From Haloplanus ruber (GTDB lineage Archaea > Halobacteriota > Halobacteria > Halobacteriales > Haloferacaceae): 64,000 nt of DNA. The notes below the pieces were generated by a model that saw only the letters and a list, made by a program, of their open reading frames with translations, did not search any database and was not told the origin of the DNA. How positions within the stretch are numbered: the stretch's first letter is position 1; every line of letters begins with the position of its first letter. Of this stretch, positions 1-64,000 are shown in pieces. Location: assembly GCF_024494725.1 (NCBI RefSeq), contig NZ_JANHDK010000001.1, positions 248,001 to 312,000 of the forward strand. The letters are read 5' to 3'. Both the position numbers and the translations under genes were made by a program.

Positions 1-771
1 CTCGGGGTGCTCGATCACCCCGTCATCGAAGCCTCGGTGTTCGCCATGGCCGTCTTCGCGGCGCTTCACGAGACGCACAAACGCCGTATCCGGCGACTCG
101 AACGGGCGGTCCCGGACTTCCTCGACCGCCTGGCGAGTGTCAACGAGGCGGGCATGACCGTCGTCGAGAGCATCGAACGCGTCGCTGGCACCGACCTCGG
201 CGGCCTCGAAGACGAGGTGGAGCGCACCTGGCGGGACATCCACTGGGGGGCCGACGCCGGCGACGCACTCCGCCGACTCGCCATCCGGACCCGCACCCGG
301 ATGGTCTCACAGGCGGTCACCCTCATCACGAACGCGATGGACGCCAGCGGCGACATCGCGCCCGTCCTCCGCATTGCCGCCGACGAGGCCCAGGCGACGC
401 GGCGCCTCCGCCGCGAGCGTCAACAGGAGATGCTCACCTACATCCTCGTCATCTACATCTCGGTGCTCGTCTTCCTCGGCATCATCGCCGCGCTGACCGT
501 CGCCTTCATCCCCGCAGTTCAGGAGGCAGCGGGCACCACGGCAGCCACGCCCGCGAACGCCCCCAACGTGGGGGTGACAGGTGCCTTCGCCGGCACCGAG
601 GTGAACACCGGTGCGTACGAACTCGTCTTCTTCCACATCTCCGCCGTCCAGGCGGTCTGTTCGGGGCTGATCGCCGGGCAACTCGCCGAGGGTGGAATCG
701 CGGACGGCGTGAAACACGCGGCCGGGCTACTCGGCCTGACGTATCTCGTGTTCGCGCTCGTGTTGCTCTAA
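1..771 (+). CDS. TadC/FlaJ-like type II secretion F-domain protein (5' partial)
   Basis: Inner-membrane platform protein of an archaeal type IV pilus or Tad-like secretion system. The frame is open to the left edge, so the first in-frame GTG at 7 is probably internal and the N-terminal part lies outside the window. The visible part has a cytoplasmic helical T2SSF-type domain (about residues 30-140 from the GTG), rich in Arg and Glu, with the family-like stretch VPDFLDRLASVNEAGMT. A strong membrane segment follows at about 145-170, with two more near the C-terminus. The partner ATPase gene would be expected upstream. Family assignment is from overall pattern. No downstream pilus gene follows. 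Confidence 0.8.
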   Translation, partial: LGVLDHPVIEASVFAMAVFAALHETHKRRIRRLERAVPDFLDRLASVNEAGMTVVESIERVAGTDLGGLEDEVERTWRDIHWGADAGDALRRLAIRTRTRMVSQAVTLITNAMDASGDIAPVLRIAADEAQATRRLRRERQQEMLTYILVIYISVLVFLGIIAALTVAFIPAVQEAAGTTAATPANAPNVGVTGAFAGTEVNTGAYELVFFHISAVQAVCSGLIAGQLAEGGIADGVKHAAGLLGLTYLVFALVLL

Positions 772-773
772 GG

Positions 774-781
774 GCTTATCC
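774..781 (+). promoter_or_regulatory. TATA-like box of the methyltransferase gene
   Basis: A CTTATC core lies about 27 bases before the ATG at 804, the spacing expected for a leaderless haloarchaeal transcript. Confidence 0.5.
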
Positions 782-803
782 GCATCCAGGTCGAGAGACG
801 GTC

Positions 804-1442
804 ATGGACGCCCCGGAGCCACGTCACACGTACGACCGCATCGCGGAACATTTCGCCGTGACGCGCGAACATCCGTGGCCGGAGGTCGAATCCTTCGTCG
901 CCGACGCGGCCCCCGTCGCGCTGGCGTTCGACCTCGGCTGCGGGAACGCCCGCCACGCGGAGGTGCTCACCGACGTCGCCGACCGCGTCCTCGGACTCGA
1001 CGCCAGCCGCGGCCTCCTGCGGACCGCTCAGGACCGCCGAGCGGAGCGCGGATTCGGGGTCGACCTGCTCCACGGAGACGCGGCGAACCTCCCGATTCGT
1101 CCTGGACAGGTTGGTCTCGCCGTCTACGTCGCGACGCTCCACCACCTCCGCCCGCGAGAGCGGCGGATCGAGAGCCTTGACGAACTCGCCCGGGTCCTCG
1201 CACCAGGCGGTCGGGCTCTCGTCGGCGTCTGGAGCACGACCCACGACCGTTTCGACGCGACAACCGGCTTCGATACGACTGTCGACTGGACGCTCCCCGA
1301 CGGCGAGACGCTCCCTCGGTACTACCACATCTACGACCCCACCGAGTTCGACGAGGATCTGGCCGCGAGCGAGCTCACTTCCTTCGACCGCTTTCAGTCG
1401 AGTGGCAACTGCTACGCCGTCGTTGGCCCCGCGTCGGGCTGA
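804..1442 (+). CDS. Trm9/ALKBH8-like class I SAM-dependent methyltransferase
   Basis: A 212-residue SAM methyltransferase. Motif I is FDLGCGNARH (about residues 40-49), followed by the acidic motif II end GLDAS and the post-motif segment LHGDAANLP; a conserved ATLHHL stretch lies near residue 112. The N-terminus (YDRIAEHFAVTREHPWPEV) resembles the Trm9/ALKBH8 methyltransferase domain, which in eukaryotes methylates wobble-uridine carboxymethyl groups on tRNA. Archaeal substrates are less certain, so I give no gene symbol. The ATG sits about 27 bases after a TATA-like box. It appears to be a single-gene unit. Confidence 0.8.
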   Translation: MDAPEPRHTYDRIAEHFAVTREHPWPEVESFVADAAPVALAFDLGCGNARHAEVLTDVADRVLGLDASRGLLRTAQDRRAERGFGVDLLHGDAANLPIRPGQVGLAVYVATLHHLRPRERRIESLDELARVLAPGGRALVGVWSTTHDRFDATTGFDTTVDWTLPDGETLPRYYHIYDPTEFDEDLAASELTSFDRFQSSGNCYAVVGPASG

Positions 1443-1477
1443 CCGGTCGGGACGGGTGCGCGCACAGACGTGATGGA

Positions 1478-1485
1478 CTTAACCC
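1478..1485 (+). promoter_or_regulatory. TATA-like box of the flavoprotein gene
   Basis: A CTTAACC element is centred about 28 bases before the ATG at 1509, consistent with a leaderless start. Confidence 0.45.
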
Positions 1486-1508
1486 CTCGGCGTCGATACT
1501 AGAGATCG

Positions 1509-2543
1509 ATGAGCGACACGCACGACTACGACGTCGCCGTCGTCGGTGGGGGACCGGCCGGCCTGACTGCCGCGCTCTACGCGACCCGTCTCGGGCTGGA
1601 CACCGTCCTCGTGGACCGCGGTGGCGGCCGTGCGGCCATGATGCAGGATACGCACAACGTCATCGGCGTCACCGAGGACGTCTCCGGCGGTGAGTTCCTC
1701 CAGACGGCGCGCGAACAGGTGCAAGCCTACGGTGCGACTTTCCACCGCGGGTTCGTCTCGGGAATCGACCGCCGCGACGACGACCGGACCTTCGCCCTCG
1801 AAACCGACGACGCGGTGATCGGTGTCGACCGGGTGGTCCTCGCCACCGGCTTCTCCGACGTCAGACCCGATCCCCCGCTGCCCCGGACGGGACGAGGGCT
1901 TCACTACTGTCTGCACTGTGACGCCTACATGTTCGTCGACGAGTCGGTGTACGTGATGGGTCACGGCGACAGCGCCGCCTACGTCGCCATGATCATGCTC
2001 AACTTCACCGACGAGGTTGACCTCCTCACCCGCGGTGACGACCCGACCTGGAGCGACGAGACCGACCGGATGCTCCGTGCTCACCCCATCGACGTGATCC
2101 ACGAGGAGATCACCGGGATGAACCGCGGCGCCGACGGCTGGCTGGAGAGCTTCGAGTTCGAAGACGGGACTGTTCGCGAGTACCGCGGCGGCTTTCCCAT
2201 GTACGGCTCCGAGTACAACAACGACCTCCCGGCCGAGATTGGCTGTGACCTGAACGACGACGGCACCGTCCAGGTCGACGACCACGGCCGGACGAGCGTC
2301 GATGGGGTCTACGCTGTCGGCGACCTCGTCGCCGGCCACAACCAGATCCCCGTCGCCATGGGACAGGGCGCGAAAGCCGGGATCGCGATCCATATGGACC
2401 TGCGGCCGTTCCCCCGGAGCGTCGAGGAGATCGAGGCGGAGGGCGCCGTCGACGCCGATGAGGTACCCGCCGTCTCGGCGTCGCTCCGCGAGACTGCCCG
2501 CGCCTTCCGCGAGGAAGCCGTCGAGTCGCCGGCCGACGACTGA
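1509..2543 (+). CDS. Thioredoxin-reductase-like FAD/NAD(P)-dependent oxidoreductase
   Basis: A 344-residue two-dinucleotide-binding flavoprotein. The N-terminal FAD Rossmann motif is VVGGGPAGLTAA (about residues 11-22). A redox CxxC, HYCLHC, sits near residues 131-136. A second glycine-rich NAD(P) motif (VMGHGDSAAY) follows, and the C-terminal FAD motif VYAVGDLVAG is near residue 270. The order FAD-CxxC-NAD(P)-FAD is that of thioredoxin reductase. The exact electron acceptor is unknown; CLHC differs from the bacterial CATC. The C-terminal tail is acidic. The next gene begins 12 bases downstream, so the two are probably co-transcribed. Confidence 0.85.
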   Translation: MSDTHDYDVAVVGGGPAGLTAALYATRLGLDTVLVDRGGGRAAMMQDTHNVIGVTEDVSGGEFLQTAREQVQAYGATFHRGFVSGIDRRDDDRTFALETDDAVIGVDRVVLATGFSDVRPDPPLPRTGRGLHYCLHCDAYMFVDESVYVMGHGDSAAYVAMIMLNFTDEVDLLTRGDDPTWSDETDRMLRAHPIDVIHEEITGMNRGADGWLESFEFEDGTVREYRGGFPMYGSEYNNDLPAEIGCDLNDDGTVQVDDHGRTSVDGVYAVGDLVAGHNQIPVAMGQGAKAGIAIHMDLRPFPRSVEEIEAEGAVDADEVPAVSASLRETARAFREEAVESPADD

Positions 2544-2555
2544 GCCACGCGACCG

Positions 2556-3059
2556 ATGGCGCTCGTCGTCCCCCTCTCTTATATCGTCCACGTCGTCTCG
2601 GCCGCGCTCTGGACCGGCGGCGTCCTCTATGCCGTGTACGCGGTCCTTCCGGCGGCGTCGACCGGCGACCTCTCGCCGGCCGCCTTCGAGCGAAGCGTCG
2701 ACGGCCTCCTCCAAGTGACCCGGTGGACGGGGGTCGCCCTGCCGCTCACCGGCGCCTACCAGCTGTGGCTGCGCTACCCCCTCCCCCGGCTGTTCGGGAC
2801 GACCGCTGGCCACCTCGTCCTCGGGATGGCGGCGCTGTGGACCGTGATGAACGGGCTGATCGAACTCGGCGTCTACCGCATGTGCCAAGCCCACGGCGAC
2901 CCGCCCGGACTCGGGGCGTACTTCACCCGGGGGTTCGCCGTCGGCAACGACGCCGATGTGCCGACCCTCGCCGGCGTCGGCCGGCCGTACCTTCTCGGCG
3001 CGGCCGCGCTTGCCGCCCTCCTCCTCGTCGACGCTGCGCTCTTGGCCGGGGGCGTGTGA
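2556..3059 (+). CDS. CopD-like integral membrane protein
   Basis: A 167-residue protein with about four membrane segments. The first contains the His-bearing pattern HVVSAALWTGGV, which resembles the first helix of CopD-type membrane proteins (copper resistance or import). A second conserved-looking histidine (AGHLVLG) lies in the third segment. Copper handling is inferred from this resemblance only. It follows the flavoprotein gene by 12 bases. Other possibilities are a haem or quinone-associated membrane subunit. Confidence 0.6.
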   Translation: MALVVPLSYIVHVVSAALWTGGVLYAVYAVLPAASTGDLSPAAFERSVDGLLQVTRWTGVALPLTGAYQLWLRYPLPRLFGTTAGHLVLGMAALWTVMNGLIELGVYRMCQAHGDPPGLGAYFTRGFAVGNDADVPTLAGVGRPYLLGAAALAALLLVDAALLAGGV

Positions 3060-3111
3060 CGCCGCCCGGTAACGTAACTGCCTTATCCTCCCGTCCAGAA
3101 ACGGTTCATAG

Positions 3112-3182
3112 GCGCCGGTGGTCTAGTGGTAGGACCTGAGCCTTCCAAGCTCATGGCCCGGGTTCAAATCCCGGCCGGCGCA
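3112..3182 (+). tRNA. tRNA-Gly (anticodon TCC)
   Basis: A full cloverleaf can be folded. The acceptor stem is GCGCCGG paired with CCGGCGC, with discriminator A. The anticodon stem is TGAGC/GCTCA around the loop CTTCCAA, giving anticodon TCC. The T loop is GGTTCAAATCC. No intron and no encoded CCA. Confidence 0.97.
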
Positions 3183-3189
3183 CTCCGAC

Positions 3190-3300
3190 CTTTTGCTACG
3201 CTCGCTTCGCTCGCTCGCAAAAGCTCGACCAAAAGCCTGCGAGCCTCCCTCCGGTCGGCTCTCGGCCCGCTCGCTCACTACGTTCGCTCGCGGTTCTCGA
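3190..3300. repeat. CGCTCG-rich repeat tract downstream of tRNA-Gly
   Basis: Just after the tRNA there is an inverted repeat, CTTTTGC at 3190-3196 and GCAAAAG at 3217-3223, flanking tandem CGCTCG/CTTCG units. Similar units recur at 3268-3300 (CTCGCTCACTACGTTCGCTCGC). Such tracts are common next to haloarchaeal tRNA genes. It could end the tRNA transcript or be a scar of past integration. Confidence 0.5.
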
Positions 3301-3402
3301 CGATGATGATGAATGCGATCAAGCGACGGATGCCTGACGAGACCGACGACAAGTCAGCCACCGACGCCGCTTCAGAACGGGAGTGCGAGTAGTGCCACTC
3401 CG

Positions 3403-3644
3403 ATGAGCGGGACCGCCCAGTATCTCCTCGCGCTCTATATCGCCGAGCAGCGACACTCGCCGCCCGTCTCCGCCGGCGTGGTGGCCGATCTTGTCGACTG
3501 ATCCCAGGCCACGGCGACGCAGATGCTTCAGGACCTCGACGCTCACGAGTTCGAGGCCATGGAGATGGCAGGGCCGACCGACCCCACGGTGGCCGGACGG
3601 GTCACCGAACTGCTGCCCTACGAGTCGGTGCCGGGCGACGACTG
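3403..3644 (+). pseudogene. Degraded DtxR/SirR-family metal-dependent regulator
   Basis: From ATG 3403 the frame reads MSGTAQYLLALYIAEQ and then PPVSAGVVADLVD, the start of a DtxR-type winged helix as found in haloarchaea. A TGA at 3499-3501 stands where a coding triplet would be needed. The same frame continues as SQATATQMLQDLDAHE (recognition helix), then jumps directly to FEAMEMAG and VTELLPYE, which resemble the C-terminal end of the dimerisation domain, and stops at 3644. So there is a nonsense codon plus an internal deletion removing the wing and most of the metal/dimer domain (about 60-80 codons if the usual length is around 140-150). Confidence 0.7.
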
Positions 3645-3717
3645 AGGGACGTCGGCCAACAGCGATGGCGTCGACTGGGAGAGCGGTATCGACGCAGAAT
3701 CGCGTCCAGCGGACAGA

Positions 3718-3843
3718 TCAGGTCGGCGTGTACTGACAGGCGTCGTCCCGCCCGTCCTCGCAGAGTCGTTCGAGCGTGTGGCAAGCGCGGTCGTTTCCGT
3801 CACTGCACTCGTCGCGGAGTAGTGCCATGTCTTCTTGCTTCAT
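3718..3843 (-). CDS. 41-residue protein with duplicated cysteine pairs
   Basis: An ATG at 3843 opens a 41-residue frame with four cysteines spaced C-x7-C-x6-C-x7-C. The two halves are near repeats, CSDGNDRAC and CEDGRDDAC, separated by HTLERL. The composition is acidic like its host's proteome. A TATA-like box (3881-3889) lies upstream on the same strand. The pattern recalls Cys-rich Sel1-like helical pairs closed by disulfides, or a small zinc-binding protein. I do not recognise the family, and no function is claimed. It lies downstream of the SRP RNA on the same strand. Confidence 0.6.
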   Translation of the reverse strand: MKQEDMALLRDECSDGNDRACHTLERLCEDGRDDACQYTPT

Positions 3844-3880
3844 CGTTGGTGTCTCGTACCATGTTAACTAATGCCGTGGT

Positions 3881-3889
3881 ATTTATAAT
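3881..3889 (-). promoter_or_regulatory. TATA-like box for the small cysteine protein
   Basis: The minus strand reads GATTATAAATACC here, a near-consensus archaeal TATA box about 40 bases before the ATG at 3843. This predicts a leader of roughly 12-15 bases. Confidence 0.6.
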
Positions 3890-3954
3890 CATCGACCGGG
3901 CATAGTTCGCCGGTATCGGAGACGGAGCAGTCGCTCGGTGTGAGAAGGTACGAA

Positions 3955-4263
3955 TGTGGACGGCAGGATTGCCCGGCGTTCCGGTCCGGGGAGTCCCGGT
4001 CGCCTCCTCCACCCCGCGATCCTGCGAGCGACGGGCGTCCGACGGTGGGCTGCTCGCTTCCGCGCCTGACCCGGTTCCGCCGACGAACCACGACAGAGCG
4101 TCCCTGCAGACGCACGCCGTGGACCGCTGTCCCCGAAGGACGAGGCTTCCACGTTGGCTTCCGGGGCCCGAATCGGTCTGACCGGACGCACCCGGGTTCG
4201 GTCCCCGCTGAAGACCGTAGTGCGGGCGGTGGAGCAGGGCCTAACTGCCCGACCTAGTCCACT
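3955..4263 (-). ncRNA. ffs: Signal recognition particle 7S RNA
   Basis: The minus strand carries the universal SRP54-binding hairpin (helix 8), GGTCAGGCGCGGAAGCGAG then CAGCC, complementary to about 4048-4071, with a GGAA tetraloop and the asymmetric CAGG/AGCAG loop. The 5' region has GGGCAGTTAGGCCC, typical of the archaeal Alu domain. The ends pair as archaeal helix 1: GTGGAC and GGGCAG near 4263-4240 with CTGCC and GTCCAC near 3970-3956. The resulting length, about 309 nt, fits haloarchaeal 7S RNA. The ends are set by helix 1 pairing and are approximate. Protein-like frames crossing this stretch are spurious. Confidence 0.92.
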
Positions 4264-4279
4264 CCGAGATACGCCGCTT

Positions 4280-4290
4280 CCTCTTAAGGG
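4280..4290 (-). promoter_or_regulatory. Probable promoter of the 7S RNA
   Basis: The minus strand reads AGGCCCTTAAGAGG, a TATA-like TTAAG core centred about 22-25 bases before the predicted 5' end at 4263. Confidence 0.5.
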
Positions 4291-4336
4291 CCTTTCGACT
4301 TGGCGATCCGAGCGTGGGTCCGTCGGTCGATCCGTC

Positions 4337-4747
4337 TCAATCGAGAATCGCCCAAGCGTAGAGCGCCGCCGCGAGCGGGACGACCCCCGTGACCGCGACG
4401 ACGATCCACCGGAGGCCCGTGATCCACGACGCCGGGAAGCCAAAGAGCGGATCGAGGGGGGCCGCGATTGCCCACCAGAGCGCGACGACGAAGGCGACGA
4501 CCCCGAGCGGGACGGCGATGCCGGCGGCAGTCGTCGGGTCCGTCCGGCCGCGAGCGCCCGCGATGAACACGATGCCACCGACGAGCGCGAGCGCGAGGAC
4601 GGTTCCGACCCCGAGTGGGCCGCTAGTGTAGTATCGTCCGAGTTCGGTCCCCCAGTCGGGAAAGAGGGCGAACGGGAGCGCGAGAACGACGACGACGGCG
4701 AGACAGCCGACAATGCCGAGAACGGGGGCGGCCTGCTCGGTGCGCAT
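4337..4747 (-). CDS. Conserved four-helix membrane protein of unknown function
   Basis: A 136-residue protein starting at ATG 4747 (MRTEQAAPVLGIVG). Four hydrophobic segments span about residues 10-30, 45-65, 75-97 and 110-133. The upstream extension of the frame is Arg-rich and unlike a protein, so the internal ATG is preferred. No catalytic motif is visible. It is transcribed divergently from the NYN nuclease gene. Confidence 0.75.
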   Translation of the reverse strand: MRTEQAAPVLGIVGCLAVVVVLALPFALFPDWGTELGRYYTSGPLGVGTVLALALVGGIVFIAGARGRTDPTTAAGIAVPLGVVAFVVALWWAIAAPLDPLFGFPASWITGLRWIVVAVTGVVPLAAALYAWAILD

Positions 4748-4817
4748 GTCGCTTCCTGTCCGCGCCGGCGGGTTAAATCGCACGTATCGCCGCCACACGC
4801 CGACGGGTATGAGCAAG

Positions 4818-4826
4818 AATTTAATC
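4818..4826 (+). promoter_or_regulatory. TATA-like box of the NYN gene
   Basis: AATTTAATC lies about 28-30 bases before the GTG at 4852, supporting the GTG as a leaderless start. Confidence 0.5.
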
Positions 4827-4851
4827 GGGCGCGTCCTCAGTATCGAACAAC

Positions 4852-5349
4852 GTGACCGATATCCACGCGAACCAGCGCGTCGCGATGCTCGCGGACGCGC
4901 AGAACCTCTATCACTCCGCACAGAGTCTCTACTCTCGAAACATCGACTACTCGGCGTTGCTCTCGAAGGGCGTCGCCGACCGCGAACTCGTGCGGGCCAT
5001 CGCCTACGTCATCCGTGCGGACTCGCCCGAGGAGGAGCGCTTTTTCGAGGCGCTCGAGGATATCGGCTTCGAGCGAAAGATCAAGGATATCAAGACCTTC
5101 GGCGACGGCACGAAGAAGGCTGACTGGGACGTGGGCATCAGCCTCGACGCCGTGACCCTCGCCAATCACGTCGACGTGGTCGTGTTGTGTACCGGCGACG
5201 GCGACTTCTCTCGGCTCTGCTCGCACCTTCGCCACGAGGGCGTCCGTGTCGAGGTGATGGCCTTTGGGTCCTCGACGGCCGACGAACTCGTCGAGGCTGC
5301 CGACTCCTTCATGGACCTCGCCGAGCGCGAGGAGACGTTTCTGCTGTAA
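4852..5349 (+). CDS. NYN-domain (LabA/DUF88, PIN-like) putative RNase
   Basis: A 165-residue single-domain NYN protein. The first acidic signature is MLADAQNLYHS (Asp and Asn near residues 14-17). The central KADWDVGISLDAV segment and the third acidic box CTGDGDFSRLC (about residues 105-115) complete the PIN-like Mg2+ site, and the closing strand VEVMAFG is typical of the family. NYN proteins are putative RNases; the substrate is unknown. GTG start set by the upstream TATA box. It converges with the next gene, the two stop codons being separated by one base. Confidence 0.85.
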   Translation: MTDIHANQRVAMLADAQNLYHSAQSLYSRNIDYSALLSKGVADRELVRAIAYVIRADSPEEERFFEALEDIGFERKIKDIKTFGDGTKKADWDVGISLDAVTLANHVDVVVLCTGDGDFSRLCSHLRHEGVRVEVMAFGSSTADELVEAADSFMDLAEREETFLL

Positions 5350-5350
5350 T

Positions 5351-6253
5351 CTACCACTCCTCGTCGAGGACACGCTCCTCAATAGACCGGTCGTTCGACC
5401 GGTAGATGGCGGTGGCGTACGTCAGCCGGAAGGCCACCAGCAGCGCCGTCATCGCCACCGAGACGAGCGACAGCGCGAGGACCTCCGGCGTCGAGAGTCC
5501 CAGCCCCCCGCTCGCCAGGACGTCGCCGAGCGCCGCCGTCCCGTTCGCGGCTTCGGGACCGGCCGCTGGCCCGCCCGGACTCATCCCGCCGCCAATCGGT
5601 CCGGGGCTGCCCCCCGATCCGGCCTCCGACGTGGCGAAGTTGTAGGCGGCGACGCCCGTGACCGGGAGGGCCGCCAGCGCGCCAACTAGCAGTGTCACGG
5701 CCGTGAACCCGAGCGCTCCGACGAGGTTCGAACGGACGAAGTCGACGCTCTCGGTGACGGCCTCGACCGGCCCGGCGTCGTCAACGACGACGATGACGGG
5801 GTAAAACTGGATCAGGAAGAGCACGGCGAGATAGACGAAGGCAACGATCACGACGAGCGCGGCGCCGACGACGGCGCCCGCGCCGCTCCCGCCGGTGACG
5901 AGGAGGGCGATGGCGAGCAGGACGAGGACGATACCGAAGGCGAGTTTGACGCCGAATTCGAGCAGTGTGGCGAGCAACAGGGCGACGTACCGATCCTTGC
6001 CGACCGCGACGAGTTCGTCGAGGGAGGTGGTGTCGTCCAGCCCCGCCCGCGCCATCCCGACGACTCCGGCGAGCACGAACGGGGTGACGAAGAAGGTGAG
6101 GATCTGGAGCAGCGCCGGCGCGATGGGGACGCCGGCCAACTGGAGGGCTCGCTGGGGCATGACCACGAGACCGTAGCACAGGCCTCCGAGGACGAGGACG
6201 GGGTGTCGACGGAGGGCGTCGACGGCCGTCCGGAGGGACGCTATCGCTGACAT
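5351..6253 (-). CDS. DUF7847-like multi-pass membrane protein
   Basis: A 300-residue membrane protein starting at ATG 6253 (MSAIASLRTAVDALRRHPVL), a haloarchaeal family start. About six hydrophobic segments are seen. The stretch FYPVIVVVDDAGPVEAVTES resembles related families predicted to sit in the membrane as a bundle. Residues about 215-260 are a Gly/Pro/Ala-rich low-complexity loop before the last helix. No enzymatic motif. An in-frame ATG at 6280 is possible but less likely. Confidence 0.7.
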   Translation of the reverse strand: MSAIASLRTAVDALRRHPVLVLGGLCYGLVVMPQRALQLAGVPIAPALLQILTFFVTPFVLAGVVGMARAGLDDTTSLDELVAVGKDRYVALLLATLLEFGVKLAFGIVLVLLAIALLVTGGSGAGAVVGAALVVIVAFVYLAVLFLIQFYPVIVVVDDAGPVEAVTESVDFVRSNLVGALGFTAVTLLVGALAALPVTGVAAYNFATSEAGSGGSPGPIGGGMSPGGPAAGPEAANGTAALGDVLASGGLGLSTPEVLALSLVSVAMTALLVAFRLTYATAIYRSNDRSIEERVLDEEW

Positions 6254-6345
6254 ACTCGGGTACGCGGTCAACTGACACATAACTGTATGTGGTCGACCGA
6301 CGACGGGGCCGAACGCATTTCCCGGCCCCGCGCGACCTTCGCCCC

Positions 6346-6783
6346 ATGCGCGTCAGCGTCATCGGCGGGAGCACCGTCGACGAGCGGACGGCCGAGCGGA
6401 CCCGGACCCTGGGTGAACTGCTCGGAGAACGGGGACACGTCGTCGTCTGTGGCGGCCTCGGTGGCGTCATGGAGGCGGTCTGTGCAGGGGCGACCCGAGC
6501 CGGCGGCGAGACGGTCGGCATCCTCCCGACGGCCGACCCCGACGACGCCAACGCGTACGTCGATACCGCCATCGCGACGGGGATGGGACACGCTCGAAAC
6601 GCGATGGTCGTGATGAACGGTGACGCCGTTGTCGCCGTCGACGGCGGTCCGGGGACGCTCTCGGAACTCGGCTTCGCGGGCGTTTTCGACCGGCCGGTCG
6701 CGGGACTCGACACCCACAATGTCGACGGCGTCGAGGCCGTCGAGACGCCCGCGGCGGCCGTCGACTACGTGGAGAACGCTTAG
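6346..6783 (+). CDS. TIGR00725/LOG-like Rossmann-fold protein
   Basis: A 145-residue protein of the lysine-decarboxylase-like (LOG, MoCo-carrier-like) Rossmann fold. It opens with VSVIGGSTVDE, has the glycine-rich VVCGGLGGVMEAVCAGA, and the signature VDGGPGTLSELGFA, equivalent to the PGGxGTxxE nucleotide-phosphate site of LOG enzymes. The catalytic Arg-containing motif is only partly recognisable (GMGHARNAMVV). Start at ATG 6346 about 28 bases after an AT-rich box. Its stop overlaps the stop of the convergent trmO by four bases (TTAG). Confidence 0.8.
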   Translation: MRVSVIGGSTVDERTAERTRTLGELLGERGHVVVCGGLGGVMEAVCAGATRAGGETVGILPTADPDDANAYVDTAIATGMGHARNAMVVMNGDAVVAVDGGPGTLSELGFAGVFDRPVAGLDTHNVDGVEAVETPAAAVDYVENA

Positions 6784-7151
6784 AGCGTCGCCTTCAGATC
6801 CACGACCGGGCTTCCGTCGGCCATGTCGACGCCATGGAGACGGAGGCGGCCAGCCGCGGGGTCGACCGACACTACCGTACACTCGGTGATACAGACGGGG
6901 TTGGGACGGGCCGGAGAGCGCGAGGTAAACACGCCGCGGTCGGCGTTTCGATCTAGCGTCAGGACGTCTTGGTCGGCGCGGTCGGCCCACCAAACGACCA
7001 CGACCCGCTCGGCGTCGAACCCGGTGAGACCCTCACGGTACGCCGGGTCGACGTCGACGATGCCCTCGGCGTCGCTGTGGGGTCCCTGCCGCGGTGCTTC
7101 GCTAGTCGTTTCGAAGGGCGTGTGGACGGTCCCGATGGGGGAACACTCCAT
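6780..7151 (-). CDS. trmO: tRNA t6A37 N6-methyltransferase TrmO (TsaA fold)
   Basis: A 123-residue single-domain protein with the TsaA/VirR beta-barrel fold. It starts MECSPIGTVHTPF and contains the diagnostic motif VFTSRSPARPNPV, where SAM and t6A37-tRNA bind. TrmO methylates N6-threonylcarbamoyladenosine at position 37 of some tRNAs. Archaeal members are usually shorter than the roughly 230-residue E. coli protein, as here. ATG 7151 was chosen because the upstream extension is Arg/Pro-rich and unlike the family. It is downstream of the VOC gene on the same strand, 43 bases away. Confidence 0.88.
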   Translation of the reverse strand: MECSPIGTVHTPFETTSEAPRQGPHSDAEGIVDVDPAYREGLTGFDAERVVVVWWADRADQDVLTLDRNADRGVFTSRSPARPNPVCITECTVVSVDPAAGRLRLHGVDMADGSPVVDLKATL

Positions 7152-7194
7152 AGCGGGCGATGCGGGCCAACGCGCAAAAACACACGGGGGCCGC

Positions 7195-7614
7195 TCAGGC
7201 CTCGAGCACTTCGACGAGATTCCCCTCCGGGTCGCGAACGAAGAGGATTCGGGTCCCGCTCTCGGTCGTCCGTGGTTCGCTGAGGGTAGTGACGTCGGGC
7301 GCGAGGCCGGCGTAGAAGGCATCGAGGTCGTCGACGGCTAGGCCGAGGTGCGTGACACCGGGGCGATTGACCGTCCCGTCGTCGGTAGCGTCCCCCTCGG
7401 GGTCGTACTCGACGAGTTCGATCCGGGCGCCGTCCGCGTCGAAGTGGGCGAACCGGCCGGTGGCGCCGTCGACGCCGACGGCGTCGGCGAACGCCTCGCC
7501 CGAGACGGCGAAGCGCTCGGGATTGTCGAAGTCGAAGGTGTCGCGGTAGAACTCGACCGCACGGTCCAAGTCGGAGACGGTTACGCCGAAGTGGTGGGCA
7601 GCGAGTCGGGTCAC
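7195..7614 (-). CDS. VOC-fold (glyoxalase/bleomycin-resistance type) protein
   Basis: A 139-residue protein with two beta-alpha-beta-beta-beta modules. Module 1 begins AAHHFGVTVSDLDRAVEFY and module 2 VTHLGLAVDDLDAFY; it ends with FVRDPEGNLVEVLEA. The metal-ligand positions typical of this fold are His (HHFGV), Glu (ARIELVEY), His (THLGL) and Glu (NLVEV), all present, so an active metal site is likely. The substrate cannot be predicted. Probably the first gene of a VOC-trmO unit. Confidence 0.85.
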   Translation of the reverse strand: MTRLAAHHFGVTVSDLDRAVEFYRDTFDFDNPERFAVSGEAFADAVGVDGATGRFAHFDADGARIELVEYDPEGDATDDGTVNRPGVTHLGLAVDDLDAFYAGLAPDVTTLSEPRTTESGTRILFVRDPEGNLVEVLEA

Positions 7615-7718
7615 GTCGTCCGGTCGGCCGGCGACGTATAGTATCCTTTGAAACCTGTGGCAGACGACGCCGATACGGCCAGGGCAACCTTCTTTGAAAC
7701 GCGACCGTACTGATAATC

Positions 7719-8780
7719 ATGCGACCGACACTCGGCGGGTGGCGCCGCTTGGCGCTCTTGGTTATCGTGGTCATCGCCCTCGTGACGGTGGCGGGCGCCG
7801 CGACGACCGGTACCGACGACGGGCAGCCTTCGGGCGAGTCGGTGCTGAACGATACACGCGAGCGATACGCGGCCGCGGACAGCGTCGTCGTGACGGCGAA
7901 CGTGACCGTCGACAACGGGAGCGCGAACCACACGGCGACCGTCGAGTTCGCCGCCGCGGGCAACCAGTCCCGGAGTGTCGTCACGACTGACAACGCCACC
8001 TACCGGACCGGTGTCAACGAGACGGTCGCGTGGTACGTCGGCCCCAATCGCAGCACCGCCGTCGAGCGCGGTGTGGCCGGCCGCGTGGGTGGCGTCGACC
8101 CTGCCGGCAACGCCTCTGCGGAAAACGCCTCGGCATCCGTCGCCCCGTCGAACTGGTCGGCTGACGACGCCAACCTGAGCGTCACGTACCTGCGTCAGGG
8201 GAGCGACGACGGAACGGACGCCCACGTAATCGAGGTTCGGCCGGACGACGCCGACGCCCGGACCACGGCGACCGTCTGGGTCGCTGTCGACGACTCGCGA
8301 CTCCTGCGGCTCGAGGCGACCGACGAGACGAACACCACCGTGATCGACTACCGCGAGACGCGGTTCAACGCGAGCGTCCACGACAGCACCTTCGATCCGC
8401 CGAGTGATCGTCTCTCGATCACCGCGGTCGAGCGCTACGACGCCTTCGACACGGCACAGGCGAACACGAGCCTCGACCTCCCGCGCCTGGACGCCGAGTT
8501 CCACAACGCGACGGTTCTCACGCGGGCCGCGGGGACTCACGCTGCCCAGCGATACCGCGACGACGGCGACGACGTGACCGTCGTCTCGACGACGACGGAC
8601 CGCGAGTTCAACCGGTCGGCGGACAACGTCACCAGCGTGACGGTCGACGGCCACGAGGCGAACGCGACGACCGTCGGCGACGCCGCCGTGGTCTACTGGG
8701 AGGCCGACGGCGTGACCACGGCCGTCGTCGTTGAGGGAAGCGAGGATCGGGCTGTCTCGTTGGCCCGGCGACTGGACTGA
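7719..8780 (+). CDS. Secreted LolA/RseB-like protein, heavily sequon-rich
   Basis: A 353-residue exported protein. Residues 9-27 form a hydrophobic signal or anchor (ALLVIVVIALVTVAGAA). The remainder is strand-rich, with ESVLNDTRERYAAADSVVVT near the start, as in haloarchaeal proteins annotated as LolA-like or outer-membrane-lipoprotein-sorting homologues. It has about 19 N-x-S/T sequons, suggesting a glycosylated surface protein. The C-terminal part (about 250-353) resembles the DUF4367 pattern. No lipobox Cys is visible. It is divergent from the VOC gene; a TATA-like GTATAGTATCC at about 7636 serves the opposite strand. Confidence 0.75.
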   Translation: MRPTLGGWRRLALLVIVVIALVTVAGAATTGTDDGQPSGESVLNDTRERYAAADSVVVTANVTVDNGSANHTATVEFAAAGNQSRSVVTTDNATYRTGVNETVAWYVGPNRSTAVERGVAGRVGGVDPAGNASAENASASVAPSNWSADDANLSVTYLRQGSDDGTDAHVIEVRPDDADARTTATVWVAVDDSRLLRLEATDETNTTVIDYRETRFNASVHDSTFDPPSDRLSITAVERYDAFDTAQANTSLDLPRLDAEFHNATVLTRAAGTHAAQRYRDDGDDVTVVSTTTDREFNRSADNVTSVTVDGHEANATTVGDAAVVYWEADGVTTAVVVEGSEDRAVSLARRLD

Positions 8781-8836
8781 GTCGTCGACCACCGCGACCG
8801 TTACGCCCCTCGGCGTGCGGCCTCGTCCCACGCAAC

Positions 8837-8846
8837 GTTTAATATT
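8837..8846 (+). promoter_or_regulatory. TATA-like box
   Basis: GTTTAATATT is centred 27 bases before the ATG at 8868. It is the only convincing promoter upstream of the small frame 8868-9047 and the membrane protein gene at 9054, so it may serve both. Confidence 0.55.
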
Positions 8847-8867
8847 GTCGTGGCCTCACCTGTATCT

Positions 8868-9047
8868 ATGGCTTCGAAGCGTTCCATCGCCACGCGCACT
8901 GCCGCTCGGACGAGTTCCGTCGAGAACTCCGGCATCTTTACAGCGCTGGCGAATTTCAAACGCTTCGGAACCGGAATGAACGTCTCCGACCGATCTGATA
9001 GGTCGCGGGCGTTACACCACCGGTCGGCCGATGGTTACGGCCGCTAG
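8868..9047 (+). CDS. Possible 59-residue small protein (or leader ORF)
   Basis: The frame starts exactly 27 bases after a good TATA box and ends 6 bases before the next gene. The product is Ser/Arg-rich (MASKRSIATRTAARTSS onwards) and not acidic, unusual for this organism. I do not recognise it. Its position argues for a real leaderless ORF or an upstream ORF controlling the membrane protein; its composition argues against. Confidence 0.35.
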   Translation: MASKRSIATRTAARTSSVENSGIFTALANFKRFGTGMNVSDRSDRSRALHHRSADGYGR

Positions 9048-9053
9048 CGTGGT

Positions 9054-9950
9054 ATGAGCGTCTCTCAACACCCGATCGCACTCCGCCTCGAGCGGCGGGT
9101 CGGTGGTGCGACGAAGCTCCTCGCGACGGTGATGATGCTCCCCCTGATCGACGGGATCTTCCCTGCGCTGATCCTGGCCGGGGCGCTTACCTACCCGTTC
9201 GGCATCCTCGAAACCGGCCTCCTCATCTTCGGTGGGTCGGCTACCGTCGCCGTCGTCCTCGCCGAGATGGACGGCTCGCCCCGTGAGCGACTGCGCGCCA
9301 TCGCGCTGTTGGCGCTCGTTCTTCTCCCGGCGGCGGCCGCGGAGGCTGCTCTGGCTCCGACGATCCAGAGCTTGATCGACATGGCGGTCTTCGAGCGCTT
9401 CGCTGGCCTCGTCATCCTGACCGTCGCGGCCAAGACGGCGAGCGCACGCATCGGCGAGTACCTCCCCCGGCCGGCGGTCATCATCGGCCTGGGGCTAATC
9501 GCCAGCCTCCAGCCTGCGGGGGCGTCCGTGGCGTTCGTGACCGATCCCGGCCTCGTCGTCCGCGGCGTCGCCGCCGCCGGCGTCGGCGTCGGCTTCGCTA
9601 TGCTGATCGCAGCCCTCGGGCCGGTCCTGCAGGAGTCGGTCGACCTCGATCTGTTCCGGTTCGGGAGCGCCGTCGCCCTCGGCATGCTAGCGCTCTCCGT
9701 GTTAGGCTTGATGCCCACCGAGGCACCCGTTGCACTCGGCGTCCTCTGTGTGACGGCGCTGTTCTCCTTCGACCCCGGTCGCGCCTCGTCGCCGGAGACC
9801 GACGCGGACGACGAGAGCGACGCGGTGGACCCGGACCCCGAGCCGTCGGCGGACGCCGCCGACGACGAGGCCGACACCCCTGCCACCGAGGACGAGGGCC
9901 GCCCCTCGCCGTTCCCCGTCGAGGAGGAGTCCCGCGCCCCGTGGCTCTGA
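9054..9950 (+). CDS. DUF5794 haloarchaeal membrane protein
   Basis: A 298-residue membrane protein with about seven hydrophobic segments (residues 20-225). It begins MSVSQHPIALRLERRVGG and contains LLATVMMLPLIDGIFPALIL, a start I associate with DUF5794. A long acidic, disordered, presumably cytoplasmic tail follows (about 240-298, rich in Asp, Glu, Pro, Ala). Function unknown. No catalytic or transport signature is seen. It lies directly behind the small frame 8868-9047. Confidence 0.8.
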   Translation: MSVSQHPIALRLERRVGGATKLLATVMMLPLIDGIFPALILAGALTYPFGILETGLLIFGGSATVAVVLAEMDGSPRERLRAIALLALVLLPAAAAEAALAPTIQSLIDMAVFERFAGLVILTVAAKTASARIGEYLPRPAVIIGLGLIASLQPAGASVAFVTDPGLVVRGVAAAGVGVGFAMLIAALGPVLQESVDLDLFRFGSAVALGMLALSVLGLMPTEAPVALGVLCVTALFSFDPGRASSPETDADDESDAVDPDPEPSADAADDEADTPATEDEGRPSPFPVEEESRAPWL

Positions 9951-9989
9951 CCGGTTGCCGTCCCGCGGCGTGACCGCGGTGGTCGACGA

Positions 9990-10430
9990 CTACCGCTCCG
10001 AGTCGTCCGACGACCGGACGGTGAGGACGGGCACCGACGACGACCGGACGATCCGTTCCGTGACACTCCCGAGCAGGTAGCGGTCGATTCCCTGCCGACC
10101 GTGGGTTCCCATCACGATCAGGTCGGCGCCGACCTCGTCGGCGTGGTCGAGGATCGAGCGATGCACGGCCCCCTCGACGACGGCCGTGTCGACCTCGACA
10201 CCCGCATCGGCCGCCGTCCCCTCGACACTCGTCACGGCCTGCGATCCCTCCTCCCGCAACGCCTCGACGACCGTCGGCGTACTCTCACCGAGCACTCCGT
10301 AGGACCCGCTGTCGACGACGTACAACGCGTAGATGTGGGCGTCGTATCGGTCGGCCAGATCCACCGCGTGCTCGACCGCCGCCGCCGAGGCGTCGCTCCC
10401 GTCTGTCGGCACCAAGATGTTCCGGTACAT
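9990..10430 (-). CDS. Universal stress protein (UspA family)
   Basis: A 146-residue single-domain Usp. It starts MYRNILVPTDGSDAS with the ATP-binding Asp near residue 10, and has the phosphate-binding glycine motif VMGTHGRQGIDRYLLGSVTE, matching G-2x-G-9x-G(S/T). An ATP-binding, dimeric form is therefore expected. It is transcribed divergently from acylphosphatase. Confidence 0.92.
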   Translation of the reverse strand: MYRNILVPTDGSDASAAAVEHAVDLADRYDAHIYALYVVDSGSYGVLGESTPTVVEALREEGSQAVTSVEGTAADAGVEVDTAVVEGAVHRSILDHADEVGADLIVMGTHGRQGIDRYLLGSVTERIVRSSSVPVLTVRSSDDSER

Positions 10431-10499
10431 ACACGTCGATAACTCGGCCGATGGCCGTAGTGTTGTCGGCGACCGGCGCGGTTCGGGGCGTCGGCTTCG

Positions 10500-10509
10500 G
10501 GTTTTTACC
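10500..10509 (+). promoter_or_regulatory. TATA-like box of the acylphosphatase gene
   Basis: GGTTTTTACC is centred 27 bases before the ATG at 10532, which decides that start over the longer frame beginning at 10451. Confidence 0.55.
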
Positions 10510-10531
10510 GGTGGATCACGAACGGTTTGTT

Positions 10532-10810
10532 ATGAGCGAGCGAGTCCGAGCCCGCGTCTTCGTATCGGGGCGGGTGCAAGGCGTCTACTACCGCGCGAAC
10601 ACCCGCGACGCCGCGAGAGCGAGGGACGTCGACGGATGGGTACGCAACTTGGACGACGGGCGGGTTGAGGCCGTCTTCGAGGGCGACGAGGCGGCCGTTG
10701 AGTCGATGATCGAGTGGTGTCACACCGGCAGTCCCGCCGCGGACGTTCGGGACGTCGACGTGACCTACGAGGAGTCGGACGGCGAGTCGGGATTCGCCAT
10801 CCGCCGATGA
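10532..10810 (+). CDS. acyP: Acylphosphatase
   Basis: A 92-residue protein with the complete acylphosphatase signature: RVFVSGRVQGVYYRANTRDAA (catalytic Arg in GRVQGVYYR) followed by GWVRNLDDGRVEAVFEG (catalytic Asn in VRNL). It hydrolyses acyl-phosphate bonds in small cytosolic metabolites. The length is standard. One difference is Tyr in place of Phe in the VQGVxFR motif, a common variant. Confidence 0.95.
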   Translation: MSERVRARVFVSGRVQGVYYRANTRDAARARDVDGWVRNLDDGRVEAVFEGDEAAVESMIEWCHTGSPAADVRDVDVTYEESDGESGFAIRR

Positions 10811-10832
10811 TCAACCGGAGGCACCGGCGGGC

Positions 10833-11036
10833 GTGAGTTCGGTCGTCAAACTCGTGGCCGGCGGCATCGGTGCCGTGGGCCTCGCCGTGACGCTCGGCGC
10901 GGGCTATCTCGTCGTTCGCGGTCCCTTTCTCGGCGGCCCAACGCTGGAACCGCCGGCCCTGCTCGCGATGCTCGGGGCGTTCGTCGTCGGTATTACCGTA
11001 GCAGCCTGGGGCGCGACACGCTACGCCAGACTGTAG
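10833..11036 (+). CDS. Small two-helix membrane protein
   Basis: A GTG-initiated 67-residue frame with two hydrophobic helices (about 5-28 and 42-62) separated by GPFLGGPTLEPP. The composition is typical of haloarchaeal small membrane proteins. It lies 22 bases after acyP and is probably co-transcribed. No function can be assigned. Confidence 0.6.
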   Translation: MSSVVKLVAGGIGAVGLAVTLGAGYLVVRGPFLGGPTLEPPALLAMLGAFVVGITVAAWGATRYARL

Positions 11037-11297
11037 CCGGTCGGGCGACGGCGCGTGGTTTCGATCCGGTCGATTCGTCGCCACCCGAGGAAGGCTTATC
11101 CGTGTGTAATACTGATGTGGTTTATAGTCTCGGTTACCAGCTGACCGAACGACCGCCGACCGTCTCCCCGCCGTCCGGCGTTCACTGGCATCGATACGCG
11201 TATCCCGTGGTCGCGACCGGGGCGTGGTAGGAGTAGCCATACCACGTAGGGCGGGAGGACGCGACGCCGGTCCCCAGGCCCGAGACACGACGAGACA
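11037..11297 (+). promoter_or_regulatory. Long leader and promoter region of the prkA operon
   Basis: A TATA-like GGTTTATAG lies at about 11128-11136, some 165 bases before the prkA ATG, implying a leader of about 140 bases. Inside it are a perfect 12-base palindrome, GATACGCGTATC (11193-11204), and a hairpin with 7-bp arms, CGTGGTA (11223-11229) and TACCACG (11240-11246). A second candidate box, GGCTTATCC, is near 11093. These are candidates for an operator and a structured RNA control element. Confidence 0.5.
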
Positions 11298-13364
11298 ATG
11301 ACGAAGGAAACCCTCGAAGACCTCAGCCAGCACTACAAGGAATCGGTTCCCGCGGACCTTCGCGAAGCGAAGCGCTTCGATTGGTATCTGGACGAGGTGT
11401 ACGACGATCCGCGGATCGCTCGCAACTCCCACCAGCGCGTCGCCGACATGTTCGACTACTACGGGACGGAGTACGACGAGGACGCTGGTGTGGTGGAGTA
11501 CCTCATGGCCTCGGAAGACCCGTTACACGACGGGGAGAACACCTTCTACGGCCGTGAGGTCCACGAGTCGATCCACGAGTTCGTCAACAAGGTGAAAAGC
11601 GGTGCCCGGGGACTCGGCCCGGAGAAACGAATCAAACTGCTGCTCGGCCCCGTCGGCTCCGGCAAGTCCCACTTCGACTGGATGGTGCGGCGCTATTTCG
11701 AAGACTACACGATGGACGACGACGGCCGGATGTACACCTTCCGCTGGGTGAATCTCTGTGACATCGTCCGCGATCAGGACCCCGCGGACGACACCGTCGT
11801 CTCGCCGATGAACCAGGACCCCCTGGTACTGCTGCCCCAGGAGCAACGCGATCAGGTGCTCGAACGGTTGAACGAGGCGTTGGACGCCCCCTACACGATC
11901 CGAAACGAGCAGTCTCTCGACCCGGCCAGCGAGTTCTACATGGACCGCCTGCTGGCCCACTACGACGACGACCTGAAGGCGGTCCTCGACAACCACGTCG
12001 AGATCATCCGCCTGGTCGCCTCGGAGAACAAGCGCCAGTGCGTCGAGACCTTCGAGCCGAAGGACAAGAAAAATCAGGACGAGACCGAGTTGACGGGCGA
12101 CGTCAACTACTCGAAGATCGCGATCTACGGCGAGAGCGACCCCCGGGCTTTCGACTACTCCGGCGCCTTCTGTAACGCCAACCGTGGGCTGTTCTCGGGG
12201 GAGGAACTCCTGAAACTCCAGCGGGAGTTCCTCTATGACTTCCTGCACGCCTCCCAGGAGCAGACGATCAAGCCCAAGAACAACCCCCGGATCGACATCG
12301 ACCAGGTGATCGTCGGGCGCACCAACATGCCCGAATACCGGGACAAGAAAGGCGACGAGAAGATGGAGGCGTTCAACGACCGCACCAAGCGCATCGACTT
12401 CCCTTACGTCTTAGAGTACAGCGAGGAGGCCGAGATATACCGGAAGATGCTCCGAAACGCCGACGTGCCGGATATGCACATCGAGCCACACGCCATGGAG
12501 ATGGCCGGACTCTTCGGCGTCCTCACCCGGATCACCGACCCCGACGGCGAGAACGTCACGCTGGTCCAGAAGGCAAAGGCGTACAACGGCGAGATCGACG
12601 AAGCCGACGATGTCGACGTCAAGAAACTCCGTGAGGAAGGCGAGCGAACGGCCGACATCGCCGAGGGAATGGACGGCGTCTCCGCGCGGTTCATCGGCGA
12701 CGAGATCGCCGAGGCCATCATGGACGCTACCCACCGCGACCGGGAGTACCTCTCGCCGCTTTCGGTGTTCACCCACTTCGAGCGCAACCTCGAGAATCAC
12801 GGCTCGATCCCCGAGGAGAACGTCGACCGCTACCACCGCTATCTCGAACTCGTTCGCCAGGAGTACAAGGAACGGGCCATCGAGGACGTCCGGCACGCTC
12901 TCGCCTACGACGTGGACGAGATTCGCCGGCAGGGCGAGAAGTATATGGACCACGTCATGGCCTACATCGACGACGCCACCGTGACCGACGAGTTGACCGG
13001 GCGAGAGCAGGAACCTGACGAGACGTTCCTGCGCTCGGTCGAGGAGAAGTTGGATATCCCCAGCGACCGCAAGGACGACTTCCGACAGGAGGTGTCCAAC
13101 TGGGTGAGCCGTCGTGCCCGGGAGGGCGAGGGGTTCGACCCGCAGGACAACGACCGCCTGCGGCGCGCTCTAGAGCGGAAACTCTGGGAAGATAAGAAAC
13201 ACAACATCAACTTCTCGGCACTGGTGTCGGCGAACGAACTCGACGACGACGAGCGAAGCGCGTGGGTCGACGCGCTGATCGAGCAGGGTTACTCCCGCGA
13301 GGGAGCCACCGAGGTCCTCGAGTTCGCCGGTGCGGAGGTCGCAAAGAGCGAACTCGAAGGATGA
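11298..13364 (+). CDS. prkA: PrkA-family serine protein kinase, copy 1
   Basis: A 688-residue PrkA protein: an AAA+ ATPase domain (about residues 80-400) with Walker A GPVGSGKS at 117-124, and a C-terminal PrkA domain (about 420-680). The segment NRGLFSGEELLKLQREFLYDFL is characteristic of the family, as is VIVGRTNMPEYRDK. PrkA/YeaG phosphorylates protein substrates and in bacteria is linked to starvation and stress responses together with YeaH and YcgB/SpoVR. It heads a four-gene operon and overlaps the next gene by ATGA. The length is close to that of bacterial PrkA (around 640). Confidence 0.93.
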   Translation: MTKETLEDLSQHYKESVPADLREAKRFDWYLDEVYDDPRIARNSHQRVADMFDYYGTEYDEDAGVVEYLMASEDPLHDGENTFYGREVHESIHEFVNKVKSGARGLGPEKRIKLLLGPVGSGKSHFDWMVRRYFEDYTMDDDGRMYTFRWVNLCDIVRDQDPADDTVVSPMNQDPLVLLPQEQRDQVLERLNEALDAPYTIRNEQSLDPASEFYMDRLLAHYDDDLKAVLDNHVEIIRLVASENKRQCVETFEPKDKKNQDETELTGDVNYSKIAIYGESDPRAFDYSGAFCNANRGLFSGEELLKLQREFLYDFLHASQEQTIKPKNNPRIDIDQVIVGRTNMPEYRDKKGDEKMEAFNDRTKRIDFPYVLEYSEEAEIYRKMLRNADVPDMHIEPHAMEMAGLFGVLTRITDPDGENVTLVQKAKAYNGEIDEADDVDVKKLREEGERTADIAEGMDGVSARFIGDEIAEAIMDATHRDREYLSPLSVFTHFERNLENHGSIPEENVDRYHRYLELVRQEYKERAIEDVRHALAYDVDEIRRQGEKYMDHVMAYIDDATVTDELTGREQEPDETFLRSVEEKLDIPSDRKDDFRQEVSNWVSRRAREGEGFDPQDNDRLRRALERKLWEDKKHNINFSALVSANELDDDERSAWVDALIEQGYSREGATEVLEFAGAEVAKSELEG

Positions 13365-15616
13365 CTCAAAAGTACATCCGCGCCGGCGACGAGGCGCTCT
13401 CCGGGGCCTACGAGGAGCCGACGAGCCTCGAAGCGTACGTCGAGCGGGCGCTGGAACGCCCCTCTATCGCCTCCCACGCCCCGAAGTACCTCCTCGAAGC
13501 CATCGAGTCGATGGGCACCCGAGAGGTCATCGAAGAGGGGGAACGGCGGGAGCGCTACCGGTTTTTCGACGACCCTGCCAACGACGGCGAACACGCCGTC
13601 CTCGGCAACACCGAGGTGTTGAACGGCTTCGTCGACGACCTCCGGACCATCGCCGCGGATCGGGGCAAACGCGAGAAGATCATCTGGTTCGACGGGCCGA
13701 CCGCGACCGGCAAGTCCGAACTCAAGCGGTGTCTGATCAACGGTCTCCGGGAGTACTCGAAGACCGAGGCTGGCCGGCGCTACACCGTCGAGTGGAACGT
13801 CACCAACGGCAGCGAGGAGCGCGGCCTCAGCTACGGCGACGGGGTGGACCGCGAGGACGACTGGTACGAGAGTCCCGTCCAGTCCCACCCGCTGTCGGTG
13901 TTTCCCCCCGACGTCCGGGCGTCGATCCTCGCCGACCTCAACGCGGACGCACACGTGCCGACGCGTGTCGAGGCCGACCTCGACCCATTCTGTCGGGAGG
14001 CGTACGACCTCCTCGAGGAGCGCTACCGACGGGCGGGTGGCACCAACCTGTTCTCCTCGATCACCGACCCCCGACATCTCCGGGTGAAAAACTACGTCGT
14101 CGACGTGGGCAAGGGGATTGGCGTCCTCCACTCCGAGGACGACGGCTCCCCCAAGGAGCGACTGGTCGGGTCGTGGATGCCCGGAATGCTCCGCGAACTC
14201 GACTCCCGAGGGCGGAAGAACCCACAAGCGTTCTCCTACGACGGCGTCCTGTCGCAGGGCAACGGCCTGCTGACGGTCGTCGAGGACGCCTCCCAACACG
14301 CCGATCTACTGCGGAAACTCCTGAATGTCCCGGACGAGGGGCGGGTAAAACTCGATAAGGGCATCGGGATGGACATCGACACCCAACTGCTCATCATCTC
14401 GAATCCCGACCTCGACGTGGAACTCGACCAGTACGCCGACCGCAACGGGCGCGACCCGCTGAAGGCGCTGAAGCGACGCCTCGACAAACACGAGTTCGCC
14501 TATCTCACCAACCTCTCGCTGGAGGCCGAGTTGATCCGGCGGGAGCTGACCGCCGAGACAGCCGTCTGGGAGGCAGAGGGGTACGCCGACCTCGAATCTC
14601 GGGTTCGCGAGGGGCTGACGCTATCGACCCGCGACGGCGGCGGCGGAGTCGTCGACCGCGAACTCGCGCCTCACGCCGTCGAGGCGGCGGCGCTGTACAG
14701 CGTCGTCACTCGCCTCGACGGCGAGGACGTTCCCGGGAATCGGACGCTCGTCGAGAAGGCCCTCCTCTTCGATCAGGGCTACCTCCAGGAGGGCGACGAA
14801 CGGATCGAGGCCGACGACTTCGAGTTCGACGGCGACGACGGAAGCCACGGCGTCCCCGTCACCTACACCCGCGACGTGATCGCGGACTTACTCCAGGCCG
14901 ACGCCGACCGACACCACCCGGAACTACCGGTCGAACGGGTCGTCATGCCCGACGACATCCTGGACGCGATGGCTGAGGGGCTAGACGACGCGCCGGTGTT
15001 CTCGCGGGCCGAGGCCGCCGAGTACGAAAACCGCCTCGCGGTCGTCAAAAGCTACGTCTTCGACCGACAGGAGGCGGATGTTCTCGACGCGTTGCTCGCC
15101 GACAAGGCCGTCGACGAGGACACCGTCGCCGAGTACGTCGAACACGTCTTCGCGTGGGCGAACGACGAGCAGGTGGCGACCGAGCGTGGTCCCGTCGACC
15201 CCGACCCCCTGCTGATGCGGGTGTTCGAGACCGAACACCTGGGGCGGTTCGGTGCCGGCGCGTACGACGGTGAGCGGCCGGCAGATCGGGTCGCGGAGTT
15301 CCGTCGCGAGAAGGTCATCACGGCGATCAACCGCTACGCCTGGGAGAACCGCGACGAGGACTTCGCCATCGAGAACGTCGACGTGGCCGACATTCCGGTC
15401 ATCCGGGCGGTGCTCGACGCCCACGACTGGAGCGACGTCCAGCGGCTGTTCGACGGCTTCGACCCCGCCCAGTGGACGGACCCGCCCTCGGGGACCGAGA
15501 CCGAGCGACTCAAAGAGCGCACCCTGTCCCACCTGCAGGCACACGGCTATTCGCCCGCGTCGGCGGAGCTGACCGGACGGAAGGTGATGCGGGAGGTGAG
15601 CTACCGATGGGGCTGA
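13361..15616 (+). CDS. PrkA-family serine protein kinase, copy 2 (divergent paralogue)
   Basis: A 751-residue second PrkA-type AAA+ protein. Walker A is GPTATGKS at 112-119. It keeps family features such as [29 protein letters not shown] and [10 protein letters not shown], but differs strongly from copy 1. Its C-terminal region (about 420-750) is longer and includes an acidic insert near 500. ATG 13361 overlaps the stop of copy 1 by four bases, which fixes the start against the longer frame. Two adjacent, diverged kinases suggest a heteromeric complex. The family assignment is secure but substrates are unknown. Confidence 0.9.
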
Positions 15617-16938
15617 GAGAGGACCTCGAACGCTTCTACGAGGTGGGCGAGCGACGCCGGGAGGATCTCGCGGAGTTCATCAGCTACGGTGATCTCGGCG
15701 GGAGCGGTCCGGAGAGCATCCGGATTCCGATAAAGGTGGTCGACCTGCCGGAGTTCGCCTACGACCCTCGGGACCGCGGCGGGGTCGGTCAGGGACAGGA
15801 CGGCCCGCCCGATGTCGGTCAGCCGGTCGAGCGACCGACGCCCGACGCCGACGACGGCGACGACGCGGACGGCGACGAGGACGGCGACCCTGGCGAAGAG
15901 GGGGCAGACCACGAGTACTACGAGATGGACCCCGAGGAGTTCGCCCAGGAACTCGACGAGGAACTCGGTCTCGACCTGGAGCCGAAAGGCAAGGAGGTGG
16001 TCGAGGAAGTCGAGGGTGACTTCACGGAACTCACCCGCGCCGGGCCGAACAGCACCCTCGACTTCGAGCGCCTGTTCAAGCGGGGGTTGAAGCGAAAACT
16101 GGCGATGGACTTCGACGAGGAGTTCGTCCGCGAGACCATGCGCGTCGCCGGAGCCACCCCCGATAAGGTGTTCCGGTGGTGTCGCGGGGAGAACGTCCTC
16201 GTCTCCCGGGCCTGGATCGAGGACCGCTGGGAGTCGATCCCCGACGACGAGCGCGGACGATGGGAGAGCTTCGAGGAGCTGATCGACAGCGTCGAGCGGA
16301 CGACCACGCTCGAACGCATCCGTCGCGATGGGCTTCGTGACGTGCCCTTCCGCCGCGAGGACGAGCGCTATCGCCACCCCGAGGTGATCGAGAAGACCGA
16401 GAAGAACGTGGTCGTAGTGAATATCCGCGACGTGTCGGGGAGTATGCGCGAGGGGAAACGCGAACTCGTCGAGCGGACCTTCACGCCGCTGGACTGGTAT
16501 CTCACCGGCAAGTACGACCGCGCGGAGTTCGTCTACATCGCCCACGACGCGGAGGCGTGGGAGGTTGACCGCGACGACTTCTTCGGCATCCGCTCGGGTG
16601 GCGGGACCCGCATCTCCTCGGCGTACGAACTCGCCGCGGAGGTCCTTGAAGAGCGGTATCCCTGGGCAGAGTGGAACCGCTATGTCTTCGCCGCGGGTGA
16701 CTCGGAGAACTCCAGCAATGACACCCGGGAGAACGTCGTCCCTCTGATGGAGGAGATCCCGGCGAACCTGCACGCGTACGTCGAGACCCAACCGGGGGGG
16801 ACGGCGATCAACGCCACCCACGCCGAGGAGGTCGAACGCGCGTTCGAGAACCGCGACGGCGTCGTCGTCACGTACGTTGCCGAGCCGGCGGACGTGACCG
16901 ACGCCATCTACGAGATACTGAGCACCGAGGACCAATGA
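15607..16938 (+). CDS. YeaH/YhbH family protein (DUF444, VWA-like)
   Basis: A 443-residue DUF444 protein. It starts [20 protein letters not shown]; residues 80-115 are a low-complexity acidic linker rich in Asp, Gly, Glu. The C-terminal half is a von Willebrand A-like domain with [13 protein letters not shown] (MIDAS-like DxSxS near residue 278) and the threonine of [11 protein letters not shown]. YeaH works with the YeaG/PrkA kinase in Enterobacteria. It overlaps the end of kinase copy 2 by 10 bases and the next gene by ATGA. Confidence 0.92.
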
Positions 16939-18941
16939 GAGACGACCGCACCGACGCACGACGGGAGGCGAGCCGACTCACGGAACCGGTCGAAGAGGCC
17001 GCGAATCTGGCCCGGAAACTCGGCCTCGATCCGTATCCGGTCAACTACTGGATCGTCGATCACGACGAGATGAACGAACTCATCGCCTACGGCGGGTTCC
17101 AGCGGCGGTACCCCCACTGGCGGTGGGGGATGGCCTACGACCGCCAGCGCAAACAGGACCAGTTCGGCATGGGCAAGGCGTTCGAAATCGTCAACAACGA
17201 CAATCCTGCCCACGCCTTCCTTCAAGAGTCGAACTCGCTGGCCGATCAGAAGGCGGTCATCACCCACGTCGAGGCCCACGCCGACTTCTTTGCCAACAAC
17301 GAGTGGTTCGGGCTGTTCGGCGACGGCAACGGTGAGGGACGCGCCGACCTAGACGCCGCGGCCATGCTCGAACGCCACGCCGAAACCATCAGGGACTACG
17401 TGGAAGATCCGGAGATCGACCGCGACGAAGTCGAGCGATTCGTCGACGCCGTCCTCTGTCTGGAGGACACTATCGATCAACATCGGGCGTTCGCGCGCGC
17501 GGACGAGCGCCGCGGGAGCGAGGCCCCGCCGGACCTCCGGGAGCGCCTCGACGAACTCGACGTCTCCGAGGACGTCCGCCGCCACGCCTTCGACGAGGAG
17601 TGGCTGGACGACCTAGCCGAATCCGAACGGGCGGCCGCCCGTCTCGACGAACCGCATACGGACGTGCTTGCCTTCCTCCGAGAACACGGACAGCAGTTCG
17701 ACGAGGAGTCGGGTAAAGCCGAACCGTTCGAGCCGTGGCAGACCGACGTGCTCGACGTTCTCCGGCGGGAGGCGTACTACTTCGCCGGACAGAAGATGAC
17801 GAAGGTGCTCAACGAGGGCTGGGCGAGCTTCTGGGAGTCGCTGATGATGAGCGACGAGGGCTTCGCCGGCGACGACGAGTTCGTCACCTACGCCGACCAC
17901 ATGGCTCGGGTGCTCGGATCGCCCGGGCTCAACCCCTACAAACTCGGGAAGGAACTCTGGGAGTACGTCGAGAACGTGACCAACCGACGCGAGGTGGTCG
18001 ATCACCTCCTGCGGATCGAGGGTGTCACCTGGCGGAACTTTCACGACGTGGTCGACTTCGAGGCTGTCGAGGCGCTCTTGGCGCCCGATCCAGCCGTCGC
18101 GTCGATCACCACCGCCTCGCTCGACGGCCTCAACCCCGACGACCCGCGGATCGACGCCGACGCCCTTGAGCGTGCGCGGGCCGGGGAAGTCGACGTGGAG
18201 CGATACCCCTGGAAGGTGCTCACCACCGCGGGGCTGGCCGAGCGTCACTTCTCGCTGTCGAAACCCCAGAACCGGGGGTTCCTCGGTCGGATCCGACGGT
18301 CGGAGCTCGAACGGCTGGCGCGGTATATGTTCGACGACGCGAAATACGACGATATCGAAGCAGCCCTCGCCGACGTGGACTACGAGGTCGGCTGGCGGCG
18401 GATGCGCGAACTCCGGGAGAGTCACAACGACGTGACCTTCATCGACGCGTTCCTGTCCGAGGAGTTCGTGACCGAGAACGACTACTTCACCTACGAGTAC
18501 TCGCGGGCGACCGACGACTTCCGCGTCGCCTCGAACGACCCCGAAGACGTGAAAAAGAAGCTCCTCCTGCAGTTCACTAACTTCGGGAAGCCGACCGTCG
18601 CGGTCTACGACGGAAACTTCGACAACCGCAACGAACTGCTCCTCGGCCACCAGTACAACGGCATCGACCTCGACATCGAGCAAGCAAAGCGCGTGCTCGA
18701 ACGCACCTACGACCTGTGGGGACGGCCGGTGAATCTGATGACCATCGTCAAGGGGTACGACGAACACGAACTCGAGATTGCCCGACGGCGCAACCGCGAA
18801 CCGACGCCGACCGAGGTAGGCAAACGCATTCGGTACGACGGCGACCGGTTCGAAACTCACGACCTCGATCCGGAACTCGAAGAGCGCATCGCCGCCAACG
18901 ACATCGACTACGACACGAAACCCGACGACTGGCTGAACTAG
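16935..18941 (+). CDS. SpoVR family protein (YcgB-like)
   Basis: A 668-residue SpoVR protein, longer than the roughly 470-510 residues usual for E. coli YcgB. Typical elements are [19 protein letters not shown] and [15 protein letters not shown] near the N-terminus, [27 protein letters not shown] near residue 293, and [10 protein letters not shown]. The extra length lies in central and C-terminal sections. Last gene of the prkA operon; the operon order kinase-kinase-YeaH-SpoVR links it to stress physiology. Its stop codon overlaps that of the convergent DUF7344 gene at a shared CTAG. Confidence 0.93.
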
Positions 18942-19504
18942 TCGGTGCCGGAGTCCTCGGCCGCGGCGTGTCCCCCGATCCGGTCACGGCGCGCGACATA
19001 CGCATTGGCGCCGGCGACGACGGCAAAGAGGACCACGGTCAGGCCCGCGGCGGCCATCCCCGACACCACGCCCAGCCACGCCGCCACGAGGAGTCCCAGC
19101 GCGAGCGCCGAGAGGCCGAGATAGCACGCGTCCCACGGTACCTCACGCTCGTCGGGAGTCGAGAGATACGCCTCTAGTTCGGCCGCCCGGTCGGTGAGCG
19201 TGATCGTCCCTCGGTTCCGGTCGTACTCGACGATACCGGCCTCGTCGAGTTTCGGCAGGTGGGTCTGGTGGAGCGACGTGTAGACCCGCTTGCGCTGTTT
19301 GTAGTCGACTTCCGCCACCGGGATATCGTTCTCCCACGCGGCGATCCGCTCGGCGAGGTCACCGAGCGACGCCGACTCCGCGTCGCGACGGAGGTAACGG
19401 AGCACGTCCCGCCGCCGCCGGTTGCTCAGGATCGAGAACACATCGTCTCTCGACAGTCGATCCGGCCGTTGGGGTTCGCGACGACGGGGTTTCTGTATAG
19501 ACAT
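18938..19504 (-). CDS. DUF7344 winged-helix protein with membrane anchor
   Basis: A 188-residue protein. The N-terminal DNA-binding-type domain (about 15-115) starts LSRDDVFSILSNRRRRDVLRYL and includes YKQRKRVYTSLHQTHLPKLDEAGIVEYD, the conserved DUF7344 segment. Two C-terminal membrane helices (about 125-170) suggest a membrane-tethered regulator. It ends at the CTAG shared with spoVR. A role in regulating the neighbouring operon is possible but not shown by sequence. Confidence 0.85.
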   Translation of the reverse strand: MSIQKPRRREPQRPDRLSRDDVFSILSNRRRRDVLRYLRRDAESASLGDLAERIAAWENDIPVAEVDYKQRKRVYTSLHQTHLPKLDEAGIVEYDRNRGTITLTDRAAELEAYLSTPDEREVPWDACYLGLSALALGLLVAAWLGVVSGMAAAGLTVVLFAVVAGANAYVARRDRIGGHAAAEDSGTD

Positions 19505-19923
19505 GTGTAGTCCGGGCGGGTGCGGGAGTGGATCGCTCCGAAACGGAGACTAGACCGATCCTATGAGCGGTCACATTGCGTATACTATTCCGTCCGTTGA
19601 TAAATTCACCCCCACCGCGCCCCCGACGACCGACGTATCGCCACCACATCATCAGTGGAGAGTCGCCCGGTGGCACCGCCCGTTCGCGTTTCCGGCCCGC
19701 GTCGCCCCGGACGCCGCCGTCACAACCATGCCCGGTCAGGTATCTTGGTCGTCGGCTCGAATGGCCTCACGAACCGGACAGCTCACAGCACCGACGTATC
19801 GGACAGCCGTTCAGACACGTGTTCTCCAAGTTGGACTGTTCAGTACAGCGTGCAACAGACCGTCGTCGGAACTGGAATCAGCGGACGTCTCCGACGGATG
19901 CTCACCGCGGCAGCGTTATGCGG
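19505..19923. other. Gene-poor spacer with a decayed tRNA-Glu fragment
   Basis: No convincing gene in this 419-base stretch. Overlapping frames on the plus strand (from 19563, 19576, 19655) have low-complexity, non-acidic products and no promoter. The only recognisable element is the tRNA-like fragment at 19729-19778. The segment GTTGATAAATTC near 19597 could be part of the DUF7344 promoter on the minus strand. Confidence 0.6.
19729..19778 (-). pseudogene. Partial tRNA-Glu copy (possible attachment-site remnant)
   Basis: The plus strand reads TGCCCGGTCAGG, then TGGTCGTCGGCTCGAA (19746-19761), then TGGCC and, nearby, CCGGA. The intact tRNA-Glu gene at 20297-20371 has the same order, with 8 identical bases at 20301-20308 and the same 16 bases at 20320-20335. 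The T-stem-loop is shortened by about six bases and the D-arm half is lost. It is a degraded copy of the 3' half of the tRNA. Confidence 0.7.
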
Positions 19924-20148
19924 CTATTCGGCGACGACAACCGGCGTCGAACCGGCAACGATGGCGCCCGTAGCGAGTATCGCAGCGGAAAGCGCGACGA
20001 AATCGCCACTTGGTGAATAGCCGGCTAGCCCTGCACCCATCTGAACGATGAACACCGTGATGAAGTAACTGATGATGGCGAAGACTAGCAACACGATTGA
20101 TGCGATAATACTACTCACTAACACGCCGAATGAGTCAAGAAATCCCAT
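19924..20148 (-). CDS. Small two-to-three-helix membrane protein
   Basis: A 74-residue protein (MGFLDSFGVLVSSIIASIV) with hydrophobic helices at about 6-38 and 50-70 separated by GAGLAGYSPSGDF. It looks like a conserved haloarchaeal family with no assigned function. An alternative ATG at 20175 would add nine residues; the shorter start is chosen because the extension is not hydrophobic or conserved-looking. It lies between the tRNA-Glu gene and its degraded copy. Confidence 0.65.
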   Translation of the reverse strand: MGFLDSFGVLVSSIIASIVLLVFAIISYFITVFIVQMGAGLAGYSPSGDFVALSAAILATGAIVAGSTPVVVAE

Positions 20149-20296
20149 ATCACCCGACAGACCCGCGGCTGCCATTTACCACTTGGGACATATCCACGGG
20201 AAGTCAGCCCGTTTCGCCGTTCAGTCAGTACCGATAGCTCGGCCGTCCGAACCATCTCTAAGCGATACTAGTTACTCACAGAATACGGTCTGAGGA

Positions 20297-20371
20297 TGCT
20301 CGGTCAGGGATTCGAACCCTGGTCGTCGGCTCGAAAGGCCAACATGATTGGCCGGACTACACCAACCGAGC
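20297..20371 (-). tRNA. tRNA-Glu (anticodon TTC)
   Basis: The minus strand reads a 75-nt cloverleaf. The acceptor stem is GCTCGGT/ACCGAGC, with a discriminator A. The anticodon stem TTGGC/GCCGA encloses the loop CTTTCGA, giving TTC. The T loop is GGTTCGAATCC. No intron. Confidence 0.96.
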
Positions 20372-20426
20372 GTACATCGAAGGACGTGACGGCTATTGAT
20401 AAATCCGTCTCTTTCGGTCGCCGCGG

Positions 20427-22010
20427 TCACGAGTCAGTCACGAACTCGAAGCGTGCGCCGCCGGTCTCGCTGTTTGTCACCCTGAGGGGCCAGTCGTGAG
20501 CGGCGGCGATGTCCTCGACGACGCCTAGGCCGATACCGGTTCCTCCCTCCGCCGTCGAGACGCCGAATTCGAGGACCGCCTTGCGCTCGTCCGCGGGGAT
20601 GCCGGGTCCGTCGTCAGCGACGTAGAATCCGCCGTCGTCGGGGAGACTGCCAACGGTCACGGCGACGCTCGCGCCCGACCCATCGTCGGTGGAGCGATGA
20701 TCCACGCTATCATCGGACTCTGTCCGGTTGTCAGTGGAGCTATGCTCCACACTATTCCGAAACAGGTTCTCGAGTAGCTGTTGGACGCGGGTTCGGTCGC
20801 CGCAGACGTCGAGTCCGTCCGCGACGGTGAGCGTCGCGTCCTCCGTTCGGACCTGCGCCCAGGCGTCTTTGGCTACCTCCGCGAGGTCGAGTTCCGCGGG
20901 GTCCTCGACCTCCTGTCCGGCGCGAGCCACCGCGAGGACGTCCTCGATGATGGCGGCCATCCGGTCGTGTGATTCCTCGACTTTGTCCAGCAGGTCGTTA
21001 TCGCACTCCTCGCGGGCGGTGTCGAGCCAGCCGTCCGCGACGTTCAGGGGGTTGCGAAGGTCGTGTGAGACGAGGGTCGCGAACCGTTCGAGGCGGTCGT
21101 TCTGTCGGCGGAGGCGCTCGGCCACCAGCTTGCGTTCGAGGGCGACGCTCACCCACCGACCCATCAGATCGACGAGCGTAACCTCCCAGTCCGAGAACGG
21201 CTCCGTGCGCGGTTCGTTGCTGTAAAAGCAGAACGTCCCGTAGACGTCGCCCTCGACGATCACGGGCGTTCCGAGATAGCAGTTCACGCCGAACTCGGTG
21301 ACGTCCTGTTGTTCGGCTATCTCCGGGGCCTCGGCCGCGACGTTCGCGAGCACCAACGTCTCCTCGGTGAGGACGATGCGCTCGCAACTCGTCGTCTCCA
21401 GGTCGACCACGTCACCCGCCGCCAGGGAGTCGTCGGGGGCGCGAACCACCTCGAAGATATACTCATCACCCTGCACGCGCGAGAGGGTGCCGTAGTCGGT
21501 ATCGAAAACCCGCTGGCCGATCCGCAGGAGGTCGTCGATCCGCGTCTCGAAGCACGACTCCCCGTCAGCGATGACCTCGTACATCTCTCGGAGCGTCGCC
21601 TCGCGGAACTCAAGTTCCTCGCGGCGACGACGCCGCTCTGTGATGTCGCGGAAACAGATCGTAAGCCCCGTTGAGGAGGGATAAGCACGGACCTCGAACC
21701 AGACGTCCAGCGGCGCGAAATACTCCTCGAACGTGACAGTCTCGCCCGTCTGCATCGCTTCCCGGTATCGCTCCTCGAAGGTCGTGCCCCGGGCGCCCGG
21801 GAGCAGTTCCCAGAAGCTCCGCCCGACGAGTTCTTCGACCGTGTGCGTCTCGCCGACGGCGTCACAGATGAGTTCGCGGGTCCGCTCGTTCAGATACGTG
21901 AGTCGCCACTCGGTGTCGAGGCCCAGAACCCCGTCGATCATCCGATCGAGCACCTGAGCGTATCGGTCACCCTCGTCGACATCGGCGTGCCGGTCCGCGC
22001 CGTCACTCAT
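20427..22010 (-). CDS. PAS-GAF sensor histidine kinase
   Basis: A 527-residue soluble kinase. PAS domain at about 15-125 (ending CFRDITERR), GAF domain at about 150-300 (with NCYLGTPVIVEGDVYGTFCFY), HisKA H-box FATLVSHDLRNPL with phospho-acceptor His316, and an HATPase domain with N-box FRNSVEH, G1 YVADDGPGIP and G2 GTGIGLGV. No membrane segment or receiver domain is seen. An in-frame repeat in the N-box region expands the ATP-binding domain (20689-20750). The partner regulator is not nearby. The signal is unknown; GAF domains of this type often sense light, redox or small ligands. Confidence 0.93.
   Translation of the reverse strand: MSDGADRHADVDEGDRYAQVLDRMIDGVLGLDTEWRLTYLNERTRELICDAVGETHTVEELVGRSFWELLPGARGTTFEERYREAMQTGETVTFEEYFAPLDVWFEVRAYPSSTGLTICFRDITERRRRREELEFREATLREMYEVIADGESCFETRIDDLLRIGQRVFDTDYGTLSRVQGDEYIFEVVRAPDDSLAAGDVVDLETTSCERIVLTEETLVLANVAAEAPEIAEQQDVTEFGVNCYLGTPVIVEGDVYGTFCFYSNEPRTEPFSDWEVTLVDLMGRWVSVALERKLVAERLRRQNDRLERFATLVSHDLRNPLNVADGWLDTAREECDNDLLDKVEESHDRMAAIIEDVLAVARAGQEVEDPAELDLAEVAKDAWAQVRTEDATLTVADGLDVCGDRTRVQQLLENLFRNSVEHSSTDNRTESDDSVDHRSTDDGSGASVAVTVGSLPDDGGFYVADDGPGIPADERKAVLEFGVSTAEGGTGIGLGVVEDIAAAHDWPLRVTNSETGGARFEFVTDS
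20689..20750. repeat. Imperfect 45-base tandem repeat inside the histidine kinase gene
   Basis: Two copies of a palindromic unit: GTGGAGCGATGATCCAC at 20689-20705 and GTGGAGCTATGCTCCAC at 20734-20750, exactly 45 bases apart, so in frame. The second is a perfect 7-bp inverted repeat around TAT. The encoded segments are SVEHSSTDN and SVDHRSTDD. The repeat extends the loop just after the N-box of the ATPase domain. Confidence 0.8.
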
Positions 22011-22087
22011 CGTCGATCATCGCCGCCAAGTTCATCACGTCTTGTACACGCCACCCACAAAAAAGCCCAACGGTGGGCTCTCCACGC

Positions 22088-22639
22088 TCAGGCGACGAGT
22101 TCGAAGGTCGCGGTGTGGGACTCCGACGTCCGGTGTAACTGGAGTTCGCCGACGGCCATCGACACCGTCAGTCGTCCTGTCGGCCAGTCGTCCGTGCCGA
22201 AGGTCATCGCGTCTTCCCAAGTGTAGACTCCGGCCGTGTCGACGGTTCTGTCCATCTCCCGATTGCGCCGGACGATCAGGTCGCCGTCCGCGAGGACGTC
22301 GACACCCTCCTTGAGGTTGATCGTCCCCGAGGGGACACGCAGGCGGTAGCGAAAGGCGACGACGGCGGGCCGACCCCGCCGCAGGCGCTCGATCCGATTT
22401 GCCTCCAGGTCGCCGGATTCGCCCCACGTCGAAACCATCCCTACGTCGAGCAACTGGGGTCGGTATCGCTGCTCCGGGGGTGTGCGGGCGGGCGTCGATG
22501 TAGGCGTCTTCGTTTCCGTCTCCGTCGCCGTCTCCGTCGACACCACCGTCCCCGTGGACGTTCCGGTGTCTGGCTCCGGTGTCGACCCACATCCGGCCAG
22601 CCCGGCCCCCGCGGCAACGAGAAACGTACGCCGATCCAT
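22088..22639 (-). CDS. Tat-exported lipoprotein of unknown function
   Basis: A 183-residue protein starting MDRRTFLVAAGAGLAGCG: twin Arg at 3-4 followed by a lipobox LAGC with Cys17, a Tat lipoprotein signal typical of haloarchaea. Residues 22-52 are a Thr/Ser/Glu-rich linker that could be O-glycosylated. The rest (55-183) is a beta-rich domain with repeated FRYRLRVPSGTIN-like strands. No enzymatic motif is recognised. A frame start at 22666 is possible, but ATG 22639 places the twin arginine correctly. Confidence 0.8.
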   Translation of the reverse strand: MDRRTFLVAAGAGLAGCGSTPEPDTGTSTGTVVSTETATETETKTPTSTPARTPPEQRYRPQLLDVGMVSTWGESGDLEANRIERLRRGRPAVVAFRYRLRVPSGTINLKEGVDVLADGDLIVRRNREMDRTVDTAGVYTWEDAMTFGTDDWPTGRLTVSMAVGELQLHRTSESHTATFELVA

Positions 22640-22767
22640 GCCCTCCGTTCGTGGAGTGATTGGCATAAGCGTTCGTCACCGGCGCGGCGTCTCGGTGGGT
22701 TCCCGCACCGGTCTCGAAGTCGGCCGCCCGTGTCTCGCACCGCTCACGGTCGTTAGAATTCTGAAAA

Positions 22768-22838
22768 TGCGCTGGCTGGGATTTGAACCCAGGTTGTGAC
22801 CATGGCAAGGTCACGTGATACCACTACACTACCAGCGC
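22768..22838 (-). tRNA. tRNA-Gly (anticodon GCC)
   Basis: The minus strand gives GCGCTGG/CCAGCGC as the acceptor stem with discriminator A. The anticodon stem TGACC/GGTCA holds the loop TTGCCAT, giving GCC. The T loop is GGTTCAAATCC. No intron; 71 nt. Confidence 0.96.
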
Positions 22839-22993
22839 CCTTCGCATCTACACAGACCGGGGACTGATTATTAAGGGTTCCGAAATCGGCCCCAACCGAG
22901 GGCGGGCGTGGTGATACTCCCCACGACAGAACTCCCCACGAATCGGCGTTTTGGCGCGTGTGAGGCCGTCACAGCCCGCTGGAGCTTTCGCTA

Positions 22994-23003
22994 CCCTTTT
23001 ACC
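22994..23003 (+). promoter_or_regulatory. Probable promoter of the ribosomal supercluster
   Basis: CCCTTTTACC is about 55-60 bases before the ATG at 23058 and leaves a leader of roughly 30 bases. It is the best TATA-like element upstream of the SPOUT gene, from which transcription likely continues through the ribosomal genes. Confidence 0.45.
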
Positions 23004-23057
23004 GGAGGATGCGGTACAGATTGCACAGTCTAGTGACGTGACGCGGAAAGGCCCGGC

Positions 23058-23900
23058 ATGACGTTCAGCGTGCTCGTGCCGTCTTCCCTCGTCCGGGAAG
23101 CCGAGGACAAACGCGAGGCAACTCGCAAACTCGGTTACGTCGCCCGCGCGGCGACGGTGTTCCGGGCAGATCGGCTGGTCGTCTTCCCCGACGTGGAAGG
23201 CGAGCGCCGCTGGGGAGGCGGGTTCGTCGAAGTCGTGCTTCGGTACGCCGCCACGCCCCCCTACCTCCGAAAGGAGGCGTGGGGGCGGCGGGACGAACTG
23301 GAGTACGCTGGCGTGTTGCCGCCCCTCCGCGTCTCGTCACGGACCGGCTCCGGACCGGAGCGTCCGGGGTCGTTACAAGAGGGAATCGTGACCGAGGTCG
23401 GACCTGACGGCCGCGTTCGGGTCAATTGCGCACTGCAACACCCGATCTCCCTCCTCCTCCCTGACGGGATGGAGGTGAGCGAAGGAGAGCGCGTCGCCAT
23501 CAGGATCTCTTCGAGAGAGCCGGTCCGCGCCCGGATCGTCGACGAACCCCCACCGGGGTTCGCGATCCGGCGTGCGGACCTGTCGGAAGCGCTGGCCCGT
23601 TCCGACGCGGGACGACGCATCGCGGCGTCCCGCCACGGGACGGTGCTGTCGGTCGACCGATTGGCCGACATCGTCGGGCGCTCGGGCGACATGACCGTCG
23701 CCTTCGGGGCGCCCGGGCGAGGGCTTCCGGCCATCCTCGACGTATCGGTCGAGGACGTCGCCCAGGCGGGCGATTCGGACGTCGAACCCGGACCGGGGTT
23801 CGACCTCTGGCTGAATACGATTCCGCGACAGGGAAGCGAGACGGTGCGAACCGAGGAAGCGATGTTCGCGTCGCTTGCACCCCTGACACTCACGGAGTAA
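23058..23900 (+). CDS. SPOUT-fold putative RNA methyltransferase (DUF171-like)
   Basis: A 280-residue SPOUT protein with an inserted OB-like domain. The N-terminus is MTFSVLVPSSLVREAEDKREATRKLG and the core LVVFPDVEG. The AdoMet-knot region near 210-250 contains VAFGAPGRGLPAIL, and the C-terminus GFDLWLNTIPRQGSETVRTEEAM is the knot motif of the archaeal/eukaryotic SPOUT1-type family. It most likely methylates uridine in rRNA. The gene is commonly found at the start of the ribosomal cluster in haloarchaea, and is 4 bases from rpl3. Confidence 0.85.
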   Translation: MTFSVLVPSSLVREAEDKREATRKLGYVARAATVFRADRLVVFPDVEGERRWGGGFVEVVLRYAATPPYLRKEAWGRRDELEYAGVLPPLRVSSRTGSGPERPGSLQEGIVTEVGPDGRVRVNCALQHPISLLLPDGMEVSEGERVAIRISSREPVRARIVDEPPPGFAIRRADLSEALARSDAGRRIAASRHGTVLSVDRLADIVGRSGDMTVAFGAPGRGLPAILDVSVEDVAQAGDSDVEPGPGFDLWLNTIPRQGSETVRTEEAMFASLAPLTLTE

Positions 23901-23904
23901 ATCC

Positions 23905-24921
23905 ATGCCACAACCAAGCAGACCACGAAAAGGCTCGATGGGCTTCGGCCCGCGCAAGCGCGCGACCAGCGAAGTCCCGCGCATTCGCTCGTGGCCCGAC
24001 GACGACGGCGCTCCCGCGCTGCAGGGCTTTGCCGGCTACAAGGCCGGCATGACCCACGTCGTCATGGTCAACGACGAGGCCAACTCCCCCCGTGAGGGGA
24101 TGGAGGAGTCGGTCCCGGTGACCGTCGTCGAGACGCCACCGATGCGGGCAGTCGCCCTGCGAGCCTACGAAGACACGTCGTACGGACTGAAGCCGACAAC
24201 CGAAGTGTGGACCGACGAGTTCCACCCGGAACTCGACCGCACGCTCGACCTGCCGGCCGAAGACAGCTTCGAGGCGGACGCCGATGCGCTCCGCGAGGCC
24301 GTCGAGAGCGGTTCGATCGACGACCTGCGGATGATCACCCACACGGTCCCGAGCGAACTGGCGAACGTCCCGAAGAAAAAGCCCGACGTGATGGAGACAC
24401 GCGTCGGCGGCGGCTCGATCGGCGAGCGCGTCGACTTCGGGCTGGACCTGCTCGAAGACGGCGGCGAACACGACATGGCAGATGTGTTCCGCGCCGGCGA
24501 GTTCATGGACGCAAGCGGCATCACGAAGGGGAAAGGCACTCAGGGCCCGGTCAAGCGCTGGGGCGTGCAAAAGCGGAAGGGCAAACACGCCCGCCAGGGG
24601 TGGCGCCGACGGATCGGCAACCTCGGCCCGTGGAACCCGTCCCGGGTTCGCTCGACGGTCCCGCAGCAGGGACAGACGGGCTACCACCAGCGGACGGAGC
24701 TCAACAAGCGCCTGATCGACATGGGCGACGGCGACGAGCCGTCCGTCGACGGCGGCTTCGTCAACTACGGCGAGGTCGACGGGTCGTACGCGCTCGTGAA
24801 AGGCTCGCTGCCGGGTCCGGACCAGCGGCTCCTTCGCTTCCGCCCGGCCATCCGACCGAACGACCAGCCGCGCCTCGACCCCGAGGTGCGGTACGTTTCG
24901 ACCGCATCCAACCAGGGATAA
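23905..24921 (+). CDS. rpl3: Ribosomal protein uL3
   Basis: A 338-residue archaeal-type uL3. It begins MPQPSRPRKGSMGFGPRKR and includes the signature KGTQGPVKRWGVQKRKGKHAR-like stretch (about 210-235) that reaches toward the peptidyl transferase centre, and GNLGPWNPSRV. Large-subunit protein important for 23S rRNA folding. First canonical gene of the S10-type block. Confidence 0.97.
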   Translation: MPQPSRPRKGSMGFGPRKRATSEVPRIRSWPDDDGAPALQGFAGYKAGMTHVVMVNDEANSPREGMEESVPVTVVETPPMRAVALRAYEDTSYGLKPTTEVWTDEFHPELDRTLDLPAEDSFEADADALREAVESGSIDDLRMITHTVPSELANVPKKKPDVMETRVGGGSIGERVDFGLDLLEDGGEHDMADVFRAGEFMDASGITKGKGTQGPVKRWGVQKRKGKHARQGWRRRIGNLGPWNPSRVRSTVPQQGQTGYHQRTELNKRLIDMGDGDEPSVDGGFVNYGEVDGSYALVKGSLPGPDQRLLRFRPAIRPNDQPRLDPEVRYVSTASNQG

Positions 24922-24924
24922 CAT

Positions 24925-25671
24925 ATGCAAGCAACAGTACGCGATCTGAACGGCGAGGATGCGGGCACGGTGGACCTCCCCGAGGTCTTCGAGACGGCCT
25001 ACCGGCCGGACCTCATCAAGCGTGCCGTCCTGGCCGCACAGGCGAACCGAAAACAGGCGTACGGTGCCGACCCCTACGCCGGGCTGCGAACCCCGGCGGA
25101 GTCCTTCGGGAGCGGCCGCGGGATGGCCCACGTGCCCCGAGAGAACGGGCAGGCCGCCCGCGTCCCCCAGACAGTCGGCGGGCGCAAGGCGCACCCGCCG
25201 AAAGCCGAGAAAGAGCAGGGGAAGGAAATCAACGACAAGGAGCGAAAACTGGCAGTCCGCTCGGCCATCGCTGCGACGGCCGACACCGAACGTGTGGCCG
25301 AGCGCGGTCACGCGTTCGACACGGACCTCTCGCTCCCGCTGGTCGTCAGCGACGACTTCGAGGATCTGGTCAAGACTCGCGAAGTCGTCGATCTGCTGGA
25401 GACGCTCGGCGTCCACGCCGACGTCGAACGCGCCGACGACGGCCGGTCGGTCAAGGCTGGCCAGGGCAAGGCCCGCGGGCGCAAGTACCGCGAGCCGACG
25501 TCGATCCTGTTCGTGACGAGCGAGGAGCCGTCGAAGGCGGCCCGAAACCTCGCCGGCGCGGACGTGACGACCGCCCACGAGGTCAACGCCGAGGATCTGG
25601 CGCCCGGCACGGACGCCGGTCGCCTCACGCTCTGGACGGAGAGCGCCGTCGCGGAGGTGGCGGACCGATGA
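24925..25671 (+). CDS. rpl4: Ribosomal protein uL4
   Basis: A 248-residue uL4 with the archaeal start MQATVRDLNGEDAGTVDLP. The extended loop contains SFGSGRGMAHVPR and GGRKAHPPKAEKEQGK, the part lining the peptide exit tunnel. It follows rpl3 by 3 bases and overlaps rpl23 by four. Confidence 0.97.
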   Translation: MQATVRDLNGEDAGTVDLPEVFETAYRPDLIKRAVLAAQANRKQAYGADPYAGLRTPAESFGSGRGMAHVPRENGQAARVPQTVGGRKAHPPKAEKEQGKEINDKERKLAVRSAIAATADTERVAERGHAFDTDLSLPLVVSDDFEDLVKTREVVDLLETLGVHADVERADDGRSVKAGQGKARGRKYREPTSILFVTSEEPSKAARNLAGADVTTAHEVNAEDLAPGTDAGRLTLWTESAVAEVADR

Positions 25672-25922
25672 GTTCGATCATCAAGAACCCGCTGGTGACC
25701 GAGAAGGCGATGGACGAGATGGACTTCGACAACAAGCTTCAGTTCATCGTCGACCTCGACGCCACGAAAGGCGAGGTCGCTGAAGCCATCGAGTCCCGCT
25801 ACGAGGTGACGATCACGAAGGTGAACACGCAGATCACCGCACAAGGCGAGAAGAAGGCCGTCGTCTCCCTCTCCGAGGACGACGACGCGCAGGAAATCGC
25901 CTCGCGAATCGGGGTGTTCTAA
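25668..25922 (+). CDS. rpl23: Ribosomal protein uL23
   Basis: An 84-residue archaeal uL23, [20 protein letters not shown], with the conserved binding region [17 protein letters not shown]-like near residues 40-60. It binds at the tunnel exit, where SRP and the translocon dock. ATG overlaps the rpl4 stop (ATGA). A much longer frame extends upstream in the shadow of rpl4 and is not coding. Confidence 0.96.
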
Positions 25923-25923
25923 G

Positions 25924-26646
25924 ATGGGACGACGCATTCAAGGCCAGCGGCGTGGTCGCGGTGGGCCAACGTTCCGTGCCCCCAGCCACCGCTACAAGGC
26001 CGAACTCGAACACAAGAAGGACGAAGAGCGCGACACGATCTCAGGAGAGATCGTCGACATCGAACACGACCCCGCTCGCTCGGCGCCGATAGCGGCCGTC
26101 GAGTTCGAGGACGGGGATCGACGACTCGTCCTCGCCCCCGAGGGCGTGGCGGTCGGCGAGACCATCCAGGTCGGCGTCTCGGCGGAGATCAAGCCCGGGA
26201 ACACGCTCCCGCTGGCGGAGATCCCCGAGGGCGTCCCGGTCTGTAACGTCGAGAGTAGCCCGGGCGACGGCGGCAAGTTCGCCCGCGCCTCCGGGACGAG
26301 TGCTCAGCTCATGACCCACGACAAACGCGTCGCGGTCGTGAAACTGCCGAGCGGCCAGGTCAAACGGCTCAACCCGCAGTGTCGCGCCACGGTCGGTGTG
26401 GTCGCGGGCGGCGGTCGGACGGAGAAACCGTTCGTCAAGGCCGGCAACAAACACCACAAGATGAAATCGCGCGGCACGAAGTGGCCGCGGGTCCGTGGGG
26501 TCGCGATGAACGCCGTCGACCACCCATTCGGTGGCGGCGGCCGCCAGCACCCCGGGAAGCCCAAGTCCGTCTCGCGGAACGCGCCGCCGGGACGGAAGGT
26601 AGGCGATATCGCGTCGAAGCGAACCGGACGCGGAGGTAACAAATAA
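25924..26646 (+). CDS. rpl2: Ribosomal protein uL2
   Basis: A 240-residue uL2. It starts [22 protein letters not shown], has the conserved [21 protein letters not shown] stretch and the C-terminal [21 protein letters not shown]-type loop, whose histidine is near the peptidyl transferase centre. Its N-terminal extension is of archaeal length. Confidence 0.97.
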
Positions 26647-27068
26647 TGAGTTCCGACTACCGAACCGGCCGCGAGGGTGAGTTCACCTACCGCGGCCACA
26701 CGCTCGACGAGCTGCAGTCAATGTCGCTCGACGAGGTCGCGGAACTGCTTCCCGCTCGACAGCGGCGAACCATCACCCGAGGCCTGTCGGTCGAACACCA
26801 GAAACTGCTCGACCGAGCCCGCGAGGCCGGGGAAGAGGAGACGGCCAACGACCCGATCCGCACCCACCTCCGCGATATGCCCATCGTCCCCTCGATGGTC
26901 GGGCTGACCTTCTCGGTCTACAACGGGCAGGAGTTCCAGCGCGTCGCGGTCGAACCCGAGATGATCGGGCACTACCTCGGCGAGTTCCAGCTCACCCGGA
27001 CGTCGGTCGAGCACGGTCAGGCCGGTATCGGCGCGACACGGTCCTCGAAGTTCGTGCCACTCAAGTAA
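26646..27068 (+). CDS. rps19: Ribosomal protein uS19
   Basis: A 140-residue archaeal uS19. An N-terminal extension (1-60, [19 protein letters not shown]) precedes the conserved core [18 protein letters not shown] and [13 protein letters not shown]. The ATG overlaps the rpl2 stop codon by one base. Confidence 0.97.
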
Positions 27069-27071
27069 CAC

Positions 27072-27533
27072 ATGGGAATCAACTACAGCGTCGAGGCCGA
27101 CCCGGAGACGACCGCCAAGGCGATGCTCCGAGAGCGGCCCATCAGCATCAAGCACAGCAAGGCCATCGCCCGCCAGATCAAGGGGATGACCGTCGCCGAC
27201 GCCGAGGAGTACCTTCAGGCGGTCATCGACGAGGAACGGTCGGTTCCGTTCAAACAGCACAACACCGGTGTCGGTCACCGGAGCGACATCGACGGCTGGG
27301 ACGCCGGCCGCTACCCCGAGAAGGCCAGCAAGGACTTCCAGAAACTGCTCACGAACGCGAGCAACAACGCGGACGAGCAGGGGTTCGACGGCGAGTCGAT
27401 GACGATCAAGCACGTCGCCGCCCACAAGGTCGGCGAACGGCAGGGTCGCAAGCCCCGTGCGTTCGGTCGTGCGGACCCGTGGAACACCACGCTCTGTGAC
27501 GTCGAACTGATCATCGAGGAGGACGACCAATAA
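27072..27533 (+). CDS. rpl22: Ribosomal protein uL22
   Basis: A 153-residue uL22. MGINYSVEADPETTAKAMLR is the archaeal start; the body contains KHSKAIARQIKGMTVADAEEYL and the tunnel-lining hairpin with GRKPRAFGRADPWNT near 130-145. It overlaps rps3 by one base. Confidence 0.97.
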   Translation: MGINYSVEADPETTAKAMLRERPISIKHSKAIARQIKGMTVADAEEYLQAVIDEERSVPFKQHNTGVGHRSDIDGWDAGRYPEKASKDFQKLLTNASNNADEQGFDGESMTIKHVAAHKVGERQGRKPRAFGRADPWNTTLCDVELIIEEDDQ

Positions 27534-28474
27534 TGGCCGACGAACACCAGTTCATCGAGAACGGACTCCAGCGCTCCCAGATCGACGAGTTCTTCGCGGA
27601 CGAACTCGGCCGCGCGGGCTACGGCGGCATGGACGTCGCCAAGACCCCGATGGGGACCCAGATCGTCCTCAAGGCCGAGAAGCCCGGCATGGTCATCGGC
27701 AAAGGCGGGAAGAATATCCGCAAGGTGACCACCGAACTCGAAGAGCGATTCGACCTCGACGACCCACAGATCGACGTCCAAGAGGTCGACGAACCGGACC
27801 TGAACGCCCGCATCGTCGCGGACCGCCTAGCCAACGCCCTCGAGCGTGGCTGGTACTTCCGCAAGGCGGGCCACACGACCATCGACCGGATCATGGAAGC
27901 CGGCGCCCTCGGCGCCGAGATCGTCCTCTCCGGGAAGGTCACCGGCGCCCGCTCGCGCGTCGAGAAGTTCAACCGCGGCTACATCAAGCACAACGGCGAA
28001 CCCGCCGAGTCCATCGTCGACGATGGCCAGGGCGTCGCCGTGATGAAACTCGGCACGATCGGCGTGAACGTGAAGATCATCCCGCCGGGCGCCGAACTGC
28101 CCGACGACTTCGAAATCGCCGAGGACGCCGACGTCGAACCGGTCGAGCAGGCCGCGGAGACCGGCGGCGGCGTCGAGGAACTCCTCGAGGAAGACCCCGA
28201 GGAGGTCCCCGACGTCGGCGAGGACGAGGACGTCGAGGTGCCGACCGAGACGCCCGACGACCTGGACGAGGGCCTCGACGAGGAGATCGTCGAGGAAGTC
28301 GTCGAGGAGGAACTGCCGGGTGAGGACGACGAGGCCGACACGGAGGCCGACGAGGCCGAGACTGACGCCGTCGACGAAGATGTCGACGAGGACGTCGACG
28401 AGGAGACGATGGACGAGGCGGCCGACCTCGTTGAGGAGATGGAAGAAGCGGCCGACGAGGAGGAGGACGCATAA
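27533..28474 (+). CDS. rps3: Ribosomal protein uS3 with long acidic tail
   Basis: A 313-residue uS3. KH domain with GxxG loop [12 protein letters not shown] (about 55-66), then the S3 C-terminal domain with [19 protein letters not shown]. From about residue 193 the protein is a roughly 120-residue tail dominated by Glu, Asp, Val and Ala. Long acidic tails are usual in haloarchaeal uS3, but this one is more than a third of the protein. Confidence 0.97.
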
Positions 28475-28680
28475 TGGCGATCCTTCACGTCGAGGAGATT
28501 CGCGACATGACGCCCGCAGAACGCGAGGCGGAACTCGAGGATCTCGAGACGGAACTGCTGAACGCGAAGGCGGTGCAGGCGGCCGGCGGAATGCCGGAGA
28601 ACCCTTCGCGGGTTGGCGAACTGAAAAAGACCATCGCGCGGATCAAGACGATCCAGCGCGAAGAAGGCGACCTCGAATAA
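28474..28680 (+). CDS. rpl29: Ribosomal protein uL29
   Basis: A 68-residue helical-hairpin protein, [20 protein letters not shown], with the conserved C-terminal [13 protein letters not shown]. It binds near the exit tunnel next to uL23. It overlaps both neighbours by one base. Confidence 0.96.
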
Positions 28681-29063
28681 TGCCACTCACACCCGAGACC
28701 CTGACACGACACGAACTCGTTGGCCTGCAGACGCGGGTCGTCGAGTCGACGAACCCCGACAGCGTCGGGATCGGTGGCCGCGTCGTCGACGAGACGATGC
28801 GGACGCTCGTGATCGAAGGGGATCGGGTGCGACGCGTCCCCAAGCAGGGGACGACCTTCGAGTTTGCCCTGCCGCGCACAGATGAAGCCGCCGACGCCGA
28901 GAAGGCGTCGGGGACCACGTTCGAACTTCCGTCGGAAACTGCCGGCCGAACCGGTCAGTCGGACGGCTGCGAGGACGTGGCCTACGTTACGGTGGATGGC
29001 ACACGACTGCTCTCACGACCCGCCTTGCGAACCGAGAAGGCAGGTGTATCCATATGGCGATAG
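28680..29063 (+). CDS. rnp1: RNase P protein component 1 (Rpp29/Pop4)
   Basis: A 127-residue Sm-like barrel protein. Start [20 protein letters not shown]; conserved [18 protein letters not shown] and a C-terminal DGTRLLSRP motif. It is one of the archaeal RNase P proteins that stabilise the catalytic RNA during tRNA 5' maturation. A low-complexity insert (about 65-95, rich in Glu, Ala, Ser, Gly) separates the strands and makes it longer than the roughly 95-residue typical form. It overlaps rps17 by 10 bases. Confidence 0.94.
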
Positions 29064-29380
29064 GACTGAACGTAACCGAACCGGAGGAGCCTTGCTCCGA
29101 CCAGAACTGTCCGTTCCACGGCTCGCTTGCCGTCCGCGGACAGACGCTGGAAGGCACGGTCGCCTCCACAGCGATGGAAAAGACGGTCGTCGTGGAACGC
29201 GAATACGACGTTCGCGTTCCGAAGTACGACCGATACATGAAACGCCGGAGTCGCATTCCGGCCCACGCACCCCCGTGTCTGGGCCTCGCGGAAGGCGACC
29301 AAGTCCGCATCGCGGAGACGCGACCCCTCTCGAAGACCAAATCACACGTGGTCGTCGAGATACTGGGAGGTGACGAGTGA
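29054..29380 (+). CDS. rps17: Ribosomal protein uS17
   Basis: A 108-residue uS17 of archaeal type: N-terminal [16 protein letters not shown], then [19 protein letters not shown], the OB-fold core. The start ATG lies inside the end of rnp1. Confidence 0.96.
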
Positions 29381-29778
29381 TGGAGGCGCTGAAGGCCGAC
29401 GTCACGCGTGGCCTCGCTAAGGGGTCGCTCGTCAACTGTGCGGACAACACGGGAGCGCGCGAGCTGAAGATCATCAGCGTCGCGGGCTACTCCGGAACGA
29501 AGAATCGACACCCCAAAGCGGGCATCGGCGACAAGGTGACCGTCTCGGTCACCAAGGGCACGCCGGAGATGCGGCGGCAGGTGCTGGAGGCGGTTGTCGT
29601 CCGCCAGCGCAAGCCGATCCGACGCCCCAGCGGCACGCGCGTGAAATTCGAGGACAACGCCGCCGTCGTCATCGACGACATGGAGGAGCCTCGCGGGACC
29701 GAGATCAAGGGTCCCGTCGCACGCGAAGTCGCCGAACGCTTCGGGAGCATCGCATCGACAGCGACGATGATCGTATGA
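29380..29778 (+). CDS. rpl14: Ribosomal protein uL14
   Basis: A 132-residue uL14. [18 protein letters not shown] starts at ATG 29380, preferred over the GTG three bases earlier because it overlaps the rps17 stop by one base. Conserved [15 protein letters not shown] and [16 protein letters not shown] are present. It sits at the subunit interface. Confidence 0.97.
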
Positions 29779-30131
29779 CTCGACAGCCACACAAAGAGCG
29801 CACACGGAAGCGGTCGGCGCCCCTGCACGAGCGTCAGGTCCAGGTTCGCTCCACGCTGGCCGACGACCTCCGCGAGGAGTACGGCCAGCGGAGCGTCCGC
29901 GTCAACGCGGGCGACACCGTCGAAGTGCTCCGCGGCGACCACGCCGGCGAGGAAGCCGAGGTGCTCGCGGTGGATCTGACCGACGAGGTCGTTCACGTCG
30001 AGGACGTCACCATCGAGAAGGCCGACGGCGAGGAAGTGCCCCGGCCCCTCGACGCGAGCAACCTTCGCGTGACGGAACTGAACCTGGAAGACGAGCGCCG
30101 ACAGGCGCGCCTAGAGGAGGATAGCGAATGA
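29775..30131 (+). CDS. rpl24: Ribosomal protein uL24
   Basis: A 118-residue uL24 with a KOW motif, [20 protein letters not shown], near residues 41-60. It is one of the first proteins to bind 23S rRNA during assembly. ATGA overlaps on both sides. Confidence 0.96.
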
Positions 30132-30889
30132 CGCGACACCAGAAACGACTCTCGGTCCCGAAGTCCTGGCCGGTCGAGCGGAAGACCGCGACCTGGACGG
30201 TGAAAGCCGGTGCCGGTCCGCACGGCGAGGCAGGGGTTCCCCTGCTGATCGTCCTGCGGGACGTGCTCGGCTACGTCGACTCGCGCAAGGAAGCCGACTA
30301 CGCGCTGAACCAAGGGAGCGTCCTCGTCAACGGGGACGCCGTCTCCGACGTCGAACGCCCAATCGGGATGTTCGACATTCTCGCGTTCGCGGAACGCGAG
30401 GAGTTCTACCGCGTGTTCCCGGACGAGGGCGGTCGGCTGTCACTGACCCCCATCGACGCCGACGCGGCGGGCAGCCGCCTCGGCAAGATCGTCCGCAAGA
30501 CGCAGGTGACTGGCGGCGACTTCCAGTTCACGCTGCACGACGGCACGAACCTGCGCGTCCCCGCGGACGAGGCCGGCGAGTACGCCACCGGTGACTCCCT
30601 GGTCGTCGACAACGAGACCAAGGAGATCGTCGCCCACTTCGTCTACGAAGAGGGCGCGCTGGTGACGGCCGTCGCCGGCAGTCACGCCGGCGAGATCGGT
30701 GAGATCGACACGATCACCGTCACGCCGGGCAGCGGTGACAATGCTGTCACCGTCCAGCAGGACGACGACGACGGCTTCGAGACAATCGAGGACTACGTCG
30801 TCGTGATCGACGAGAACTTCACCGACGGAGGTGCCGACGACGAGTCGGCAGCAAGTCGGACCGAGTCCGACGGAGGTGACGACGAATGA
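30128..30889 (+). CDS. rps4e: Ribosomal protein eS4
   Basis: A 253-residue archaeal/eukaryotic eS4. It starts [19 protein letters not shown] and has an S4-type RNA-binding segment ([20 protein letters not shown], about 43-65) and a KOW-like region [15 protein letters not shown] (about 180-195). An acidic C-terminal tail of about 20 residues follows. It is not found in bacteria. Confidence 0.96.
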
Positions 30890-31413
30890 GCGAGAGCGAG
30901 TCGTCGGAGTTCCACGAGATGCGCGAACCGCGGATCGAGAAGGTCGTCGTCCACATGGGTGTGGGCGAAGGTGGCCGCGAACTCGCGGACGCCGAGGAGA
31001 TCCTCGAGGACGTCACCGGACAGCAAAGCGTCCGGACGACGGCCCGTGGGACGGTACAGAACTTCAACGTCCGCGAGGGCGACCCCATCGGCGCGAAGGT
31101 TACCCTTCGCGGCGAGAGCGCGGTCGCGTTCCTCGAGACGGCACTCCCGCTGGTCGATCTCTCGACCTCGCAGTTCGATGAGACGGGGAACGTGAGCTTC
31201 GGCATCGAGGAACACACGGCGTTCCCGAGCCAGGAGTACGACCCGAACATCGGTATCTACGGGCTTGACGTGACCGTCAACATGGTCCGCCCGGGATACC
31301 GCGTCGCGAAGCGCGACAAGATGTCGCGGTCGATCCCGTCGAATCACCGACTCGATCCGTCGGACGCAGTCGACTTCGTCGAAGCGAACTTCGACGTGGA
31401 GGTAACGGAATGA
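30886..31413 (+). CDS. rpl5: Ribosomal protein uL5
   Basis: A 175-residue uL5, with [19 protein letters not shown] near the start and [15 protein letters not shown] near 125. It binds 5S rRNA together with uL18. ATGA overlaps on both sides. Confidence 0.97.
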
Positions 31414-31607
31414 GCGAAAGCGAAAGTGAATCAAGCCAGGACGGGCGCGACGTGACCGGAGAGCACGCCACGCCGCGTACCGACGACCGACACCAGTGTC
31501 GTCGGTGCGGGCGCAAGCAGGGACTTGTCGGCAAGTACGACATTTTCCTCTGCCGGCAGTGTTTCCGCGAGGTCGCCCGAGACATGGGCTTCAGGAAGTA
31601 CCGATAA
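31410..31607 (+). CDS. rps14: Ribosomal protein uS14 (zinc-binding)
   Basis: A 65-residue uS14 with an acidic N-terminal extension (about 25 residues) and the zinc ribbon [20 protein letters not shown] followed by QC, that is C-x2-C...C-x2-C. The end GFRKYR is typical. Confidence 0.96.
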
Positions 31608-31609
31608 CA

Positions 31610-32002
31610 ATGGCAGGGAACGACCCCCTCTCGAACGCGCTCTCGGGGCTCGATAACGCCGAGAGCGTGGGACATCTGTCCCACACTGTACAGCCCGCCT
31701 CGAACGTGATCGGATCGGTGCTCGAGGTCTTCTACGACCGCGGGTACATCGACGGATTCGAGTTCGTCGACGACGGCAAATCCGGTCGCTTCGAGATCGA
31801 ACTGAAAGGCGCGATCAACCACTGTGGCGTCGTCAAGCCCCGCTACTCCGCGGGCGCGGACGAGTTCGAAAAGTGGGAGAAGCGATATCTCCCGGCCCGC
31901 GACTACGGGGCACTCGTCGTCACGACGAGCCACGGCGTCATGAGCCACTACGAAGCCCGCGACCAGGGCATCGGTGGCCAGGTGATCGCATACGTCTACT
32001 AA
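31610..32002 (+). CDS. rps8: Ribosomal protein uS8
   Basis: A 130-residue uS8 beginning [20 protein letters not shown]. The C-terminal part has [20 protein letters not shown], the rRNA-binding core. ATG 31610 is used; the longer frame upstream is a shadow of rps14. Confidence 0.96.
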
Positions 32003-32004
32003 TC

Positions 32005-32541
32005 ATGAACCGAACAGAAATCGAGATTCCGGACGACGTATCCGCCGAGGTCGACCATCTGGACCTGACCACTGAGGGGCCCAACGGAAGCGTCACGCGA
32101 CGCCTCTGGTACCCCGACGTGTCGGTAACGGTCGAGGACGACCACGTGGTAATCGAAACCGAGGCCGACGACGCGAACACGCGTTCGACGGTCGGCACCT
32201 TCGAGAGCCACGTCGAGAACATGCTCCACGGCGTGACCGAGGGCTGGACGTACGAGATGGAGATCTTCTACGCCCACTTCCCGATGCAGGTCACCGTCGA
32301 GGGCGACGAGGTCGTCATCGAGAACTTCCTCGGCGAGCGAGCGCCGCGAACGGTTCCGATCCGCGGCGACACCGACGTACAGGTCGACGGCGAGGAGATC
32401 ACCCTCTCCGGTCCCGACAAGGAGGCGGTCGGACAGACCGCTGCCGACATCGAACAGTTGACGCGCGTGCCCGGTAAGGACACACGTGTCTTCCAGGATG
32501 GCGTCTACATCACGCAGAAACCACAGGCAGGTGGGGCGTAG
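32005..32541 (+). CDS. rpl6: Ribosomal protein uL6
   Basis: A 178-residue uL6 with two repeated alpha/beta domains: N-terminal IEIPDDVSAEVDHLDLTTEG and C-terminal IRGDTDVQVDGEEITLSGPD. It is part of the GTPase-associated region, with ATG only 2 bases after rps8. Confidence 0.96.
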   Translation: MNRTEIEIPDDVSAEVDHLDLTTEGPNGSVTRRLWYPDVSVTVEDDHVVIETEADDANTRSTVGTFESHVENMLHGVTEGWTYEMEIFYAHFPMQVTVEGDEVVIENFLGERAPRTVPIRGDTDVQVDGEEITLSGPDKEAVGQTAADIEQLTRVPGKDTRVFQDGVYITQKPQAGGA

Positions 32542-33255
32542 ATGAGCGACGACGACGAGATTCAGACGGTCGAAGACATCGGCGGCGTCGGCCCTTCGAA
32601 GGCCGAGGCCCTCGCCGATGCCGGCTACGAATCCATCGAGGATCTCAAGGCCGCGAGCCAGTCGGAACTGGCCGACATCGAGGGCATCGGAAATGCCCTG
32701 GCCGCCCGGATCAAAGCCGACGTCGGTGGCCTCGAAGTCAGCGAGGAGACCGAGGCCGAGGTCGAAGAGGAGACCGACGCCGACGAGGCCGAACCCGAGG
32801 AAGCGGAGACGGAACTCCGCCCCCGCGGTCACGCCGACAAGACGCCGGACCTGGACGCGGAGGCCGCCCGTGCGCTCGTCCAGAAGCGCCGGGAGGGTAA
32901 CCCGCAGTTCAACCGGCAGGATTACCACAAGAAAAAGCGCGTCGACCCCTCGTGGCGCAAGCCACGCGGGAATCTCTCGAAACAGCGTCGGGGCATCAAA
33001 GGCAAGGGCGCCACGGTCGAGGCGGGCTACCGCTCGCCGACGGCCGCGCGCGGCCTGCACCCCAGCGGCTTCGAGGAGGTCCGTGTCCACAACACGGACG
33101 ACCTCGAGGGCGTCGACCCCGACACCGAGGCCGTCCGCATCGCGAGCGGCGTCGGCGCGCGCAAGCGCGAGCGCATCGAAGACGTCTGTGAGGACCGCGG
33201 GATTCGCGTCCTCAACCCGACGTACATCGAAGTCGAAGTGGAGGAAGCCGAATGA
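32542..33255 (+). CDS. rpl32e: Ribosomal protein eL32 with N-terminal helix-hairpin-helix extension
   Basis: A 237-residue protein. The C-terminal part (about 100-237) is a standard eL32, with [20 protein letters not shown] and [10 protein letters not shown]. Residues 5-65 form a helix-hairpin-helix pair ([20 protein letters not shown] and [17 protein letters not shown]), followed by an acidic linker (70-95). This fusion is known in haloarchaeal eL32. Confidence 0.95.
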
Positions 33256-33710
33256 CGGATCTGAGCGCACAGAAACGGCTCGCGTCCGACGTACTCGACG
33301 TCGGCGAGGACCGCGTCTGGTTCGACCCCGAAGCCCAGAGCGAAATCGCGGAGGCGATTACCCGCGAGGACATCCGTGACCTGGTCGAACAGGGCACGAT
33401 TCAGGAGAAGGGCACGTCGAACAACTCGCGCGGTCGCGCCCGCGAACGGGCGGACAAGCGAGCATACGGCCACCAGACCGGCGCCGGTTCCCGCCGCGGG
33501 ACCGCCGGCGCACGGAAAAACGAGAAGGAGGATTGGACGAGTCGCATCCGCGCCCAACGGCGTCGCCTGCGCGAGTTGCGCGACGACGGCCCGCTCGATG
33601 CATCCCAGTACCGCGAGCTCTACAACAAGGCTGGCGGCGGGGAGTTCGAGAGCGTGGCGCGACTCGAAGCATACATTCGAAACAACTACGACGTGGAGGT
33701 GAACGACTGA
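33252..33710 (+). CDS. rpl19e: Ribosomal protein eL19
   Basis: A 152-residue eL19, [20 protein letters not shown], with [20 protein letters not shown], then [19 protein letters not shown]. It is an archaeal/eukaryotic protein of long helices that bridges 23S domains. Confidence 0.96.
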
Positions 33711-34270
33711 TGGCAACAGGCCCACGATACAAGGTCCCGATGCGGCGTCGCCGCGAGGACCGAACCGACTACCACCAGAGGTTGCGCCTGCTGAAATCCG
33801 GCAAGCCGCGCCTGGTTGCTCGCGTGAGCAACAGGCACGTCAGGGCGCAGCTGATCACCCCCGGTCCCGACGGTGACGAGACCCACGCGGCCGCGTCCTC
33901 CGAGGACCTCGACGAGTACGGCTGGGAGGCCCCTACAGGGAATCTCCCGAGCGCGTACCTGACGGGGTATCTCGCGGGGAGCCGCGCCATCGAGGCTGGC
34001 CTCACGGAGGCCGTCCTCGACATCGGGCTCAACACCGCGACACCGGGCAACAAGGTGTTCGCAGTACAGGAAGGCGCTATCGACGCGGGACTTTCGATTC
34101 CGCACAGCGAGAGCGTCCTCGCGGACTGGTCGCGCAACCGCGGCGAGCATATCGCCGAGTACGCCGAACAGCTGGACGAACCGCTGTACGGTGGCGACTT
34201 CGACGCGACAGAACTCCCCGAGCACTTCGACGAAGTGCGCGAACAACTGATGGAGGACCATGAGCAGTAA
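33710..34270 (+). CDS. rpl18: Ribosomal protein uL18
   Basis: A 186-residue archaeal uL18: [20 protein letters not shown], then [18 protein letters not shown] and [21 protein letters not shown]. It binds 5S rRNA. Start at ATG 33710, overlapping rpl19e by one base. It overlaps rps5 by 11 bases. Confidence 0.97.
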
Positions 34271-34916
34271 CGATTACGGCGACGGCTGGGAACCGCGTAC
34301 GCGGCTCGGCCGCAAGGTACAGGACGGCGACGTGACGTCGATGAAGGAGGCGCTGGAGTCCGGGCTCCCGCTGAAGGAGGCCGAAATCGTTGATCAGCTC
34401 CTACCGGGGCTGGACGACGAGGTACTCGACATCAACATGGTCCAGCGCATGACCGACTCCGGGCGCCGGGTGAAGTTCCGGTGTGTCGTCGCTATCGGGA
34501 ACCGCGACGGCTACCTCGGCTACGCCGAGGCCCGCGACGACCAAGTCGGCTCGGCCATCCAGAAGGCCATCGACGTGGCGAAACTCAACATCGTCGAGGT
34601 CGACCGTGGCTCCGGTTCGTGGGAGGACCGCGCGGGCGGTGTCAACTCCCTGACGCGGAAGGCGACCGGCAAAGCCGGTTCGGTGACCGTCGAGATTATC
34701 CCCGCCCCGCAGGGGCTGGGTCTGGCGGCCGCGCCCACGGTGCGGAACATCCTCGAACTCGCGGGCGTCCAGGACGCGTGGACGAAGTCGACGGGCAACA
34801 CCCGGACGACGGTCAACCTCGCGAAGGCGACGTACAACGCGCTTCGGAACGCTTCGCAGTCGCGGACCCCTCAGCGGGCGCGACGCAAGCAACGCGAAAC
34901 CGAGGTGACCGAGTGA
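34260..34916 (+). CDS. rps5: Ribosomal protein uS5
   Basis: A 218-residue uS5. The N-terminal dsRBD-like domain contains [21 protein letters not shown] (about 67-87), and the C-terminal domain [20 protein letters not shown]. It is involved in decoding fidelity. Confidence 0.97.
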
Positions 34917-35380
34917 TGGAGGCGCTCGTCCAGATCCGCGGCGAGGTGAACATCTCGGGCGACGTACAGGACACGCTGGAGATGCTCAATCTCCACGCCG
35001 TCAACCAGTGTACGCTGGTGCCCGAGACGGACGCCTACCGCGGCATGATCACGAAGGTCAACGACTACGTCGCCCACGGTGAGCCGTCGGCGGACGTGGT
35101 CGCGACGCTGATTCGCCGCCGCGGCGAACCCGAGACAGGCTCGGCCGACATCACCGACGAGTGGGTCGCCGAGGAAACCGACTACGCCGACATCGACGCT
35201 CTCGCGGCGGCGCTGGTCGACGAGGAGACGACGCTGCGCGAGCAGGGTCTGGCCCCGTCGCTCCGGCTCCACCCGCCGCGTGGCGGCCACGACGGTCTGA
35301 AACACCCGACCGTCGAGAGCGGCCAGATCGGCACACACACCACCGAGGAGATCGACAAACTGCTGGAGGCCATGCGATGA
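34916..35380 (+). CDS. rpl30: Ribosomal protein uL30
   Basis: A 154-residue archaeal-type uL30 with a C-terminal extension. The core is [21 protein letters not shown], and the end has SLRLHPPRGGHDGLKHP. The upstream frame is a shadow of rps5; ATG 34916 overlaps the rps5 stop by one base. Confidence 0.96.
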   Translation: MEALVQIRGEVNISGDVQDTLEMLNLHAVNQCTLVPETDAYRGMITKVNDYVAHGEPSADVVATLIRRRGEPETGSADITDEWVAEETDYADIDALAAALVDEETTLREQGLAPSLRLHPPRGGHDGLKHPTVESGQIGTHTTEEIDKLLEAMR

Positions 35381-35871
35381 GCGACAAGAAAAAGCGCCAG
35401 CGCGGGTCGCGAACCCACGGCGGCGGCACGCACAAAAACCGGCGCGGTGCCGGGCACCGTGGTGGCCGCGGACGTGCGGGTCGCGACAAACACGAGTTCC
35501 ACAACTACGAACCGCTTGGCAAGCACGGCTTCACCCGACCCGAGACCGTTCAGGACGCGGTGTGTGAGGTAACCGTCCAGGAACTCGACGAGAACGCCGC
35601 ACTGTACGCGGCGGACGGCCTCGCCGAGGAAACCGACGGTGGCTACCACCTCGACGCCCGCGACGTCGCCGAAGACGGCTACGACGCCGACGTGGTGAAG
35701 GTGCTCGGAGACGGACAGGTCCGCAACGAACTGTCTGTCGTCGCCGACGCGTTCACCGCGAGCGCGGTCGAAAAGATCGAATCCGCCGGCGGTAGCGCCG
35801 ACCTCTCGGAGCGCGCCGAGGAGGCGGCCGACGACGGCGACGACGACACCGAGGAGTCGGACGAGGAGTAA
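35377..35871 (+). CDS. rpl15: Ribosomal protein uL15
   Basis: A 164-residue uL15. The basic glycine-rich N-terminus (RGSRTHGGGTHKNRRGAGHR, then GGRGRAG) inserts into 23S rRNA, followed by LGKHGFTRP. The C-terminal 25 residues are acidic. It precedes secY by 3 bases, as in most prokaryotes. Confidence 0.96.
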   Translation: MSDKKKRQRGSRTHGGGTHKNRRGAGHRGGRGRAGRDKHEFHNYEPLGKHGFTRPETVQDAVCEVTVQELDENAALYAADGLAEETDGGYHLDARDVAEDGYDADVVKVLGDGQVRNELSVVADAFTASAVEKIESAGGSADLSERAEEAADDGDDDTEESDEE

Positions 35872-35874
35872 CCC

Positions 35875-37344
35875 ATGGGATGGAAGGAGACCGCCGAACC
35901 GGTGCTGACGCGGATGCCGTCAGTCAGGCGTCCGGAGGGGCACGTCCCCTTCCGGCGCAAACTCGGCTGGACTGCCGGCGTTCTCGTGTTGTATTTCTTC
36001 CTGACGAACATCCAGCTGTTCGGGCTGGACGCCGGCACGCAGAGCGACCTGTTCGGCCGCTTCCGGTCGATCCTCGCCGGATCGCAGGGGTCGATCCTCC
36101 AGTTGGGGATCGGGCCCATCGTCACGGCGAGCATCGTCTTGCAGCTGTTGGGCGGTGCGGACCTGCTCGGCCTCGACACGGACGACCCCCGCGATCAGGT
36201 GCTGTATCAGGGCCTCCAGAAGCTGCTGGTGGTCGCGATGATCTGTCTGACCGGCCTGCCGATGGTCTTCGCCGGCAACTTCCTGCCGGCAGACCCGGGA
36301 GTCGGGCAGGCGCTGGGGATCGGACTCCAGGGCGTTCAGAGCCTTCTGTTCCTCCAGATCGCTGTCGGCGGAATCCTCATCCTATTTATGGACGAGATCG
36401 TCAGCAAGTGGGGTGTCGGCTCCGGTGTCGGTCTCTTCATTATCGCCGGCGTGAGCCAACAGCTCGTCGGCGGGCTGTTCGCGTGGGAGGGACTGGGTGG
36501 AACGCCCGGATTCTTCCCGACGTGGTTCGCCATTCTGACCGGTTCTCAGGACATCGCCTCGCCGCTCACCGCCGAGGGGATTCAGGCGCTCCTCCTCGGG
36601 CAGGGACAGTTGCTCGCGCTGGTGACGACGGTGCTCATCTTCGCTATCGTCGTCTACGCCGAGAGTGTCCGGGTCGAGATCCCGCTCTCTCACGCCCGCG
36701 TCAAGGGCGCTCGCGGGCGCTTCCCGGTGAAGCTCATCTACGCGAGTGTCCTGCCGATGATCCTCGTGCGCGCCCTGCAGGCGAACATTCAGTTCGCCGG
36801 GCGCATCCTCAACAGCACGTGGAACGCGATGCCGGGGTGGCTCGGCCAGTACAGTAGTGGTCAGCCCGTCTCCGGGCTGTTCTACTATCTGGCCCCCATC
36901 CATACGCGAAACGACTGGATGTGGTGGCTGGCCGGCACCTCCGCCGAACCCTGGCAGATCATGATCCGTGTGGGGCTTGACCTCACCATCATGGTGATTG
37001 GCGGCGCCATCTTCGCCATCTTCTGGGTGGAGACGACCGGCATGGGGCCGGAATCGACCGCCCAGCAGATCCAGAACTCCGGGATGCAGATCCCCGGCTT
37101 CCGGCGCAACCCGCAGGTCATCGAGAAGGTCATGGAGCGGTATATCCCGCAGGTGACCGTGATCGGTGGGGCGCTCGTCGGACTGTTGGCGGTCGGCGCC
37201 AACATGCTCGGCACCATCGGTCAGGTCTCCGGCACCGGTCTCCTGCTCACCGTGAGCATCACGTACAAGCTGTACGAGGAGATCGCCGAAGAGCAGTTGA
37301 TGGAGATGCATCCGATGATGCGCCAGATGTTCGGCTCCGAGTAG
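35875..37344 (+). CDS. secY: Protein translocase subunit SecY (Sec61 alpha)
   Basis: A 489-residue ten-helix channel protein. Features include LTNIQLFGLDAG near the first helix, the plug-region stretch QLGIGPIVTASIVLQLLGG, KWGVGSGVGLFIIAGVSQQL, and the cytoplasmic loop RVEIPLSHARVKGARGRFPVK before TM7. The C-terminus YEEIAEEQLMEMHPMMRQMFG is typical. It forms the membrane exit route used by ribosomes bound through SRP. Confidence 0.97.
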   Translation: MGWKETAEPVLTRMPSVRRPEGHVPFRRKLGWTAGVLVLYFFLTNIQLFGLDAGTQSDLFGRFRSILAGSQGSILQLGIGPIVTASIVLQLLGGADLLGLDTDDPRDQVLYQGLQKLLVVAMICLTGLPMVFAGNFLPADPGVGQALGIGLQGVQSLLFLQIAVGGILILFMDEIVSKWGVGSGVGLFIIAGVSQQLVGGLFAWEGLGGTPGFFPTWFAILTGSQDIASPLTAEGIQALLLGQGQLLALVTTVLIFAIVVYAESVRVEIPLSHARVKGARGRFPVKLIYASVLPMILVRALQANIQFAGRILNSTWNAMPGWLGQYSSGQPVSGLFYYLAPIHTRNDWMWWLAGTSAEPWQIMIRVGLDLTIMVIGGAIFAIFWVETTGMGPESTAQQIQNSGMQIPGFRRNPQVIEKVMERYIPQVTVIGGALVGLLAVGANMLGTIGQVSGTGLLLTVSITYKLYEEIAEEQLMEMHPMMRQMFGSE

Positions 37345-37653
37345 CGAACATCTCCTCTCTTTCGTGCGTACCACCCGGGTGAGCGACCGCGCCGTCCCGT
37401 CCACTGGGAAGGCGGACACGGTCGAGACACCGGGACGATCCGTCACCTTCCCGATAGGATTTTTACCCCGTTGGTCGTAGAACGACGGCATGCTGCCCGG
37501 CGATTGTTCCGAAGGGCGTCCTCGGCTTCTCGCCGTCGACGCCAGTCGTGGTCCCGTGACGACTCTCGATGCGGCTGCCGTGTTGCTCCGCCCGTGCAGT
37601 CCCCGACTCACGAACCGGTGTGAGCGGTCCCGAAGCGCGCCGGCCCTGTGACA
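37345..37653 (+). other. Spacer after secY, with a candidate 53-residue frame
   Basis: T-rich TCTCCTCTCTTTCG directly after the secY stop may end the ribosomal transcript. A TATA-like GGATTTTTACC (about 37457-37467) is about 27 bases before ATG 37490, which opens a frame to 37651 of 53 residues (MLPGDCSEGRPRLLAVDASR). The composition is ambiguous and I do not recognise it; it could be a leader ORF for the HalOD1 gene, whose ATG follows 3 bases after its stop. Nothing else is seen here. Confidence 0.35.
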
Positions 37654-37959
37654 ATGGCCGGAGAACGCCCTGAAGACGGTCGGTCGGCGGGCGACGCGGT
37701 CGACGCCGCCACGCTCACGTACCGGATCGACGATGCCGAACGCCCCGGAAACGCGGCCGTACGGGCTGTCGCGGCGTTCACCGACACCTCGCCGCTCGAT
37801 CTCGATCCGCTGGGAAGGGTGATCGACTTCCGGTCGCTCGATGGCCTGCTGGACGGGTCGACGGCGGCTCCGTCGGTTTCGTTTCGATACGGCGGCTGCC
37901 ACGTGACGATCACCCCGGACAGCGTCCGTGTCCGCGGGCGAGCGGACGACGACGGGTGA
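37654..37959 (+). CDS. Stand-alone HalOD1 output-domain protein
   Basis: A 101-residue protein. Residues about 20-95 match the HalOD1 output domain, a haloarchaea-specific module often fused to receiver or sensor domains: LTYRIDDAERPGNAAVRAVA and then PLGRVIDFRSLDGLLDG, closing with VTITPDSVRVR. Here it is alone with an acidic 18-residue N-terminus. Its function is presumed to be signalling output. Confidence 0.75.
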   Translation: MAGERPEDGRSAGDAVDAATLTYRIDDAERPGNAAVRAVAAFTDTSPLDLDPLGRVIDFRSLDGLLDGSTAAPSVSFRYGGCHVTITPDSVRVRGRADDDG

Positions 37960-38013
37960 GAGTGTCGGATCCGTGGACCCGGGTTTATTCCGCCGGCGTG
38001 CAAGGGAGGAGCC

Positions 38014-38757
38014 ATGACGCCCACGGTCACGCCCTGCTGTGCCGGGTCGCTCACGATGGACGCGAGCGTCCTCGTCGAGGGACGGACAGGAACCATCGAA
38101 GCCCCGTCAATCGTCTATCTGATCGACGCCGAGGAGACGCTTCTCGTGGACACGAGTTTCGGCGACCCCGGACTGATGGGTGACCGGCATCCGGGATACG
38201 AGTGTCACCGGACGGCAGGCCAGGAACTCGACACACTCCTCGCCGACGCGGGGTACGGTCCCGCGGACATCGATGGCGTCGTCCTCAGCCACCTCGACTG
38301 GGATCACTGTTACAATCTCGAACTCTTCGATGCCGACACGGACGTCTACGTTCAGCGTCGGGAACTGGAGTACGCTATCGCGCCGTACCCGATGCACGCG
38401 GAGCGCTACGAGGCGAAGTCGCTGGGGCGGGAGCCACCGTGGCTGACGGTCGATCTGACGCCGGTCGAGGGCGAGACGGAACTCTGTGCGGGCGTCACCG
38501 TCGTCCCGACGCCGGGCCACACGGTCGGCCACCAGTCGGTCGTCGTCGAGGAGGGCGATGAGACGACCGTCGTCGCCGTCGACGCGGTCCCGACGTTCGA
38601 CAACGTCACCGAGGACCCGTCGGCGCCGCTCCGCCGGGGGCTGGCGATGAACGAGTTCGAGTGGCGCGAGAGCGCACTCGATGTCCTCGACCGGGCGGAC
38701 CGACTGCTTCCGGGCCACGAGTGGGAGATTCTGGACGCCGAGCCGGTCGGACTGTAG
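38014..38757 (+). CDS. Metallo-beta-lactamase-fold hydrolase (AHL-lactonase-like)
   Basis: A 247-residue MBL-fold protein with the dinuclear zinc motif SHLDWDH (about residues 92-98, the HxHxDH type with His-Leu-Asp-Trp-Asp-His), GHTVGHQSVV near 170 and GHEWEI at about 235. Family resemblance is to N-acyl homoserine lactonases and related lactonases. The start follows a strong ribosome-binding-like GGAGG and a TTTATTC box about 28 bases upstream. Substrate unknown. Confidence 0.85.
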   Translation: MTPTVTPCCAGSLTMDASVLVEGRTGTIEAPSIVYLIDAEETLLVDTSFGDPGLMGDRHPGYECHRTAGQELDTLLADAGYGPADIDGVVLSHLDWDHCYNLELFDADTDVYVQRRELEYAIAPYPMHAERYEAKSLGREPPWLTVDLTPVEGETELCAGVTVVPTPGHTVGHQSVVVEEGDETTVVAVDAVPTFDNVTEDPSAPLRRGLAMNEFEWRESALDVLDRADRLLPGHEWEILDAEPVGL

Positions 38758-38819
38758 CGTCCTCCGGGAGCGTGGAACGCGGACGGTGCGTCTCGTAGGG
38801 TGAGACGCCGCTCCACGGG

Positions 38820-38827
38820 GGGTTTAC
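38820..38827 (+). promoter_or_regulatory. TATA-like box of the DUF2270 gene
   Basis: GGTTTACAC is centred 28 bases before ATG 38853, consistent with a leaderless start. Confidence 0.45.
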
Positions 38828-38852
38828 ACGTCCGCTGTCTGTATGTGGCCGC

Positions 38853-39560
38853 ATGCCTGACGGTTCTCGGGATTTCGATCCGGAGTCCCCCGACGAACGC
38901 GAAATCGCCGGCGAAGCGGCCCGTGATCGGGACGAGTTTCTCTCACTCATGGGTCACTCCTACCGTGGCGAGTTGGGTCGCACAACCTCGTGGCGCACGC
39001 GGATCGACAGAACGACCAACTGGGCCGTCGTGCTGACGGCGACGTTACTCACGTGGGCCTTCTCGGGGAGCGAACGCCCACATTATATCCTCCTGCTCGG
39101 GGTCGTGATGATGACCGTGTTTCTGGGTATCGAGGTTCGCCGCTATCGGGTGTACGATATCTGGCGGTCCCGGGTGCGGATCCTCGAAGAGAACGTGTTC
39201 GCGAACGCTCTCGATCCGGAGGGTGTCGAGCAGTCCAATTGGCGTGAACTTCTCAGTCACGACCTCCGCAACCCGACAATAAAAGTATCCGTCGTCGAAG
39301 CGACGTCTCGCCGACTCCGTCGGGTCTACTTCGCCCTGATTTCGGTCCTGATCGGCTCGTGGCTCGTCCGGCTGACCGTGTTTGCGACGACACCGACGGG
39401 ACTCGTCGGAACCGCTACCGTCGGCGAGGTCCCGGGGGTCGTGCTCATCGCGGGCGTCGGGGTGTACTACGCCACCGTGGTCGTGCTCACGCTCTGGCCG
39501 AACCGACGACAGGCAAAGGGTGAGTTACAGACACGGACCGACTCCGAAGAGTGGAAGTGA
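38853..39560 (+). CDS. DUF2270 membrane protein
   Basis: A 235-residue protein with an acidic N-terminus (1-30) and about four membrane helices (55-100 and 150-215). Conserved-looking features are FLSLMGHSYRGELGRTTSWR and RVYDIWRSRVRILEENVFAN. It matches the DUF2270 pattern; function unknown. Confidence 0.85.
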   Translation: MPDGSRDFDPESPDEREIAGEAARDRDEFLSLMGHSYRGELGRTTSWRTRIDRTTNWAVVLTATLLTWAFSGSERPHYILLLGVVMMTVFLGIEVRRYRVYDIWRSRVRILEENVFANALDPEGVEQSNWRELLSHDLRNPTIKVSVVEATSRRLRRVYFALISVLIGSWLVRLTVFATTPTGLVGTATVGEVPGVVLIAGVGVYYATVVVLTLWPNRRQAKGELQTRTDSEEWK

Positions 39561-39658
39561 CGGTTCGAGAGTAGACTCCGCCCGGCGAATACACGCTTGG
39601 GACGGTGGTACCTGGGTCGACGGATGCGCGTCGCCGTTTTGAGGCGGGCGACCCACCA

Positions 39659-39665
39659 TCTTATG
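39659..39665 (+). promoter_or_regulatory. TATA-like box of the Usp gene
   Basis: TCTTATG is centred 27 bases before ATG 39689. Confidence 0.45.
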
Positions 39666-39688
39666 CCTCTCCTGAGCGTAGTCGGTGC

Positions 39689-40108
39689 ATGAGTTCCCGG
39701 ATTCTCGTCCCGATGGACGACTCGGAAATGGCCCGGCAGGCACTGGAGTACGCGCTCGAAAACCATCCCGACGCGGACCTCACCGTCCTGCACGTCGTTG
39801 GCGAGCCGTCTCCGTGGGGTGGTGCGGCCACGTCACTCGCCCTCGAAGATGATCTCGAAGGGGCCGTCGCGGAGCACGCGGAGTCGGTCTTCGACGATGC
39901 CCGAGCGCTCGCCGCCGAGTACGACGCCGACCTCACCACCGAAACGGAGTTAGGGCATCCGGCCCGGGCGATTCTGAATCGGGCCGAGGACTTCGACGTG
40001 ATCGTTCTCGGGAGCCACGGCGGCTCGTTGGTGGATCGGCTGGTCGTCGGCAACGTGGCCCAGACGGTGTTCCGTCAGTCGCCGATTCCGGTTGTCGTCG
40101 TCCGCTAA
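39689..40108 (+). CDS. Universal stress protein (UspA family)
   Basis: A 139-residue Usp, MSSRILVPMDDSEMARQALE, with ATP-site motif VLGSHGGSLVDRLVVGNVAQ (about 110-129), a G-2x-G-9x-G pattern. It is a second Usp in the window, distinct from the one at 9990-10430. Confidence 0.92.
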   Translation: MSSRILVPMDDSEMARQALEYALENHPDADLTVLHVVGEPSPWGGAATSLALEDDLEGAVAEHAESVFDDARALAAEYDADLTTETELGHPARAILNRAEDFDVIVLGSHGGSLVDRLVVGNVAQTVFRQSPIPVVVVR

Positions 40109-40187
40109 GCGGCGCTCACCCCGAGATCAGGTGTTCGAGTGTCGAGGCGTGGATCGGGACAGCCAAAGTGTCGGGGCTTCGAGTCGG

Positions 40188-40195
40188 CATTTATG
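40188..40195 (+). promoter_or_regulatory. TATA-like box of the histidine kinase gene
   Basis: CATTTATG is centred 27 bases before ATG 40219. This favours 40219 over the upstream in-frame start at 40168, which would precede the box. Confidence 0.5.
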
Positions 40196-40218
40196 TTGCG
40201 GGCGGCGTACGAGACGGT

Positions 40219-41274
40219 ATGGGCGGTTCATCGCTTGGCAACCAGCACAACTTTCGAACCTTGTTTGACCAGTTGGACGGTGTCGCTCTGTGGACGGCCA
40301 CGGAACCGGGCACGTTCGAGTACGTCAGCGACGGGTTCGAAGACATATGGGAACTCCCGCCCGACGCGGTCCGCGACGACGTCAGCAGACTCCTCGAAGC
40401 GGTCCACCCGGACGACCGTGCGCAGGTGCGCGCGAACATCGAAGGCTCGGAGCGCGGCCAAGGCCTCCAAGACCGCTCGTACGAGGGGCGCGTCGTTCGA
40501 CCCGACGGCTCGATCCGATGGGTGTTGACACAACAGGAGGTGCTCCGCGATAGTGAGGGCGAGGTGAGTGAGGTGGTCGGTGTCTGTACGGATATCACGG
40601 AGCAAAAACGCCGGGAGGAGGAGTTAGAAATGCTGAATCGGATCGTCCGCCACGACATACGGAACGATCTGTCGGTGATGGTCGGCTGGGCGGAAGCACT
40701 CGAGGACCACGTCGACGACGAGGCCCAGGACCACCTCGAAAAGATTCTCAACAGCGGGCGCCACGTTATCGAATTAACCAAAATCGCCCGCGACTACGCC
40801 GAAACCGTCGTTTCAGAGGAAGTCGCCACCACAGAGCCGACACCGATCCGGGACGTCCTCGAAACCGAACTCTCGCTTCGGCGGGAGTCGTTCCCGGAGG
40901 CGGAGTTCGTGGTTCACGGGCCACTTCCCGACGTCGAGGTGCCTGCCAACGGGATGCTCGGCTCGGTGTTCCGAAATCTGCTGAACAATGCCGTCCAACA
41001 CAACGATGCGGACACCCCGGTCGTCGACGTGTCGTGTGAGTTGGATGACGGGGCCGTCGCGGTTCGGATCGCCGACAACGGTCCTGGGATCCCCGACGAA
41101 CACAAGGAAGTGGTCTTCGGGAAAGGCGAGAAGGGCCTCGGCAGTCCCGGAACCGGGATCGGCCTCTATCTCGTTCACACGCTGGTCGATCAGTACGGTG
41201 GCGAGGTGTGGGCCGAGGACAACGACCCGACCGGGGCCGTCTTCGTCGTGGAGTTGCCGGAGGTCACCGAGTGA
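40219..41274 (+). CDS. PAS sensor histidine kinase
   Basis: A 351-residue soluble kinase. One PAS domain (about 10-128, ending GVCTDITEQK) with a PAC region RPDGSIRWVLTQQE. HisKA H-box RIVRHDIRNDLSVMVGWAE with His145. HATPase with N-box FRNLLNNAVQHN, G1 IADNGPGIP and G2 SPGTGIGLYLV. No membrane segment. The signal and response regulator are unknown; no receiver gene is adjacent. The start is set by the TATA box. Confidence 0.92.
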   Translation: MGGSSLGNQHNFRTLFDQLDGVALWTATEPGTFEYVSDGFEDIWELPPDAVRDDVSRLLEAVHPDDRAQVRANIEGSERGQGLQDRSYEGRVVRPDGSIRWVLTQQEVLRDSEGEVSEVVGVCTDITEQKRREEELEMLNRIVRHDIRNDLSVMVGWAEALEDHVDDEAQDHLEKILNSGRHVIELTKIARDYAETVVSEEVATTEPTPIRDVLETELSLRRESFPEAEFVVHGPLPDVEVPANGMLGSVFRNLLNNAVQHNDADTPVVDVSCELDDGAVAVRIADNGPGIPDEHKEVVFGKGEKGLGSPGTGIGLYLVHTLVDQYGGEVWAEDNDPTGAVFVVELPEVTE

Positions 41275-41353
41275 GGAACGCCCTGCCGCAGTCGGGACGC
41301 CGCCGCCGCCGGCCCGTTTGGATGTCGGCGTGACGTGTCGGATCGGCCGACCG

Positions 41354-41362
41354 TTTAAATAT
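41354..41362 (+). promoter_or_regulatory. TATA-like box of the DUF655 gene
   Basis: TTTAAATAT is centred exactly 27 bases before ATG 41385, one of the clearest promoters in the window. Confidence 0.65.
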
Positions 41363-41384
41363 CCGGTCGCCGTACAATTGGAGC

Positions 41385-42005
41385 ATGACGACCTCCGAGA
41401 GCGGAGACCCCGGCGCCGACGACGGTGCCGAAACCGCGGAGGAGGCGGAGCGGACCTACGCGGTGGTCCTCGATTACCTGCCCCACGGACGGCCGGGTGA
41501 CGACCGCCCCCAGTACAAGAAATCGCCGCTAGCGTACGCGCTCAAGGAGTCCTCTTTCGGGCTGCTCGAGCTCACGCTCGACGACGATACGGACGTTGGC
41601 ATCGGCGACCGGATCGTGATCGACCCTGCCGAGGAGCGGACGGCGGTCCAGCGCATGCGCGATGTCGACTACGACGACCTGTCGAACGCGGCCCACTCGG
41701 AACTGGACTACGTCGTCGAGGAGGTGGTCGAACGCCACGAGCGGCGGTTCGTCGACTTCTACAACGACGCCCAGCCCATCACGCTCCGACTGCACCAGCT
41801 CAACCTCCTGCCCGGCATCGGGAAGAAACTCCGCAACGACGTGCTCGACGAGCGCAAGCGTGCGCCCTTCGAGAGTTTCGCCGACTTGGAAGAACGGATC
41901 GCCGGCCTCCACGACCCGAAGGGCGTCCTCGTCGACCGCATCCTAGAGGAACTCCGCGACGAGGACCTCAAATACCGGACGTTCGTTGGCGACACGGCGG
42001 AGTGA
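41385..42005 (+). CDS. DUF655 RNA-binding-type protein
   Basis: A 206-residue protein. An acidic 25-residue N-terminus leads into YAVVLDYLPHGRP, then FGLLELTLDDD, an OB-like part, and a C-terminal helix-hairpin-helix region (LLPGIGKKLRNDVLDERK, about 143-160). DUF655 proteins commonly lie next to rsmA and rpl21e/rpoF in archaea and may act in RNA metabolism. It is followed by rsmA, 58 bases away, with its own TATA. Confidence 0.88.
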   Translation: MTTSESGDPGADDGAETAEEAERTYAVVLDYLPHGRPGDDRPQYKKSPLAYALKESSFGLLELTLDDDTDVGIGDRIVIDPAEERTAVQRMRDVDYDDLSNAAHSELDYVVEEVVERHERRFVDFYNDAQPITLRLHQLNLLPGIGKKLRNDVLDERKRAPFESFADLEERIAGLHDPKGVLVDRILEELRDEDLKYRTFVGDTAE

Positions 42006-42030
42006 GCAGCCGTCGGCCGTCGGAAACGGG

Positions 42031-42038
42031 AAATTTAC
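42031..42038 (+). promoter_or_regulatory. TATA-like box of rsmA
   Basis: AAATTTACC lies about 28 bases before ATG 42064, selecting this start over 41986. Confidence 0.5.
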
Positions 42039-42063
42039 CCGGGTCGGTGCGTTATCGGTGACG

Positions 42064-42912
42064 ATGACAGCGTCGCGCGATCCGGACCGACTGCTCGAAC
42101 GGGCCGGGGTAACCGGCAACCCCGACCGTGATCAGCACTTCCTCGTCGACGAGCGCGTGCTGGATCGACTGCCGACGCACCTCCTGGACGACACAGATCG
42201 GAGTCACGTCCTCGAAATCGGCGGCGGGACGGGAGCGCTCACCGACCGCCTGCTATCGACCTGTGATCGCGTGACGACGGTCGAGCGGGACCCGGCACTC
42301 GCCGAGTTCTTACGCCAGGAGTTCGCCGCGGAGATCGACGCGGGGCGGTTGACGGTCGTCCAGGGCGATGCCCTCGAGGTTGACCTTCCGGACGCCACCG
42401 CGAGCGTCTCGAACCTGCCGTACGGCGTCTCCAGCGAGATCACGTTTCGGCTCCTGCCACTCGGCATTCCGACGGTGCTTATGTTCCAGCGGGAGTTCGC
42501 CGAGCGCATGGCCGCCGATTCGGGGACCGACGACTACGGACGCCTGTCGGTGAGTGCGGGTCATTACGCCGACGTGGCGGTGGTCGAGCCGGTGCCGCCG
42601 ACGGCGTTTTCGCCCCCGCCGGCGGTCGAGAGCGCAATCGTGCGGACGACGCCCCGCGAGCCTGCGTACGTGGTCGACGATGAGGATTTCTTTCTGCGGT
42701 TCGTGAAAGCACTCTTCACCCAGCGCCGGAAGACGCTCCGCAACGCCGTTCGCAACACCGCTCACATCTCGGGGCTTGCGGACCCGGACGCGGTCGTCGC
42801 GGCCGCAGACGAGTCGCTCATGTCACGCCGGGCGGGGGACGTGGCACCCGACGAGTTCGCGGCACTCGCGACGCTCGCCGCCGAGGTCGGGCAGGGTGAC
42901 GGCGATGGCTGA
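42064..42912 (+). CDS. rsmA: 16S rRNA adenine dimethyltransferase (RsmA/KsgA)
   Basis: A 282-residue enzyme making N6,N6-dimethyladenosines in the helix 45 hairpin of 16S rRNA. Motifs: DQHFLVDERVLDRL (start), SAM motif I LEIGGGTGALTDRL (about 44-57), VERDPAL, and the catalytic NLPYGVSSEITFRLL (motif IV, NLPY). C-terminal helical domain contains FFLRFVKALFTQRRKTLRN. The length is typical of archaeal Dim1-like members. Confidence 0.96.
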   Translation: MTASRDPDRLLERAGVTGNPDRDQHFLVDERVLDRLPTHLLDDTDRSHVLEIGGGTGALTDRLLSTCDRVTTVERDPALAEFLRQEFAAEIDAGRLTVVQGDALEVDLPDATASVSNLPYGVSSEITFRLLPLGIPTVLMFQREFAERMAADSGTDDYGRLSVSAGHYADVAVVEPVPPTAFSPPPAVESAIVRTTPREPAYVVDDEDFFLRFVKALFTQRRKTLRNAVRNTAHISGLADPDAVVAAADESLMSRRAGDVAPDEFAALATLAAEVGQGDGDG

Positions 42913-44026
42913 CCCGCTGGCGGTCGTCGAGTCGGTGCTCGGCTCCCGCCTGCCTGCGACGGCGCTGGTGGTCGCCGTCGTTCTCGGCGTGCGCTATGGG
43001 ATCAACCGCCTTCGACGCCGCGATGGCTGGAGTTCCGGACGACGCACTGAACTCCTGTTGTCGGTGTTGCTGACGGCGGTGACAGGGGGTGGCATCGTGA
43101 TCTTGGTCGACCTGTGGGAGCTCATCGGCCCGCTGGCGCGGTCTTACCGGAACCTGGGTCTGCAGGACATCGCCGGTCGGATGTTACTCGCGGTGGTGAT
43201 CCTGGCGACGACCTACGCGCTGACCGATCTCGTCGGGCGAATCATCGGCGAGTTCACGGGCACGCGGTCGAGCATCAGCGAACATCAGCGCGAGATTATC
43301 TACCGACTGACGCAGGTTACACTCTACACGCTGGCGATTCTCGTCGTCGTGGGGTTGTTCACCCGGGACCTCGGGAGTCTGCTGGTCGGGGCCGGCTTCC
43401 TCGGCATCGTCGTCGGGATGGCCGCTCGCCAGACCCTCGGGGCGATGCTCGCCGGGTTCGTCCTCATGTTCTCGCGCCCGTTCGAGATTGGCGACTGGGT
43501 ACAGATCGGCGACCGCGAGGGGATCGTCACCGAGATCACTATCGTCACGACGCGCATCCAGACCTTCGACGGCGAGTACGTGATGCTCCCGAACGACGAG
43601 GTGAGCGGGCAGCCGATCACCAACCGAACGCGCAAGGGCCGACTCCGCATCGAGGTGGAGGTCGGCGTCGACTACGACGCCGATCCGAGCCACGCCGCCG
43701 AGATTGCCATCGAGGCGGTCAAAGGGTTGGATCAGATTCTCAACGTGCCGACGCCGCAGGTGGTCGGCAAGCGGTTTGGCGACTCCGCTATTGTCCTCGG
43801 GATTCGGGTGTGGATCGACAACCCCAGCGCTCGGCGGATGTGGCGCGCGCGGACGGCCGTCATCGAGGCCGTGACCGACGCCTACGCGGCCGAGGGGATC
43901 AAGATCCCGTTCCCACAGCGAGAACTCATGGGCCGCACCGAAGAGGGTGGGTTCGCTCTCACGGAGCGCCGAGAGGCGGCGCCTCCGACCCCCGACGGCG
44001 GCCCGGGAGACGGGGAGACGGAATGA
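42905..44026 (+). CDS. MscS-family mechanosensitive channel
   Basis: A 373-residue membrane protein. About five hydrophobic helices precede the conserved MscS core: pore helix region LLVGAGFLGIVVGMAARQTLG and AGFVLMFSRPFEIGDWVQIG (about 180-200), then the beta-domain IQTFDGEYVMLPNDEV. The C-terminal domain (about 235-340) ends with an acidic tail. It releases osmolytes under hypo-osmotic stress. It overlaps rsmA by 8 bases and hemK2 by ATGA. Confidence 0.93.
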   Translation: MADPLAVVESVLGSRLPATALVVAVVLGVRYGINRLRRRDGWSSGRRTELLLSVLLTAVTGGGIVILVDLWELIGPLARSYRNLGLQDIAGRMLLAVVILATTYALTDLVGRIIGEFTGTRSSISEHQREIIYRLTQVTLYTLAILVVVGLFTRDLGSLLVGAGFLGIVVGMAARQTLGAMLAGFVLMFSRPFEIGDWVQIGDREGIVTEITIVTTRIQTFDGEYVMLPNDEVSGQPITNRTRKGRLRIEVEVGVDYDADPSHAAEIAIEAVKGLDQILNVPTPQVVGKRFGDSAIVLGIRVWIDNPSARRMWRARTAVIEAVTDAYAAEGIKIPFPQRELMGRTEEGGFALTERREAAPPTPDGGPGDGETE

Positions 44027-44622
44027 CCGACGACGACGCGGACACCCTCGCGGCCCTCGCGGATCGGCGCGGGGCGGAGCGAGCGGTGTATCAGCCGGCG
44101 GAGGACTCCCGACTCCTCGCCGAGGCGGCCGTCGATCACGCCCGCGGCCGGACCCTGGAGGTGGGGACGGGGTCAGGGTGGGTCGCCGAACGAATCGCGA
44201 CCGAGACAACGGCGACGGTGGTCGCCAGCGACCCCAACCCCGCCGCCTGCCAGGAGGCCCGCGACCGAGAGGTGCCGGCCGTCCGTGCCGACCTCGTCGC
44301 GCCGTTCCGGGCCAACAGCCTGGACACCGTCGCCTTCAACCCGCCGTACCTGCCGACCGATCCCGACAACGAGTGGGACGACTGGATGGAGCGGGCGCTC
44401 TCCGGCGGCGAATCGGGACGCGCCGTCATCGACCCCTTCGTCGATACCGTCGGTCGCGTCCTCCGGCCCGATGGGGTCGTCCTCCTTCTCGTCAGTAGCC
44501 TCACGGGGTTCGAGACGGTCGTCGACCACGCGGAGCGAAACGGGTTCGCCGCGACGACGGTTTGCCAGGAGTCGTATCCCTTCGAGACACTGTCGGTCCT
44601 CCGTCTCACGCTGGATAACTGA
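44023..44622 (+). CDS. HemK2/MTQ2-type protein or RNA methyltransferase
   Basis: A 199-residue class I methyltransferase with VYQPAEDSRLLAEAAVDHA (the VYxPxEDSxLL signature), motif I LEVGTGSGWVAERIA, and catalytic FNPPYLPTDPDNE. Members of this archaeal/eukaryotic family methylate the GGQ glutamine of release factor 1 and other targets. Overlap with mscS suggests co-translation. Confidence 0.9.
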   Translation: MTDDDADTLAALADRRGAERAVYQPAEDSRLLAEAAVDHARGRTLEVGTGSGWVAERIATETTATVVASDPNPAACQEARDREVPAVRADLVAPFRANSLDTVAFNPPYLPTDPDNEWDDWMERALSGGESGRAVIDPFVDTVGRVLRPDGVVLLLVSSLTGFETVVDHAERNGFAATTVCQESYPFETLSVLRLTLDN

Positions 44623-44642
44623 AGGACATATTTTGGTTTAGC

Positions 44643-44651
44643 AAATATTAA
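44643..44651 (+). promoter_or_regulatory. TATA-like box of the MetE-like pair
   Basis: AAATATTAAG is centred about 27 bases before ATG 44675, within an AT-rich island (44630-44652). Confidence 0.6.
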
Positions 44652-44674
44652 GCGACGGCATTACGTAGCCGACC

Positions 44675-45667
44675 ATGATGACCGAACTGGTCGCCACCAC
44701 ACCTGGACTGTATCCGTTGCCTGATTGGGCGAAAGACGAGCTTGCCGAGCTAAAGGGTCACCAGAAAGGCGACCTCATCGGCGGCGACGAGGGGCCGGAG
44801 ATCACCGACGCGTACGACCGTGCGCGGACGGAGGCCGTCGACGCGCAGGTCGACGCGGGCCTCGACCGTGTCGTCGAGGGACAGCTTCGCTGGGACGACA
44901 TGCTCGCCCATCCGCTGACGATCAACGACGCCGTCGAGACCGGTGGGATCGTTCGTTACTACGACAACAACAACTTCTATCGCGACCCGCAGGTGCGGGG
45001 TGAGCTCACCCCTTCGGGTGACGTGGGGGCCGAACTCGACGCGGTCGGGGCGGACGGCGACCTGCAGGCGGTTCTCCCCGGGCCGTACTCGCTTGCCGAC
45101 CTCGCGACGGACGAACACTACGGGGACGACGCCGACTTTCTCGATGCCGTCGCCGACCTCCTCGCGGGTGAAATCGACGCCTTCCCCGCCCACGAGACGC
45201 TGTTCCTCCTGGAGCCGTCGCTGGTCGAAGCGCCGCCGGACGACGACACGGCGGCCCGGGCGAGCGAGGCCATCGACCGCGTGGCCGCCGCGACGGACGC
45301 CGACGTCGTTGCCCACACCTACTGGGGCGCGGTGCCGGAGAAGCCCTACGCGCATCTCATGGACACCGACGTGGACGCCATCGGATTCGACTTCGTCGCC
45401 GACGCCGACGCGTCGCTCTACAACATCAACGAGTACGGTACGAAAGATCAGATCGCGATGGGCTTGGTCGACGGGCAGAACACGCTGGTCGAGTCGCCCG
45501 AGACTGTCCGTGACCGGGTGGAGTGGGTCGACGAGCGCACCCACACCGACTTCGAGCGGGCTTACCTCACCTCGAACACCGAACTGTTCTATCTGCCGGT
45601 GAACAAGTTCGAGGCGAAACTCGAGGCGCTCGGTGACGCCGCCGCGCTCGCGGAGGTGGACGCATGA
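44675..45667 (+). CDS. MetE-like protein without zinc ligands
   Basis: A 330-residue cobalamin-independent methionine synthase homologue of the single-barrel type. It keeps the barrel pattern (VEGQLRWDDMLAHPL, AVLPGPYSLADLA, FLLEPSLVEAPP) but at the zinc site has HTYWGA instead of HxC, no Glu equivalent in GFDFVAD, and SNTELFYLP where the second Cys should be. So only the His remains of the His-Cys-Glu-Cys set. It is probably not a methyltransferase by itself, but may bind folate-like methyl donor or assist the next gene, which it overlaps by ATGA. An ATG at 44678 is an alternative start. Confidence 0.85.
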   Translation: MMTELVATTPGLYPLPDWAKDELAELKGHQKGDLIGGDEGPEITDAYDRARTEAVDAQVDAGLDRVVEGQLRWDDMLAHPLTINDAVETGGIVRYYDNNNFYRDPQVRGELTPSGDVGAELDAVGADGDLQAVLPGPYSLADLATDEHYGDDADFLDAVADLLAGEIDAFPAHETLFLLEPSLVEAPPDDDTAARASEAIDRVAAATDADVVAHTYWGAVPEKPYAHLMDTDVDAIGFDFVADADASLYNINEYGTKDQIAMGLVDGQNTLVESPETVRDRVEWVDERTHTDFERAYLTSNTELFYLPVNKFEAKLEALGDAAALAEVDA

Positions 45668-46728
45668 GCGAGAACAACCGCGCGCAGTTCCGCCCCGACG
45701 ACCACCCCAACGACCACTTCCTACTCACCTCCATCGTCGGCAGCTATCCCAAGCCCAAGTGGCTCAACCGCGTCTCGGACCTCGCGGACGACCCCGACTC
45801 GAAGTTCGACGAGGACCACCTCCATGAGGCCCACGACGATGCCTGTCGCGCCATCGTCGACGAACACGAACGGGCGGGGCTGGACACCGTCTCCGACGGT
45901 GAGATGCGCCGCAACGAGATGGTCGAGTTCTTCGCCGACCGCATCGATGGCTACGAGTTCAACGGTCCCGTGAAGGTGTGGGGGCACAACTACTTCGACA
46001 AGCCCTCTGTCGTCGACGACGTCGAGTACGACGAGTCGTGGCTGGTCGACGAGTTCGAGTTCACCCAGTCGGCCGCCGCCAAGCCGGTCAAGGTGCCGAT
46101 CACCGGCCCGTACACGCTCGCGTCGTGGTCGTTCAACGAAGCCTACGACGACGACGCGGAGCTTTCCTACGCCCTGGCGGACCTGGTCAACGAGGAAATC
46201 GAAGCGCTCGTCGAGGCGGGCGCATGCTATATCCAGATCGACGAACCCGCGTTGGCGACCACGCCGGACGATCACGCCATCGTCGGCGAGTGTCTCGAAC
46301 GCATCGTCGCCGGCGTGCCCGACGAGGTGCGCATCGGTCTGCACGTCTGTTACGGTGACTACTCCCGGATCTACCCCGAACTTCTGGAGTACCCCATCGA
46401 CGAGTTCGACGTGGAGCTTTGCAACGGCGACTACGAGCAGATCGACGTGTTCACCGACCCCGAGTTCACGACCGACCTCGCGCTCGGCGTCGTCGACGTC
46501 CACACCACGGAAGTCGAAACCGTCGAGGAAATCAAGGAGAACATCCGAGAGGGGTTCAAGGTCGTCCCCCCGGAGAATCTGACGGTCAGCCCCGACTGTG
46601 GCGTGAAGCTTCTGCCCCGCGAGGTCGCGTATCAAAAGATCGAGAACATGGTCACGGCGACCCGTGAGATCGAGGCCGAACTCGACGCCGGCGAAATCGA
46701 CCTCGGGCCGGAAGTCAGCGCGGACTAG
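45664..46728 (+). CDS. metE: Methionine synthase, cobalamin-independent type (core MetE)
   Basis: A 354-residue catalytic barrel corresponding to the C-terminal half of bacterial MetE. Zinc ligands are visible: His and Cys in LHVCYGDY (about 227-234), Glu in VELCNGDYEQ, and Cys in SPDCGVKLLP (about 316). IDEPAL near 195 is another conserved motif. It transfers a methyl group to homocysteine. Archaeal core enzymes lack the N-terminal folate-side barrel; here the adjacent upstream gene may play that part. Convergent with the mop gene through a shared CTAG. Confidence 0.93.
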   Translation: MSENNRAQFRPDDHPNDHFLLTSIVGSYPKPKWLNRVSDLADDPDSKFDEDHLHEAHDDACRAIVDEHERAGLDTVSDGEMRRNEMVEFFADRIDGYEFNGPVKVWGHNYFDKPSVVDDVEYDESWLVDEFEFTQSAAAKPVKVPITGPYTLASWSFNEAYDDDAELSYALADLVNEEIEALVEAGACYIQIDEPALATTPDDHAIVGECLERIVAGVPDEVRIGLHVCYGDYSRIYPELLEYPIDEFDVELCNGDYEQIDVFTDPEFTTDLALGVVDVHTTEVETVEEIKENIREGFKVVPPENLTVSPDCGVKLLPREVAYQKIENMVTATREIEAELDAGEIDLGPEVSAD

Positions 46729-46934
46729 TCGACCTCGACCATCACTTCCGTCGCCTTGATCACGGCGTCGAGTTCTTTACCCTCCTCGACGCCGAGGCGT
46801 TCGACCGATCCGGCCGTAATGACGGCGGTGACGACCTGCCCGCCGTCGAGTTCGATCACCACTTCGGCCATCAGACCATCAGTTTCGACGCTGTGAACGG
46901 TTCCGCTGAGCCGATTTCGTGCACTGAGAGACAT
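46725..46934 (-). CDS. Single Mop/TOBE-domain molybdate-binding protein
   Basis: A 69-residue molbindin-like protein. MSLSARNRLSGTVHSVETDG then AEVVIELDGGQVVTAVIT and the end VIKATEVMV are the Mop family pattern (SARNxLxGxV; K-A-T-E-V). Stand-alone Mop proteins bind molybdate or tungstate as oligomers. Its stop overlaps that of metE. Confidence 0.9.
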   Translation of the reverse strand: MSLSARNRLSGTVHSVETDGLMAEVVIELDGGQVVTAVITAGSVERLGVEEGKELDAVIKATEVMVEVD

Positions 46935-47005
46935 CGATCTAGGTAACGCCGGCTGCGGAGTTAACTTCACCGTGAGTGATACGTTCTCGCTCGCGCCGGG
47001 AGTTG

Positions 47006-47455
47006 TCACCGTGACTCGTCGTCGGCGATCAGTACGGTTGCCAGCAGCCCCCAGACGACGAACTCGACGTAAAACGACGGCGTCCCGAGATACGACAGGA
47101 AAAAGGCGACCGGTGGGAGATTGACTGCGGGGACGTGCTCGATCACCGGCCACGCCAGAAAGAGGAGGTCCGCCGGTCGCCCGTTGAGCAGCATGTGGAC
47201 CACATCGAGGGTGAGGTGTGACGCCCAGCCGAGCCAGAACGGCGTCCACGACCGCCGAACGAACACGACGACGAAGCCCGCGACGAGAACGAGGAGCGAG
47301 TGGCCGGCCGTCTGATAGAGGTCGACGAGACCGACCATCGCCGCCGGCTTGTCCACGAGGTCGGGCAGGGCCGCCCCCGCGACGACCGGTATCACGGGGA
47401 GATGCCAGCGCCGTCCGAGGAGGTACGCCGCGGCGAGATGCGTGGGAAACAGCAT
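47006..47455 (-). CDS. YdjM/DUF457-like membrane-bound metal-dependent hydrolase
   Basis: A 149-residue membrane protein starting MLFPTHLAAAYLLGRRW at ATG 47455. Conserved polar residues: His6, Asp near 32 (ALPDLVDKP), His48 (AGHSLLVL), and SHLTLDVVH (about 78-86). This set (H, D, H, HxxxD) is that of the YdjM/DUF457 family with a phospholipase C-like metal site. Its substrate is unknown. The long upstream frame is a shadow. Confidence 0.8.
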   Translation of the reverse strand: MLFPTHLAAAYLLGRRWHLPVIPVVAGAALPDLVDKPAAMVGLVDLYQTAGHSLLVLVAGFVVVFVRRSWTPFWLGWASHLTLDVVHMLLNGRPADLLFLAWPVIEHVPAVNLPPVAFFLSYLGTPSFYVEFVVWGLLATVLIADDESR

Positions 47456-47510
47456 CGGACGGCGTGTCGTGGGGGTGTCGAGCGTATAGCCCTGTTGCTC
47501 GACTGTCGGC

Positions 47511-48227
47511 CTACGCAGCGGGGACCGACTGCCGGGTTGCGTAGCGGAGATACCCCTCCCGGGCGCCGACGGCGAGGAGAACGCCACCGACGAGGGCCAA
47601 CAGCCCCGCCTCGACGACCGCAGGGACGGCGTCGACGACGCTCCATCCCGCGGCGACGCCGCCGACGAATCCGACCTGGAGGAGACAGACGGCACCGACC
47701 GCGTGTCGACGGCTGGCGGTGTACAGTGAGCCGATGGCGGCCGTCTCGGCCATCGCGTGGACCGCGAGGACGGCCGCCCCGACGACCCCCAGGGTCGCAT
47801 CGGCGGCGTACACCGTCGCGAGGACGGCCCCTTCGAGTCCTCGATGGAGCGTCACGGCACCCAACGCGGCGTCCGCACAGGCACCACAGTCGGTGAAAGC
47901 GCGCCCGCGGGCGAGACCGACCAACCCCACACCGCCGCCGACGCCGAGTCCCGCGCCGACCGGGGTGCTATCGACCGCGAGCGCCACCGACAGACCGCCG
48001 AGCGCGAGAAACAGACACGGGACGACCCCCCGAATCGAGGGGGTGTGACGCCCTGCGACGCCGAGGACGACACCGCCTCCAAGGAGGCTGGCACCGACCG
48101 AGGCGGCGACGACGTGCGGGAACCCAAGCCCCGCCGTCGCGGCGTTCACGCCGTGGGCGGCGGCGGGCGTCGCGAAGACGACACCCCCGGCGGCGACGGC
48201 CACGACGCGACGGAGGGCGCGGGTCAT
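47511..48227 (-). CDS. ZIP-like membrane protein
   Basis: A 238-residue protein with about eight hydrophobic helices and ATG 48227, overlapping the ferredoxin stop (ATGA). A signal-like N-terminus ends in AAAHGVN. Two helices carry HxxxE patterns, LHRGLEGAV and VHAMAETAA, which resemble the metal-coordinating helices IV and V of ZIP zinc transporters. The similarity is short, so metal transport is an inference. It sits behind SBP56 and ferredoxin genes on the same strand, suggesting metal supply for that module. Confidence 0.65.
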   Translation of the reverse strand: MTRALRRVVAVAAGGVVFATPAAAHGVNAATAGLGFPHVVAASVGASLLGGGVVLGVAGRHTPSIRGVVPCLFLALGGLSVALAVDSTPVGAGLGVGGGVGLVGLARGRAFTDCGACADAALGAVTLHRGLEGAVLATVYAADATLGVVGAAVLAVHAMAETAAIGSLYTASRRHAVGAVCLLQVGFVGGVAAGWSVVDAVPAVVEAGLLALVGGVLLAVGAREGYLRYATRQSVPAA

Positions 48228-48544
48228 TTCCACGGGTTCGGGACGAGGTCGGCCTGAATCTCGGCACCGACCTCGATCCGACAGTCGGAGCGAGGTTCGG
48301 CCACACAGAGGAGGACGTAGCCGTCCCGTCGGTGGTGTGGTTTCAGGCCTCGTGGCCGCTCGATATGAACCAGATCGCCGTCCAGCAGGCGTCCGGTGCA
48401 GGTGCCACAGGCGCCGTACAGACAGCCGTACGGGACACCGAGGGTCTCGCGCTCACTGGCGTCGATGACAGTTTCACCCTCGGCGACCGAGAGCACTGCT
48501 TCGCGGCCGTCGCGCCACACGAGACGGACCTCGTGGGTCGACAT
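48224..48544 (-). CDS. Plant-type 2Fe-2S ferredoxin
   Basis: A 106-residue ferredoxin. The cluster-binding loop is GCLYGACGTCTGRLL (C-x4-C-x2-C) with the fourth Cys in YVLLCVAEP. N-terminal strands VRLVWRDGREAVL are typical of the fold. It abuts the SBP56 gene directly (0-base gap) and overlaps the ZIP-like gene, so the three form one operon. A role as electron acceptor is suggested by context, not proven. Confidence 0.92.
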   Translation of the reverse strand: MSTHEVRLVWRDGREAVLSVAEGETVIDASERETLGVPYGCLYGACGTCTGRLLDGDLVHIERPRGLKPHHRRDGYVLLCVAEPRSDCRIEVGAEIQADLVPNPWK

Positions 48545-49948
48545 CTACTGCCAGACGTCGCTGGTGCAGTCGCCACCGGGCCAGCGAATCTCGTGGGCGC
48601 GGGCGGGACCGCCGGGCGCGTCGCCGAAGTCGACGACGAACTCCTCGTCGAGTTCCATCCGGCCCTCCCCGGGGTACACGTCGGCTTTCATCATCAGCGA
48701 CCCCTCCTCGCCCATCTCGGGGTAGAACTGGTTGTCCCACGAGGAGAACAGCGAGGTGGTCCAGTAGAGCCGCCGACCGTCACGAGAGAGTTGGAGCATC
48801 TGGGGTGCGCCGCGGACGTCGTGGCCGCCGACGGACTGTCGCTCGGCGAAGTTGCCGCCGACCCAACATTGGTCGACCAACCGCGGGTTCCCCGTATCGC
48901 TGATGTCGTACATCCGCACGTCGCCGTGGAGCCAGTTCGAGAAGAACATATACTGATCGTCCAGTGACAGGAGGATGTCGGTCACCAGCCCCGGTACGGG
49001 CATATCCCAGTCGGGGTGTTCGCGGTCCTCGACGTCGATGACCTTCTCCCACTCCCAGTGGCCGTCGTCCGCCTCCCAGAAACGGAGGATGTTCGAGGAG
49101 AGTGCGGCACCGACGTAACCCTCCGTCTCCTCGGGGTTGTGGGGCATCCGAATCTCCAGCGGGATCAACCCCTCCTCGCCGAAGGTCAGCGTCTGCCGGT
49201 GTTCTTTGCTCTCCCAGTCCCAGACGTGGATGCTGTCGCCGTATTTCCCCGCTTCGACGTCGTCCAGGTCGAAGCCCGGATAGTACGTCTCCGGTGCCGC
49301 CCACTCCGTCGACAGCATCACGCCGTGCCGGGGCTGGTACCAGTAGTCGTAGTTCATCTCCATGTCCCCGCTGTCGACCTCCCAGTGGCCGTCGATAGAG
49401 AAGTCCTCCTGGTCGAGTTGGAGGAAGCCACCCGGGAGTTCACCGTCGGCGTTCCCGAGCATGCTGATGACGATTTTTCCCTCGGGTACACAGTGAACCG
49501 TGTGTGGCGCCGAGAGATCGTGTTCGAACACCTCCTCGGGTTCGATGATCGTCTCGATTTCCGGCTCCCGCGGATCGGACGCGTCGACGATGTGGATGCG
49601 CGAGGAGCGCTGTCCGGGGACGATCAGGTGGTCGCGGGTCAGCCCCTCGGCGTGACAGGAGGACGAACAGGTGTTCCAGCCGAAGTGGTGGAGTTCGTCG
49701 CCCTTGTTCGGCATCTCGACCGTGTCGACTAGTTCGCCGTAGGTCGCCGAGTCGGGGTCGACATCGACGACGCCGACGAAGTCGGGTTCGTCCACGTCCA
49801 TGCCGACCCGAAGTCCCATGACGAAGGCCGTCTTCTCACGCTCCGACTCGGTTCGCATCGCCGCCGGCGTCGGATAGCCGGGGCCTTCGACCTCGTGGTG
49901 TTCGTGCCCGTGCTTCTCGGCCGTCTCGCTGGGTTCGTCGGTGCTCAT
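48545..49948 (-). CDS. Selenium-binding protein SBP56 (methanethiol oxidase family)
   Basis: A 467-residue SBP56 seven-bladed beta-propeller. Diagnostic stretches: HHFGWNTCSSSCH (about 87-99), DLSAPHTVHCVPEGKIVISM, the YQPRHGVMLSTEWAAP blade, FFSNWLHGDVRMYDIS and the C-terminal HEIRWPGGDCTSDVWQ. SBP56 homologues include the copper-dependent methanethiol oxidase converting methanethiol to formaldehyde, H2S and H2O2. Whether this one does so is inference. The N-terminal 25 residues are acidic and His-rich. First gene of the operon; a promoter and palindrome lie upstream. Confidence 0.92.
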   Translation of the reverse strand: MSTDEPSETAEKHGHEHHEVEGPGYPTPAAMRTESEREKTAFVMGLRVGMDVDEPDFVGVVDVDPDSATYGELVDTVEMPNKGDELHHFGWNTCSSSCHAEGLTRDHLIVPGQRSSRIHIVDASDPREPEIETIIEPEEVFEHDLSAPHTVHCVPEGKIVISMLGNADGELPGGFLQLDQEDFSIDGHWEVDSGDMEMNYDYWYQPRHGVMLSTEWAAPETYYPGFDLDDVEAGKYGDSIHVWDWESKEHRQTLTFGEEGLIPLEIRMPHNPEETEGYVGAALSSNILRFWEADDGHWEWEKVIDVEDREHPDWDMPVPGLVTDILLSLDDQYMFFSNWLHGDVRMYDISDTGNPRLVDQCWVGGNFAERQSVGGHDVRGAPQMLQLSRDGRRLYWTTSLFSSWDNQFYPEMGEEGSLMMKADVYPGEGRMELDEEFVVDFGDAPGGPARAHEIRWPGGDCTSDVWQ

Positions 49949-49958
49949 AACAGACAGT

Positions 49959-49989
49959 GTCCCTCAGGGGACGATAACAAATAATAATT
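49959..49989 (-). promoter_or_regulatory. Promoter of the SBP56 operon with operator-like palindrome
   Basis: The minus strand has TATTATTTG (about 49976-49988) as TATA box. Between it and the start codon at 49948 lies GTCCC-CTGA-GGGAC (49959-49972), a perfect 5-bp inverted repeat with 4-base spacer. A protein bound here would block transcription start. The divergent HTH_10 regulator gene is the obvious candidate. Confidence 0.55.
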
Positions 49990-50106
49990 GAGTTGTCGAG
50001 CGCCAACCTGCATCTCGCCGGCCGCGACACTGGGGAAGGCTTTTGCACTGGCCGGTGTACCCCGGGGTGTATCCGTGATACTCTGCAAGAACCGGGAGCG
50101 TTCGTG

Positions 50107-50826
50107 ATGCGCGAGTTCACCTTCGACGTCGAGTACGAGGCGGGCGCGGATCCGGTGATGGACGTGTTCATCGAGTATCCGACCCTCGTCGCCGAGGCGT
50201 TACACGGCGGCGTCACGGAGGACGAATTCTGGTACGTCGAGCGGCTGATTGGCCCGACGGCGGCGCTCGATGCGGTCGAACGACTCCGCCTCGACGAGAC
50301 GATTCCGACGGAGTCGGTGACCGAGACGGCCCGTCCGGCCACGCAGTATCACGACGTACTCGACCGAACCGACAACGAACGGGTGATCTACAGCCACGTC
50401 GAAGACATTGGGGACGCCGAGTCGGTCCAGACGCTCGCGGGGTGCTATCTCCCGCGCGGATCGCCGTTCTGTACCAGCCGGCGGGAGGCACGCCACGGGT
50501 GGCGCATCTTCCTCCAGTCGGACGAAAAGGTAGGGCTGTTGTACGACGCCTTGAGCGCGAATCTCCGGTCGGGTCTCTCCTTTCGTATGGGGCGTCTCGG
50601 CGAGGCCGAGGGGTGGGGCCACGACTCGCTGGGGTCGATTTCGCTCCCGCCGGCTCAGCGAACGGCGATGCGGGCCGCTCTCGATCACGGCTACTACCGG
50701 ATGCCGCGGGAGGTTACACTCGACGACCTCGCCGCGACACTCGACGTGCCGCGGTCGACGCTCTCCTATCGTCTGCGTCGGGCCGAAGAACGACTGGTTA
50801 CGGGGTATCTCGGCGAGACGGGCTAG
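50107..50826 (+). CDS. HTH_10 (Bat-like) transcriptional regulator
   Basis: A 239-residue regulator with start at ATG 50107 (MREFTFDVEYEAGADPVMD). An N-terminal ligand-sensing-like domain (1-180) is followed by the C-terminal HTH_10 motif: LPPAQRTAMRAALDHGYYRMPREVTLDDLA, then RSTLSYRLRRAEERL, the recognition helix. This is the bacterio-opsin activator type HTH common in haloarchaea. It is divergent from the SBP56 operon, which it probably regulates. Confidence 0.9.
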   Translation: MREFTFDVEYEAGADPVMDVFIEYPTLVAEALHGGVTEDEFWYVERLIGPTAALDAVERLRLDETIPTESVTETARPATQYHDVLDRTDNERVIYSHVEDIGDAESVQTLAGCYLPRGSPFCTSRREARHGWRIFLQSDEKVGLLYDALSANLRSGLSFRMGRLGEAEGWGHDSLGSISLPPAQRTAMRAALDHGYYRMPREVTLDDLAATLDVPRSTLSYRLRRAEERLVTGYLGETG

Positions 50827-50827
50827 G

Positions 50828-51292
50828 CTACTCGTAGAGCCAGGTCTCGTCGATCCGCTCGTAGTCTTGGAGTTCGTCCTCGTCGAAGAAGAGGTCGATC
50901 TCCCGAACGTTTGCGCCCTCGTCAGCGTGGTCGGAGCCGTGGATGACGTTCCGGCCGAGATCGAGGCCGAAGTCGCCACGGATGGTGCCCGGGGCGGACT
51001 CCGCGGGATCGGTCGCGCCCATCATGGTGCGGACCTGTCGGGTGGCGTCCTGACCCTCCCAGACCATCGCCATCACCGGGCCGGCGGTGATGAACTCGAC
51101 GAGGCCATCGAAGAAGGGTTTGCCCTCGTGTTCGCCGTAATGTTCGTGGGCCAGTTCTTCGGAGATCTGGGTGAACTTCGCGCCGACGAGTTTGAGGCCG
51201 CGCTCCTCGAACCGCGAGATGATCTCGCCGATGAGACCACGCTGGACTCCGTCGGGTTTGACCATCACGAAGGTGCGCTCGGCGTCGCTCAT
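50828..51292 (-). CDS. ndk: Nucleoside diphosphate kinase
   Basis: A 154-residue [23 protein letters not shown] at the start and the active-site His in NVIHGSDH (about 115-122). It equilibrates nucleoside tri- and diphosphates. It ends one base from the stop of the convergent regulator and overlaps rpl24e by four bases; the ribosomal-ndk operon is common in archaea. Confidence 0.97.
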
Positions 51293-51486
51293 TCCTCACC
51301 TTGGCCGCCGGCGGCCTGGCCGTCCTCGGTCCACTCCAGGTCGCGAGCCTCGCGCCCGAGGAAGTAGTTTTTCTCGGCCTTGGAGTCCACGAAGTGCAGG
51401 ATCGTCCCGTCTTTCCTGACGTACATGGTCCCCGTGCCGGGTTCGATATCCTCGCCCGTGTAATCGCAGGTGCGTGTATCGACCAT
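51289..51486 (-). CDS. rpl24e: Ribosomal protein eL24
   Basis: A 65-residue eL24: [20 protein letters not shown] then [20 protein letters not shown]. Most archaeal eL24 proteins have a four-Cys zinc site starting CxxC; here only one Cys remains (Cys7), so the zinc site is lost. The C-terminal Gly/Glu-rich tail is acidic. Confidence 0.93.
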
Positions 51487-51710
51487 TACTGCCCTCCGAT
51501 GGAGTCGGCGTCACGCTGTGTCTCGCGCAACTGGAGCACGTCGCCCTCGCGGACGGGGCCCAGTACGTTGCGCGTGATGATTCGCCCCTGGTTCGATCCC
51601 TCCTGGATGCGACATTTGACCTGCATGGCTTCGCCGTGCATGCCGGTCTTGCCGACGACCTCGATTACCTCCGCGGGCATCGAGTCGCTGGCACTCTCTT
51701 CGGCGCTCAT
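51486..51710 (-). CDS. rps28e: Ribosomal protein eS28
   Basis: A 74-residue eS28: [20 protein letters not shown] then [20 protein letters not shown] and the end [16 protein letters not shown]. It follows rpl7ae and overlaps rpl24e by one base. Confidence 0.96.
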
Positions 51711-51716
51711 GGTCGC

Positions 51717-52079
51717 TTACCGGAGGTCCTCGACCTTGGTACTGATGTCTTCGGCCTGTTCCTCGGCGTCGCCCGCGTCGACGATGGCGGCCGCGGCGCT
51801 CCCAACCTCGAGCCCCGCCGCGTGTCCGACGTCGTCCTGCGTCTCGACGAAGACGTACGGGATGCCCTTCTCGTCGGCGAGTTCGGGCAGATGCATCACG
51901 ATCTCCTCGGGCTGGACGTCCTCCGCGATGATGACGAGGTCGGCGTTGCCGCGCTCGACCGCCTTCGTCGTCTCGTTTGTTCCTTTCTTGACACTACCGG
52001 TGTCTCGCGCTACTTCGAGCGCCTCAATGGCGCTCTCGGCGAGGTCCGCCGGGACATCGAAATTGACGTAAACTGACAT
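51717..52079 (-). CDS. rpl7ae: Ribosomal protein L7Ae (eL8), K-turn-binding
   Basis: A 120-residue L7Ae: [20 protein letters not shown] and the RNA-binding [19 protein letters not shown] (about 32-50). It works in the ribosome, in box C/D and H/ACA RNPs and in RNase P. The ATG is preceded at 7 bases by a strong Shine-Dalgarno GGGAGGT, unusual here given many leaderless genes. It has a long leader, a candidate for feedback control. Confidence 0.96.
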
Positions 52080-52230
52080 GATTTGTACCTCCCACCCGTC
52101 GGCTCGCGCACCTCACCAGCCGTGGCGACCGACCGTCGGCCGCCGGGGTTCCCTGATGGGGAGGCGCATCATCAACCGCGGGCAGGCTGTACGACCGATT
52201 AGCAGGGGACCCCATAAAAGCGCTTTCAAA
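52080..52230 (-). promoter_or_regulatory. Long 5' leader and promoter of the rpl7ae operon
   Basis: A TATA-like CTTTTATGG (minus strand, about 52212-52221) implies a start near 52190 and a leader of about 110 bases ending in the SD GGGAGGT. The leader contains a hairpin with GGTTGATGATG and CCCATCAGGGAACC arms (roughly 52135-52170). The promoter overlaps an exact palindrome, AAAGCGCTTT (52216-52225). Confidence 0.45.
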
Positions 52231-52266
52231 GCCGTGAGCGGGTGTGACGGCGGCACACGGGGGTGG

Positions 52267-53205
52267 CTACGCGATGTCGTCTCGATTCAGTGGCGGCAGC
52301 GCCGCCTCGATGTCCCCGCGGCGCCCCTCTAGCCGCTCCGGCAACACGAGGCGCTCCCCGAGGTGGTCGAGGTCCTCGTCGACCGTATATCCCGGTTCCG
52401 CCGTCGCGTACTCGAAGAGGACGCCGCCGGTCGTCCGCGTGTAGACCGACTCGAACCACTTGCGGTCGATGATTTCCGTCGGGCGCAGGCCGTGGTCCAG
52501 CAGGAGCTGCCGCCACTCGGGTTGGCTCTCTCGGGTCACCTGGAAGGCCACGTGGTGGACCGTCCCCGCGCCGGGTCGTCCGCTCGGCGCGTCTGGGTCC
52601 GCGACGATATCGACGACGTAGCCTAGGTCACCGTCGGCCACGTAGCGCCGTCGGTCGCCATCGCGTCCGGCCGCCTCGAATCCCATCCTCTCCAGCAACG
52701 TCGCCGTCTGCTCGGGATCGGCAAGCGAGAGGGTGACACCGAAGAATCCGCGGATCGCGCGGTCGGCGGGGACCGGTCCCTCCGGCGGGTCGCCCGCCGG
52801 AGCGTCGGCCCGCGCCACGAGTTCTAACGGCAGCCCGTCGGGGTCCCGAAACGGGATCACGACGTCACCGAACCGCTCCCGTGGCTCGTCGGCGTCGACG
52901 CCCTCAGCGTCGAGACGGTCGACCCAGTAGTCGACGGCGTCGCCCGGGATCAGGAAGGCGACGGCGCTTGCCTGCCCGTTACCCACGCGGCCGGGGTGTG
53001 CGTTCGGATACGGAAAGACGGTCATGCTGGTCCCCGGGGACCCGCCGTGGTCGCCGTAAAACAGGTGATACACCGACGTATCGTCCTGGTTCACGCTCTG
53101 CTTGACGAGGCGGAGACCGAGGGTATCGGTGTAGAACTGTGCGTTCCGCGCGGGGTCGCTCCCGACGGCGGTGACGTGGTGGATTCCCGGGATGTCGGCG
53201 GGCAT
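52267..53205 (-). CDS. VOC-family ring-cleaving-dioxygenase-like protein
   Basis: A 312-residue tandem VOC protein with four beta-alpha-beta modules. Module starts: IPGIHHVTAVGSDPARNAQFY, the central RGFFGVTLSLADPEQTATLL and TVHHVAFQVTRESQPEW. Iron ligands typical of the family are His (GIHHVT), His (VHHVAF) and Glu (VLFEYAT), all present. Similar proteins are annotated as ring-cleaving dioxygenases, but substrate is unknown. ATG 53205 chosen because the upstream 12 residues are not conserved-looking. It is divergent from tmcA. Confidence 0.85.
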   Translation of the reverse strand: MPADIPGIHHVTAVGSDPARNAQFYTDTLGLRLVKQSVNQDDTSVYHLFYGDHGGSPGTSMTVFPYPNAHPGRVGNGQASAVAFLIPGDAVDYWVDRLDAEGVDADEPRERFGDVVIPFRDPDGLPLELVARADAPAGDPPEGPVPADRAIRGFFGVTLSLADPEQTATLLERMGFEAAGRDGDRRRYVADGDLGYVVDIVADPDAPSGRPGAGTVHHVAFQVTRESQPEWRQLLLDHGLRPTEIIDRKWFESVYTRTTGGVLFEYATAEPGYTVDEDLDHLGERLVLPERLEGRRGDIEAALPPLNRDDIA

Positions 53206-53330
53206 GGCCTCATCTACGTGTCGGCCGAAGTTAACGAGCACGTAACCGTGGCGTCACCACGTGACACGACCGTCACCGGCCGTGGCTCGGGAGGGTAAGG
53301 CCCTTGGTCGCCGCCGGGGTACGGCCGGGC

Positions 53331-55577
53331 ATGAATCTCGCGGGCGTCGTCGCCCCCCTTCAGGCCGAGGCGAAGCGGGCGAACGAGCGCCGACTGCTGA
53401 CTCTGGCCGGCGAGCGGGCGGCCGGTCTCGACGCCGCACGCGAGGCTGTCGCCTCGCTTGACGACGCCGATGTGACTGTCGTCACCGCCCGCGAGCGCGT
53501 GGCGTGGGGTGAGCGGCTCGCCCCCGCGCACGCCTCGCAACTCCTCGGCACCACGCGCGATGCCGTCGTCCTCGACGCCCACGCGGGCGTCTCGGCGAAC
53601 GTCCTCGGGCGGGTCGTCGGTGCCGTCGACGGCGGCGGCCTCCTCGTCCTCGTGACGCCGCCGCTCGACGACTGGCCGACCCGCCGGGACGACACCGATG
53701 AGCGCTTCGCCGTGCCACCATTTACCGTGGCGGACGTGACCGGCCGCTTCCGGCGCCGACTGACCGAACTGCTCTTCGCACACCCGGGCGTCGCCGTCGT
53801 CGACGTAGACGCCGGTCGGGCCGAGTGCGACGGCCTGACGGACCCGCCGCCGGCCCGCCGCCGGCCGCCGCCGGCCGTTCCCGACGGGGCCGCTTTCCCC
53901 GCCGACGCCTACCGGGCGTGTCTCACCGCCGACCAAGCAGACGCTCTGAGTGCGCTCGAACGCCTGCGGACCCCCGAGACCGCCGTCGTCGTCGAGGCCG
54001 ACCGCGGCCGGGGGAAATCGGCGACGGCCGGCCTCGCCGCCGGAAGTCTCGCGGCCGCGGGACGGGACGTCCTCGTCACCGCGCCCTCCTCCCGCAACGC
54101 TGCCGAGGTGTTCGACCGTGCGGCGGCGCTACTCGACACCCTCGGCGTAGCGACCGACCGCGACGACGACGGCCGCCACATCTCGACGCCCGCCGGAAGC
54201 GTCCGGTTTCGCGACCCGGAGGCGGCCGTCGACGTGATCGGCGGTTCCGGTCCCGCCGACGCCCCCGACGCGCTGATCGTCGACGAAGCCGCCGCCTTAC
54301 CGGTTCGACGCCTCGAAACCTTTCTCACAGGCCCGCCCGTCGCCTTCGTCACCACGGTCCACGGCTACGAGGGGACTGGCCGCGGCTTCGACGTGCGCTT
54401 TCGGGACCGCCTTGCCGCAAGCGACCGCACGGTGACCGACGTCCGCCTCGACGACCCGATTCGCTACGCCGCCGGCGACCCCGTCGAGGTGTGGGCCTTC
54501 CGCGCGCTCCTCCTCGATGCCCGCCCTGCCGTCGACCCGGTGGTCAAGGGGGCGACGCCCGCCGACGCCGTCTACCGGGCGCTCGACCCCGAAACCCTCC
54601 TCGCCGACGAACACCGCCTCCGGGAGACCTTCGGCCTCCTCGTCCTCGCCCACTACCGGACGGAACCGGACGACCTCGCCCGTCTGCTCGACGCCCCCAA
54701 CCTCACCTGCCGGGCGCTCGTGGTCGACGGTCACGTCGCCGCCGTCGCCCTGTTGGCCCGCGAGGGCGGTCTCCCACCGTCGCTCCGCGAGGACGTATAC
54801 GAGGGCGCGCGGGTGCGGGGGAACATGATCCCGGACGTGCTGACGAGCCAACTCCGCGACTTGGAGGCCGCCCAGCCCGTTGGCTATCGCGTGTTGCGGA
54901 TCGCCACGCACCACGCGCTCCGCTCGGAGGGGTTCGGCACGCGACTCCTCTCGGCCTGTCACGACGAGTTCGGCGACGAGGTCGACTGGTTCGGCGTCGG
55001 CTACGGAGCGACCCCGCAGCTGGTCCGGTTCTGGGAGCGAAACGGCTACCGGACGGTCCACTGCTCGACGACGCGCAACGCCACCAGTGGCGAGCACTCG
55101 GCAGTGATGCTCCGGCCGAGCAGTCCCGCCGGCGAGGCGCTTTACGACCGCCACGCCCGGCGGTTCTATCGGCGGATGCGCGACGGCCTCGGGGACGCGC
55201 TCCAGTCGCTCGACCCCGACGTGGCGCGGGCAGTTCTACGGGCGACCGACGCGGCGCCGGCGCCGTCCCTCTCGGCCCACGAGTGGCGGGTCGTCGCCGC
55301 CGCGGCCTTCGGACCGGGACTGTACGACACCGCGCCCGGCGCCTTCGCGGACCTGGCGCTCGCACATCTGACAGACCCCGCGGCCGATCTGTCCCCTCGA
55401 GCCGAGCGATTGCTGGTGCGCAAGCCTCTGCAGGCGTGGTCGTGGGAGCGGGTCGCGGCCGACCTCGACTACGTCTCCACGCGGGAGTGCATGCGAGCGC
55501 TCGGGGCGGCCTACCGGCCACTAGTCGAGCGGTACGGCACGGACGCCGCGGCGGAAGAGCGGAGACGCTACGAGTGA
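53331..55577 (+). CDS. tmcA: tRNA(Met) cytidine acetyltransferase TmcA
   Basis: A 748-residue protein: N-terminal domain (1-185), RecA-like helicase domain with Walker A EADRGRGKSAT near residue 222, DEAA box IVDEAAALPVR (about 305-316), GNAT acetyltransferase domain (about 400-600; VARLATHHAL-like ATHHALRSEGFGTRLL), and a C-terminal tRNA-binding domain. It makes N4-acetylcytidine, which in hyperthermophilic archaea is found widely in RNA. Start at ATG 53331, since the preceding frame lacks similarity. Confidence 0.95.
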   Translation: MNLAGVVAPLQAEAKRANERRLLTLAGERAAGLDAAREAVASLDDADVTVVTARERVAWGERLAPAHASQLLGTTRDAVVLDAHAGVSANVLGRVVGAVDGGGLLVLVTPPLDDWPTRRDDTDERFAVPPFTVADVTGRFRRRLTELLFAHPGVAVVDVDAGRAECDGLTDPPPARRRPPPAVPDGAAFPADAYRACLTADQADALSALERLRTPETAVVVEADRGRGKSATAGLAAGSLAAAGRDVLVTAPSSRNAAEVFDRAAALLDTLGVATDRDDDGRHISTPAGSVRFRDPEAAVDVIGGSGPADAPDALIVDEAAALPVRRLETFLTGPPVAFVTTVHGYEGTGRGFDVRFRDRLAASDRTVTDVRLDDPIRYAAGDPVEVWAFRALLLDARPAVDPVVKGATPADAVYRALDPETLLADEHRLRETFGLLVLAHYRTEPDDLARLLDAPNLTCRALVVDGHVAAVALLAREGGLPPSLREDVYEGARVRGNMIPDVLTSQLRDLEAAQPVGYRVLRIATHHALRSEGFGTRLLSACHDEFGDEVDWFGVGYGATPQLVRFWERNGYRTVHCSTTRNATSGEHSAVMLRPSSPAGEALYDRHARRFYRRMRDGLGDALQSLDPDVARAVLRATDAAPAPSLSAHEWRVVAAAAFGPGLYDTAPGAFADLALAHLTDPAADLSPRAERLLVRKPLQAWSWERVAADLDYVSTRECMRALGAAYRPLVERYGTDAAAEERRRYE

Positions 55578-55593
55578 CCCCCGCGCGCCCGAA

Positions 55594-56334
55594 TCACGCA
55601 CAGTCGAGGAACGTCGCCATCATCACCTCGTCGACGTACTCGTCGCTGATGCGGTAGTGGTCCTCCCGCACCGCCTCGACCTCCCAGCCGTGGGCTTCGA
55701 GGAACTCGATGGCGCCCTCGTTGGTCGCGGGGACGCTATTGTACAGTTTCTCGAAGTCGTGATCGCACGCCCAGCGGATGCCACGGTCGAGCAACGCGCT
55801 CCCGATGCCGTGGTCGCGGTAGGTCGGCAGGAGGCCGACGGTCAACACCGCGGTGTGGGCCAACTTCTCTGTCTCGGGGAGATCAAGATGGACCCACCCG
55901 ACGACGTCCTCGTCGACGCAGGCGACGAACACCATCCGGGAGCGAACCTCGTTGTGCCGGAGGATCACCTCCTCGTGGTCCAGGAGGTCCGCCACTGTCT
56001 CCGCTTCGATGTAGGTCCCCTCCTCGGCCACCGAACGGATCACGCCGATCAACCCGGAAAGATCCCGCTGTTGGGCCGCTCTGATCGTGTACGTGAGGTC
56101 TGTGGCGTCGTACTCCTCTACGCCCTCCTCTTGGTAGGCCACCCGCAGCGTGTCGCCCTCGCGGCGGATGTACCCGTCGCGGCGCAGGATGGTGACGTGG
56201 TGACCGAACGCGCCTGGGTCGAGATTTAGCGCCCGACGTGCGCGGTCCGCCCGGACCGCTCCGTGGGCCTCGACGTGGTCGTAGATGTCCCGGCGGTCCT
56301 CGTGGTCGAAGTTTAGTTGCTCGGTCAGTTCCAT
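55594..56334 (-). CDS. Winged-helix/GNAT fusion acetyltransferase
   Basis: A 246-residue fusion. The N-terminal wHTH (about 8-80) contains DHVEAHGAVRADRARRALNL and HHVTILRRDGYIRREGDTLRV. The C-terminal GNAT domain (about 90-246) has AVLTVGLLPTYRDHGIGSALLDRGI, the acetyl-CoA loop R-x-x-G-I-G. It ends LEAHGWEVEAVREDHYRI. DNA-binding plus acetyltransferase activity is inferred from architecture. Confidence 0.88.
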   Translation of the reverse strand: MELTEQLNFDHEDRRDIYDHVEAHGAVRADRARRALNLDPGAFGHHVTILRRDGYIRREGDTLRVAYQEEGVEEYDATDLTYTIRAAQQRDLSGLIGVIRSVAEEGTYIEAETVADLLDHEEVILRHNEVRSRMVFVACVDEDVVGWVHLDLPETEKLAHTAVLTVGLLPTYRDHGIGSALLDRGIRWACDHDFEKLYNSVPATNEGAIEFLEAHGWEVEAVREDHYRISDEYVDEVMMATFLDCA

Positions 56335-56583
56335 GATGACATGTTACACAGTGCCGCACTTAATCGTTCGTGATAGATGCGCTCGCGTCTGGCTTCGGCC
56401 GTGGGCCGACGCCGGTCTCACCCAGGACCGTTTCGTCGCCCGAAAGCCGTCCGGGGGATATAACACCGGGTCGGGCCATGCCCCGGTATGGGTTGGTCCC
56501 CTGAACTCCGTGACGATGTGTCGATCCGACCGAGAAACGCCGCACCGCTCGCGGTAAGCCCGACGGTTGCCGTGTGATTCGAC

Positions 56584-57816
56584 GTGTGCGCGAACCCCTC
56601 CTTCGATACGACCCGGCGAACGCTCCTCTCGGCGGCCGTCGTCGGCGTGAGCGCGCTCTCGGGGTGTCTATCGCTGCTCCCGTCGTCGGACCCGGATACG
56701 TCCCTCCCGGACACGCCAACGGGGACGTGGACACAGTACGGTGCCGACGGCGCGAACACGCACGCGACGGACCGTAGCGGTCCGTCGGCGGGCAACCTCG
56801 CGTGGACCTCGGACGCCTTCACACGCTGGCAGCCCACGGTCGCCGACGGGACCGTGTTCACGACGAATTTCGACCCCAGCCACGACGGGAGTGCCATCGC
56901 AATGGACGCACAGAGTGGCACTGAACGGTGGCGAACTACTCTCGACGCCAGCGGCGACAACGGGATCGTCGTCGTCGGTGACCGCTGTATCGTGGCGTAC
57001 GAGACAGCCCTCGTTGCGCTCGATACCGAAACGGGCGAGCGACTCTGGACGGCCTCGACCAACGGATTCGAACGGGTCGTCGCCGACGACGCCACCGGGA
57101 CCGTCCTCGTTGCGTCCGATGCCGGTCTCGAAGCGTTTGGGGCCGCAAACGGCGAGCAACGCTGGGAGACCGACGCGATGAGCAACGTCTTCCATGCGCC
57201 TGCGGTGGGCGACAGCCGGGTGTTCGCCGTCGGAACGGTGGACGGCACGCCGTCGCTTGTCGCCCGCTCGCTGGCGGATGGCTCGGATCACTGGCAACGC
57301 GAACTCACGGCCCCACCCGAGTCCGCCGCGCCCGTCGCGACCGGGTCGGGAGTGCTCGTCGCCGACGACCGCACGCTCGTCGTCCACGACCGAGAGACCG
57401 GCGAGCGGGTTCGCGACCTCCGCTCGTTCGGTGACTCCGACCCTGTGGCCCCGCGGAGCGTCGCCGTCGGCGACGGGACCGTGTTCGTCACCGGCTCGTT
57501 CGGCGCCGCCGCGGTCGACGCCGAAACCGGGACGGAGCGGTGGCGCCGCGACGTGTCGGTGGACAGGTCGGGAATCTGTCTCGGGGCCGATACGGTCGTC
57601 GTCCCGGTCGAGGACCCTGCGTTCGCCCCCGGGAAGAAGACGATCAGCGCGTTCGGCCGCGAATCGGGCGAGCGGCGCTGGTACTACTCGTTCGATCCGG
57701 GCTTTCACCACATGGTGACGTCACCGCCGGTGCTGGTCGGCGGGGCGGTGTTCTTCACGGCCACCCACATCGATGGCCTCGGGGCACTCGGCGACGCCCC
57801 CGCACGGGAGCGGTGA
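56584..57816 (+). CDS. PQQ-like beta-propeller Tat lipoprotein
   Basis: A 410-residue protein opening at GTG 56584 with a Tat lipoprotein signal (RR at 11-12, lipobox LSGC with Cys28). The rest is a propeller of repeats with the W-docking pattern LDxxTGERLW and AxNGEQRWETD, AxTGTERWRRD: about seven blades. Such proteins act as scaffolds or bind PQQ; no dehydrogenase motif is seen, so it is more likely a BamB-like or binding protein. No ATG alternative at the N-terminus. Confidence 0.88.
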   Translation: MCANPSFDTTRRTLLSAAVVGVSALSGCLSLLPSSDPDTSLPDTPTGTWTQYGADGANTHATDRSGPSAGNLAWTSDAFTRWQPTVADGTVFTTNFDPSHDGSAIAMDAQSGTERWRTTLDASGDNGIVVVGDRCIVAYETALVALDTETGERLWTASTNGFERVVADDATGTVLVASDAGLEAFGAANGEQRWETDAMSNVFHAPAVGDSRVFAVGTVDGTPSLVARSLADGSDHWQRELTAPPESAAPVATGSGVLVADDRTLVVHDRETGERVRDLRSFGDSDPVAPRSVAVGDGTVFVTGSFGAAAVDAETGTERWRRDVSVDRSGICLGADTVVVPVEDPAFAPGKKTISAFGRESGERRWYYSFDPGFHHMVTSPPVLVGGAVFFTATHIDGLGALGDAPARER

Positions 57817-57856
57817 TCGCCGAAACGACTACCGGACCGGGAGCCGATCCCGTCGT

Positions 57857-58189
57857 ATGAACCCGTACGTGATGCTCGGGATGGCCATTCTCGCCGAGGT
57901 GATCGGAACGACGGCACTCAAACTCTCGCAGGGGTTTTCACGCCCGCTGCCGAGTCTGGGCGTCCTCGTCGGATACGGTACCGCGTTTTACTGCCTCTCG
58001 TTTGCCTTGGAGGATCTGCCGGTCGGTGTCGTCTACGGAACGTGGGCCGCCATCGGCATCATCGCCATCGCAGCCATCGGGGTCGTCGCCTTCGGCGAAT
58101 CGGTCGACGTCGCAGGGATCGTCGGTCTCGGTCTCATCGTTGTCGGGGTGTACTGTCTCAACGTCGTCTCCGGGATGTCGGCTCACTAG
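57857..58189 (+). CDS. Small multidrug resistance (SMR/EmrE) transporter
   Basis: A 110-residue four-helix transporter. The essential Glu14 is present (MLGMAILAEVIGTTALK), and so are the substrate-site YGTW motif in GVVYGTWAAIG (about 60-70) and a fourth helix. It could export quaternary cations or osmolyte-like compounds in exchange for protons. It shares its stop-codon CTAG with the opposite gene. Confidence 0.93.
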   Translation: MNPYVMLGMAILAEVIGTTALKLSQGFSRPLPSLGVLVGYGTAFYCLSFALEDLPVGVVYGTWAAIGIIAIAAIGVVAFGESVDVAGIVGLGLIVVGVYCLNVVSGMSAH

Positions 58190-58500
58190 TGTCCCCCCGA
58201 CCCAGGGCCGAGAACGATATCAGGGGCGAAGACGGTGAGGCCGAGTAGCCCGATCAGCCAGAGGATTGCGACGACACGCAACCCGCCCGCGGCCCGGCGG
58301 CGGTCGGTTGGAAGGGACTCGGCGAACCCGGACAGCGCGAACCCCACCGCCATGATGAGCGAACTGAGTAAGTATCCATCCCGTAGAACGTCGAAGTAGA
58401 GGTAGATGCCCACCATGACGAACGCGCTAGCGAACATTACGAGCGCCTGGTGTCTGCCGGAGGGTTCACTAAACACGACGGCTCCGAGTCTTGAGGGCAC
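58186..58500 (-). CDS. Small three-helix membrane protein
   Basis: A 104-residue protein from GTG 58500 with three hydrophobic segments (about 16-36, 43-60 and 72-92). The TATA-like box at 58519-58530 centres 27 bases before the GTG, whereas the first in-frame ATG at 58560 lies before the TATA box. So the GTG is preferred. No recognised family. Confidence 0.7.
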   Translation of the reverse strand: MPSRLGAVVFSEPSGRHQALVMFASAFVMVGIYLYFDVLRDGYLLSSLIMAVGFALSGFAESLPTDRRRAAGGLRVVAILWLIGLLGLTVFAPDIVLGPGSGGH

Positions 58501-58518
58501 GGAACACCCTACTCTTGC

Positions 58519-58530
58519 GCCGATATAAAT
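58519..58530 (-). promoter_or_regulatory. TATA-like box deciding a GTG start
   Basis: The minus strand reads GTTATTTATATCGG, centred 27 bases before GTG 58500. Confidence 0.6.
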
Positions 58531-58724
58531 AACATCGCTCGGACAAGTCGCCGTGTTCATCGTTTTGCATCGGCCTCGGTCGACCGGCCTGGGTCGACGA
58601 AACCGAGACGGAGTAGCGGATCAACTCCCTGCCGTCGTCGGTGAGACGAGCGCGAGCGCACATCCACGCCTTCGGCCGGGGGCAAGCGGACGGTGAGTCC
58701 CCCTGGCGATGGCTGTCCCGTCGT

Positions 58725-59084
<360 letters not shown>

Positions 59085-59113
59085 CTACGACCGAACGCGT
59101 CGGCGGCGCCGCC

Positions 59114-60427
59114 TCAGTCGAAGGCCGCGGCGACGCCGGCGTCGAGGGCGTCGACGGCGGTGTCGATTTCGTCGTCGGTCACCGGCAGTGGCGGCGCGAC
59201 GATGATCTGGGTGCGCGGGCGGCCGCCGCCGACGAGCACGCCCCGGCGCTGAGCCGCGTCGATCACGTCGTCGACGGGATTCTCGCCCGCGTCCATCCAG
59301 GGGTGATGGAAGGGGTCACCCGTCTCGGGGTCGGTGAACTCGACGGCCCACAGCAGACCGCGCCCCCGCACGTCACCGACGGCGTCGTAACGCTCCAGTT
59401 CCCGCAGACGGGATTCGAGGTGAGCGCTCCGGGCGCGTGCGTTCTCGATCAGTCCGTCCCCGTAGGCGTCCATGGCCGCCACGCCCGCCGCACAGGCAAC
59501 CGGGTGCCCGGCGAAGGTCTGCCCGACGTCGATGCCCTCCTCGTGGAGGTGCGCGGCGACCTCGGGACTCGTGATGACGCCAGCGAGCGGGACGTACGCG
59601 CTCGTGACCCCCTTGGCGAAGGTCAGCAGGTCCGGAACGACGCCCTCCGTCTCGATGCCGAACCACTCGCCACACCGACCGAAGCCCGTGATCACCTCGT
59701 CGGCGATCAGGAGGACGTCGTAGCGGTCACAGATCGCCCGCACTCGTTGCCAGTAGTCCGCCGGGGCGGGGTAGGCGCCGCTCGTCCCGCCGACCGGCTC
59801 CATCAGGACCGCGGCGACGGAGTCGGGACCCTCGTTTTGGATGACGTACTCCAGGTGGTCGGCGGCCTGGCGCGCGATGGCCGCGGGCGTGTCCCCGTCG
59901 AACGGCGAGCGGTGGACGACCGGCGGGAAGAACTTCGCCGCTCCGGTCGTCTCCGCTCCCCGACCCATCGCGTTTCGGGTTTCGGGATCGCCCGTCAGCG
60001 ACGCCGCCCCGTAGGTGGCGCCGTGGTAGGACTGATAGCGGGAGAGAACCTTTCGCCCGCCGGTATACTCCCGGGCGAACTGGACGGCGGACTCGTTGGC
60101 CTCGCTCCCCGAGACGGAGAAAAAGACATCGCGCAGGTCACCGGGTGCCACCTCGGCGAGGCGGGCGGCGAGGGTCGACCGCACGTCGCTCTCCTTCGAG
60201 GACGAGACGTACGCGATTGTCGACGCCTGCTCGGTGATCGCGTCGACGATCCGCTCCTCGCCGTGCCCAGCGTTGACACAGTAGAGTTGCGAGAGGAAAT
60301 CCAGATACGCGTTGCCGTCATCGTCGTGGACCGTGACGCCGTCACCGTCGACGAGCGTCAACACGTCACCGTCACCGTACCAGTGTGGGATGGCCTCGGG
60401 ACGGGACTCGGCCGTTGATTGAGCCAT
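59114..60427 (-). CDS. Class III (PLP-dependent) aminotransferase
   Basis: A 437-residue aspartate-aminotransferase-family class III enzyme. Motifs: DGNAYLDFLSQLYCVNAGHG (start), SGSEANESAVQFARE, LLIADEVITGFGRCGEWFG (PLP-Asp), and FAKGVTSAYVPLAG with the Schiff-base Lys. The arrangement is that of beta-alanine-pyruvate or adenosylmethionine-like amino-transferases; substrate not predicted. Confidence 0.92.
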   Translation of the reverse strand: MAQSTAESRPEAIPHWYGDGDVLTLVDGDGVTVHDDDGNAYLDFLSQLYCVNAGHGEERIVDAITEQASTIAYVSSSKESDVRSTLAARLAEVAPGDLRDVFFSVSGSEANESAVQFAREYTGGRKVLSRYQSYHGATYGAASLTGDPETRNAMGRGAETTGAAKFFPPVVHRSPFDGDTPAAIARQAADHLEYVIQNEGPDSVAAVLMEPVGGTSGAYPAPADYWQRVRAICDRYDVLLIADEVITGFGRCGEWFGIETEGVVPDLLTFAKGVTSAYVPLAGVITSPEVAAHLHEEGIDVGQTFAGHPVACAAGVAAMDAYGDGLIENARARSAHLESRLRELERYDAVGDVRGRGLLWAVEFTDPETGDPFHHPWMDAGENPVDDVIDAAQRRGVLVGGGRPRTQIIVAPPLPVTDDEIDTAVDALDAGVAAAFD

Positions 60428-60514
60428 ACCTCACGTTCGTTAGGTAGAAAGTAAACGTTCGGTCGGGGAAAGCGAGAGGGTATATGTACGAAGGCCCCGT
60501 CTCGGGACATACCT

Positions 60515-61021
60515 ATGAATCCGAGTCGCGTGGATTTCTTCGTCGATCTGGCGTATGGACTGTTGATTCTCCTCGCGGCGGGACTCATCCTCGTGGCCGG
60601 GACGGACGTCGGTGTCGCGTTCGGTATCGGTGCGCTGGTTTCGTACGTTGTCCACGTCGTCTGGAAGATGGCCCGGTTCGACCCCGAGTGGATGACCGAG
60701 GAGGTGACCGAGAAAGTCGAGGAGACGATCACCGAGGAGGTGACGGAGAGCGTCGAACAGACCGTCGCCGAGGAAGTGACCGAGGAGGTGACCGAAGAGG
60801 TGACAGAGAAGGTCGAACAGACCGTCACCGAGGAAGTGACCGAAGAGGTCACCGAGGAGGTCACCGAGAACGTCGAACGCACCATCTCCGAGGAGGTCGG
60901 CGATATCATCGACCAACTCGAACAGGTGAACCAGCGAGTCGACCGACGGCCTCGGACCGACCAAATCGACGAGATGACGCGCGGCGAAGGCGAAACCGGC
61001 GACGAAGGTGACGGACAATGA
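60515..61021 (+). CDS. Membrane-anchored EVTEEV-repeat coiled-coil protein
   Basis: A 168-residue protein: two membrane helices (about 10-28 and 33-50), then WMTEEVTEKVEETITEEVT and about 16 further repeats of a T-E-E-V-T/V-E-x-V unit (about 58-132), and an acidic C-terminal tail. The four-residue unit with Val at alternating positions fits a long amphipathic helix. It is directly followed by a PiT phosphate transporter gene and may be a partner or regulator. No matching known domain. Confidence 0.75.
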   Translation: MNPSRVDFFVDLAYGLLILLAAGLILVAGTDVGVAFGIGALVSYVVHVVWKMARFDPEWMTEEVTEKVEETITEEVTESVEQTVAEEVTEEVTEEVTEKVEQTVTEEVTEEVTEEVTENVERTISEEVGDIIDQLEQVNQRVDRRPRTDQIDEMTRGEGETGDEGDGQ

Positions 61022-61079
61022 GTGGGCGACGACAGCGACAGCCGGCCGGCCAACCGACCGCCGTGACCGGTCGCGACAC

Positions 61080-62255
61080 ATGATCGGACCGCTCCTCCTC
61101 GTTGGGTTCGCGGTATCGCTGTTCGTCGGGTTCAACATCGGTGGCTCGAACACCGGGCCGGCGTTCGGTCCAGCGGTCGGGGCGGGCGTCGTCTCGAAAC
61201 TGTTCGCCGGCGCGCTCATGGCCGTCTTCTTCTCGATTGGCGCGTGGACCATCGGCCGCCGAGTCGTGAACACGCTCGGGCGCGACCTGGTGACCGACCC
61301 CGGCGTCTTCACCGTCGAGTCCAGCATCGTCGTCCTCTTTTTCATCGGTGGTGCGCTCTTTGTCGGCAACTACGCCGGCGTCCCCGCGTCGACGTCGATG
61401 ACGGCCGTCGGCGCTATCGCCGGCTTGGGAGTCGCCGCCGGTGAACTCAACTGGGCCATCATGGGCGAGATTGCGGTCTGGTGGATCGTCGCCCCGCTCG
61501 TTGGCTTCTGGGTCTCCGGTGTCGTCGGGCGGTATTTCTACCCGACGATCAACCGCTGGGTCGCCATCGAGCGCAGCGACGGCCCGCTTTTGACCCTCGA
61601 CCGCTCGGGTGCGGTTCCGCGTCCCCGGGCGGGGCCGAACTCCACCCGCCGCGAAGTCGTCGGGACGGTCGTCGTCGTCGGCATCGGGTGTCTGATGGCC
61701 TTCTCCTCTGGCACCTCGAACATCGCCAACGCTATCGCGCCACTGTACGGCGCTGGCGTCGATCTGAACCTGCTAATCCTGCTTGGCTGTGCCGCCGTCG
61801 CCGTCGGTGCGCTCACCATCGCGCGCCGGACGCTCGATACCCTCGGCAACGACATCACCGACCTGCCGCTAACGGCGGCCATCGTCGTCGCGGTCATCTC
61901 CTCGGGCATCGTCATCGGCTTGTCGGCCATCGGCATTCCCGCTTCCTTCGTCATCATCGCGACCATGTCCATCGTGGGCCTGGGGTGGGGCCGGGCGACG
62001 CGGTCGACCACCGTCTCCCAGGGGGTTCGTGGCGAGGAGACGCCGAACGTCTCCGTCGGCGCGCTGACGGCCGACGAACCGGGCGAGCAAGCCCCGGATA
62101 TCGGCGAGGAGGAACCCGCCGAGACGCCGAGCGCCGCCGAACTGTTCGACCCCGAAACGACCGGCCGGGTCGTCCTCATGCAGAACGTGGTGCCGCTGCT
62201 CTCGACACTCGGCGCGTACGCCACCTTCCGGGTACTCTTTGCGGTCTGGTGGTGA
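61080..62255 (+). CDS. PiT-family inorganic phosphate transporter
   Basis: A 391-residue transporter from ATG 61080 with twin PiT repeats: GFNIGGSNTGPAFGPAVGAG (N-terminal) and FSSGTSNIANAIAPLYGAGV (C-terminal), each containing the conserved G-x-N-x-x-x-A-like pattern. About ten helices, with a hydrophilic loop (about 170-205) and another acidic one (about 310-355). The family couples phosphate entry to Na+ or H+. GTG 61008, which would overlap the previous gene, is possible but the short upstream extension is not conserved-looking. Confidence 0.9.
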   Translation: MIGPLLLVGFAVSLFVGFNIGGSNTGPAFGPAVGAGVVSKLFAGALMAVFFSIGAWTIGRRVVNTLGRDLVTDPGVFTVESSIVVLFFIGGALFVGNYAGVPASTSMTAVGAIAGLGVAAGELNWAIMGEIAVWWIVAPLVGFWVSGVVGRYFYPTINRWVAIERSDGPLLTLDRSGAVPRPRAGPNSTRREVVGTVVVVGIGCLMAFSSGTSNIANAIAPLYGAGVDLNLLILLGCAAVAVGALTIARRTLDTLGNDITDLPLTAAIVVAVISSGIVIGLSAIGIPASFVIIATMSIVGLGWGRATRSTTVSQGVRGEETPNVSVGALTADEPGEQAPDIGEEEPAETPSAAELFDPETTGRVVLMQNVVPLLSTLGAYATFRVLFAVWW

Positions 62256-62295
62256 AACAGTAGTCTTTACGCGGTGGCGTCCCCATCGGTCGACG

Positions 62296-63237
62296 ATGAG
62301 CACACAGGAGATCAGCCGCCGCCGCGCGTGGGTGATCGCCGCGCGGCCACAGACCCTCCCGGCGACGGCCGCCCCGGTCGCCGTCGGCACCGGCCTCGCG
62401 GTCGGCCACGATGTCGCAGACCCCTTCGCCGCGGCCGCCGCGCTACTCGGCGCCGCCCTCATCCAGATCGGGACCAACTTCGCCAACGACTACTACGACG
62501 CCGTCAAGGGCGCCGACACAGACGACCGCGAGGGGTTTACCCGCGTCACTCAGTCGGGACTCATCACCCCCGGAGCGGTCAAGCGCGCCGCCTACCTCAC
62601 CTTCGCGGCCGCCGTCCTCGTGGGGACGACGCTCGTCTACGTCGGTGGCCTCCCCATCCTGATCGTCGGTCTCCTGTCCGTCGCTGCGGGCTTTGCCTAC
62701 ACCGGCGGCCCGTATCCTCTCGGCTACCACGGCCTCGGTGACGTCTTCGTGTTCGTCTTCTTCGGTGTCGTCGCCGTCACCGGCACCTACTACGTGCAGG
62801 CCGCGGCGACGCTCGCGGCGCCGCTTTCCCTCTCGATCCCCCCCGAAACGCTCCCGCCGGTCGCTGTCGTCGCCAGCCTCCCTGTCGCCGCGCTGTCGAC
62901 GAACATCCTCGTGGTCAACAACGTCCGCGACATGGAGACCGACGCCGAGACGGGCAAACGCACCCTCGCCGTCCGCCTCGGCTACCGCTGGAGCCGCGTC
63001 CAGTACGTCGCGCTTATCGCAGTGGCCTACCTCGTCCCGCCGGCGCTGTGGCTCGCTGGCCCCGCCTCGCCCGCCGTGTTGCTCCCGCTGCTGACGACAC
63101 CCCTAGCCGTCGTCGTCTCCCGCACAGTCTGTACGCGGACCGACGGCGAGGCGCTCAATCCCGCACTCGAACAGACCGGCAAACTGCTCGCCGCCCACGC
63201 GCTCCTGTTCGGCGTCGGTCTCGCCGTCAGCGTATGA
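62296..63237 (+). CDS. menA: 1,4-dihydroxy-2-naphthoate polyprenyltransferase MenA
   Basis: A 313-residue UbiA-family enzyme with nine predicted helices and both Asp-rich motifs: [17 protein letters not shown] (about 61-77) and [19 protein letters not shown] (about 200-218). It attaches the isoprenoid chain in menaquinone synthesis. It overlaps menC by ATGA, which supports the assignment. Confidence 0.93.
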
Positions 63238-64000
63238 ACCGCCGCGACTTCGCCCTCGACCTGACGACGCCGCTCTCGACGGCCCGCGGCCGCATCGAGC
63301 GCCGCGAGGGGACGCTGATCGAACTCACGGCCGGCGACGCTCGCGGGGTCGGTGAGGCGACGCCGCTCCCCGGCTGGACGGAGTCGCTCGCCGACTGTCG
63401 GGCCGCGCTCGACGCCGTCGCCCGTGCCGTCAGCGACGGCCGCCTCACGCCCGTCGACCCTTCGCACCCGCTCGCCGCCGCTACCGACGCGCTGCTCGAC
63501 GCCGTCAGCGACGCGCCGGCGGCCCGCCACGCCGTCGAGTGTGCGCTTCTCGACGCCGCGGGGCGTCGGCGCGGCCGGTCGCTCGCCGCACTCCTCGCCG
63601 ACGATCCGGCGTCGACGGTCCCGGTGAACGCGACGCTCGGCGACGCCGACGCCGCGACGACGGCCCAGGCCGCCGCCGACGCCGTCGCCGACGGGTTCGG
63701 GTGTCTCAAGGTGAAAGTCGGCGCCCGGTCGCTGGAACGCGACGTGGCCCGCCTGCGTGCGGTCCGGGACGCCGTGAGCGAAGACGTGTCGATCCGAGCG
63801 GACGCCAACGGTGCGTGGGACCGTGAGACGGCCGCCGATGCGGTTGAGGCGTTCGCGTCACTGGATCTCGCCTACCTCGAACAGCCGCTCCCGGCGGACG
63901 ACCTGGCGGGCCACGCTGCCCTCCGGGGCCGCGGCGTCGACGTAGCGCTCGACGAGACGCTGGCGACGGTGTCCGCCGCGGTGGCTCTCGACGCCGACGC
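63234..64000 (+). CDS. menC: o-Succinylbenzoate synthase MenC (3' truncated by window)
   Basis: ATG 63234 opens a frame with no stop up to the right edge, 255 complete codons visible. It begins [20 protein letters not shown] and contains GVGEATPLPGWTESL, an enolase-superfamily N-terminal domain. The catalytic barrel begins with VNATLGD and GFGCLKVKVG (second Lys of KxK at about 162), RADANGAWD and LEQPLPADDL. These fit OSBS; it follows menA with an ATGA overlap. The C-terminus lies outside the window. Confidence 0.92.
   Translation, partial: MNRRDFALDLTTPLSTARGRIERREGTLIELTAGDARGVGEATPLPGWTESLADCRAALDAVARAVSDGRLTPVDPSHPLAAATDALLDAVSDAPAARHAVECALLDAAGRRRGRSLAALLADDPASTVPVNATLGDADAATTAQAAADAVADGFGCLKVKVGARSLERDVARLRAVRDAVSEDVSIRADANGAWDRETAADAVEAFASLDLAYLEQPLPADDLAGHAALRGRGVDVALDETLATVSAAVALDAD

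Follow-up and report, generated by a model that had tools for sequence, protein, structure and literature searches.

A decayed copy of the 3' part of tRNA-Glu(TTC) lies downstream of the intact gene in a 64-kb stretch of Haloplanus ruber DNA (hereafter the window, i.e., the whole stretch that was analysed), and we consider, with a probability of about 0.7, that it is the scar of an integrative element that entered the 3' half of this tRNA gene and has since collapsed to a single cargo gene. The features of the locus, in window coordinates, are:

18938-19504, minus strand: gene of a DUF7344 protein, a conserved flanking gene marking the orthologous locus (Pfam; synteny)
19690-19728, minus strand: sequence beyond the distal copy, resembling the native tRNA-Glu 3' flank of relatives (flank test, best in the closest relative, L052)
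19729-19775, minus strand: decayed 3' part of tRNA-Glu, the putative distal attachment scar (alignment, shuffles, BLAST)
19776-20296, no strand: putative inserted interval, 521 bp, 55.5% GC (its gene is missing at this site in 11 congeners)
19924-20148, minus strand: gene of a 74-aa membrane protein, probably with two helices, as read by eye (start of the homologues; dN/dS)
20297-20371, minus strand: intact tRNA-Glu(TTC), the putative proximal junction with a reconstituted tRNA (ARAGORN; Rfam, 56.7 bits)
20427-22010, minus strand: gene of a PAS-GAF-HisKA histidine kinase, flanking the locus on the other side (Pfam; synteny)

The decayed copy is real and beyond chance. It runs from the anticodon arm to the 3' end of the acceptor, has the same orientation as the intact gene and lies 521 bp downstream of its 3' end, which bears out an earlier note on this DNA that had claimed a partial tRNA-Glu duplicate at ca. 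0.5 kb. Both sequence blocks on which that claim was built, i.e., 16 identical bases (19746-19761 in the copy, 20320-20335 in the intact gene) and the 8-base block CGGTCAGG, are present in the two copies in the order given. Local alignment of tRNA-Glu(TTC) to the sequence from 19729 onwards reached a score of 29.5, against 18.5 for the runner-up site in the window, and covers the acceptor 3' end, the T-arm and the anticodon arm including the TTC anticodon, with the 16-mer in a central position. Dinucleotide shuffles of the whole window (n = 40, both strands) had a mean maximum of 19.7 and a highest score of 23, and among 2000 shuffles of the adjacent 1 kb the highest was 24.5. As no shuffle attains the real score and the region outside the 16-mer is independently significant, we reject a chance match, the probability of which is practically negligible.

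With the 16-mer excluded, the acceptor/T-stem side of the copy remains significant (p = 0.002) and the 5' (D-arm) side is marginal (p = 0.025), and we therefore limit the secure copy to 47 nt, its extension to about 19795 being weak. This extent is comparable to that of the distal copies (49-67 nt) of integrated elements in relatives. BLAST gave 77% identity over 44 aligned columns, and the T-loop has lost 6 nt; the copy is not called as a tRNA by ARAGORN and has no family match among the Rfam covariance models even at E = 10. The other tRNA-Glu of the genome (CTC anticodon) was rejected as its source, with a score of 10.5 vs. 29.5 for the TTC gene.

The interval between the two copies is lower in GC than the window (55.5% vs. 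66.6%). It has no DNA or convincing protein similarity to the five intact tRNA-Glu elements described below, nor were ends of an insertion sequence or duplicated target sites noticed. Integrase, Rep and other element genes are all missing from it, and the search for integrase fragments nearby, which the earlier note had proposed, came back empty, with no Phage_integrase (PF00589) match in the 64-kb window; among the matches listed, the nearest integrase on the same contig lies about 450-490 kb away (C1:757993). The locus is for this reason described here as a remnant or scar and not as an element. Beyond the distal copy, positions 19690-19728 match the native tRNA flank of the closest relative (L052) with a score of 10, attained by 0 of 1000 shuffles, and those of other relatives more weakly. 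Weak signals (p about 0.02 or below) were also obtained between the sequence after the intact tRNA and the flanks of several relatives, the L052 flank itself being matched better beyond the distal copy.

The only gene of the interval is listed as an open reading frame of 83 aa that starts nine codons upstream of the conserved start; given that homologues begin at residue 10, the likely product has 74 aa. By eye, the protein is hydrophobic and probably passes the membrane twice, and Pfam has no family for it. Twenty-two homologues come from named haloarchaeal genomes (71-93% identity), eight plasmid records match it, and its distribution over haloarchaeal plasmids and chromosomes is patchy. Nonsynonymous distances between the window gene and its homologues are low (0.03-0.13, with 0.36 for L095) and synonymous distances range from 0.5 to saturated, which indicates strong purifying selection; the gene is conserved and is not pseudogenic junk. 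Its last residues differ from those of relatives through a compensating pair of indels, the stop codon being the homologous one. Genes for TrkA-type, CBS/hemolysin-family or sodium:calcium antiporter proteins lie near it on three plasmids but not in a fourth record, so that a role in ion homeostasis may be taken only as a lead. That it is a viral protein was rejected (no PHROG, no phage record and no IMG/VR contig), and so was the gene as a mobile cassette, no homologue lying beside a tRNA fragment in a search with 42 tRNA queries of 18 kinds. Halorarius litoreus has two copies of the gene (L076, L077) that share a stretch of about 515 bp at 79.6%; direct repeats of at least 12 nt were not found to flank them in the stretch tested.

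The site was compared with 11 congeneric genomes. SpoVR, together with its upstream partner, identified the orthologous tRNA-Glu(TTC) locus in all of them, and in most DUF7344 also lies on one flank, with the histidine kinase and/or a 192-aa TAT-signal protein on the opposite flank. Each of the 11 congeners has a single tRNA-Glu(TTC) here, and in none is the 74-aa gene present at the site; the presence-absence comparison suggested in the earlier note thus agrees with the expectation of that note, and its refuting case, with the gene next to tRNA-Glu in all relatives and no tRNA fragment, did not occur. A homologue lies on a different contig of one congener (G011), the match including one reported TAG. 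The same spacer has taken other insertions, e.g., transposase-like genes recognised by eye in L049 and L052, and in most congeners tRNA 3' copies of 20-34 nt are seen about 80-120 bp downstream of the tRNA.

Relatives also use this tRNA as an attachment site. In congener G003 (L048), an insert of 9,951 bp with 54.8% GC is bounded exactly by the orthologous tRNA-Glu and, at its other end, by 49 nt copied from the 3' end of that tRNA, after which the downstream sequence typical of the genus follows; the insert encodes a PF00589 integrase adjoining the tRNA, a DUF1424 Rep and HNH proteins. The same layout recurs in four loci of other genera (L060, L061, L062 and L065), with inserts of 8.5-13.7 kb, an integrase about 0.8 kb from the tRNA and distal copies of 56-67 nt, the long ones (62-67 nt) extending to the D-arm. 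Together with the congener comparison, these five cases support the proposal of the earlier note that the interval is what is left of an integrative element with the tRNA 3' half as its attachment site. The window's own genome has a further case at the tRNA-Glu(CTC) gene (C1:1347875-1347949), with an exact 42-nt copy of its 3' end 50.9 kb downstream (C1:1398889). The island in between (C1:1347950-1398888; L121-L123) has 51.1% GC, vs. 64-69% in the short flanks measured, and contains two integrase reading frames; it is an integrated element that looks recent, as the 42-nt copy is exact. Thus, the tRNA type, this very tRNA gene and the genome itself all have insertions of the attachment-site type.

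Based on the above, we postulate that a tyrosine integrase inserted a circular, virus- or plasmid-like element into the 3' half of tRNA-Glu(TTC) by recombination. The tRNA 3' part carried by the element would have made the gene complete again (20297-20371), with the original one displaced to the far end of the insert (19729-19775). Subsequent deletions would have taken out the integrase together with almost the entire element, so that 0.52 kb and a single cargo gene survived; the distal tRNA copy, having become dispensable, would have decayed, and the small membrane-protein gene may have been retained because it is useful. The geometry of the locus is as expected from such an integration, the duplicate having the same orientation, spanning the anticodon arm through the acceptor end and following the intact gene on its 3' side; the low GC of the interval (55%) and the fact that all 11 congeners lack its gene at the site support it as well, as do the plasmid-borne homologues of the 74-aa gene and a precedent in Haloquadratum (PMC3119063). 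Against it count the missing integrase, Rep and other element genes, the lack of DNA or convincing protein similarity between the interval and the five intact elements, and the position of the homologues elsewhere, which are not beside tRNA fragments; an integrated or free element combining the 74-aa gene with a tRNA-Glu 3' half did not turn up in the collections searched. That interval and scar go back to one and the same element is our inference; the deletion step is a deduction too, because no integrase or other element gene remains, and the expression "collapsed element" should be read accordingly. It is also conceivable, and very improbable in our judgment, that the 0.5-kb unit flanked by attachment sites never collapsed and is a single-gene, non-autonomous cassette, in which case tRNA-Glu-targeting elements, which are common in these archaea, would have provided the integrase in trans.

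Other histories could have brought a tRNA copy and a foreign gene together. The copy may be an old attachment scar and the small gene a later arrival by another route (an insertion sequence or homologous recombination), as would fit the observations that relatives of the gene are not in integrase-bearing elements and that the same spacer took other insertions in relatives; however, neither insertion-sequence ends nor duplicated target sites were noticed, the attachment bounds enclose the gene and the whole interval is low in GC, and we regard this history as unlikely. A tandem duplication of the whole tRNA-Glu gene, with one copy turning into a pseudogene and the small gene being inserted between them independently, would account for the marginal match reaching the D-arm and 5' half, as a full-length pseudogene would show it. 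Yet the long attachment copies in other genera reach the D-arm too, only one tRNA-Glu(TTC) is present at the locus in each of the 11 congeners, and two unrelated events would be needed to place foreign DNA exactly between the copies, which makes a tandem duplication quite unlikely. The copy could also be a worn member of a haloarchaeal repeat that duplicates the 3' half of the T-arm and the acceptor end downstream of tRNAs, a repeat that is common in the order and is called to mind by the 20-34-nt copies seen downstream of this tRNA in most congeners. Such repeat copies start in the T-arm, whereas the window copy has 16 identical bases 5' of the T-loop and has no inverted T-arm hairpin, and the exact pattern is missing from the window's genome. 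Above all, the window copy contains the anticodon arm, for which the hairpin repeat does not account; this explanation is largely refuted and we give it next to no weight. We thus favour integration into tRNA-Glu(TTC) with subsequent collapse.

Integration into tRNA genes is well documented in archaea. Archaeal integrases favour tRNA 3' ends, and their attachment sites can extend over the anticodon and T arms (PMC8371274); integration is accepted as the main source of archaeal partial tRNA genes (PMC9897764). The attR tRNA fragments of Thermococcaceae are likewise partial tRNA genes left by integration, but flank whole elements of about 9-23 kb (PMC9897764). In Haloferax volcanii, Halogeometricum borinquense and Natrialba magadii, related islands are integrated at tRNA-Glu and have a truncated copy downstream; unlike the window, these islands keep an integrase and the truncated copy is 5-48 kb away (PMC3119063). 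The L048 element shares the locus, the orientation and a distal copy of overlapping extent (49 nt) with the window, and differs in having an integrase, a DUF1424 Rep and HNH genes and in sharing no sequence with the window interval. Nearest to our case is Haloquadratum walsbyi, where an imperfect partial copy of tRNA-Thr1 downstream of the intact gene, with no integrase nearby, was read as the remnant of a prophage or integrative plasmid; its interval, however, is 6.7 kb long with many pseudogenes, the tRNA is a different one, and the copy has 5 mismatches in 57 nt (PMC3119063). The window scar is hence a further, more eroded case of a well-known event, with a nearly identical precedent in Haloquadratum. 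It adds one old scar to the haloarchaeal tRNA-Glu integration hotspot and hints at the way in which a foreign element can dwindle to a single gene kept under selection, and it leaves the general picture unchanged.

More attention than the scar is merited, in our view, by the hairpin repeats at haloarchaeal tRNA 3' ends, for which the literature searched yielded no description. The hairpin, which follows many haloarchaeal tRNA genes, consists of a T-arm in inverted orientation, a central GC-rich part (often AGGGAG...CGACCGTGG) and a direct copy of the gene's own 3' end, i.e., the 3' half of the T-arm and the acceptor end of that same tRNA; the repeats are sometimes or often in tandem, at a spacing of about 91-106 bp. 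Among 146 genomes of the order, 113 have the exact pattern GGATTYGAA-N15-45-TTCRAATCC, in up to 22 copies, and within the genus 11 of 12 genomes have it, the window's own genome having 0; the reversed pattern, used as a control, gave 0. A tRNA (Gln, Gly, Ser, Glu, Leu, Met or Arg) lies directly upstream in 13 of the 19 repeat loci inspected (L102-L120), and the left arm of the repeat varies with the tRNA. Three examples fold better than shuffles (z of -2.1 to -5.7). Further examples are at 12178-12467 of L047 and in L046, L049, L053, L055, L056, L059 and L063.

Two side observations concern other genes. The SpoVR gene of two congeners is interrupted at about residue 298 (9308-10419 of L046, 10005-11182 of L054) by an insertion of roughly 1.1-1.2 kb, which could be an intein, an intron or an insertion sequence. 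Within the window, Rfam identified an archaeal SRP RNA and, at 23404-23503, a match to the L4-Archaeoglobi ribosomal leader (67.4 bits); the latter falls inside an open reading frame (23058-23900) located upstream of apparent ribosomal protein genes on the same strand.
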